Assembly (NCBI GenBank): GCA_014380515.1
Contig: JACMJS010000048.1
Coordinates: forward strand, 1-35,169
DNA from: Chlorobiales bacterium
Lineage (GTDB): Bacteria; Bacteroidota; Chlorobiia; Chlorobiales; JACMJS01
Length of the DNA stretch: 35,169 nucleotides
Direction of reading: 5' to 3'
In this document: positions 1 to 35,169 of the stretch, piece after piece
How positions within the stretch are numbered: position 1 is the stretch's first letter
Layout: every line of letters begins with the position of its first letter
Translations under genes and position numbers: made by a program
Notes under the pieces: generated by a model
Seen by the model: the letters and a program-made list of their open reading frames with translations, nothing else
Databases searched by the model: none
Told to the model about the DNA's origin: nothing

Positions 1-816
1 GCAGTGGCCGGCAGAAAAACACCAAAAAAAGTCGAAATTAATGTTTATCTGATGAAAATAGTCCGGCGGTGGCGGCGGCGGCGGCGGCGGCGGCGCTGAA
101 CCGAAATAGAGGTTCAAACCGGCTGCCGATGCGAAGATCACATCTTTCGCGCTGCCTGATTTAATGCCTTCGAGCAAATCGCCTTTGTCATCCAAAAGGA
201 AGGTCAAAGATGCATTGACGTCGAAGCTGAAATTTTCCGCGAGGAAAATTTCAAGACCTGCGCCGCCAACGAGCGAAAGCGATGTGTTGTAACCGCTTGA
301 AAGAGCGACATTGCCCGGCGGTGTCGTCGAGAGATCGATACCGGTAGCGACATCATATGGGAAGATACCTTGATTGGTCTTCACCTTGAAAAGCGTGACT
401 CCACCGCCGCCATAAAGGTAGGCGTTGAAAACGCTTTCCGGCAAGAGGTTCAACTGCAATGCCAATGAAATCGGTATGGCATCCGCTTCGAACTGATACT
501 CTTTTTCGCCGGTCTGACCGCTGTATCCGAGTAGGTTTTTGGTGCCTTTCAGCATCAATTGTGAGTATCCGCCGGTTAAGCGGAGCACGTAGCTTGGGCC
601 AAGAAACACCTTGACATTGCCTGTGAGGTACAACTTCGATTGCTGGGATTTGATAACACTCCCAGTCCCGCCGTCAATTTTCAGGTCGGTGAGGCCGTTG
701 GCAATACCGCCGCCGACGCCGATTCCGAAATTGACATATTGAAGCTGTGCCGACACAGGGGACGCGAACAGGATGACCGCAAGCAAAGCAAGGATTGCTT
801 TGTGAATTGCTTTCAT
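1..816 (-). CDS. Outer-membrane beta-barrel protein with poly-proline linker (3' end outside window)
   Basis: The frame starts at ATG 814-816, preceded by AGGAG at 826-830, and stays open for 272 codons to the window edge, so the C-terminus is missing. The first ~24 residues are a Sec signal peptide (lysines, hydrophobic core, VSA cleavage site). The next ~210 residues have alternating polar and hydrophobic stretches and many Gly/aromatic residues, as in small OmpW/OmpX-like outer-membrane barrels with an 'outer membrane protein beta-barrel' fold. Ten consecutive prolines follow, encoded by an almost pure CCG run at about 67-96. The last 20-odd residues visible after the linker are not recognisable. 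A proline linker after a barrel often precedes an OmpA-type peptidoglycan-binding domain, but none is visible here. The barrel call is by composition and layout, not by a specific motif. Confidence 0.7.
   Translation of the reverse strand, partial: MKAIHKAILALLAVILFASPVSAQLQYVNFGIGVGGGIANGLTDLKIDGGTGSVIKSQQSKLYLTGNVKVFLGPSYVLRLTGGYSQLMLKGTKNLLGYSGQTGEKEYQFEADAIPISLALQLNLLPESVFNAYLYGGGGVTLFKVKTNQGIFPYDVATGIDLSTTPPGNVALSSGYNTSLSLVGGAGLEIFLAENFSFDVNASLTFLLDDKGDLLEGIKSGSAKDVIFASAAGLNLYFGSAPPPPPPPPPPDYFHQININFDFFWCFSAGHC
67..96 (-). repeat. CCG trinucleotide tract encoding ten prolines
   Basis: Read on the minus strand the tract is seven CCG codons, one CCA and two CCG. It lies in frame inside the barrel protein and marks the boundary between barrel and C-terminal part. 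Pure trinucleotide runs can change length by slippage without breaking the frame. Confidence 0.85.
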
Positions 817-1068
817 GATTTTTTTCTCCTATGTGGTTATTTAGTAATTAAGAACAGTAAGAACAGAAAAAACGATACAGAACAATTGAGATGCGTCTGC
901 TTTTAAGACAGCGTGCACAACTCACGCTCAATGTGAATCGTTAGAGCAGGCCTAATATAGCGAACGCCTTTTGCACAAGCAATAGAATCCCCGCATTTGC
1001 CTTTTTTCACCGCCGGTGCCGAGACAGCATCCTTAAACAGCCATTGAAACTATTTACTGTCGGCGGGT
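817..1068. other. Intergenic region upstream of the barrel gene
   Basis: No gene is seen. It holds the Shine-Dalgarno of the barrel gene (826-830), an A/T-rich stretch at 830-870 that could carry its promoter, and a 6-bp stem with 7-nt loop at 910-928 (AGCGTG/CACGCT). No convincing terminator for lpxC-fabZ was found. Confidence 0.5.
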
Positions 1069-2484
1069 TCAAGTCTGCGATTTGCGGTCGACAACCGTCG
1101 CCATCAATTCCGCTTCGCAAACCAGCTGCCCGTTCACAAAGGCCTCGGAAGTAAATTGACACACGTTCCGGCGGCGGCTTTTGAGCTTGGATTCGATCAC
1201 GAGCGTATCGCCCGGCACGACCGGCTTGCGAAACCGCGCTTTGTCAATGCCCATGAAGAAGACGAGCTTATCCTCGAAATTCTCGCTGCCTTCCAAAAGC
1301 ATCACCCCGCCCGATTGCGCCATCGCTTCCAGAATCAAAACGCCCGGCATGATCGGATTTTTCGGAAAGTGCCCCTGAAAAAACGGCTCGTTCATCGTCA
1401 CATTTTTAATCGCTACGATCCGCTCACCGACCTGAAACTCCACAATTTTATCTACCAGCAAAAACGGGTAGCGGTGCGGCAAAATTTTCATCAGGGCGGC
1501 GGCATCAAAGACGATCCCGGCCTTGCGTTCATACTGAAACTTGCGGGTCAGTTTATTCTTATCGACCAGCTTGCGCAGTTTCTTAACGAACTCCACATTG
1601 GCGGCGTGCCCCGGCCTCGCCGCTAAAATCTGACCTTTGATCGGCATCCCGAGCAACGCCAGATCACCGATGAGATCGAGTAATTTGTGCCGCGCCGGTT
1701 CGTTCTTGAACCGCAGCAGCCGTCCGTTCAAAATCCCGTTCTCGCCCAGTTCCAAGCGGTGCGGCGGTTTGCCGTGGCTGATTTTCTCGGCGAGCGTATC
1801 CAACTCCCCCTGCGACATTTGTTTATCGACAATCACAATCGCGCTCTCCAAATCGCCGCCTCTGATCAAACCCTGACCGGCCAAATCATCGACTTCCGAA
1901 AGGAAACAAAACGTGCGACACGGCGCAAACTCGGTCGCAAATTCTTTTTCGATGTCGAACAAACCGCTGTGCTGCGAGCCGAGCGCGGGATTGTTGTAAT
2001 CGACCATCACGGTGATTCTGAAATCATCAAGCGGCAAAGCCACGATGTCCACTTCGCGCTCGGCGTTGTGGTACTGAATCGTATCGTCGATGACGAGAAA
2101 GTTTTTCGGAGCGTGCTGCGTTTCAAAACCGGCGGTGATGAGCGCATCGACGAACGGTTTCGAGCTGCCGTCGCAGACGGGCGGTTCAGGGCCGGTCAGT
2201 TCAATGCGGCAATTATCGACGAGCAGGCCGTAAAGCGCGGAAAGGACGTGCTCCGTCGTATGTACCTTCGCTTCGCCGATGCCGAGCGTGGTGCCGCGGC
2301 GGATGTCGATCACGTGGTCGATATCAGCGGGGATTTCGGGCGAGTTCGGTAAGTCGGTGCGGATGAATCGATAGCCGTAATCTTCCGGCGCGGGCTTAAA
2401 AGTAATCGTACAGTCCTCGCCCGTGTGCAATCCGACACCCGTGAGCGAAACCTCCGTTTTTATCGTGCGCTGATTGATAATCAT
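1069..2484 (-). CDS. lpxC-fabZ: Bifunctional UDP-3-O-acyl-N-acetylglucosamine deacetylase / 3-hydroxyacyl-ACP dehydratase
   Basis: This 471-aa fusion joins two enzymes that use the same 3-hydroxyacyl-ACP pool. Residues 1-~305 are LpxC, the zinc deacetylase that commits UDP-GlcNAc to lipid A: H79 in TTEHV and H266/D270 in RHKLLD match the zinc ligands, and H293 in RPGHAAN matches the catalytic histidine. Residues ~320-471 are FabZ, the dehydratase of fatty-acid elongation: H337 in PHRYPFLL and E386 in LILEAMAQ are the catalytic pair. This fusion is known from Bacteroidota and Chlorobiota, so it also places the organism. Both active sites look intact. It begins at the only sensible ATG. The usual neighbours lpxD and lpxA are not next to it in this window. 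Confidence 0.97.
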   Translation of the reverse strand: MIINQRTIKTEVSLTGVGLHTGEDCTITFKPAPEDYGYRFIRTDLPNSPEIPADIDHVIDIRRGTTLGIGEAKVHTTEHVLSALYGLLVDNCRIELTGPEPPVCDGSSKPFVDALITAGFETQHAPKNFLVIDDTIQYHNAEREVDIVALPLDDFRITVMVDYNNPALGSQHSGLFDIEKEFATEFAPCRTFCFLSEVDDLAGQGLIRGGDLESAIVIVDKQMSQGELDTLAEKISHGKPPHRLELGENGILNGRLLRFKNEPARHKLLDLIGDLALLGMPIKGQILAARPGHAANVEFVKKLRKLVDKNKLTRKFQYERKAGIVFDAAALMKILPHRYPFLLVDKIVEFQVGERIVAIKNVTMNEPFFQGHFPKNPIMPGVLILEAMAQSGGVMLLEGSENFEDKLVFFMGIDKARFRKPVVPGDTLVIESKLKSRRRNVCQFTSEAFVNGQLVCEAELMATVVDRKSQT

Positions 2485-2538
2485 TTCAGAATTTTAATTT
2501 CTTTTCTTTCTTCAAGCCTCCGCACTTCAGGGTTTTGT

Positions 2539-2616
2539 GTCATTGCGAGGCAACTTGCCGAAGCAATCTGAGTTGGCAATGAGCGGGTTAGATTGCCGTG
2601 CTTCGCTTGCAATGAC
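2539..2616. repeat. Imperfect inverted repeat, GTCATTGC-ended dispersed element (copy A)
   Basis: The left arm (2539-2569) begins GTCATTGCGAGG and ends GAAGCAATCT. The right arm (2590-2616) begins AGATTGC and ends GCAATGAC. Outer ends and inner ends are each complementary, giving a long imperfect hairpin between lpxC-fabZ and the upstream gene. Words from it recur at 4596-4694 and, in part, near 25634. It has no coding content. Confidence 0.7.
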
Positions 2617-2682
2617 CCAAAAAACAAAGACCGGTCATAAAATTTAAAAGTGCGGGCGAAGATACGACAACTGCGGCAAGAA

Positions 2683-4488
2683 TTATTTGACGCGCGTGAT
2701 GGCGCCGTTGCTATACTTCATAATGTTCATTCGCCGGTTCACGTTGCCGCCGCCGAAAAAAATTTCCGCATGATTCGTCCGCACCGCCGCCGCGATTTTC
2801 AACGCCTCAGCCAATTGCGCACGGTCGGTGATGCCTCTATCAAGCAAGGCCGCGCCCAGATACGCCGCCGCATCATAGCCGAACCAGAACGCTTGGTCAG
2901 GCGCGAGGTGTTGACGCTGGCGCAAAGATTCCGCCACGCTTTCCGTTTCGGGATTCGACATCGAAATATCCGAATCAATCGCATACACAACGCCTTCCGC
3001 CGTTTCCTTAAATCGGTTGAGCGTCGCCGCGTCGTGCCAATCGCCGGAGCCGTAAAGTTGACCTTTGATATTGAAGAACGACACTTGCGACATTGCAATG
3101 CCGATGGCTTCTTTGGACGTGAGCGGCAAATAAATCGCATCGAACTTGGTTTCAGGAAAGCCTTTCTTTTTATCGGCCTTGAGTTTCAGCGGCGCGACGG
3201 CGGCGCGGAGCGAGGTGAATTTCGGCGGGAGTTTTCCGTAAAGTTTCACCTCGCCGCCTTGCGAAAGCACTTCGGCGCGGAAACCTTCGGCCATTTCGGC
3301 GCCGTAAGTGCCTTCCTCCGCAAAAATGGCAAAGGACTTCGCGCCCGATTCCTTCATCGCATATTCGGCAATCGCGCGGCCGCGCATGTCGTAGGTCGGG
3401 TTCAATTGAAAACTGGTTTTGTTGCCTTCGGTAATGGCGGGATCGGTGGCCGTCGGCGTGATCATCGTAACGCCGCGCTCCGCACAGAGCCGCGCGACGG
3501 CTGCCGCGCCGGTTGAATAAACGGGTCCTAACATCAGATCAATGTTTCGATCCAAGAGTTGCCGCGCGGCGGCGAGAAGTTCCGCACTGTCGCGCGGAGC
3601 GTGCATTACCGTCAGCGATAAGTGTCCCGCGGCGGATTTGCGGTTATACTCCGCCGCGCCGAACGCGATGCCCTCCAGAATTTTCGTGCCGGTGGATTTT
3701 TCCTCCAAGCCGTCGAAGGCTTCCAACTGCACGGGCGCGAGCACGCCGACGCGCAAAAACTTCAGGCCGCCATTTCGAACTTTTATCGCTTCGTTTTTTA
3801 ACTCGTCGATCTGCGTACGGCCTTCGCCGGTGGCCGCGGGCGATGATAAAAATTGTTCCGCCGTGGCGACGGCCTCGTTGCGCGTGCGTTCATCCGTCAT
3901 CAACCTGCGAACGAGTTCCATGGTCAGTACCGCTTTCAGATTCGGGTTCGCGGTTTCAGCGATAAGTTTTTTGAGATCATCGGGCGGCAGGTGGGTCATG
4001 GCGTAAAGCCGCAGGTAGGCGACGGCTTTCTTACGAAGGGCGACGGAATCGGCGGGCGACCACTGAGCGGCGACGGCCATAAACCGCTTGGCGGCCAGAG
4101 TCGGGTCTTGCTTTAATGCGGCGACAATCGCAAGGTCGAACGTTGCTTCTTGCTTGCGTTCCTCTTCTACCGCACCGGTTTCAAGTTTCAACAATTCGCG
4201 TTCGGCTTCGGGCACGCGCCAAAGTTTGATATATGTTTTTCCGAGCAAGTGCTGCGCCAGATCGCGTTGCGGTGGCGGTTGCGATTCGGCGGCGAGATAG
4301 CGGACGAGCAAACTTTCAGCTTCGGCAAACTGCATCGTGCGGTACTTATTCCGCGCGGCGGTGAGCATCGAAGCCAGGCTCTTCTGGGTAAGCGGTGTTT
4401 GCTTCGGCTGCGCGATTGCAGCATGCTCAGCGGTGATGGTGCAAAATAAAGTGGTGAGAAAAAGTAGAGCCGGTATAAAGTGTCGCAT
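2683..4488 (-). CDS. TPR plus periplasmic-binding-protein (Peripla_BP_6 / LpoA-like) protein
   Basis: 601 aa. Residues 1-~27 are a Sec signal peptide ending AIAQ. Residues ~35-230 are helical and Ala/Leu-rich with TPR-like spacing. Residues ~240-595 match the type-I periplasmic binding fold of branched-chain amino-acid receptors, with stretches such as LRVGVLAPVQL, LMLGPVYSTGAAAVARLC and FAIFAEEGTYGAEMAEGF. No permease or ATPase genes of a Liv transporter lie nearby. The TPR-plus-PBP layout is that of LpoA, the outer-membrane lipoprotein that activates penicillin-binding protein PBP1A. A cell-wall role is therefore at least as likely as solute capture, although no clear lipobox is present. 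Related repeats flank the gene on both sides. Confidence 0.75.
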   Translation of the reverse strand: MRHFIPALLFLTTLFCTITAEHAAIAQPKQTPLTQKSLASMLTAARNKYRTMQFAEAESLLVRYLAAESQPPPQRDLAQHLLGKTYIKLWRVPEAERELLKLETGAVEEERKQEATFDLAIVAALKQDPTLAAKRFMAVAAQWSPADSVALRKKAVAYLRLYAMTHLPPDDLKKLIAETANPNLKAVLTMELVRRLMTDERTRNEAVATAEQFLSSPAATGEGRTQIDELKNEAIKVRNGGLKFLRVGVLAPVQLEAFDGLEEKSTGTKILEGIAFGAAEYNRKSAAGHLSLTVMHAPRDSAELLAAARQLLDRNIDLMLGPVYSTGAAAVARLCAERGVTMITPTATDPAITEGNKTSFQLNPTYDMRGRAIAEYAMKESGAKSFAIFAEEGTYGAEMAEGFRAEVLSQGGEVKLYGKLPPKFTSLRAAVAPLKLKADKKKGFPETKFDAIYLPLTSKEAIGIAMSQVSFFNIKGQLYGSGDWHDAATLNRFKETAEGVVYAIDSDISMSNPETESVAESLRQRQHLAPDQAFWFGYDAAAYLGAALLDRGITDRAQLAEALKIAAAVRTNHAEIFFGGGNVNRRMNIMKYSNGAITRVK

Positions 4489-4595
4489 GAATTAGTGTCG
4501 CATGGATTTGCGGTAGAACTTATGATGAATTGCCATATCAACGGCCTTCTTGCCGACGTCGGTGCGATCAACTGTGATTGTGAGGAGCACGGGCG

Positions 4596-4694
4596 GCGAA
4601 GCAATCTATATTTTCAATATGATTCAATGCGCATACGAATTGCAAGATTGCTTCGCGGACTTTACCCTCGGCTCGCTCGGGAGTTCGCAATGAC
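4596..4694. repeat. Dispersed inverted repeat (copy B) with perfect 12-bp arms
   Basis: GCGAAGCAATCT (4596-4607) and AGATTGCTTCGC (4645-4656) are exact reverse complements. They are followed by a TTTACCCTCGG module (4661-4682) and end with TCGCAATGAC (4685-4694), the same terminus as copy A. It occupies the gap between the 601-aa gene and the inositol-phosphatase gene, and the short open frames across it are not credible genes. Confidence 0.7.
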
Positions 4695-4724
4695 ATCAGC
4701 GCATCAGGCAAGACGCAAGACGGT

Positions 4725-5525
4725 TTATTCGAAGTTTGTGCCGAAGCGTTTTTGAATTTTTTCGAGAATCCAGTTGTGAACTTTGCCGTTCGTCGCAATG
4801 ATGTGTCCCGACTTCAAATAATTTTCATCGCCCTTGAAATCCGTTACGATCCCGCCCGCTTCCTTGACGATCAGCGCGCCTGCGGCGATGTCCCACGAAT
4901 TTAAATTGTATTCCCAAAAGCCATCGAAGCGCCCGCACGCCGTGTAAGCGAGGTCAATCGCGGCGGAACCCGGGCGGCGAAGCCCGGCGGTGTGTTGCAG
5001 AATATCTTTAAAGACCGCGAGATATGTATCCAAGTGCCCGTAATCTTTGTACGGAAATCCGGTGGCGAGCAGCAACGATTCGCTGCGAAAGTTTTTCGTT
5101 ACGCGGATGCGGTGGTTGTTCATAAATGCGCCGCGGCCTTTTTCGGCGGTGAAGAGTTCCTTCGAGAGCGGCTGATAAATCGCGCCGACGGCAATCTCCC
5201 CCGTTTCATCCGTCATCGCCACGCTGACGCAGAACATCGGAAACGAGTGAATGAAGTTGAGCGTGCCATCGAGCGGATCGATGATCCAGCGGCGTCCGCT
5301 CGTGCCGGTTTCCAAGCCGCCTTCTTCGGCTAAGATTTCATCGTGCGGAAACCGGCGGCGAATGGCTTTGATGGCAAGGGTTTCGGCGGTTTTGTCGACT
5401 GTCGTAACGAAGTCGTTGCGGTCTTTAAGGCTGATGTGCGATTCGGCGAGCTTGCCGAAATTCTGGCGCGCGTACTTCCCTGCGGCTTTCGCAGCATCAA
5501 TAGCGGTGATGAGTTCTTTGGTCAT
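4725..5525 (-). CDS. suhB: Inositol-1-monophosphatase family protein (SuhB-like)
   Basis: 266 aa, the usual length. The family is the Mg2+-dependent, Li+-sensitive phosphatases that hydrolyse inositol monophosphate and, in relatives, 3'-phosphoadenosine 5'-phosphate or fructose-1,6-bisphosphate. The three metal-binding motifs are present: E67 in LAEEGG, D83 and D86 in DPLDGTLNF, and D212 in NSWDIAAGAL. The DPLDGTLNF form with the following HSFP fits SuhB/IMPase better than CysQ. It is cytosolic, with no signal peptide. It shares its strand with the upstream minus-strand genes but is separated from them by repeat copy B. The exact substrate cannot be read from the sequence. Confidence 0.9.
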   Translation of the reverse strand: MTKELITAIDAAKAAGKYARQNFGKLAESHISLKDRNDFVTTVDKTAETLAIKAIRRRFPHDEILAEEGGLETGTSGRRWIIDPLDGTLNFIHSFPMFCVSVAMTDETGEIAVGAIYQPLSKELFTAEKGRGAFMNNHRIRVTKNFRSESLLLATGFPYKDYGHLDTYLAVFKDILQHTAGLRRPGSAAIDLAYTACGRFDGFWEYNLNSWDIAAGALIVKEAGGIVTDFKGDENYLKSGHIIATNGKVHNWILEKIQKRFGTNFE

Positions 5526-5874
5526 ATTGGTTTTTCCGGGTGGTTTTTATTGACCTTAGATGATGTCAAGTGAACAAGCCGGGCGCGTCCCTAGTAAAAT
5601 AATAAGCAGACACGACTCGCGGCGGGTTTAAAATAACCGCGATGCCCGACAACAACAAACCGTCAATGCTTCTTGCACAGCGTCGGAACAAACATCGCAA
5701 GGCAGGCGTTGGCTCTCACGAATTTCAAAAGACTTCGAAGCAATCTTTGAGCCGTTGATACTTTTCCCAACGGCAATCCGGCGCAAATTCGTTTCCTCTT
5801 GCTTTTTCCTGCATCGCAGCACCGACGCCGTTTCAATACATCATACTGCCTGTCCAATTTTTATCAAACTTTTT
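5526..5874. other. Divergent intergenic region, 349 bases, no gene
   Basis: It lies between the minus-strand phosphatase and the plus-strand ABC ATPase and must hold promoters for both. A weak stem TCGCGG...CCGCGA lies near 5618-5643. Around 5690-5756 words resembling repeat copy A (ATCGCAAGGCA, CGAAGCAATCT) suggest a degraded copy. A plus-strand open frame runs through 5755-5874 into the ATPase gene, but that part has no family similarity. Confidence 0.5.
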
Positions 5875-6630
5875 ATGTCCGCACCGCTCATTTCCGTTTC
5901 CGCCTCTCCCGACCCGTCCGCAATTGTGTCCGCCGCTCCGTCCCATCCGTTGATCGATCTTACCCGCATCACCCGCATTTACAACGCCGAGACGGCACCG
6001 CTTCGCGCATTGGACGATATAAGTTTCTCCATCGATGCGGGGACGTTCGTCTCGATTGTCGGCAAATCCGGCAGCGGTAAATCGACCTTGCTCAATCTGA
6101 TTGCGGGCATGGATAAACCGACCTCGGGCGAGATTACGGTGGCGGGCAAAGTCGTTTCCGAAATGACGAGCGAGCAACTTTCGCTTTATCGCCGCAGCGC
6201 GGTCGGCATGATTTTTCAATCGTTCAATTTGATTACTTCGATGACGGCGGCGGAAAACGTCGCATTGCCGTTGTTCTTTTCCGGCACGCCGGAACAAGAG
6301 CGCAACGCCCGGGCGATAGAGATGCTGGAAACGGTCGGCCTCGCCGCCCGCGCAAAGCATCGCCCGACGGAACTCAGCGGCGGCGAACAACAGCGCGTCG
6401 CCATCGCCCGCGCGCTCGTAACCAATCCTGCATTCATTCTGGCTGATGAACCGACGGGCAACTTGGATACGAAAACTTCGGACGATATTACCGACTTGCT
6501 TTCGCACATCAACCGCCATGAACGCAAAACCATCGTGATGATCACACACGATGTGCCGCTTGCCCTGCGCCTCTCAACCCGCATCATCACGCTGCAAGAC
6601 GGGAAAATAAAAACCGTCGATAGTCATTAG
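5875..6630 (+). CDS. ABC transporter ATP-binding protein, LolD/MacB type
   Basis: 251 aa from ATG 5875. The longer open frame to 5755 would add 40 residues of no known kind. From this start: Walker A GKSGSGKST (63-71), Q-loop IFQSFNL (Q115), signature LSGGEQQR (167-174), Walker B ILADEPTGNLD (188-198) and switch histidine in MITHDV. The FQSFNL and DEPTGNLD forms are typical of the LolD/MacB/FtsE class, whose ATPases drive mechanotransmission rather than channel transport. It lies 70 bases before an FtsX-type permease on the same strand, so the two form one transporter. Residues 1-25 are a Ser/Ala/Pro-rich extension without a known role. Substrate is unknown; lipoprotein release, peptide or antibiotic export are all possible. 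Confidence 0.93.
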   Translation: MSAPLISVSASPDPSAIVSAAPSHPLIDLTRITRIYNAETAPLRALDDISFSIDAGTFVSIVGKSGSGKSTLLNLIAGMDKPTSGEITVAGKVVSEMTSEQLSLYRRSAVGMIFQSFNLITSMTAAENVALPLFFSGTPEQERNARAIEMLETVGLAARAKHRPTELSGGEQQRVAIARALVTNPAFILADEPTGNLDTKTSDDITDLLSHINRHERKTIVMITHDVPLALRLSTRIITLQDGKIKTVDSH

Positions 6631-6700
6631 CGAAGACGTCTTTACCGCCGCCTAAATAATTACCGGCAACTACCGGCTCACAACCAACAACTGATCAACA

Positions 6701-8113
6701 ATGACTTTCAAAGACCTTATTAAATTTTCGATTCAAAACCTGTTTCGCTCGAAGTTGCGGACGATGCTTACCACCATCGGCGTCGCCATCGGCAGCGGCG
6801 CATTGGTCGCAATGGTTTCGTACGGGACGGGCACGCAAAAAAATTTCACCGACGAGTTCCAAGACCTCGAACTTTTCAATACCGTCCGCATCACTTCCAC
6901 CCGCGTTGACCTTTCGACGCTGCTCTCATTCTCGCGCCAAACCACGCGAAGCACTAAAGATCAGAAGCCCAAAAACGAAGTCGTGCTGACGGATTCGGTT
7001 CTTGCCGCGCTCCGCGACGCGATTCGAGCGGAGACCAAAGCGGGCAAACTTTCGGCGGCCTTCGGGGCGACTTCCGCCGAGCCGATTGTTTATCCCGAAG
7101 TGGTATTCCCCTCGAAGTTGCAGTTGGATACGATTGAAACCGCCGTGATGACCGAAGCCCTTCCGGCAGCGATGGCCTCCAGTCCGGGCTACAATCAAAT
7201 TCACTACGGCAAGTTTTTTACGAGCGACTCCAGCGATGAAATCGTCATCTCTGAAATCCTGCTCAACCGCATGGGACTTGACAATCCGGTGGCGGCCATC
7301 GGCAAGGAAATCAAACTCACCACCATTTCGCTCGATGTCGAAAAGATGCTGAATTATGCCAACGCGCCGCTCGCGTTTGCAGGCGGAATGCCGGTTTCGG
7401 AGCAACAGTATACTTTTAAGATCGGCGGAATTTTATCCAAAGACATTCAGAAACTCTCGAACGGTTTCCGGCTCATCATGCCGATTGAAACATCGAAAAA
7501 AGTAAACCGCCTCAATTTTTTATCGACGCTCGATCTGCTTCGCAAAACCCAGCAAATGGCGGGCTACCAAGCGATCATCGTTCGTGCGGCCAGTCAAAAA
7601 GATGCGGAGCGGATTAAAGGGCTTGCCGAAAATATGGGACTCAACCCGACGAGTTTCACCGATCAGTTCAACGAGTTCAAAAAACTATTTTTGCTTTTCG
7701 ATATGGCGCTCGGCATCGTCGGCACGATTGCGCTCATCGTCGCCACGCTCGGCATCACGAACACGATGATTATGTCGATCATGGAACGCTATCGCGAGAT
7801 CGGGATTATGAAAGCTTTGGGCGCCTCGGACGATGACGTGCGTAAAATTTTCTTCGTTGAAAGCGCGGTGATTGGTTTTGTCGGCGGCGTGGTAGGCATC
7901 GTGCTCGGCTGGCTGACGACGCGCGGCATCAACGCGGTCGCCAATATTTTCGTCGAACAACAATCGGGCACATCGCTCGATTTTTTTTATTTTCCGCTGT
8001 GGCTCGTCGGGGCGTCGGTTTTCTTTTCGGTCGTGATCAGTTTGCTGGCGGGACTCTACCCTGCGAACCGGGCGGCGAAGATTGAACCCGTCGAAGCCCT
8101 GCGGTATCAGTGA
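6701..8113 (+). CDS. MacB/FtsX-family ABC permease
   Basis: 470 aa. A first membrane helix at residues ~20-42 is followed by a large periplasmic MacB_PCD-like domain (~43-325). Three C-terminal helices make up the FtsX domain, with the cytosolic stretch SIMERYREIGIMKALGAS between them, which is diagnostic of the MacB/LolC/FtsX group. It ends with AAKIEPVEALRYQ, the usual family tail. It partners the ATPase just upstream. No MacA-like membrane-fusion protein or TolC gene is adjacent, so a complete tripartite pump is not encoded here. The next genes downstream on the same strand encode a T9SS cargo protein and a lipoprotein, an environment consistent with an envelope role. Confidence 0.92.
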   Translation: MTFKDLIKFSIQNLFRSKLRTMLTTIGVAIGSGALVAMVSYGTGTQKNFTDEFQDLELFNTVRITSTRVDLSTLLSFSRQTTRSTKDQKPKNEVVLTDSVLAALRDAIRAETKAGKLSAAFGATSAEPIVYPEVVFPSKLQLDTIETAVMTEALPAAMASSPGYNQIHYGKFFTSDSSDEIVISEILLNRMGLDNPVAAIGKEIKLTTISLDVEKMLNYANAPLAFAGGMPVSEQQYTFKIGGILSKDIQKLSNGFRLIMPIETSKKVNRLNFLSTLDLLRKTQQMAGYQAIIVRAASQKDAERIKGLAENMGLNPTSFTDQFNEFKKLFLLFDMALGIVGTIALIVATLGITNTMIMSIMERYREIGIMKALGASDDDVRKIFFVESAVIGFVGGVVGIVLGWLTTRGINAVANIFVEQQSGTSLDFFYFPLWLVGASVFFSVVISLLAGLYPANRAAKIEPVEALRYQ

Positions 8114-8154
8114 GACGTACCTCGCCGCGTTTTTTCAACTTCACTATCAACAAC

Positions 8155-8967
8155 ATGCGTCATCCACTTTTTTTCCGGCGGCTTGCGGTCGTTTCGATTG
8201 TGCTTTTGACGATTGCACACGCAACCGTTGCCGGAGCGTGGTTTTCCGGCATCACCGGACGAACGAAGAAGAACAGCTCCGGCTGTACCTGTCATGGCAC
8301 GGTCAGTGCGGCGGCGGCGGTTACGGCATCCATTTCGGGACCCGCTTCACTTGCGGCGGGCGAGACGGCGACTTACACGCTCACGGTTTCCGGCGGTCCG
8401 GCGGTGAAAGCGGGTGTGAACATCGCAACGATCAACGGCGAGCTGGGTACAGTTTCGACGGAGCTTCAAAAACTGAGCAATGAACTCACGCACGTCGGCG
8501 GCGTCCCGATTGCGTTTTCAGGCGGGAGCGCGAGCGTACAATTTTCTTACACTGCGCCCTCCACCGCAGGCAGCGATACGATTTACGCCAACGGCAACAG
8601 CACCAATGATGACGGCGGCAACTACGGCGATGAGTGGAACTTCGCGCCGAACTTTCCGATTACGGTCGGCACGAGCGGGGCGGCGGACGAGGCTGCTTCG
8701 TTGCGCGAATTCCAATTGAAGCAGAATTACCCGAATCCGTTCAACCCGAACACAGTCGTTAGTTATCGATTGTCGGTCGTTAGTCAAGTCGAATTGAAAG
8801 TGTTTGATGTATCGGGTAAAGAAGTTGCAACGCTGGTGCGTGCACGGCAGGCGGCGGGAAGTTATTCCGTGCGGTTTGGTGCGGCGGGGTTGCCAAGCGG
8901 GATTTACTTTTACAAGTTGCAAGCGGGTGATTTTGCCGACACCAAGAAAATGTTGCTCGTCAAATAA
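8155..8967 (+). CDS. Secreted protein with CxCH motif and T9SS type A sorting domain
   Basis: 270 aa from ATG 8155. The alternative start at 8110 overlaps the permease stop and would place 15 residues before the signal peptide. Residues 1-27 are a signal peptide ending TVAGA. A short segment GRTKKNSSGCTCHG follows, then ~120 residues of beta-rich sequence (VTASISGPASLAAGETATYT), resembling the 'choice-of-anchor V'/Reeler-like domains of Bacteroidota, where the first part usually carries CxxCH. The last ~85 residues are a type IX secretion C-terminal signal: LKQNYPNPFNPNTVVSYRL, LKVFDVSGKEVATLV, GIYFYKLQAGDF, KKMLLVK. The product should be exported by T9SS and held on the cell surface or released. 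Inside the sorting domain the codons for VVS occur twice on the repeat word GTCGTTAGT. Confidence 0.85.
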   Translation: MRHPLFFRRLAVVSIVLLTIAHATVAGAWFSGITGRTKKNSSGCTCHGTVSAAAAVTASISGPASLAAGETATYTLTVSGGPAVKAGVNIATINGELGTVSTELQKLSNELTHVGGVPIAFSGGSASVQFSYTAPSTAGSDTIYANGNSTNDDGGNYGDEWNFAPNFPITVGTSGAADEAASLREFQLKQNYPNPFNPNTVVSYRLSVVSQVELKVFDVSGKEVATLVRARQAAGSYSVRFGAAGLPSGIYFYKLQAGDFADTKKMLLVK

Positions 8968-9004
8968 ATTTTTACTTTTCCAATAACTCACTTGATTCCA
9001 TTCT

Positions 9005-9982
9005 ATGAAAAACTACATCTTTTTCCTATTTATTTTGTCTGTGCTCATTTTCAGCATACTTGTTTCCGGTTGCGGTGGAAATACAACCGAAATTATATTA
9101 CCGGGTAGAGCGGCACTCTACGGCGTAGAGATGGTGGATGAAAATACGGCAGTTGCGGTCGGCGCGGCGGGCACGGCTTTAAAAACCACCAATGGTGGCA
9201 TCAGTTGGACGAAATATCCCACTGGCTCGTCCTCACGTCTCAATGCGGTGCACTTCGCTACTGCCGCTATAGGCACAGCCGTTGGAGCTGGCGGACTTAT
9301 TCTGCGCACAATTGACGGCGGCAATACGTGGATTTCGCAAACCAGCGGAAAAACCTCTGAGCTGAATGGAATTTTTATGACAAGCGGCAGCACAGCGGTT
9401 GCGACCGGTAACGCCGGACTTATTCTCCGCACACAGGATGGCGGCACGACGTGGGTTACCATTTCAAGTGGCAGCACCGACAACCTTCGCAGCCTTGTAT
9501 TTACAGGTACAACCGACGGGCGGATTGCAACCAGCAGCCAGAGTTTGCTGCGGACAACGAATGGCGGCACGGGGTGGACACAGCAACCCACTGGTGTCAT
9601 CAACCAGTTTTTCGGTGTGGCCTTCAGCGACGCTTCCACCTGCACGGCGGTCGGCTCAACGATTGTAAAAACTACGGATGGAGGTACCAGTTGGACGGCA
9701 CAAACGAATCCGGCAGGCGCAATTTTACTTTATAGTCTTTCTACCCTTAGTCCTGATGCAAGCGTAGCCGTCGGTGAATCGGGCACGGTGATTCGGACAA
9801 CAAACGGCGGCGCGGTATGGAACATATCGGCAAGCAACACCGACTTTACAATTCGAGGTGTGTCATTTGTAGATGCGACCACCGGCACGGCGGTTGGCGA
9901 CGGCGGCACGATCCTGCGCACCACGAACGGCGGCGTGAGTTGGACTAGCCAAACGAAAAATACGCCACAGCCGACGGAGTAA
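9005..9982 (+). CDS. YCF48/BNR-repeat lipoprotein, probable seven-bladed propeller
   Basis: 325 aa. A hydrophobic N-terminus ends in the lipobox LVSGC (Cys ~23), so it should be a lipoprotein. The rest is built from seven copies of a ~40-residue unit with core T.GG..W preceded by a short basic/hydrophobic strand: LKTTNGGISW, LRTIDGGNTW, LRTQDGGTTW, LRTTNGGTGW, VKTTDGGTSW, IRTTNGGAVW, LRTTNGGVSW. This is the pattern of Ycf48 (HCF136), a photosystem II assembly factor in phototrophs, but the fold is widespread in non-phototrophic Bacteroidota as exported propellers of unknown job. Seven units fit one closed propeller. It is 37 bases downstream of the T9SS cargo gene. Confidence 0.88.
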   Translation: MKNYIFFLFILSVLIFSILVSGCGGNTTEIILPGRAALYGVEMVDENTAVAVGAAGTALKTTNGGISWTKYPTGSSSRLNAVHFATAAIGTAVGAGGLILRTIDGGNTWISQTSGKTSELNGIFMTSGSTAVATGNAGLILRTQDGGTTWVTISSGSTDNLRSLVFTGTTDGRIATSSQSLLRTTNGGTGWTQQPTGVINQFFGVAFSDASTCTAVGSTIVKTTDGGTSWTAQTNPAGAILLYSLSTLSPDASVAVGESGTVIRTTNGGAVWNISASNTDFTIRGVSFVDATTGTAVGDGGTILRTTNGGVSWTSQTKNTPQPTE

Positions 9983-10049
9983 CTTTCTTTATCATTAGGC
10001 TTCTTGCTAAAGTGCAAGAGGTCCGCTACATCAATCAACTGATCTCCAA

Positions 10050-10760
10050 ATGCCGCTGATCTTATTTGCCCTCGCACTCGCGCCCGGCCTTGCAATCGCG
10101 GCGTTCGTTTATTTCAAAGACAAGTTGGACAAAGAACCGATGCACTTGCTCGTCAAGTGTTTTTTGCTCGGCGCGTTGTGCACCATTCCCGCAATCATCG
10201 TGCAAGTCGCCGCCGAAGCCGCGTTCGGAGAACCCGCGGGATGGCTTGGGTTTGCCCTCGATGCGTTCATCATCGTTGCACTCTCGGAGGAACTCTCGAA
10301 GTATTGGGTGCTCAAAGGCTTCGCGTATAAGAAACCGGAATTCAACGAACCTTACGACGGCATCGTCTACGGGGTGATGGCCGCGATGGGCTTCGCAACT
10401 TTGGAAAATATCGGCTATGTGTTGGAAGGCGGATTGAGTGTGGCGATTCTGCGGTTGTTCCTAAGCGTGCCCGGCCATGCAGTCGATGGCGTGATGATGG
10501 GATATTACGTCGGTCTTGCCAAATTCACGTCGCCGGAACTCGCACGCGGGCTGCGGATTCGCGGCATACTGACGGCGGTGCTCTTTCACGGCCTGTGGGA
10601 TTTTTCCCTCTTCACTCACAACGCGGTGCTCATCATCGGCGTTGGGTTGGTCTCGTTCATTTACGGCGTGCGGCTGTCGCTCAAAGCCATTCACACGCAC
10701 ACGACGAACTCCCCGTTTGGTAAACCAAGTGCTGCAAGTGGAACACCAACGGTTTTATAA
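10050..10760 (+). CDS. prsW: PrsW-family intramembrane protease
   Basis: 236 aa with about seven predicted membrane helices. The family's conserved polar residues inside helices are present: EELSK (E80, E81, K84), FATLEN (F115, E119), PGHAVDG (H143), and a later FHGLWDF histidine. PrsW in Bacillus cleaves the anti-sigma factor RsiW at the membrane as the first cut that frees SigW. Relatives in the CPBP/PrsW superfamily do other jobs. No anti-sigma factor gene lies nearby, so the substrate is unknown. It ends 66 bases from the convergent valS gene. Confidence 0.88.
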   Translation: MPLILFALALAPGLAIAAFVYFKDKLDKEPMHLLVKCFLLGALCTIPAIIVQVAAEAAFGEPAGWLGFALDAFIIVALSEELSKYWVLKGFAYKKPEFNEPYDGIVYGVMAAMGFATLENIGYVLEGGLSVAILRLFLSVPGHAVDGVMMGYYVGLAKFTSPELARGLRIRGILTAVLFHGLWDFSLFTHNAVLIIGVGLVSFIYGVRLSLKAIHTHTTNSPFGKPSAASGTPTVL

Positions 10761-10826
10761 CCTTTCGAGAATGTAGCAACATTGACACCGGCACACACGA
10801 CGAAATGTATTGACTGTGAAACCGCA

Positions 10827-13631
10827 CTACGCAAGGGCTTCAAGGCTTGCTGAAATTTTCTGCAAGTTGAGTTTGGCCGTCTCCAATTTCATCCGCTCGC
10901 CATCCAACACGTCTTTCGGCGCACGCAGCGCGAAGCCTTCGTTGGAAAGTTTTTGCTCTACTTGCTTCACATAGTTTTCCGCTTTCTGCTGCTCTTTGGC
11001 TAAACGGATTTTTTCTTTTTCAAGGTCGATTAAGCCTTCGAGCAAAATGAAAATTTCCGAGCCTTCTACCACGCTGCTTGCAGCGAGCTTTGGTTTTACC
11101 GCGCCCGTTTTCACGTCGAATGTCGCCCGCGAAATTTTTCCCATCAATATCTTACTCGCTTCAACCTGCTTTACAACCACATCGCTTGCAGCATTGATGA
11201 CGACGGTTGCAATCGGTGCGGGCGGCACGCCCAATTCGTTGCGCGTGCTTCGAACTTTAGTGATCACTTCGCGCACGAAATCAAATTCTTTTTCCGCCGC
11301 ATCATTGATGTAAGTTTCATCCGCTTGCGGCATCCGGGAAACACTGATGCTTTCACCTTCCTTGCGCGGCACGATGCTTTGCCAAAGTTCTTCGGTGATG
11401 AACGGCATGATCGGATGCAGCATCTGTAACGACGCTTCAAAAACTTTCAACGCACGAATGATCGTGATTTGCTTTTCCCCCGGCGGCGTCGCACTTTGGA
11501 TTTTCGTTTTGATAATTTCCACGTACCAATCGCAAAAGTCGCCCCAAATAAATTCATAGAGTATCTTGGCCAGATCATTCGCCCGGAACTGTTCGTGCGC
11601 GGCGTGATACAGTTTCAGCGTGCGGTTCAGCCGCGAGAGCATCCACCGGTCTGCCGGTTCGAGAAATCGGTTTGTATCCGTTGCAGTATAAGCCGTAGCG
11701 AAGTCCGTGAGTTCAGGAAAAATTTCGTTGCGGTTCATCAAGAGGAAGCGCGCGGCATTCCAAATTTTCGTGGCGAAGTTGCGGCCTTGTTCGCACTTCT
11801 CCGTCGCAAATAAAACATCTTGGCCGAGCGGTGCAAGGTAGATCACCGTGAATCGCAAAGCGTCCGTACCGTACGTCGCCATCACCTCCAGCGGGTCGGG
11901 CGAGTTACCCAGCGACTTCGACATCTTGCGGCCTTGACTATCGCGGATGATGCTCGTGAAATACACGTCGCGGAACGGCACATCGCCGTTGAAATGAAGT
12001 CCCGCCATGATCATTCGTGCGACCCAAAAGAAAATAATATCGGGTCCGGTTACCAGCGTTGATGTCGGATAAAATGCTTTGATGTCGTTTTCGCTCACAG
12101 TGAGATTGCCTTCGCTGTTCATCGAATGATAATCTTCACCGTTCCAACCGAGCGTCGTCATCGGCCAGAGCCACGACGAAAACCAAGTATCGAACACATC
12201 GTCGTCTTGACGCAAGGCCGTCGTGCCCGCAAGTTTGGCGGCGTCGTCAAAATTTTTGGCGACGAAAATTTTTCCCGCGTCGTCATACCACGCCGGAATC
12301 CGATGTCCCCACCACAATTGCCGCGAGATGCACCAGTCGTGAATATTTTCCAGCCAGTTTCGATACGTGTTCAGCCAGCGTTCGGGATGAAATTTGACGT
12401 CGCCCCGCAGAGCCGCGTCCAGAGCGGGCGCTGCGAGTGCCTTCATATCGACGAACCATTGCTCGGAAAGGAACGGCTCGACCACCACATCCGCGCGTTC
12501 GGAGTAGCCGACGCTGTGCGCATAATCTTCAACCTTTTCGAGATTGCCCGATGCTTCCAAATCAATTGCTATTTTTTTCCGCGCATCGAACCGATCCAGA
12601 CCTGAATACGGCGCGAAGCCTTCCGCCACTTTCGCCCACTGATCAATCGCCACAATGATGGGCAAGTTGTGCCGCTGCCCGACTTGATAGTCGTTTGCAT
12701 CGTGCGCCGGTGTAATCTTCAACGCGCCCGTACCAAACTCAATCTCTACATAGTCATCTGCAATGACGGGAATTTTCCGCCCCGTCAACGGTTCAAGCAC
12801 AACCTTTCCAACCGATTCTTTATAGCGTTCATCATTCGGATTAACGGCGATGGCGACATCGCCTAAAATGGTTTCGGGACGCACGGTGGCAACGGTGATG
12901 AACGGCTTGGGTTCGTCAGGCTCACGGTTTTCATTATCGGCGAAAAAATATTTGACGAAGTAAAGCTTGTCCGTCTGCGGCTTCATGATCACTTCTTCAT
13001 CGGAGAGCGCGGTTTGCGAGACGGGACACCAGTTGATGATGCGCTTGCCGCGGTAGATGAGGCCGTCGTTGTAGAGCCGCACGAATACGGCGGTTACGGC
13101 TTGCGATGCGCGATCGTCCATCGTAAAGAGATTTCGCCGCCAGTCGCACGAGACGCCGAGTTTCCGAAGTTGACGGACAATCAATCCGCCGTAATCCTCG
13201 CGCCACTCGCGGACGCGCTCCAAGAATTTCTCGCGTCCGAGATCGTACCGCGTCAATTTTTCCTTGCGCAAACTTTTCTCGACGGCGGTTTGCGTGGCGA
13301 TGCCCGCATGATCCGTACCCGGCAACCACAAGGCTTCGTAGCCCGTCATGCGGCGGTAGCGGATGAAAATATCCTGAAGCGTGTGGTTGAGCACGTGTCC
13401 CATCGTAAGGCTGCCGGTAATGTTGGGCGGCGGCATCAATACGGTGAATGGTTTTTTACCCGCCTGTAAAACCCCGTCAGCATTGGCTTCATAGAGATGA
13501 AACTTCGCCCAGTAGTCCGTGCTCCACTTGGCTTCGACCGTTGCGGCGTCGTACGTCTTTTCTAAATCGGACGCGTTCGGCGAGTTCACGTTTTTGTCGT
13601 CGGCTTTTTCAAATGCAGGTGTATCAGGCAT
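10827..13631 (-). CDS. valS: Valine--tRNA ligase
   Basis: 934 aa class-I synthetase that charges tRNA-Val. Visible parts: the HIGH-type motif PPPNITGSLTMGH (~67-79), an editing domain with TVRPETILGDVAIAV and the binding pocket stretch FGTGALKITPAHDANDY, the KMSKS motif in GRKMSKSLGNS (~565-575), an anticodon-binding helical domain, and a C-terminal coiled coil (~865-930) typical of ValRS. It is full length and apparently intact. The first ~25 residues are a short acidic extension. The gene starts 51 bases downstream of the winged-helix regulator gene on the same strand and may share its transcript. Confidence 0.98.
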   Translation of the reverse strand: MPDTPAFEKADDKNVNSPNASDLEKTYDAATVEAKWSTDYWAKFHLYEANADGVLQAGKKPFTVLMPPPNITGSLTMGHVLNHTLQDIFIRYRRMTGYEALWLPGTDHAGIATQTAVEKSLRKEKLTRYDLGREKFLERVREWREDYGGLIVRQLRKLGVSCDWRRNLFTMDDRASQAVTAVFVRLYNDGLIYRGKRIINWCPVSQTALSDEEVIMKPQTDKLYFVKYFFADNENREPDEPKPFITVATVRPETILGDVAIAVNPNDERYKESVGKVVLEPLTGRKIPVIADDYVEIEFGTGALKITPAHDANDYQVGQRHNLPIIVAIDQWAKVAEGFAPYSGLDRFDARKKIAIDLEASGNLEKVEDYAHSVGYSERADVVVEPFLSEQWFVDMKALAAPALDAALRGDVKFHPERWLNTYRNWLENIHDWCISRQLWWGHRIPAWYDDAGKIFVAKNFDDAAKLAGTTALRQDDDVFDTWFSSWLWPMTTLGWNGEDYHSMNSEGNLTVSENDIKAFYPTSTLVTGPDIIFFWVARMIMAGLHFNGDVPFRDVYFTSIIRDSQGRKMSKSLGNSPDPLEVMATYGTDALRFTVIYLAPLGQDVLFATEKCEQGRNFATKIWNAARFLLMNRNEIFPELTDFATAYTATDTNRFLEPADRWMLSRLNRTLKLYHAAHEQFRANDLAKILYEFIWGDFCDWYVEIIKTKIQSATPPGEKQITIIRALKVFEASLQMLHPIMPFITEELWQSIVPRKEGESISVSRMPQADETYINDAAEKEFDFVREVITKVRSTRNELGVPPAPIATVVINAASDVVVKQVEASKILMGKISRATFDVKTGAVKPKLAASSVVEGSEIFILLEGLIDLEKEKIRLAKEQQKAENYVKQVEQKLSNEGFALRAPKDVLDGERMKLETAKLNLQKISASLEALA

Positions 13632-13682
13632 GATTTGGCTATAAAAATTCGATGTGAAAGTGCGGCAGGTGGGACTGGAAAG

Positions 13683-14318
13683 TTACTTAGATGATTTTTT
13701 TTCGATAGGATAAAACGCAAGCGTCAGGCCGTAGATCGTTTCGCCGTCATCGTGGCTGGCGGCGCGACATTCGTTAATCCATGCCTGAAGGTGTGATTGA
13801 AGTTTTTCGATTTCCGGTTGCGACGCCCGCACTTGCAAGCGGGTAAAAAATCCGTAGGCATCCGTTTGCGTGATGAGTTTGCGGGCGAGACTTTCCTTCA
13901 CTTCCATCATCGTTGCTTGCAGGGCTGAGGACAACATCACCTCCGAAGCACCTCCCGCTGCGGAAGTTGTCACATCTTCTCCATTCCCCATGCCTGATGA
14001 ACCTGCGTCCCCATTGGCAGGAACACCATCTAAACGCACTTCGAAGAGTTGTGGCGACAGCGTAAAGTGCTCAGCGACGGCATGATAATACTTTTCCAAT
14101 GTGCCGCGGTTTTGTTTTGTCTCAACGAGCTTGATGAGTCCCGCAGCGGCCAGCAACTCGACGTGGTGATAGAGTTTATTGGCGTTCTCATCCAAGAAAA
14201 GTGCTACCTGTTTGGTCGTCATGCTTTTGTGGCAGAGTGCCTCCAAGATGCGCATCCGCAGAGGATCGGCGATGGCGCGAACCTGCGTGATGTCGCGCAG
14301 CATATAAACACTCGTCAT
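13683..14318 (-). CDS. ArsR-like winged-helix transcriptional regulator
   Basis: 211 aa. Residues ~10-80 form a winged helix: VRAIADPLRMRILEALCHK, then a recognition region (TTKQVALFLDENANKLYHHV), then a wing (GLIKLVETKQNRGTLEKYYH). This is the HTH_20/ArsR-like type found in one- and two-domain regulators. No ArsR metal-binding Cys-x-Cys is seen. The C-terminal half has a Gly/Ala/Ser-rich loop and helical stretches and is probably a dimer or sensing domain without a name. It sits 121 bases downstream of the PII-like gene and directly before valS, so it may regulate the bicarbonate operon, but this is inferred from position alone. Confidence 0.85.
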   Translation of the reverse strand: MTSVYMLRDITQVRAIADPLRMRILEALCHKSMTTKQVALFLDENANKLYHHVELLAAAGLIKLVETKQNRGTLEKYYHAVAEHFTLSPQLFEVRLDGVPANGDAGSSGMGNGEDVTTSAAGGASEVMLSSALQATMMEVKESLARKLITQTDAYGFFTRLQVRASQPEIEKLQSHLQAWINECRAASHDDGETIYGLTLAFYPIEKKSSK

Positions 14319-14439
14319 ACTTGCGGTTTAGGAAGCAATTGGCTTGCGGTTATCCGTATCAACTTTTCTAAAATACACAAGTTCAAACGATAAACGATTT
14401 TGCGCGTCGATTACACCGATGCGCTGCCGGTTCGCAGTG

Positions 14440-14745
14440 TCAGCCCGCATACTTTTCGCCGCGCAGCACTTCGGCGGTGATGACGAAGGCCGCGGCACCG
14501 AAGTGCGGAAAGTATTCCGCCGCCAAGTGCGCCATAATTTTATCGGCTACCTCCGCACTGACCAGCGTTTCGATGCGGCTGTTTTCTCCTTCCCATGCAC
14601 TTTCACGTTCGGCGTACAGACCTTTGCCGCGCACCGTGCCGACGGTATAGCCCGTCGCGCCGAGGTTCAAAAGTTCAGATAAAAGTTTCGATTCTAATTC
14701 GTCCTCGATGATAATCGTAACGAGCTTCAGCAAAACGGTTTTCAT
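14440..14745 (-). CDS. sbtB: PII-like signalling protein of the SbtB type
   Basis: 101 aa with the PII ferredoxin-like pattern: LLKLVTIIIEDELESKLLSEL, the GATGYTVGTVRGKG strand-and-turn that is diagnostic of SbtB-type proteins, a T-loop region (YAERESAWEGENSRIE), and FVITAEVLRGEK near the end. In cyanobacteria SbtB binds adenine nucleotides including cAMP and closes the bicarbonate transporter SbtA. Here the gene starts 13 bases after the sbtA stop, so the pair is almost certainly co-transcribed. The protein ends at EKYAG and has no cysteines, so the C-terminal CGPEGC segment of some cyanobacterial SbtB proteins, proposed as a redox-controlled nucleotide hydrolase loop, is absent. Confidence 0.88.
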   Translation of the reverse strand: MKTVLLKLVTIIIEDELESKLLSELLNLGATGYTVGTVRGKGLYAERESAWEGENSRIETLVSAEVADKIMAHLAAEYFPHFGAAAFVITAEVLRGEKYAG

Positions 14746-14758
14746 ATTTCGTCTCTTT

Positions 14759-15739
14759 TTAAATGGCGTAGATGGCTTGCGCTATCGCGTGATAGAGCGG
14801 CAAGCCGATGAGAATGTTGAACGGAAACGTGATGGCGAGCGACGCGGTGAGATAGTAAGTCGGCGAGGCCGTTGGCAATGCGACACGCACGGCGGCGGGC
14901 GCGGCGATATAGGAAGCACTCGCGGCAAGCACGCCGAGAATCGTTGCGCCACCCATCGAAAGCCCCGCCGCCTTGCCGAGCACAATGCCGATGCACGCAT
15001 GGAGCACCGGCATCACGATGCCGAAACCAAACAGAAATGGTCCCGCTTTGGAAAGATCACCGAGCCGCCGTCCGGTTACAAGCCCTGCTTCTAAAAGAAA
15101 CAGCGTAAGCACACCGCGAAACGGCACGTCGAAGAGCGGCGACACCTGATCCCACCCGCGTTTGCCTGCAAGCAATCCGATCACCAAACAACCGACGAGC
15201 AGCAGTGTGCTTTTTCCGGCCAAGAGTTCACGCATCACCTCTTTCGTTGATGCGCCGCCTGCCTGCGAAGCCTTGTCCTGCGTGCTTGTGCGGGCGATGA
15301 AGATCGCAATGAGAATCGCGGGCACTTCCAAAATTGTCAGCAGGCTCGGCATGTAGCCTTCGTAGGTGAGTTTTAAATTATCGTGAAAAGCTAAGGCTTC
15401 GCTGAACGTTACCGCCGAGACCGAGCCGTAGTGCGCCGCAAGTGCAGCGGCATTGGCGACATCGAACTTGCCCAGATACCGCAAAATAAAATACGACCAC
15501 ACCGGAATCGAAACGCCGATAAGCACCGCCGCCATGCCCGGCTTCCAGAACTCAGCGAAGGTCGACAGCGAAAGTTTATAGCCACCTTTTAATCCGATAG
15601 CCACGAGCAAATAAATCGTAAGCGCGGTATAAAGTTCTTCGGGAAACTTCAAATCGCTTTTGACGAGCGTGGCGATGATACCGAGCACGAACGCCAGCAC
15701 CATCGGCGAGAGCAAACTGATAAGTAACGGATGTTCCAT
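14759..15739 (-). CDS. sbtA: Sodium-dependent bicarbonate permease, SbtA family
   Basis: 326 aa with about ten hydrophobic helices. It matches the SbtA family (DUF897) through stretches such as SPMVLAFVLGIIATLVKSDL, IYLLVAIGLKGG, AAHYGSVSAVTF and SASYIAAPAAVRVALP, the last two being conserved substrate/sodium-site regions. SbtA imports HCO3- with Na+ across the inner membrane. The cytosolic loop between the two halves (ARTSTQDKASQAGGASTKE) is short. Upstream lies an exported carbonic anhydrase (65-base gap) and downstream the PII-like partner (13-base gap), so bicarbonate uptake is a well supported role. Confidence 0.93.
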   Translation of the reverse strand: MEHPLLISLLSPMVLAFVLGIIATLVKSDLKFPEELYTALTIYLLVAIGLKGGYKLSLSTFAEFWKPGMAAVLIGVSIPVWSYFILRYLGKFDVANAAALAAHYGSVSAVTFSEALAFHDNLKLTYEGYMPSLLTILEVPAILIAIFIARTSTQDKASQAGGASTKEVMRELLAGKSTLLLVGCLVIGLLAGKRGWDQVSPLFDVPFRGVLTLFLLEAGLVTGRRLGDLSKAGPFLFGFGIVMPVLHACIGIVLGKAAGLSMGGATILGVLAASASYIAAPAAVRVALPTASPTYYLTASLAITFPFNILIGLPLYHAIAQAIYAI

Positions 15740-15804
15740 GTTGGTTATGTTTTTTAAATGTTGATGTTGCTAATAAAACTTTTCGCGCTGTGCCAAGCGG
15801 GATT

Positions 15805-16518
15805 TTATTTTTTCACAGGTACTTTCACCGCGTCGCTCTTGGCAAGTGTTTCAGGTATGAGATTGACTTCACCGGTTTCGAGATCATACACACCGCCGAC
15901 GATTTGCAGCGATCCTTCGCGGACGCGCTTCGCCAGAACAGGCTCAAGCGAGCGAAGTTGCTCCACCTGCATCCGCACGTTTTCCTTGACCGCGTTTTCA
16001 ACCGCGTCGCCCGCCATACCCTTCACTTTTTCCGCCGCCGGTTTGATCGCATTGATGAGCGTAACAACGTGGCCGGGGACATCGGGCGTTTCGACGGCGG
16101 CCTTGACTGCGCCGCACTTCGTATGCCCCAGCACAAAAATTAATTTTGCTCCTAAGACTTCTTCGGCGAACTCAATACTGCCCCACGAGGCGTAGCTAGA
16201 AACTTGTCCCGCCGTGCGGACAATGAACAAATCTCCCAAGCCCTGATCGAAAATAATTTCATTCGGCACGCGCGAATCCGAACAGCCGACGATTACCGCG
16301 AACGGCTTTTGTCCCTTGGCGACTTCCCGCAGCCGCGCGGCGTCTTGATGCGGATGCACCGACTTTCCGGCGACGAATCGCTTGTTGCCTTCCATCAGCC
16401 GCGTAAGGGCTTCATCCGCAATCGCCGCCGCAGGTACGGCTGGCTGCGCCGCAAGGGAAAACGGCATCCATGCGCATACCGCCCATATCGCAACCGCGAC
16501 TTTTCTTTTGAGTTCCAT
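15805..16518 (-). CDS. Exported beta-class carbonic anhydrase
   Basis: 237 aa from ATG 16518. A frame extension to 16617 would put 33 atypical residues before an otherwise good signal peptide. Residues 1-~25 are that signal peptide, ending SLAAQ, so the enzyme should be periplasmic. The zinc ligands C79, H132 and C135 lie in VGCSDSRVP and GHTKCGAV, and the D81/R83 dyad is present, so it looks active: CO2 plus water to bicarbonate and proton. It lies first in a minus-strand run with sbtA and the PII-like gene, implying that it supplies bicarbonate to the permease from CO2 in the periplasm. A terminator at 16689-16713 separates it from clpP upstream. Confidence 0.95.
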   Translation of the reverse strand: MELKRKVAVAIWAVCAWMPFSLAAQPAVPAAAIADEALTRLMEGNKRFVAGKSVHPHQDAARLREVAKGQKPFAVIVGCSDSRVPNEIIFDQGLGDLFIVRTAGQVSSYASWGSIEFAEEVLGAKLIFVLGHTKCGAVKAAVETPDVPGHVVTLINAIKPAAEKVKGMAGDAVENAVKENVRMQVEQLRSLEPVLAKRVREGSLQIVGGVYDLETGEVNLIPETLAKSDAVKVPVKK

Positions 16519-16684
16519 TTTGATTGTAAGTGTGAGTTTGAAACCGGTTTCCCAACGCAAATCGTAACAATGCAATTTTATTAAAATTATTTTTAATAAT
16601 AAAAAAATAAGTTTCAATGAGAGTTAAGTCCTTAAAAAAACGCAATTTATTTTATTTCAATAACGGAATTTTTTGATAACCTCA
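16519..16684. promoter_or_regulatory. A/T-rich leader upstream of the carbonic anhydrase operon
   Basis: 166 bases between the clpP terminator and the carbonic anhydrase start, much richer in A/T than the surrounding genes (runs such as TTTTTTTATTATTAAAAAT on the minus strand). It must contain the operon promoter. No pair of -35/-10 boxes stands out enough to name. Confidence 0.45.
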
Positions 16685-16713
16685 TAAAAAAGCCGCCTTT
16701 GTGAGGCGGCTTT
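16685..16713 (-). terminator. Intrinsic terminator after clpP
   Basis: Ten-base stem AAAGCCGCCT (16689-16698) / AGGCGGCTTT (16704-16713) with a 5-nt loop, followed on the minus strand by a T run (16685-16690). It lies 22 bases past the clpP stop. Confidence 0.9.
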
Positions 16714-16734
16714 GAATGCTTGTGTCCGTTACAA

Positions 16735-17460
16735 TTATTTCTTTTCCATCATCGGACGGCGCTCGAAGATTTCATCGATCATGCCGTAGGCTTTCGCTTC
16801 ATCCGCCGACATCCAGTTGTTCCGCTCCGAATCCAGATTGACTTTTTCGACCGGCTGTCCGGTGTTCTTCGCAATGATCTCATCGAACTGCTGGCGGATG
16901 CGCATAATCTCTCGCGCCTCGATTTGAATATCCGATGACTGGCCTTGCGCGCCGCCCGACGGCTGGTGAATCATAATCCGCGAGTGCGGCAGCGACGCCC
17001 GCTTGCCCTTCGTGCCGGAGCAAAGCAGGAACGCCGCCATGCTCGCCGCAAGACCGACGCAAACCGTCGAGACGTCGGGGCGGATGTATTGCATCGTGTC
17101 ATAAACGCCGAGGCCGGAATACACCATGCCGCCGGGCGAATTGATGTAAAGATAAATATCGCGCTCCGGGTCTTCGGATTCCAAAAAGATCAGTTGCGCC
17201 ATGATCAGTCCCGATGAATGATCATCGACTTGCGTGCCCAAGAATACGATGCGTTCGCGGAGCAGGCGCGAGAAGATATCGAACGCCCGTTCGCCGCGGC
17301 CTGAGGTTTCAACGACCATCGGGACGAGCATATTCGTCGGCTGCGAAATCGTGAAATCGGCGGGCTGCGGGGGAAGGTTTAAATGGTTGATGCCCTGCAC
17401 AAGGCGAGGCGAAAATAGTTTTTCGGCGTGATGGTCGAAACCGAAATTGATGTTTGCCAT
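16735..17460 (-). CDS. clpP: ATP-dependent Clp protease proteolytic subunit
   Basis: 241 aa from ATG 17460; an upstream in-frame start at 17538 adds unrelated residues. The catalytic triad is S140 ([11 protein letters not shown]), H165 ([10 protein letters not shown]) and D210 (NLDSERNNW). The glycine-rich strand YINSPGG and the TERDRF-like segment are present. ClpP forms a double heptamer that degrades proteins fed by ClpX/ClpA/ClpC. The core corresponds to residues ~44-241, so the first ~43 residues are longer than the E. coli propeptide. A start at Met44 (17331) would give a typical 198-aa protein. No clpX is adjacent. Confidence 0.95.
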
Positions 17461-17716
17461 GATATTTGCAGTATTGAAGTTGCGTGCACAAACCACAAAC
17501 GGTTGGCGGTTCTTGTGCAACGGTTGAGGCAATGCCAACCCGAAAAAAAAACTTATGCTAACACTCGGAGCTGGTCGTAATGATGTGCGGCATAGCGGTT
17601 TGCAATCGTGGCGATAGATGAACAGTCGGCAGTGAAAACGGTGCAGCGTGTTGTAACGTTTCGGGGAAGCGGAGTTTCACGGTGGCAATGTACCCGCCGC
17701 TTTCGCTGCAAAAGCA
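17461..17716. other. clpP upstream region
   Basis: With the terminator beyond it this gap spans 307 bases without a credible gene. A 7-bp inverted repeat TGCACAA (17485-17491) / TTGTGCA (17513-17519) lies 25 bases upstream of the clpP start and could be an operator. A 66-codon minus-strand frame at 17558-17758 overlaps the neighbouring terminator and resembles nothing. Confidence 0.45.
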
Positions 17717-17742
17717 AAAGCCGTTCATCGCTGAACGGCTTT
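17717..17742 (-). terminator. Intrinsic terminator after the AgmX-type lipoprotein gene
   Basis: Eleven-base perfect stem AAAGCCGTTCA (17717-17727) / TGAACGGCTTT (17732-17742) with loop TCGC. On the minus strand it is followed by TTTGCTTTTGC, a moderate T-rich tail. It lies 26 bases past the stop. Confidence 0.82.
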
Positions 17743-17767
17743 CCGGTTTTCGAATCACGTTTCGAAG

Positions 17768-18343
17768 TTAGGGCGAAAGAAACTTGAACATGCTGGTTTC
17801 AATATCACCGGCGGCGTCTGGATGCGGTTTGTATTTGACGCGCATCGATTGGCTCTTGACGGTGGCGAGTGCGGCTGCATCCAAATCGTTGTTGAGCAAA
17901 ATAAATTGCTTCACGCTGCCCGACGGCGCAACGACGAGTTTAAAAGCGACGTTGCCTTTCGCACCGGTGCGACGCCATGCGGCGTCAAGCGAGGCTTTGA
18001 GATTACCTTCAAGCGCATCGGCGACATCTTCCATGTTGTCATAATCGATGCCGGTAAGTTTGGTCTCGGTGGTCGTGCCGCCGGTCGTTGGAGCTTCGGT
18101 AGCCCCGCCGCCCGAATAGGTTTTCTTGACTTTCGGGGCGGCGGCTTCTTCCCGCGCCAAAGATTCCGCATATTTTTCAGCGAGCGATTTTTCTTTCACC
18201 ACTGCCGCCGTATCGGGCTTCAGCGATGAAACTTCGTCCGGCTTTTTGCAGCCCGAGCATCCGGTAAAAAACTGTCCGGCCAGAAGCACTGCGGCGAAGA
18301 GACCGGTTGAAAGCGTCTGAGCCGCTCTGGAGTTGATTGTCAT
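17768..18343 (-). CDS. Lipoprotein with AgmX/PglI-type (TonB-like) C-terminal domain
   Basis: 191 aa. A hydrophobic N-terminus ends FFTGCSGC, a plausible lipobox. Residues ~40-105 are low-complexity (Lys/Glu-rich, then GGGATEAPTTGGTTTETK). Residues ~105-190 match the AgmX/PglI C-terminal domain: an Ala-Trp-Arg (AAWRRTG) followed by NVAFKLVVAPSGSVKQFILL and a final strand pair. This fold is TonB-like and is seen in proteins near gliding or TonB-type energy-transduction systems. No exbB/exbD-like genes lie nearby, so partners are unknown. The gene is flanked by its own terminator and stands alone. Confidence 0.75.
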   Translation of the reverse strand: MTINSRAAQTLSTGLFAAVLLAGQFFTGCSGCKKPDEVSSLKPDTAAVVKEKSLAEKYAESLAREEAAAPKVKKTYSGGGATEAPTTGGTTTETKLTGIDYDNMEDVADALEGNLKASLDAAWRRTGAKGNVAFKLVVAPSGSVKQFILLNNDLDAAALATVKSQSMRVKYKPHPDAAGDIETSMFKFLSP

Positions 18344-18463
18344 GATGAGAATAAATAAGTTGCGTTATCAAAATTGGGATTGAACCACTGCAAAATTTGT
18401 CGACGCCCCCGTCCTTGCCGACCCCCTCTACATAGAAGGGCGAGGGAGAGTTTGCTTTATGAT
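18344..18463. other. Intergenic region with partial palindromes
   Basis: 120 bases between nuoI and the lipoprotein gene. It has a C-rich stretch with the imperfect palindrome CCCTCTACATAGAAGGG (18423-18439) followed by GCGAGGGAGAG. It resembles fragments of dispersed intergenic elements but has no full partner in the window. Confidence 0.35.
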
Positions 18464-19015
18464 TTACGGTTGAACGTTAGCGACTTGATCGGACTCTTTA
18501 CGAATGTCGTTTTTAAACTTGCGTAGAAAATCCAAGCGGTCTTTGACGGATTCGGCGGGCACGAGCAGTTTTTGTTTGTCCATGATCGCGCTCTCGCGGC
18601 TGAAATACGTGATGTCATATTCCTTGCTCATCACAATCGCTTCTTCGGGACACACTTCCTCGCAATAGCCGCAGTAGATGCAACGGAGCATGTTGATTTC
18701 AAACGTCAGCGGATGGCGTTCCTGCTCAAGCTCGGTTTCGACGGCCTGCATACTGATCGCCATCGGCGGACACACGCGGGCACACAGGCCGCACGCGACG
18801 CAGCGTTCGCCCGCCTTGTCATCACGCTCGACGAGCACCGGACGGCCACGAAACGCCGCAATCGGATTCCATCGCACGTCGGGATAGCGAAAGGTAAAGT
18901 TGGGCGCAAACATTTGTTTGAACGTGTACCACAAGCCTTTGAGGATTTCAGGCAAATATATTTTTTCGAGCAGGGTGAATTTCGTCTTCTTGATGTCGGG
19001 ATTCTTCGTTTGCAT
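18464..19015 (-). CDS. nuoI: NADH-quinone oxidoreductase subunit I (NuoI-like 2[4Fe-4S] ferredoxin)
   Basis: 183 aa. Two CxxCxxCxxxCP clusters are intact: C72/C75/C78/C82 ([12 protein letters not shown]) and C112/C115/C118/C122 ([12 protein letters not shown]). The preceding motif [24 protein letters not shown] is typical of NuoI, the complex I arm subunit holding clusters N6a and N6b that pass electrons toward the quinone site. In most genomes nuoI lies in the nuo operon between nuoH and nuoJ, yet no other nuo gene is present here. It could be a displaced or additional copy. Confidence 0.9.
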
Positions 19016-19136
19016 GTCGTCGGTACTTCGGATTGAGAATGGGAGTGATGAAGTCAGGTTGTTAAAAGCAGTGCAAATATAACTTCAAACCGCGTCTCCG
19101 CAAATGAACATATTGTTTCGAAATTGTTTCGAAACA

Positions 19137-19162
19137 AAAAGGAAACATTGCTGTTTCCTTTT
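19137..19162 (-). terminator. Intrinsic terminator after the small exported protein gene
   Basis: Eleven-base perfect stem AAAAGGAAACA (19137-19147) / TGTTTCCTTTT (19152-19162), loop TTGC. A T run follows on the minus strand and the stem itself is A/T-ended on both sides, so it may work in both directions. Next to it the 11-mer TTGTTTCGAAA is repeated in tandem (about 19113-19134). Confidence 0.82.
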
Positions 19163-19194
19163 CATATTCCAATCGCAGACATTGCAGACGTGAT

Positions 19195-19434
19195 TTACTT
19201 CTGCGCGGTCGCCAGTTTGATTTCTTTTTTGGCTGCGGATTTCTTTTCCGATTTCTTCTCGGACTTCGCCATCTTGACCGACTTGCCCATCTCGCAGCAA
19301 CCCGAAGCCATTGCACTCGAAGTGCCTGTTGCACAGGCTTCCGATTTGCTTACCTTCTTGGCTTCCTGAGCAAACGATACGGTTGAGACCGCAAATGCCA
19401 GCATCAACGCCGACACGAAAAGTGTTTTCTTCAT
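19195..19434 (-). CDS. Small exported Cys- and Lys-rich protein, function unknown
   Basis: 79 aa with a clean Sec signal peptide (MKKTLFVSALMLAFAVSTVSFAQ, cleaved after FAQ or SFA). The mature ~56 residues have three cysteines in CATGTSSAMASGCC, then a highly basic tail with KSEKKSEKKSAAKK. I do not recognise a family. The Cys pattern could bind a metal or form a disulphide, and the lysine repeats could bind anionic surface polymers. It has its own terminator and is divergent from mfd. The signal peptide and dedicated terminator make it a believable gene despite its size. Confidence 0.72.
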   Translation of the reverse strand: MKKTLFVSALMLAFAVSTVSFAQEAKKVSKSEACATGTSSAMASGCCEMGKSVKMAKSEKKSEKKSAAKKEIKLATAQK

Positions 19435-19516
19435 CTGAATTTTCCTTCTGTGTTTTGAGTTATAAAATTACCCTGATAGCAAATCATAAAATTTCGCAAG
19501 CAAGATACCGCCGAAA

Positions 19517-22500
19517 ATGTCCATAGTCAATCCTGAACCTGATGACGCTGTGTCAGCAGGTCAAACCCTTGCGCCATCGCAATTCGTTCAGCCCGCCGAG
19601 GTGGGCATTGAAAAACTCTCGCTCCCGAATTTTCTACAGAAAATTTCCGCGTCCGCTCCGATGCAGTCGTTGTTCGCCCGCGTGCCGGAGCAACGTGCGG
19701 TAACTGTTTCGGGACTTTACGGCTCGCTGACCTCCGTCGTCATCTCGGAACTCTTCGGTGCCTCCGCCCGCACCTGCCTTGTCATCTGCGATGAGGATGC
19801 GTTCGAGAAATTCGAACACGACCTCACATTTCTCACCTCCAAATCTTCGTTGCTAGGTTTCACCGATGAAACTTCGCTTACCCTTTCCTCGCTCATCGCG
19901 GGCGAAACGAAACTGGTACTGACAACGGCGTTTGACCTTCGCAAAAAACTTTTGCCCCGCGCCGCCATTGAAACCAAACAGTTTGAGGTTTCCGAATCGG
20001 CGTTCGCCGGTTACGATAAACTCACGCGGTTCCTCTCCTCAAACGGATTCACACGCAAAGATTTCGTCGAGGCCGAGGGCGACTACGCCGTGCGCGGATC
20101 GATTATAGATGTCTTTTCATTCGGCGGTTTTTCGCCCGTCCGCATCGAGCTGTTTGGCGATGATGTGGATTCCATCCGGCAGTTTGATGTAACGACCCAA
20201 CTCTCGCAGGAGAAACTGTTCACCACGAAACTCATCTCCAACCTCTCGCTCTCTGAATCCGCCGCCACCGAATCGCTGCTCAATTACCTTCCGCCCGAGT
20301 CGCTCATCGTTATCAATAGTTACGACGCGCTAGATTTTGGCGACGATGAACCGGCGATGTTCAGTGCGACCGATATTCAAACGGCGCTCGCGCAGTTCAC
20401 GCAAGTTCGAATTCAACTTCTGACGAACGGCGAGATTGATTTTGGCGCACACTCACAGGAAAAATTTAATTCGAATTTCAAACGCTTCGCCGAAGTGCTG
20501 TGGAAGGAAACCAGTGATGAAATTGTCTTCGCATCAAAGTCGAAAAAAGAAATTGCGGAGCTTGCTGAGTTTCTCGCCCAACCGAATACCGGCGATGAAA
20601 ACGCCGAAAGCAGTTTCGTATCCGGCAAACTCACGCTGAAGATCGTCGACGAAAATTTTTATGAAGGGTTCAGTTATGCGGGACTTTCGATCTACACGGA
20701 ATCGGATGTGTTCGGCAAACTGCATTCGCACCGGTCGCGCAGAAAACGCAACTACCGCCGCATCTCACTGCGCGAACTGCGCGGAATGCAGGTCGGCGAT
20801 TTTATCGTGCATGAAGATTACGGCATCGGCGTTTTTGCGGGACTTGAAAAGATCGATGTCGGCAGCGGCGAATCGAAGTCGGAGCAAGAGTGCGTACTGA
20901 TTCGCTACGATAAGGGCGATAAACTTTACGTCAACATTCAGAATATCGAGCGGCTCTCGAAGTATTCCGCCGCCGAAGGCCGTACGCCCGCACTCACGCG
21001 GCTCGGCAGCGGCAAGTGGGAACAAGAAAAAGCTCGCACGAAAAAACGCCTCAAAGACATCGCCCGCAACCTCATCACGCTTTACGCCAAACGCAAAGCC
21101 GCCACCGGTACGAAGTTCGGCGAAGATTCCATCTGGCAACGCGAGTTCGAAGCCGCGTTCATCTTCGATGAAACGCCCGATCAGGAAACAACCATCGAAG
21201 CCGTTAAAAAAGATATGCAGTCGAAGTCGCCGATGGACAGGCTCGTCTGCGGCGACGTCGGATTCGGAAAGACGGAGGTGGCGATGCGAGCCGCGTTCAA
21301 GGCCACCGAATCAGGCAAGCAGGTTGCGGTACTCGTGCCGACGACGATTCTCGCGCATCAGCATTTCAACTCGTTCAAAATTCGTTTCCAAAATTTCCCG
21401 ACGCGAATCGAAGTGCTCAGCCGGTTCATCTCACGAGCCGATCTCAAAAAAATTCTCACGGATATTGAAAGCGGCTTGGTCGATATCGTTATCGGCACGC
21501 ACCGTTTGGTTTCGAAGGATGTGAAGTTCAAAGACTTGGGATTGCTCGTCGTTGATGAAGAGCAGCACTTCGGCGTAGAGTCGAAAGAAAAACTGCGGGA
21601 AAACTTTCCGAACGTCGATACGCTCACTCTAACCGCGACGCCGATTCCGCGCACGCTTCAGTTTTCCTTGATGAGTGCCCGCGATTTGTCCGTCATTTCA
21701 ACCCCGCCGAAAAACCGCCAGCCGATTGAAACCGTCGTCCATGAATTTGATTCAGAATTAATTCGTCAGGCCGTCGCGCGGGAACTGGCACGCGGCGGAC
21801 AGGTTTTCTTTTTGCATAACCGCGTGCAGAGCATCAGCCAGATGTATGATTTGCTCAAGAAAATGTTTCCGAAAGCGCGCATCGGGATCGGCCACGGACA
21901 GTTGCCTGCAAAGGAATTGGAGCAAGTAATGCTCGATTTCGTGCAAAAGGAATTAGACATTTTGGTTTCGACGACGATTATCGAATCGGGTTTGGACATC
22001 TCGAACGCGAATACGATCATCATCAACCGCGCCGATATGTTCGGCCTTTCAGACCTGTATCAACTGCGGGGCCGGGTCGGACGCAGCAATGCGAAGGCTT
22101 ACTGCTACCTGCTCACGCCGCCGCTTTCCACGCTGACGAAAGAAGCCTTGCAGCGGCTGGCCGCGATTGAAGAGTTCACCGAACTCGGCAGCGGGTTCAA
22201 CGTGGCGATGCGCGATCTGGATATTCGCGGCGCGGGTAATTTGCTCGGTGCTGAGCAATCAGGATTCATCTTCAGTTTGGGATTTGATTTGTATCAGAAA
22301 ATTTTGGAGGAAGCCGTCGAGGAATTGAAATCGACGGAGTTTCAAAACGTCTTCCGCGAATCGGAGCGGCTGAAATCCGGCGAAGGCCCGATGGATGCGT
22401 CCGGGGCTTCGGGCGAGGTGCGACAGAAGCCTTGCGAGGTTACATTTTTTTTCAACGCGCTCATTCCGAGTTTTTACGTCGAGTCGGCATCAGAGCGGTT

Positions 22501-22939
22501 TGTGATTTACGAACGCATCTCGAAGACGAAATCGAAATCGGGTCTCAACAAACTTTCTTCGGAACTCACCGACCGCTTCGGCAAGCTGCCCGATGAATGC
22601 AAAGATTTGCTCCGTGTAACCGAGTTGCGATTGTTGGGCACGTCACTCGGTCTATCCCGCATCGAGATCGGCGAAATGCGATGCTTGTTTACTTTTCCCG
22701 ACGCCGCCGAACCGCACGGCAAGGCGTTCTACGACGGCACGCGATTTCAAACGGCGATGCAAGCCATTCAATCGAGCGAAATGAAAAAATTCCGCGCTGC
22801 GTTCCGAAATGAAAAGCGGTTGAAGTTAGAACTCTCATTCGAGCGGTCATTGCAAACGCAGCCCGCGCTTGCCATCGAGACGACGCGGGAGATGCTCGTC
22901 TTGCTCGGCGCAAGTCTTGCAGAACCGGCGACGCTTTAA
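19517..22939 (+). CDS. mfd: Transcription-repair coupling factor
   Basis: 1140 aa, the normal Mfd length. It removes RNA polymerase stalled at DNA lesions and recruits UvrA. Residues ~1-330 are the UvrB-like N-terminal part with YAVRGSIIDVFSFG. At ~405-500 is the CarD-type RNA-polymerase-interacting domain (GDFIVHEDYGIGVFAGLEKI). The RecG-like translocase follows: Walker A GDVGFGKTEV (~578), VVDEEQHFG (~679), the TATPIPRTL motif, and QLRGRVGRSNAKAYCYLL (~845). The last ~150 residues are the autoinhibitory D7/TRCF domain (FYDGTRFQ). It appears intact. It is followed after 18 bases by the DUF3267 gene, likely in one transcript. Confidence 0.98.
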   Translation: MSIVNPEPDDAVSAGQTLAPSQFVQPAEVGIEKLSLPNFLQKISASAPMQSLFARVPEQRAVTVSGLYGSLTSVVISELFGASARTCLVICDEDAFEKFEHDLTFLTSKSSLLGFTDETSLTLSSLIAGETKLVLTTAFDLRKKLLPRAAIETKQFEVSESAFAGYDKLTRFLSSNGFTRKDFVEAEGDYAVRGSIIDVFSFGGFSPVRIELFGDDVDSIRQFDVTTQLSQEKLFTTKLISNLSLSESAATESLLNYLPPESLIVINSYDALDFGDDEPAMFSATDIQTALAQFTQVRIQLLTNGEIDFGAHSQEKFNSNFKRFAEVLWKETSDEIVFASKSKKEIAELAEFLAQPNTGDENAESSFVSGKLTLKIVDENFYEGFSYAGLSIYTESDVFGKLHSHRSRRKRNYRRISLRELRGMQVGDFIVHEDYGIGVFAGLEKIDVGSGESKSEQECVLIRYDKGDKLYVNIQNIERLSKYSAAEGRTPALTRLGSGKWEQEKARTKKRLKDIARNLITLYAKRKAATGTKFGEDSIWQREFEAAFIFDETPDQETTIEAVKKDMQSKSPMDRLVCGDVGFGKTEVAMRAAFKATESGKQVAVLVPTTILAHQHFNSFKIRFQNFPTRIEVLSRFISRADLKKILTDIESGLVDIVIGTHRLVSKDVKFKDLGLLVVDEEQHFGVESKEKLRENFPNVDTLTLTATPIPRTLQFSLMSARDLSVISTPPKNRQPIETVVHEFDSELIRQAVARELARGGQVFFLHNRVQSISQMYDLLKKMFPKARIGIGHGQLPAKELEQVMLDFVQKELDILVSTTIIESGLDISNANTIIINRADMFGLSDLYQLRGRVGRSNAKAYCYLLTPPLSTLTKEALQRLAAIEEFTELGSGFNVAMRDLDIRGAGNLLGAEQSGFIFSLGFDLYQKILEEAVEELKSTEFQNVFRESERLKSGEGPMDASGASGEVRQKPCEVTFFFNALIPSFYVESASERFVIYERISKTKSKSGLNKLSSELTDRFGKLPDECKDLLRVTELRLLGTSLGLSRIEIGEMRCLFTFPDAAEPHGKAFYDGTRFQTAMQAIQSSEMKKFRAAFRNEKRLKLELSFERSLQTQPALAIETTREMLVLLGASLAEPATL

Positions 22940-22957
22940 CATCCATGATACCAGCAG

Positions 22958-23671
22958 ATGGAACCCACAATTCATGATTTTGCGGATACAGCGCGGTTTG
23001 AACTCGATGCAAAAATCGAGCATCAGCATTTGAGGCCGTTTATTTCGCAACTGATGCAAATCCAAAGTCCGGTTACTTGGACGAGCCAACTGGCGATGCT
23101 TACCGTGCTTGCGACAACGGGATATTACTTCGGCGCGGGCGTCGTTGGCGCGATTCAGGGCGGCGCGGATGCGGCGGTGCGATTGGTACTTTTGCTGGCG
23201 GGCGGCGCGGGATTTACGTTGCTTGCGCTCGTGCCGCTGCACGAGTGGATTCACGGCCTGACGTACAAAGCCTTCGGCGCGACGGATGTCAGGTATTCAT
23301 ATTCGATCAAGGGATTTTATTTCTATGCGATGGCGCACCGTTTCATTGCGAACGCCCGCGCGTTTTTCTGGATTGCGGTGATGCCGACGCTCGTCATCAA
23401 TAGTATGATTCTACTGCTTATTGTTTTACTGCCGGAACTGCGGCTTGGTTTGCTTGTCGCACTGGCGATTCACTTATCGGGCGCAATAGGCGACTTCGCC
23501 TTGATCAATTATTTGTGGTTGCATCGCGGTGGCGGCGTTTACACGTACGACGACGCGGAAGTGAAAGAAAGTTATTTTTATCTCGCCCTTTCGGATCGCT
23601 TTCTTTCGGATCAATCGAATACGGCAACGCCGCACCGGACGGGCGTTTCAGGCGAGACCCGTTCGGTTTAG
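22958..23671 (+). CDS. DUF3267-type membrane zincin
   Basis: 237 aa with about four to five membrane helices. The zincin signature HEWIH is at residues 95-99 at the end of a hydrophobic helix, followed by GLTYKAFGATDVRYSYSIKGFYFYAMAHRFIANARAF, the conserved DUF3267 region. The family is predicted to be membrane metalloproteases distantly related to site-2 proteases, but activity is unproven. A third zinc ligand is not obvious; an Asp in IGDFALINYLW (~178) is the usual family candidate. It starts 18 bases after mfd. Confidence 0.8.
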   Translation: MEPTIHDFADTARFELDAKIEHQHLRPFISQLMQIQSPVTWTSQLAMLTVLATTGYYFGAGVVGAIQGGADAAVRLVLLLAGGAGFTLLALVPLHEWIHGLTYKAFGATDVRYSYSIKGFYFYAMAHRFIANARAFFWIAVMPTLVINSMILLLIVLLPELRLGLLVALAIHLSGAIGDFALINYLWLHRGGGVYTYDDAEVKESYFYLALSDRFLSDQSNTATPHRTGVSGETRSV

Positions 23672-23761
23672 TTTTCGGTTTGCCGCACGCCGCGTGTTAT
23701 CTTCGCAGGAATTTTTGCCATCTTTCCCGGCGCAACCTGAAACCTTAGAACCGCAACCGAT

Positions 23762-24184
23762 ATGCCTCTCGATTCGCAAAACTCCGACCGCGACATTTCC
23801 GAAAAACTTCGCCGTCAAAAACGCGAGAGCGAACAAATTTTAAAACTCGCGCTCACGATCAAAACTTCCGACAAGCCCGTCGTTGCGACCGACACATCCG
23901 ACATGATTCTGTTTATGAGCGAAGCCGCGCTCAAGCTTTACGGCTACAAGTCGCTTGAGATTATCGGGCAACCGGTTGCGATGTTGCGGGCGGGCGACCG
24001 CGACAGTGAAGCCGTTAAAAACCTGCTTGAGGAAACGATGCAAGGCGGTTGGAAGGGCGAACTGTGGCAGAAGCGCAAAGACGGCTCGGAGTTTAAAATC
24101 AGCATGTCGTCTTCGCCCGTCCGCGATGAAGAGACCAATGCCATCATCGGTTTGGTTGGGACGTTCGAAGAAATTCCCGCCTGA
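23762..24184 (+). CDS. Single PAS-domain protein
   Basis: 140 aa. After a charged helical start (SEKLRRQKRESEQILKLAL) the rest is one PAS/PAC unit: VATDTSDMILFMSEAALKLYG, then GELWQKRKDGSEFKISMSSSPVRDEE and GLVGTFEEI. No output domain is fused, so it may sense a ligand and act through a partner. It converges on the histidine kinase gene with a 14-base gap, which makes a functional link possible but not shown. No cysteine or histidine suggests a bound flavin or haem. Confidence 0.85.
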   Translation: MPLDSQNSDRDISEKLRRQKRESEQILKLALTIKTSDKPVVATDTSDMILFMSEAALKLYGYKSLEIIGQPVAMLRAGDRDSEAVKNLLEETMQGGWKGELWQKRKDGSEFKISMSSSPVRDEETNAIIGLVGTFEEIPA

Positions 24185-24198
24185 ACACAAATCCGTTT

Positions 24199-25581
24199 CT
24201 ACACAACCATGTCCGGCGCAGCGACCGGCAACACCGCTGTAATCACCGTGCCTCGCGGCGAACTTGATGCTGCAATTGTGCCGCCGTGCGCTTCGGCGAT
24301 GCGTTTGCACAGATGCAATCCCAATCCGAATCCGTCGCCGCGGTAATTTTTCGTGAGCGTTCCCACATCGGCGGTGTTCGCGGATACGGCTGTAACGCCT
24401 TGTCCCACGCGGGCACGCGAGGCATCAGTGCGGTAAAACGGCTCAAAGATTTTTTCCAATTCCGCGTCTGCAATCCCCACGCCCTGATCATTTACTGAAA
24501 GCCAAATCCTGTCGCCCGTCCGCTCCAGCATCACCGCCACTTCCGCCTGCGAGTATTTGAGTGCGTTGCTGATAAGATTTCGAAGCAAGAGTCGCAAGCG
24601 TTCGCGGTCGCCGTTCAATCGCAGCAGCCCGGTTTCACTTTTTGTTTCGATGCGCAACCGCGGGGCTTCGTCCCAAAACTCACCGACGACTTCCGCCGTA
24701 AGTTCAGCAAGGTCAACTTTCGTTCGCCGAAGGCCGCCGTTCTGCGAGATAAGTCGCTCCGATTCCAGCAGTTCGGTCAGCATCGTGTTGAGTTCGGCGA
24801 TGTCGGATTTGATTTGCGATTTGGCGGAGCCTTCGGGCAAAAGTTCCAGAGCGACGTTCATCCGCGTTAAAGGCGAACGCAGTTCGTGCGAAACATCGAG
24901 CAGCAACTCGCGCTCGCGCCGCAGCATCGCCGCAATCCGCGTGGACATCGCGTTGAACGACGATGCGAGTTGTCCCAACTCATCGCGTTTCTTCACATCG
25001 AGGCTCACGGAAAAATCGCCGCCGCTGATGCGGTTCGTGCCCTCGATGAGCACGCTGATCGGATCGAACATCCGGCGCAGGACGAAATACAATCCGACGA
25101 TGACGAGCGAGAGCATCACGACGAGGCCGAGCACGGTGCGCTCGGGATAGAAAGAAGCGGGCGACGGAAACTTTCGCAGCGAAAATGTATAAACGATGTC
25201 GCTGTCTCGCACGCGAAACACGCCGTACTTGACGCGAAGCAATTCGAATTTGACTTGAAACGGCTCCGACGGAATTTCTTCCTTCGTCTCCGCCCAACGC
25301 GGCACCGCGGGCGACGACGCCCAATTATATTTTTCCGATTCCCAGCGCACGTGAATATCCAACTTGTCGGCGAGGTCTCGGGCTTTTGCGGTGTCGGGTG
25401 GCACACCGATTTCAGCGATGGCGTAGTTGATGATCGAACGGGCGAAACTCGCAGGCGGCGGCTGTTGCTGCGATTCGCCGACGCCCAGCCTTAGCGATCC
25501 GAAAACAGCAAGGTTGATCAGCACGACGGCCACCGCCATCACGCCAATCAACTTTAAAAATATCGACCACCTGCGTTTCAT
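24199..25581 (-). CDS. Sensor histidine kinase (HAMP-HisKA-HATPase), CpxA/EnvZ class
   Basis: 460 aa. Two membrane helices (~9-31 and ~149-168) flank a ~115-residue periplasmic sensor region. HAMP follows at ~169-222, then HisKA with the phospho-acceptor H232 in LLLDVSHELRSPLTRM. HATPase comes next, with N box LLRNLISNALKYS, G1 DQGVGIADAEL and G2 GDGFGLGLHLCKRI. Between the two G boxes the ATP lid has an extra stretch (RVGQGVTAVSANTADVGTL) compared with the usual short lid. It follows the response regulator gene by 117 bases on the same strand. With the upstream LTxxQ lipoprotein it has the composition of the Cpx envelope-stress system, which is the basis for the class call. Confidence 0.92.
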   Translation of the reverse strand: MKRRWSIFLKLIGVMAVAVVLINLAVFGSLRLGVGESQQQPPPASFARSIINYAIAEIGVPPDTAKARDLADKLDIHVRWESEKYNWASSPAVPRWAETKEEIPSEPFQVKFELLRVKYGVFRVRDSDIVYTFSLRKFPSPASFYPERTVLGLVVMLSLVIVGLYFVLRRMFDPISVLIEGTNRISGGDFSVSLDVKKRDELGQLASSFNAMSTRIAAMLRRERELLLDVSHELRSPLTRMNVALELLPEGSAKSQIKSDIAELNTMLTELLESERLISQNGGLRRTKVDLAELTAEVVGEFWDEAPRLRIETKSETGLLRLNGDRERLRLLLRNLISNALKYSQAEVAVMLERTGDRIWLSVNDQGVGIADAELEKIFEPFYRTDASRARVGQGVTAVSANTADVGTLTKNYRGDGFGLGLHLCKRIAEAHGGTIAASSSPRGTVITAVLPVAAPDMVV

Positions 25582-25633
25582 CTTTTTCTTTGGATTCTTA
25601 TTTCACCCGTTTTGTTTTGCCTGTTGTTTGTTT

Positions 25634-25680
25634 TGTCATTGCGAATACCATTGTAGAGGCGAGACATGCCTTGCCCTTAC
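25634..25680. repeat. Fragments of dispersed intergenic repeats in the kinase/regulator gap
   Basis: TGTCATTGCGA (25634-25644) equals the end of repeat copies A and B. It is followed by GTAGAGGCGAGACATGCC and TTGCCC, a partly palindromic module (GGCGAGACATGCCTTGCC). Neither has a full second arm here. Confidence 0.5.
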
Positions 25681-25698
25681 GAAGCCTGTTATCGCGGT

Positions 25699-26400
25699 TC
25701 AATCGTCGGTGCTCATAAAGACATAGCCGCGTCCCCAGATGGTTTTGAGGTAACGTGGGTTCTTGGCATCATCACCCAATTTCGCGCGAACTTTGCTGAC
25801 GAGCACGTCAATCGTGCGGTCGTACGATTCCCACTGAATGCCTTTCGTGTTGTGCATGATGAACTCACGACTTAAAACTTTGCCTTCATTTTGAGCAAGT
25901 AATTTCAAAAGTTCGAACTCTGTAGTCGTCAGTTCCAATTCTTTGCCTTGCATGGCCGCCGTAAACTTTTTGGTATCGATGACGACCGGCCCCGCTTTGA
26001 ATTTTCCGTCGCCGGTTGCAGCCCCGATATTAACGGAAGCCACCGTGCGGCGCAAGACGCTTTGAATTCGCGCGACGAGTTCGCGCGGCTCAAAGGGTTT
26101 CGGCAGATAATCATCCGCGCCCATTTCAAGGCCGACGATGCGGTCGTGCACGTCGCCGCGTGCGGTGAGCATGATGATCGGCGTGTCAATCGTTTGGCGG
26201 ATTTGCTGGGCGACTTTGAACCCGTCCATTTCCGGCAGCATGACATCGAGCACGATGGCATCGAAGGTTTCTTTGGCAAGCATCTCCATCGCCTTGCTGG
26301 GTAAGGCTGCGTGGGTGGTGGCGATCTCGAACTTGGCGAAGTATTCCGCGAGCAATCGCCCCAGCGACAGATCATCGTCAATGAGCAAAACTTTTTTCAT
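25699..26400 (-). CDS. OmpR/CpxR-type response regulator
   Basis: 233 aa. Receiver domain: D9/D10 acidic pair, phospho-acceptor D52 in IVLDVMLPEMDG, switch Thr in MLTARGD and Lys in LPKPFEP. The C-terminal winged helix (~130-230) is of OmpR type with LELTTTEFELLKLLAQNEGKVLSREFI and SYDRTIDVLVSKVRAKLGDD, closing with TIWGRGYVFMS. It should be phosphorylated by the kinase encoded next to it and bind direct-repeat DNA sites. A direct repeat of that geometry (GTAAA-N5-GTAAA) lies upstream of the LTxxQ lipoprotein gene. Confidence 0.93.
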   Translation of the reverse strand: MKKVLLIDDDLSLGRLLAEYFAKFEIATTHAALPSKAMEMLAKETFDAIVLDVMLPEMDGFKVAQQIRQTIDTPIIMLTARGDVHDRIVGLEMGADDYLPKPFEPRELVARIQSVLRRTVASVNIGAATGDGKFKAGPVVIDTKKFTAAMQGKELELTTTEFELLKLLAQNEGKVLSREFIMHNTKGIQWESYDRTIDVLVSKVRAKLGDDAKNPRYLKTIWGRGYVFMSTDD

Positions 26401-26413
26401 CTGTTGAATTTGT

Positions 26414-26519
26414 ATGTCATTCCGGCTTTCAGCCTGAGGCTGATTCCGCTAGAGGCGGACAGCGGAAGCTTCAGGTTCACTTCTTGTTCGAAGACTGGAT
26501 TCCCAACGCGGCGGGCACG
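26414..26519. repeat. Diverged dispersed repeat, GTCATTCC type
   Basis: It begins TGTCATTCCGGC and ends GGATTCCCAACGCGGCGGGCACGAC. Internal pieces (GGCTGATTCCGC, GCGGACAGCGGAAGC) form imperfect hairpins. It lies between the lipoprotein terminator and the response regulator start and is similar in design to the other GTCATT-ended elements, although much decayed. Confidence 0.4.
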
Positions 26520-26568
26520 ACAAAAAAATTTCAAAAGTAAAAGACACTTGAAGAAACATAAAAAATCA

Positions 26569-26604
26569 AACGGGAGAAACCGCTGCGAAGCCGTCTCTCC
26601 CGTT
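26569..26604 (-). terminator. Intrinsic terminator after the LTxxQ lipoprotein gene
   Basis: Stem AACGGGAGA (26569-26577) / TCTCCCGTT (26596-26604) with an 18-nt partly structured loop, followed on the minus strand by TGATTTTTT. It lies 26 bases past the lipoprotein stop. It suggests that the response regulator and kinase are made at a lower level or from their own promoter. Confidence 0.82.
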
Positions 26605-26629
26605 CATCACTACGATTTAACGTTGAAAG

Positions 26630-27520
26630 TTATTTGGTCAGGTTGTCGGGCGTACGCATTTCTGCACCTTTGTGTCCGCCCCGGTGATGGCTGAATCCGC
26701 CGCGTCCCATTTTCTCCGCCACATCCGCTCGCTGTTCGGGCGTGAGCAAGGCGTGAAATGCTTTCACTTTCGTCGCCATCATCGTTTTCATCGATTCGCT
26801 TTCGGAAAGGTAAAGTGCGACTTGCTTTTGCAATACGCTTTCATCCATCTTTTCCTTGCGGAACTCAGTTGTGAATTTTCCAACTTCGGCCTGGAGCACG
26901 CCTTTCTTCGATTCCATTTGGGTTTTGAAATCTACCAGCAGTTTCTCCGCGCCCGATTCCTGTTCCGGCGTCAGGTTCAGACCCTTCGTCATCATCTTTG
27001 TAACGGCGGTCGTTTTGACTTCGCTCGAGAACTTTGTGAGACCTTGTTCTTTCTCCTCGATTTTCTTAGCGACGGCAGCTCGCTGCGCCGGGGTTAAGAG
27101 ATCGTGCAGTTCTGCGATTTTCTTTTGGAAGAACACCGCGTCTGCCGCGTCCGCCGTGCCTTTGCGGGTAAAGGCGGATTTGACGACTTCATCGCCGAGC
27201 ACGGGCTTCTTAAATTCCTCAGCGAAGTTTTTCCACTCGGCCTTGCGCGACTCACGCCCTTGATCTTTTTTCTCGCGCAGTTTCAACGCGACTTCATCGG
27301 TGAGTTTCTTGAACGCGGGCTGCTGCGATTCCGTCAAATTGACTTCTTTGGTAATCGTGTTGAGCAAGTTCACCGACATTTGTTCCGTCGGTGCATCGAG
27401 CGTGGCGACGGGCGTAGACGCGGGGTTTGCCGCATTGTCCGCACAGCCGATTGCGCCGAAGGATAGCGTTGTCATCAGCAGCGCAGCCGCCGTCCATTTT
27501 ACTTTTCTAACAGGTTTCAT
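26630..27520 (-). CDS. Lipoprotein with two CpxP/Spy-like LTxxQ modules
   Basis: 296 aa. The signal sequence ends in the lipobox GAIGC (Cys26). Four LTxxQ motifs are visible: LTESQ (62-66), LTPAQR (142-147), LTPEQ (183-187) and LTPEQR (259-264). They pair as two ~90-residue repeats, each starting NLTxxQ and ending LTPxQRAxVAxKxxx, so the gene looks like an internal duplication of a CpxP/Spy helical unit. CpxP and Spy are periplasmic chaperones; CpxP also restrains the kinase CpxA. The C-terminus has an HHRGGHKG run that could bind metal. A strong SD (GGAGG, 27527-27531) precedes the ATG. The response regulator and kinase genes follow on the same strand after the terminator at 26569-26604. The lipid anchor differs from the soluble E. 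coli proteins. Confidence 0.82.
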   Translation of the reverse strand: MKPVRKVKWTAAALLMTTLSFGAIGCADNAANPASTPVATLDAPTEQMSVNLLNTITKEVNLTESQQPAFKKLTDEVALKLREKKDQGRESRKAEWKNFAEEFKKPVLGDEVVKSAFTRKGTADAADAVFFQKKIAELHDLLTPAQRAAVAKKIEEKEQGLTKFSSEVKTTAVTKMMTKGLNLTPEQESGAEKLLVDFKTQMESKKGVLQAEVGKFTTEFRKEKMDESVLQKQVALYLSESESMKTMMATKVKAFHALLTPEQRADVAEKMGRGGFSHHRGGHKGAEMRTPDNLTK

Positions 27521-27617
27521 GTTTGGCCTCCGTTGGCATTAAGTTTAAAGTTACAGTCAGTGTCCATTCTCACGCATCCATTTTTATGCTTGTGGTTGCT
27601 GCGTAAGATGCTGCATC

Positions 27618-27631
27618 ATACGAAGTCGTAT
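27618..27631. promoter_or_regulatory. Short palindrome ATACGA-AG-TCGTAT in the divergent promoter region
   Basis: Perfect 6-bp arms with a 2-nt centre, 98 bases upstream of the lipoprotein start and 126 upstream of the lipase start. It could be an operator. No matching factor is known. Confidence 0.4.
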
Positions 27632-27662
27632 CCGGTAAGATATTGTCAAGATATGATTCCGG

Positions 27663-27677
27663 TGTAAAACTTTGTAA
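27663..27677 (+). promoter_or_regulatory. Candidate CpxR-type binding site
   Basis: The sequence is GTAAA-ACTTT-GTAAA, an exact match to the enterobacterial CpxR box (GTAAA, five bases, GTAAA). It lies 143 bases upstream of the LTxxQ lipoprotein gene and 80 bases upstream of the lipase gene, in the only divergent promoter region of the two-component cluster. The position is what the model predicts. However, a ten-base match can occur by chance, and CpxR specificity has not been shown in this phylum. Confidence 0.45.
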
Positions 27678-27756
27678 ATCCGCCGCGGGCGCATTACCCG
27701 CTCCGGTTCTAAGTCAACAGACGAAGAGTGCCGTCAATCCTTTTAAATCCGCTCAG

Positions 27757-28737
27757 ATGTTTTTTTCCCGTTTCAAATCCTTTTTTTCATCCGCTCCGAA
27801 ATCTAAACCCGTACCGCTCTGCACCGCCAAAGTTTTTTTTCCGCCCAACGAAGATTATCGCTACTTCGAGCGCGCCGCAAAATTTCCGTTCGAGTTCAAT
27901 GCCGTCGCTTTTAGTCCCATTAATGCGTGGTGGCTTGCTGAAAGTGCGCTGCTTGCATATGCGGATGCGGCTTTTGCGCGGCGTCGGTTTTTACGCGAAG
28001 GATTTCGGGCGATGAAAGTGTTCGGCAAGGATAGTCAAGTATGCTTCGTCGCTCACACCGATGACTTTATCATCGTCTCATTTCGCGGCACGGAAGTGAG
28101 GCCGCGTAAGCACAGCGATTCCGGCAAGCCGATCTGGCAAGATTTTCTCACCGATATTAATTTGGTGCTGACGGATTTGAACCACGATGACCGGGGCGGC
28201 AAAGTGCACCGCGGGTTCAAAGCCGCATTCCTGTTGCTTTGGCATGACAAAGGATTGCGAAATTATTTAGATGCGCTGCGGCTCAACAATCGCAGGCGGC
28301 ACAAGCGGGTTTGGTTCACGGGGCACAGTCTCGGCGGTGCGCTGGCGGCGATTGCGGCGTCGGTGTATGAAGAGACTGCGGGACTTTATACGATTGCGTC
28401 GCCGCGCGTGGGTGATGCGGCGTTCAAAGCACGCATCACCGCGCCCGCTTACCGGTTGGTCAATCATAATGATTTGATGTGCAAGATTCCGCCGTCGCTC
28501 GGCTACGAACATATCGGCGAATTGAAGTGCTTCGATGCACGGGGAAACTTGGCGGAAGGTGCAACGGAAAGCGACATTCATGCGAAAGATATGCTCGCGC
28601 AGTTTTCACAGTTGACCGAAGCCGTTTGGCAGGCGTGGCAAGGCAAGGAGTGGGTGGTGCCGTTCGATTTCATCGCCAATCACGCGCCGCTCTACTATGC
28701 CATTCACACGTGGAATCATCTTGTCAAAAGCCGATGA
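27757..28737 (+). CDS. Class-3 lipase family protein (alpha/beta hydrolase)
   Basis: 326 aa from ATG 27757. A TTG-started frame from 27643 would cover the promoter region. Lipase_3 features: FIIVSFRGTE (oxyanion region), nucleophile S191 in WFTGHSLGGALAA, TIASPRVGDAAF, D239 in VNHNDLMCKIPP and H309 in ANHAPLYY, so the triad is complete. There is no clear signal peptide, only a short basic, aromatic N-terminus (MFFSRFKSFF), suggesting a cytosolic or membrane-associated enzyme. Likely substrates are acylglycerols or phospholipids. It is divergent from the CpxP-like gene and shares the region with the candidate CpxR site, which would fit membrane-lipid repair under envelope stress; that is inference. 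Confidence 0.88.
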   Translation: MFFSRFKSFFSSAPKSKPVPLCTAKVFFPPNEDYRYFERAAKFPFEFNAVAFSPINAWWLAESALLAYADAAFARRRFLREGFRAMKVFGKDSQVCFVAHTDDFIIVSFRGTEVRPRKHSDSGKPIWQDFLTDINLVLTDLNHDDRGGKVHRGFKAAFLLLWHDKGLRNYLDALRLNNRRRHKRVWFTGHSLGGALAAIAASVYEETAGLYTIASPRVGDAAFKARITAPAYRLVNHNDLMCKIPPSLGYEHIGELKCFDARGNLAEGATESDIHAKDMLAQFSQLTEAVWQAWQGKEWVVPFDFIANHAPLYYAIHTWNHLVKSR

Positions 28738-28742
28738 ACCGG

Positions 28743-29240
28743 TTATGGCTTGTCAGTGCTTCGGAAAACTTTCGCGGGCACACCAGCTACAATCGTTTGC
28801 GGCGGCACGTCTTTCGTTACGACAGCGCCCGCGCCGACGATTGCACCTTCGCCGATGGTGATGCCCGGTAAAATCGTTGCGCCGCTGCCGATGCTCGCGC
28901 GGGTTTTAATTACCGTCGGCTCAACGCTCCAGTCGGATTCGGTCTGCGGCGAGCCGTCCGCATTGGTTGCGCGGGGATAGCGGTCGTTGATGAACATGAC
29001 GCCATGCCCGATGAACACGTCGTCTTCGATTCGCACGCCCTCACAAATAAACGTGTGGCTGGAGATTTTGCAGTTCTTGCCGATCACCGCATTTTTTTGA
29101 ATTTCGACGAACGCGCCGACCTTGGTGCCATCGCCGATCTCGCAGCCGTAAGCATTGACAAACGAAAAAATCTTCGTGCCTTCCCCGAGCTTCACATCGT
29201 TCAGCCGGATGAAATTTTCCTTCAGATACGCTTTGTCCAT
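28743..29240 (-). CDS. Hexapeptide-repeat N-acetyltransferase, WlbB/WbpD-like
   Basis: 165 aa of left-handed beta-helix with hexapeptide turns throughout ([57 protein letters not shown]). The end, [23 protein letters not shown], is the standard acyltransferase tail. [12 protein letters not shown] matches the WlbB/WbpD group that acetylates the 3-amino group of UDP-2-acetamido-3-amino-glucuronate using acetyl-CoA. The neighbouring dehydrogenase of WlbA/WbpB type supports this pathway. The aminotransferase (WlbC/WbpE) that should act between them is not in the window. Its stop is 5 bases from the convergent lipase stop. Confidence 0.85.
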
Positions 29241-29245
29241 AATTC

Positions 29246-29320
29246 AAGTTGTTAGTCGTTAGTCGTTAGTTTAAATGCAAAGAACAAAAATCTTTACTGA
29301 CAACTAACGACCAACAACTT
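29246..29320. repeat. Inverted repeat with 25-base arms built on GTCGTTAGT
   Basis: The left arm 29246-29270 and right arm 29296-29320 are complementary at 22 of 25 positions around a 25-base spacer. The left arm contains two overlapping copies of GTCGTTAGT. It fills the gap between the dehydrogenase and acetyltransferase genes and would form a long hairpin in their shared transcript. Confidence 0.8.
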
Positions 29321-29322
29321 CT

Positions 29323-30324
29323 CTACACTGCTACCGCTTTGCCGTTTTGCTTAATGGATTTTTCGGAGGCTTCTAAAATGCGAACAACGTTGAGACCGGA
29401 GATGCCGTCGGTGAGCGGTGATTTGTCATTCTGGATGCAATCGATGAAGTGATTGGCTTCGAGCGTCAGGGCTTCGGTTTGCTCCAGCTTCGGCGCATAC
29501 ATATCGCCCGTCCGGTATTGCACCAGCGTTTCATAAACGCCTTCTTGCGTTTTCACCTCGATGCCTTTGTCGTAAACTTTTACCTTTTCGCTGTTTTCCA
29601 TGTCGTCATAAACGATCATCGATTTCGCCCCCCCAATAAGGGTTGTGCGTACTTTCACCGGCGCGATCCAATTGACATGGAAATGTGCGATGAGATTGTT
29701 GTCGAAGTTCACCGTCAGGTATGCGATGTCTTCCAGCCCGTTACCGACATGACAACTGCCGACCGCCGAAACCGATGTCGGTTTTTTTTGCAACAGAAAA
29801 TCCATGATCGAAATATCGTGCGGCGCCAAATCCCAAATCACATTGACATCGTGCTGGAACAAACCGAGGTTGACGCGGACGGAATCGAAATAATAAATAT
29901 CGCCCAAGCGGCCTTGATCGATAATTTCCTTCATCTTCTTAACCGCGCCGGTGTAAATGAACGTGTGATCGACCATAATCTTCAGCCCTTTTTTCTCGGC
30001 AAGATTGATAAGGTCTTCGGCCTGCGCGACCGTGGCGGTCATCGGCTTCTCAATGAAGCAATGTTTACCGGCCTCGAGAGCCGCTTTTGCAATCGCGTAG
30101 TGGCTTGAGACGGACGTTACAACCGCGACGGCTTCGATGTCCTCGCGCTTTAAAATGGCGTTGTAGTCAAGTGTGGTTTCGATTTCGGGAAAACGAACTT
30201 TTATTTTTTCGAGCCGCATGGGGTCTTTGTCGCAACCGATGACGCCGGAGACGGCATTGATGCCGAGAAAGTTTCGAACAAGGTTCGGCCCCCAATAGCC
30301 GAGACCGACGACAGCAATTTTCAT
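29323..30324 (-). CDS. Gfo/Idh/MocA-family sugar dehydrogenase, WlbA/WbpB-like
   Basis: 333 aa. The N-terminal Rossmann fold has VVGLGYWGPNLVRNF (NAD-binding GxGxxG form). The EKPMT motif (FIEKPMTATVAQAEDL) carries the conserved lysine of the family, and DLAPHDISIMDFLL supplies the catalytic histidine region. The second half is the GFO/IDH C-terminal sheet. With the adjacent WlbB-like acetyltransferase, the likely reaction is 3-oxidation of UDP-N-acetylglucosaminuronate in the pathway to diacetamido uronic acids of surface glycans. The family is broad and the substrate is inferred from context. Confidence 0.88.
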   Translation of the reverse strand: MKIAVVGLGYWGPNLVRNFLGINAVSGVIGCDKDPMRLEKIKVRFPEIETTLDYNAILKREDIEAVAVVTSVSSHYAIAKAALEAGKHCFIEKPMTATVAQAEDLINLAEKKGLKIMVDHTFIYTGAVKKMKEIIDQGRLGDIYYFDSVRVNLGLFQHDVNVIWDLAPHDISIMDFLLQKKPTSVSAVGSCHVGNGLEDIAYLTVNFDNNLIAHFHVNWIAPVKVRTTLIGGAKSMIVYDDMENSEKVKVYDKGIEVKTQEGVYETLVQYRTGDMYAPKLEQTEALTLEANHFIDCIQNDKSPLTDGISGLNVVRILEASEKSIKQNGKAVAV

Positions 30325-30391
30325 AAATGGAATTTAAATCTTTGGTTGATTCAGCGCGCCCGCAATGACAAAAGGTGGGTGAAAAAGATGT

Positions 30392-30480
30392 TGTCATTCT
30401 GAACGGAGCTTAGCAGAGTGAAGAATCTGCATTGGATTCTCGAAGATGAATGCAGATTCTTCGCTGCGCTCAGAATGACA
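30392..30480. repeat. Dispersed inverted repeat, TGTCATTCTGA type (copy C)
   Basis: The left arm begins TGTCATTCTGA (30392) and ends GAAGAATCTGCATT (to 30433). The right arm 30449-30480 reads AATGCAGATTCTTC ... TCAGAATGACA. The ends are exact reverse complements over 11 and 14 bases, with the left arm longer in between. It lies between the glycosylphosphotransferase and dehydrogenase genes and is non-coding. Confidence 0.8.
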
Positions 30481-30506
30481 ATAGAGAACATAACAGCAGA
30501 AAGTAT

Positions 30507-31976
30507 TTAATAGCCGCCTTTGGCGAGCAGCATCACGGGAAAGGTTTTGACGATCAGTTTCAAGTCCATCAACGGCGACATGTTATCGATGTAATACAAA
30601 TCGAGAATCACCATATCGTTGAAGCCGACCGTGCTGCGTCCCGATACCTGCCACAGCCCCGTGCAACCCGGCGTAACCGAGAGTCGCCGCCGGTGCCAGG
30701 CCTCATAAACTTCCCACTCGTAGGGCATACACGGACGCGGCCCGACAAGGCTCATTTCGCCTTTCAACACGTTGAGCAGTTGCGGCAGTTCGTCTAAACT
30801 CGTTTTGCGCAAAAAACTTCCGACCGCCGTGATGCGCGGATCGTTCGTCATTTTTCTGACTTGCACTTTGCCGTCTTGCCCGATGACGGATTGCTTGCCC
30901 GATTCACCGACGGATTCACGGATCAGATTCTTGACGAACTCGCGGTGCATTTTGTCGTCGTTGTTCACTTTCATCGAGCGGAATTTATAGAACTCGAAAG
31001 GCTTGCCATCTTTGCCGATGCGGGTTTGCTTGAAGAATACCGGCCCGCGCGAGGTGAGTTTGATGAGCAATGAAATGATGAGTAGCGGCACGGATAAAAT
31101 TAGCAGACCGATCACGGCAAAGATAATGTCGAACGCACGTTTGTAGACGACGGTCGCGCTGTGGTCTTGATTTTGCATCATCGAAACGACGGGCAAACCG
31201 AGATACTTTTCGATGAAAAGTTTATCGGGAATGACGTCGTAGAGTTGCGAGGAAATCTTGACGACCGCGCGGGTTTGACGGGCGCGGTCGATGAGTTCCA
31301 TCAATTGTTGATACGAGATATTATCGATCACGATCAAGACTTCATCGACATGATGCGTTTGAACGAGTTCCTTGATTTCGCCCGTGCCGCCCAAGACTTC
31401 CGCCGACTCGAACACGCGCTCACCGCGCGGGAGGGCATCATCGACGAAGCCCATCACGACGAGGCCGAGGCTGCTGTCGAAGGCGATGTTCGCCGCCATC
31501 GTTTGTCCGCTCGTGCCCGCCCCGACAATCAGGACGCGGCGCCGCAGGATGCGGTTCTCCGACAGAAACATATAGAGCGGCCTGTAGATAATCAGCCGGA
31601 AGAACAACACGGAGATAAAGGCGAAGCAGGCGAAGTAACTGATCACCAACCGGCTTTCGATATGCGGGACGTCTTTGACGAAAAACGACGCGACGATGAG
31701 TCCGATCAAACCGTAGCCCATCGCTTTGAAAACGGCGATGAACTGATCGACGATCATCAGAAAGACGTTGATCTTGTAAAGGTTGAAGTGGTGAAAAACG
31801 GCGATCCAGAGCAGGGCGTAGATGCCGATGAAGATGAGTTCCACCGCCTCGAGCCTGGCGATGTTAATTTTGTGCTCGGCGAAGCGCACTTGCACCGCGA
31901 GCAGGAACGAGAGCACAAGAGCTAAGTAATCGCAAAGAGCCAAGAGTAGTTTGTGCTTTGGTATCTTTGTCATCAT
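30507..31976 (-). CDS. Polyprenyl glycosylphosphotransferase (exopolysaccharide initiating sugar transferase)
   Basis: 489 aa from the MM pair at 31971-31976; the longer frame to 32048 overlaps the upstream gene. Four to five N-terminal membrane helices ([18 protein letters not shown] on) are followed by a CoA_binding_3-like soluble region ([14 protein letters not shown]). The C-terminal bacterial sugar transferase domain comes last: [47 protein letters not shown] and [13 protein letters not shown]. This WbaP/CpsE class moves a sugar phosphate from a UDP-sugar to undecaprenyl phosphate, the first step of a repeat unit. It is the key enzyme of the polysaccharide segment. Confidence 0.94.
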
Positions 31977-32028
31977 AGGCCGTCTGGTTTTTTGATGTTG
32001 ATGGTTGATGAAATCGGAACTAAAAAAA

Positions 32029-33141
32029 TCAACGGGTAAACATTTCAATTTTTTCTATGACGGTTTTTTCAACCGACTGCGAAATTTGATGCGGGGCTTC
32101 ACCGCGCAATCGCTTCCGCAGCACGATGCGTTCAATCGCTTCGGGCGAACGGATGAAACGAATCATGCCCGCCTCTTCCATGTATTGATCGAGCGCGCCC
32201 TGCTCGCCCGCAAAGATGCTATAGACCGGCACGCCGAGTAACGCGGCTTCGCGGTTCATTGTGCCGCCGCCGCTGATGAGCAGATCGGAAGCATATGCAA
32301 GGTCAAGTCCGTTTATCGCCCGCTTCGGAATCAAATAGTTTGTCTCCCTGTGCGCCGCATCAAACGCATGTTCGTTGATGAACGTCTCAATTTCACGTCT
32401 CTGTTCCGGCGTGCGCGGCAAGATCAACGTAAAAACATCTTCGCGTCCCAATAGTTTTTCAATCAATGATTTCAGAACCGCTTCACTTTGTTCATTGTGA
32501 TAATTGGCCGTGCTTGCAGGCGGACGCAGGGTTACAATTATTTTTTCAGTGTCAATCCGGCAATTGTTTTCCGTTTCGACTTTCCGCCAGAAATGTTCAT
32601 CGGGCCGGTAATCATGCAAATAGAGTTCTTCTTTGTAGCCTTTATACTTGAAGCGTTTCTTCGGGTCGAGGCCGATGCGGTCTAACACCATGTCAGGTAT
32701 TTTTTCCGGCACGAGCACCATCTCCGAAAGCGTGTTAAAAATTTTCGTCTCGGTGAATTCATAGTCATACATTGTGATGACGGGAATGCCGAGCAGCCAC
32801 GCGGCGATGACCATCGTCCGCGAGCCGTGGCTCAGGGCAACCGCGACGTCAATTCCGTTTTTTTTCTGCGTGCGGATGTAGGCAGCCAGTTGCAAAGCGC
32901 GAACGGCGAGGCCGTAAAGTTTGAGAACTTTGCTTTTGCCGTAGTGCAGGCCGATGATTTTGGTTTGGTGATCTAAACCGGCGTTCTGGAGAAGTTCGAG
33001 GGTTTGGGCATGATTTCGTGCGGTGAGCACAAGCGGCCTCCGGTTGGACACCGACTGATAGTGCCGGATAACCGGAATGAAGAGCGGCACATGCGGCGAA
33101 TTATCCAGATCGATCCACACGGCCTTTACACGCTCTGTCAT
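32029..33141 (-). CDS. DUF354 glycosyltransferase-like protein
   Basis: 370 aa from ATG 33141; an upstream frame to 33291 adds 50 basic residues without similarity. The start VWIDLDNSPHVPLFIPVIRHY matches the DUF354 signature. The overall form is a GT-B fold like UDP-GlcNAc 2-epimerases and MurG, with DLLISGGGTMNREAALLGVPVYSIF near the end as the nucleotide-sugar binding region. Archaeal and bacterial members sit in surface-glycan clusters. Function is not proven; a glycosyltransferase is most likely. It is upstream of the glycosylphosphotransferase with a 52-base gap and is divergent from tgt. Confidence 0.88.
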   Translation of the reverse strand: MTERVKAVWIDLDNSPHVPLFIPVIRHYQSVSNRRPLVLTARNHAQTLELLQNAGLDHQTKIIGLHYGKSKVLKLYGLAVRALQLAAYIRTQKKNGIDVAVALSHGSRTMVIAAWLLGIPVITMYDYEFTETKIFNTLSEMVLVPEKIPDMVLDRIGLDPKKRFKYKGYKEELYLHDYRPDEHFWRKVETENNCRIDTEKIIVTLRPPASTANYHNEQSEAVLKSLIEKLLGREDVFTLILPRTPEQRREIETFINEHAFDAAHRETNYLIPKRAINGLDLAYASDLLISGGGTMNREAALLGVPVYSIFAGEQGALDQYMEEAGMIRFIRSPEAIERIVLRKRLRGEAPHQISQSVEKTVIEKIEMFTR

Positions 33142-33419
33142 AACGAACAATTTTTCAAGCCGCTTTGAAACCCGGGGAGATGTCGGCGATTTATTGCCGC
33201 ATCTTTTCTTAAAGCAAGGATTTTTTAGAGGCACAAACGTACGCAATCCGTCCCGAAGTTCAAACCTGCGACAGGCGGCCTTGTGCGTCAAATCAATTCC
33301 TCGATTCCCTTTTCAATGGTTCCTTTTCTTTCTTATCGTTTCTGGTTTACCCTCGGCCACGCTCGGGGGTGGGAATAACAACCGCAAGAATTCACTTTCA
33401 CAATTCCGTTTCCTTCCGA
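33142..33419. other. Divergent intergenic region before tgt
   Basis: 278 bases without a gene. A possible stem GCACAA (33231-33236) / TTGTGC (33281-33286) is seen. At 33345-33369 TTTACCCTCGGCCACGCTCGG repeats the module seen at 4661-4682. No preQ1 riboswitch pattern was found despite the queuosine gene downstream. Confidence 0.5.
33345..33372. repeat. CCCTCGG...GCTCGGG repeat module
   Basis: It starts TTTACCCTCGG like the copy at 4661-4682 (there TTTACCCTCGGCTCGCTCGG). Both lie in intergenic DNA and are short imperfect palindromes. The position directly before the tgt start puts it in the 5' leader. Confidence 0.5.
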
Positions 33420-34553
33420 ATGAAATTTACACTGCACGCTACCGATCCGCACTCCGCCGCCCGCGCGGGCACATTGGAACTTGCACACGGCATAGTTCAG
33501 ACGCCGATTTTTATGCCCGTCGGGACGCGGGCGAGCGTCAAAGCGGTTACGCCGCGCGAACTGACGGAGATGAACGCACAGATTATTCTCGGCAACACGT
33601 ACCACCTTTACTTGCGTCCGGGCACGGAGGTGCTTTACAAGGCGGGCGGGCTGCACAAGTTTATGAACTGGATGCGGCCATTGCTCACGGACAGCGGCGG
33701 CTATCAGGTATTTTCGCTTTCCGGTTTGCGAGAGATGTCGGAAGCGGGCGTGATGTTCAAATCGCACCTCGATGGCTCGCGGCATCACTTCACGCCGGAA
33801 AATGTGATCGAGACCGAGCGGTTCATCGGTGCGGATGTAATGATGGTGCTGGACGAGTGTCCGCCACACGATGCGGGCGAAGACTATATCAGAAACTCGA
33901 ACGAACTGACGTTGCGCTGGGCGGCGCGGTGTCAGGCGCACGCGGCGAAAACGCCCGCGCACTACGGACACGCGCAAACGCTTTTCGCCATCACGCAAGG
34001 CGGCACGTTCGAACACTTGCGAAGCGAATCAACAAAACGCTTGGCTGAAATGGATTTCGAAGGCTACGCGATTGGCGGCCTTGCGGTGGGTGAACCCGCG
34101 GAAGCGATGTACCGGATGCTGGAAGTCTCGCACCCACTGTTGCCCGCAACGAAGCCGCGCTATTTGATGGGCGTCGGCACGCCGGAAAATATCTTGAATG
34201 CGATTGAACGCGGCGTCGATATGTTTGATTGCGTGATGCCGACGCGCGAAGGCCGCAATGGCCGGGTTTATACGCGGCATGGCAAAATGAATTTGCGCAG
34301 CGCGGTCTACGCACAGGATTTCCGCTCGGTTGATGAAGGCTTTGAAAATTACGTCTGTCAAAATTTTTCACGCGCCTATCTGCGGCATCTTTTCAACGTC
34401 GATGAGATTCTCGCGCTGCAACTCGCCTCGCAGCAAAACCTTTCATTTTATTTGTGGCTGACCCAAAACGCCCGCGAGCATATTCTTGCCGGTGATTTTA
34501 AAACATGGAAAGAGGAATTTTTGGCGGGCTACAACAAAGGCGAATCGGCGTAG
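33420..34553 (+). CDS. tgt: tRNA-guanine(34) transglycosylase
   Basis: 377 aa from ATG 33420; an upstream frame adds 17 residues encoded by a repeat. It exchanges guanine-34 for preQ1 in GUN-anticodon tRNAs on the way to queuosine. D91 in LLTDSGGYQVFSL and the nucleophile D270 in MFDCVMPTREGRNG are present, as are TQGG and VGEP. The bacterial zinc site is not: where E. coli has CDCYTC and a later His, this protein has FENYVC (only C313 remains) and SQQNL with Gln339 for the His. I recall related Bacteroidota enzymes also deviating here, so the change may be lineage-wide rather than damage, since the rest is intact. Confidence 0.95.
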   Translation: MKFTLHATDPHSAARAGTLELAHGIVQTPIFMPVGTRASVKAVTPRELTEMNAQIILGNTYHLYLRPGTEVLYKAGGLHKFMNWMRPLLTDSGGYQVFSLSGLREMSEAGVMFKSHLDGSRHHFTPENVIETERFIGADVMMVLDECPPHDAGEDYIRNSNELTLRWAARCQAHAAKTPAHYGHAQTLFAITQGGTFEHLRSESTKRLAEMDFEGYAIGGLAVGEPAEAMYRMLEVSHPLLPATKPRYLMGVGTPENILNAIERGVDMFDCVMPTREGRNGRVYTRHGKMNLRSAVYAQDFRSVDEGFENYVCQNFSRAYLRHLFNVDEILALQLASQQNLSFYLWLTQNAREHILAGDFKTWKEEFLAGYNKGESA

Positions 34554-34620
34554 CGGGTAAACCGCCGGAGCATTTCGCTTTCGAGGTGCGAAAAATGGTT
34601 ATGTTTGCGGCGGGGTCTGA

Positions 34621-35169
34621 ATGAAGAAAAATCTTGAACGGAGAAAAAAGATGATGGAAGTGTTTACGCTGCACCTGCCCGAAGCGGTGAGCCTGACGGA
34701 TGATCAACTATTTTATTTGTGCGAGGCGAACAAAGAACTTCGCATCGAACGTACTTCAACCGGAGAATTAATCATTATGCCCCCAGCAGGCGGCGAATCG
34801 AGCGCGAAGAACAGTATCATCACGATGCGGCTCACACTATGGAATAGTATTGCGAGAACAGGCATCGTGTTTGATTCATCCGGCGGATTCACGCTGCCCA
34901 ACAAAGCGATGCGTGCGCCCGATGCCTCGTGGGTTGCTCTCGAACGCTGGCAAGCATTGACGGATAAAGAGCGAAAGCAATTTCCGCCGCTCTGTCCTGA
35001 TTTTCTCATCGAGCTGATGTCCGAATCCGACGCGCTCCGAACCGCGCAGGAGAAAATGCAGGAATGGATGTCGAACGGATGTCGCCTCGCGTGGCTCATC
35101 AACCCGAAAACTGAGACCGCTTATATTTACCGCAGGGACAAGGCCGCTGAAACCGTTGATACATTCGGC
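34621..35169 (+). CDS. Uma2-family (DUF820) putative endonuclease, 3' end outside window
   Basis: The frame is open from ATG 34621 to the window edge (183 codons); a start at 34651/34654 (MMEVFTLHL) may be truer to the family. Matching stretches: LTDDQLFYLCEANKELRIERTSTGE, LIIMPPAGGESS, GIVFDSSGGFTLPN, RAPDASWV, CPDFLIELMSESD, KMQEWMSNGCRLAWLINP. The E...D...E-x-x pattern (PDAS, LIELMSESD) is the predicted PD-(D/E)XK nuclease core of Uma2 proteins. These are abundant in cyanobacteria and some FCB genomes, often in many copies, and their role is unknown. Confidence 0.9.
   Translation, partial: MKKNLERRKKMMEVFTLHLPEAVSLTDDQLFYLCEANKELRIERTSTGELIIMPPAGGESSAKNSIITMRLTLWNSIARTGIVFDSSGGFTLPNKAMRAPDASWVALERWQALTDKERKQFPPLCPDFLIELMSESDALRTAQEKMQEWMSNGCRLAWLINPKTETAYIYRRDKAAETVDTFG

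Follow-up and report, generated by a model that had tools for sequence, protein, structure and literature searches.

A carbonic anhydrase–SbtA–SbtB gene cluster as a putative bicarbonate-supply module in a deep member of the Chlorobiales

SbtA and its PII-like partner SbtB have been studied almost solely within RuBisCO-based CO2-concentrating mechanisms. What, then, would such a pair do beside an exported carbonic anhydrase (CA) in a chlorophototroph in which no autotrophic pathway was found? This question is raised by a gene cluster in a Chlorobiales bacterium (GenBank assembly GCA_014380515.1), located on a 35,169-nucleotide stretch of contig JACMJS010000048.1 that was analysed as a whole and is referred to here as the window.

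The cluster occupies positions 13683–16518 of the window and comprises four minus-strand genes, in the order CA, sbtA, sbtB and a winged-helix (HTH) gene, with intergenic gaps of 65, 13 and 121 bases. A previous model-based interpretation of the DNA (the sequence-only reading) had given these identities, positions, strand and gaps, and the open reading frame coordinates and Pfam matches agree with it throughout. It had also proposed that a clpP terminator sets the cluster apart upstream, and the hairpin is real: 10 pairs followed by a T run, 3′ of clpP (16670–16745, minus strand; folding z = −3.1). The adjoining AT-rich stretch (16519–16669, minus strand) is the putative site of the cluster promoter, and contains a single weak sigma-70-like match that scores at chance level. 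No terminator was seen within the cluster, the sbtB–HTH gap included, or in the gap between the HTH gene and valS (13631–13683), the latter starting 51 bases downstream of the winged-helix gene. Given the lack of a terminator between the HTH gene and valS, the cluster transcript may continue into valS.

The CA gene (15805–16518, minus strand) encodes a beta-CA of 237 amino acids with a match to Pro_CA (PF00484, 9e-41), and its nearest PDB entries are 2a5v and 1ym3 (E 2e-38). Its score against the PRK15219 subfamily, 157.5 bits, is under the 221-bit cut-off. The zinc ligands and the Asp-Arg dyad are intact (CSDSR...HTKC; C, D, R, H and C), and the N-terminus, MELKRKVAVAIWAVCAWMPFSLAAQ, has a hydrophobic segment followed by an AXA-type site, assigned by eye to the Sec type. 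The proposal that this is an exported CA with an intact zinc site therefore holds, as far as sequence features can indicate, and the signal also occurs on orthologues. Every intact CA adjoining sbtA, in at least five phyla, carries a predicted export signal, be it of the Sec, lipobox or Tat kind. Sec-type signals are found in Chlorobiales, Acidobacteriota, Cytophagales and Leptospiraceae; elsewhere, the CA is a predicted lipoprotein in most Verrucomicrobiota (the lipobox of the CA at locus L071 was assigned by eye) and a predicted Tat substrate in Gemmatimonadota. That export is retained, whichever route is used, is the strongest indication that the CA would act outside the cell membrane alongside SbtA. 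Elsewhere in the window, a gamma-CA reading of a hexapeptide protein (28743–29240) was set aside; the neighbours of this gene are sugar-transfer genes.

The second gene (14759–15739, minus strand) encodes a transporter of 326 amino acids that belongs to a non-cyanobacterial subfamily of SbtA. The Sbt_1 match (PF05982, 2e-116) spans profile positions 1–308 of 308, and PDB entry 7cye is matched with E 1.3e-32. In an AlphaFold model (pLDDT 87.4) the protein is predicted to have the 5+5 helix fold of SbtA, and the top five PDB matches to the model are all SbtA (TM 0.76–0.88). The sequence-only reading had HCO3− imported by this protein; family and fold agree with an SbtA-type transporter, but the substrate is less secure than it was made to appear, with two of the four docked ligands changed. 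In Synechocystis SbtA, the HCO3− ligands S114, Y140, S324 and S327 form a docked site that is backed by alanine mutants (PMC8352866). In the window protein S114 and S324 are kept, Y140 is replaced by L134 and S327 by A279, and D325 corresponds to Y277. An alignment places the same ligand-site changes in nearly all of the 93 sampled non-cyanobacterial SbtA rows, the exceptions at position 140 being one phenylalanine and three valines. The docking site thus differs from the cyanobacterial one, and bicarbonate is a presumed substrate. We hypothesize that the loss of Y140 and the gain of a tyrosine at position 325 could represent a compensated rearrangement of the site. In the SbtA tree, the window sequence clusters with those of two relatives, G007 and G004 (support 99/93), and a supported set of 23 rows also takes in Acidobacteriota, including Chloracidobacterium, and a Cytophagales group. 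Transfer of sbtA among phototrophs that share mats is possible.

The small protein encoded by sbtB (14440–14745, minus strand; 101 amino acids) belongs to the PII family (P-II, PF00543, 9e-19), has SbtB among its closest relatives and is encoded next to sbtA. Its nearest PDB entry is Thermus TTHA0516 (2cz4, E 8e-25), with SbtB structures next. This closest solved relative, which is annotated only as hypothetical, shares the short T-loop and a WEGxN motif with the window protein. In the alignment, the T-loop is about six residues shorter than in cyanobacterial SbtB, and the C-terminal CGPxGC is absent. The identity and adjacency of SbtB stand as first described; its control of SbtA had been put more strongly than this difference from the cyanobacterial pair allows, and with so short a T-loop we treat it as conjectural.

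The last gene of the cluster (13683–14318, minus strand) encodes an ArsR-like winged-helix protein of 211 amino acids with a match to HTH_20 (5e-10; 39.6 bits against a 27-bit cut-off) and to the PDB structure of PH1932 (1uly, E 4e-12). Its C-terminal part is conserved within Chlorobiales in the alignment. An orthologue occurs in nine of the ten genomes of families f1 and f2, and is linked to sbtA in six of the nine. In the remaining three, which belong to genus g5 (G013, G019 and G004; loci L144, L145 and L146), it lies apart from sbtA, and it was not seen beside sbtA among the loci examined outside Chlorobiales. The proposed regulator thus has the expected domain and takes part in a four-gene order found in relatives, but its membership of the cluster is not constant and is confined to Chlorobiales. 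The neighbours of the unlinked copies were scanned for a shared regulon and include no obvious inorganic-carbon gene; at L144 and L145 the orthologue adjoins small membrane-protein genes. A paralogue of the window gene (L147:7044–7637, in G009) lies tail to tail with the gene for the FMO antenna protein.

The host genome (3.57 Mb, 420 contigs, 97% complete) is a deep member of Chlorobiales and the only member of family f1 in our sample of 41 genomes of the order, which also includes families f2 (n = 9) and f3/f4 (n = 31). All 41 genomes encode FMO, so the host is a chlorophototroph; together with named loci from Candidatus Thermochlorobacter and Chloroherpetonaceae, this identifies the order as Chlorobiales. 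The host also encodes a haem-copper oxidase, and its PEP carboxylase matches with 1037 bits; its gene content suggests aerobic photoheterotrophy such as has been reported for Thermochlorobacter (PMC9560492, PMC9342728). Profile searches of the host genome gave no match to RuBisCO_large (PF00016), and none to the citrate-binding domain of ATP-citrate lyase (PF16114), which is matched in 34 of the 41 genomes of the order. These two enzymes were the scope of the autotrophy search. Of the roles first suggested for the cluster, autotrophy loses ground with neither enzyme found, and anaplerotic carboxylation gains a PEP carboxylase in the same genome. PEP carboxylase scores across the order suggest two enzyme lineages, with full-profile matches of about 1040–1080 bits in f1/f2 (1037 in the host; that of G017 is a fragment) and about 710–760 bits in f3/f4. 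A second beta-CA of the host carries no signal and lies directly downstream of a SulP transporter gene truncated at the contig start (contig C59; L137:2–1742). The pairing of SulP with a signal-less beta-CA recurs in all nine f2 genomes, and no beta-CA was found in the 29 f4 genomes.

Within the order, SbtA is present in the host and in eight of the nine f2 genomes (nine of ten for f1/f2), the sole f2 genome in which it is missing being 81% complete, and in none of the 31 f3/f4 genomes. ATP-citrate lyase is matched in all 31 of the latter and in three of the f2 carriers of SbtA (G001, G009 and G015); the distribution of the cluster therefore goes with lineage and does not strictly mirror loss of the reductive TCA cycle. 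The host shares the order CA-sbtA-sbtB-HTH with three relatives (G001, G007 and G009). G015 has the order HTH-sbtA-sbtB, a contig end of G011 shows sbtA-sbtB-HTH-sbtA (L132), and G001 has a second sbtA downstream of the HTH gene (L127:6666–9659); the second sbtA copies of G001 and G011 form a separate clade in the SbtA tree. The clpP and valS flanks differ between relatives, which identifies the gene block as the conserved unit.

The neighbourhood is kept well beyond Chlorobiales, as CA-sbtA-sbtB across phyla; the refuting case named in the sequence-only reading, a lack of adjacency in relatives, was thus checked and did not hold. Among the 21 closest named loci, from Chlorobiota, Acidobacteriota, Cytophagales, Chitinophagaceae and Leptospiraceae, CA lies immediately upstream of sbtA in 14 and SbtB is encoded downstream in 17. 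Of 56 further loci, most of them from Verrucomicrobiota and Gemmatimonadota, 47 have an adjacent sbtB and 18 a CA gene within 1.2 kb. We also looked for BchZ in 50 SbtA carrier genomes and found it in 14, from four phyla, with no match in the other 36. Since these carriers had been picked by SbtA similarity, co-occurrence was retested across one phylum, Gemmatimonadota (394 genomes), after an E-value cut had dropped two very weak SbtA matches (G195 and G308). BchZ was present in 18 of 33 genomes with SbtA versus 25 of 361 without it (Fisher p = 4e-11, kinship and habitat ignored), and removal of five genomes that came from the SbtA scan left 13 of 28 versus 25 of 361 (p = 1e-7, again ignoring kinship and habitat). 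With kinship and habitat ignored, the result is an association and not a cause. At one locus of this phylum (L148; contig C26 of G241), sbtA is close to photosynthesis genes, with some 12 kb between it and bchZ.

We hypothesize, with moderate confidence, that the cluster is a bicarbonate-supply module serving anaplerotic carboxylation in a chlorophototroph in which no autotrophic pathway was found, and not a CO2-concentrating mechanism. Within the periplasm, the exported CA would convert CO2, some of it leaked from the cell, to HCO3− and back, and SbtA would bring in HCO3− together with Na+. SbtB may bind SbtA and gate it by adenylate or energy state, and the winged-helix protein may control expression of the cluster. 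The imported HCO3− would feed PEP carboxylase and other carboxylases during combined use of light and organic carbon, with the main benefit in settings poor in CO2, such as alkaline mats or blooms. Which way the CA step runs is the most uncertain part of this mechanism: at alkaline pH, where HCO3− is already abundant, capture of leaking CO2 may outweigh hydration of external CO2. With a second, cytosolic CA in the same genome, HCO3− would equilibrate with CO2 inside and an accumulated pool would escape as CO2, which argues for supply or recapture and against a classic, RuBisCO-type CO2-concentrating mechanism.

The same recapture of CO2 could instead serve pH and ion homeostasis, the CA trapping respiratory CO2 as HCO3− and SbtA returning it, with buffering as the net effect. 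We regard this as rather unlikely. The haem-copper oxidase of the host is in keeping with it, and the preponderance of SbtA carriers with no BchZ match indicates that a role tied purely to light would not apply across carriers; however, Na+-coupled import would be costly for buffering alone, PEP carboxylase offers a direct use of the carbon, and SbtB-type regulation in the cases studied points to carbon or energy sensing. A less probable option is that members of the window SbtA subfamily transport a different small anion, their link to CA being indirect. This would accommodate the altered docking residues, as well as the negative result for a non-cyanobacterial SbtA-like protein of Labrenzia, possibly of another subfamily, which gave no uptake when expressed in E. 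coli (PMC4275256). It sits poorly with the repeated pairing of sbtA with an exported CA across several phyla whose export routes differ, with best fold matches that are all SbtA, and with the possibility that the two changed sites are compensated. Also speaking against it are two Sbt transporters of Thiomicrospira pelophila, possibly of another subfamily, which rescue E. coli lacking CA when CO2 is low (PMC12628692).

We consider it very improbable that the cluster belongs to an autotrophic metabolism or supplies an undetected fixation cycle as a true CO2-concentrating mechanism. Such a role is suggested by the place of SbtA in cyanobacterial CO2-concentrating mechanisms and by the ATP-citrate lyase of three f2 relatives, but the host itself matches neither enzyme profile, its cytosolic CA would drain the HCO3− pool, and SbtA is absent from the 31 f3/f4 genomes, all of which have ATP-citrate lyase.

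The proposed supply module was also compared with known systems. It resembles the cyanobacterial SbtA-SbtB pair (slr1512-slr1513 in Synechocystis) in its adjacent transporter and PII-like genes of the same Pfam families, and its SbtA shares the fold (TM 0.86–0.88), S114, S324 and the crossover motifs; it differs in the replacement of Y140 and S327, the shorter T-loop and missing CGPxGC of SbtB, the exported CA in the cluster and the lack of a RuBisCO match in the host. The Thiomicrospira pelophila transporters are likewise non-cyanobacterial, but their host is a carboxysome-bearing autotroph. MpsAB of Staphylococcus aureus provides a precedent for bicarbonate supply to anaplerosis in a non-autotroph (PMC6689103, PMC8567241), although the transporter is unrelated and rarely coexists with CA, whereas the Chlorobiales host has both an exported and a cytosolic CA. 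SulP-CA pairs similarly combine a transporter with a beta-CA, but the CA is cytosolic and the transporter belongs to another family.

Reports on other organisms fit a bicarbonate-supply role. Chloracidobacterium thermophilum lacks autotrophic genes and lives as a photoheterotroph, yet fails to grow unless bicarbonate is supplied (PMC4376005), peptides of Ca. Thermochlorobacter take up label from 13C-bicarbonate (PMC12542760), and Roseobacter denitrificans derives 10–15% of its protein carbon from CO2 via anaplerosis (PMC2749216). A search for literature on SbtA together with Chloracidobacterium found nothing, and the publications consulted on photoheterotrophic Chlorobiales and Chloracidobacterium mention neither SbtA nor CA, although they report a requirement for or uptake of bicarbonate. 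We suggest, more tentatively, that exported CA, remodelled SbtA and short-T-loop SbtB form a distinct, phylum-spanning HCO3−-scavenging module that could support light-driven mixotrophy in the absence of a detected autotrophic pathway, and that might explain the bicarbonate need and 13C-bicarbonate uptake of photoheterotrophs in hot-spring mats. The linkage of the genes and the predicted export of CA hold across phyla, often in light-using bacteria. The altered binding-site residues of SbtA pose a clear biochemical question about its substrate, and a named gene set makes the unexplained bicarbonate need of photoheterotrophs testable.
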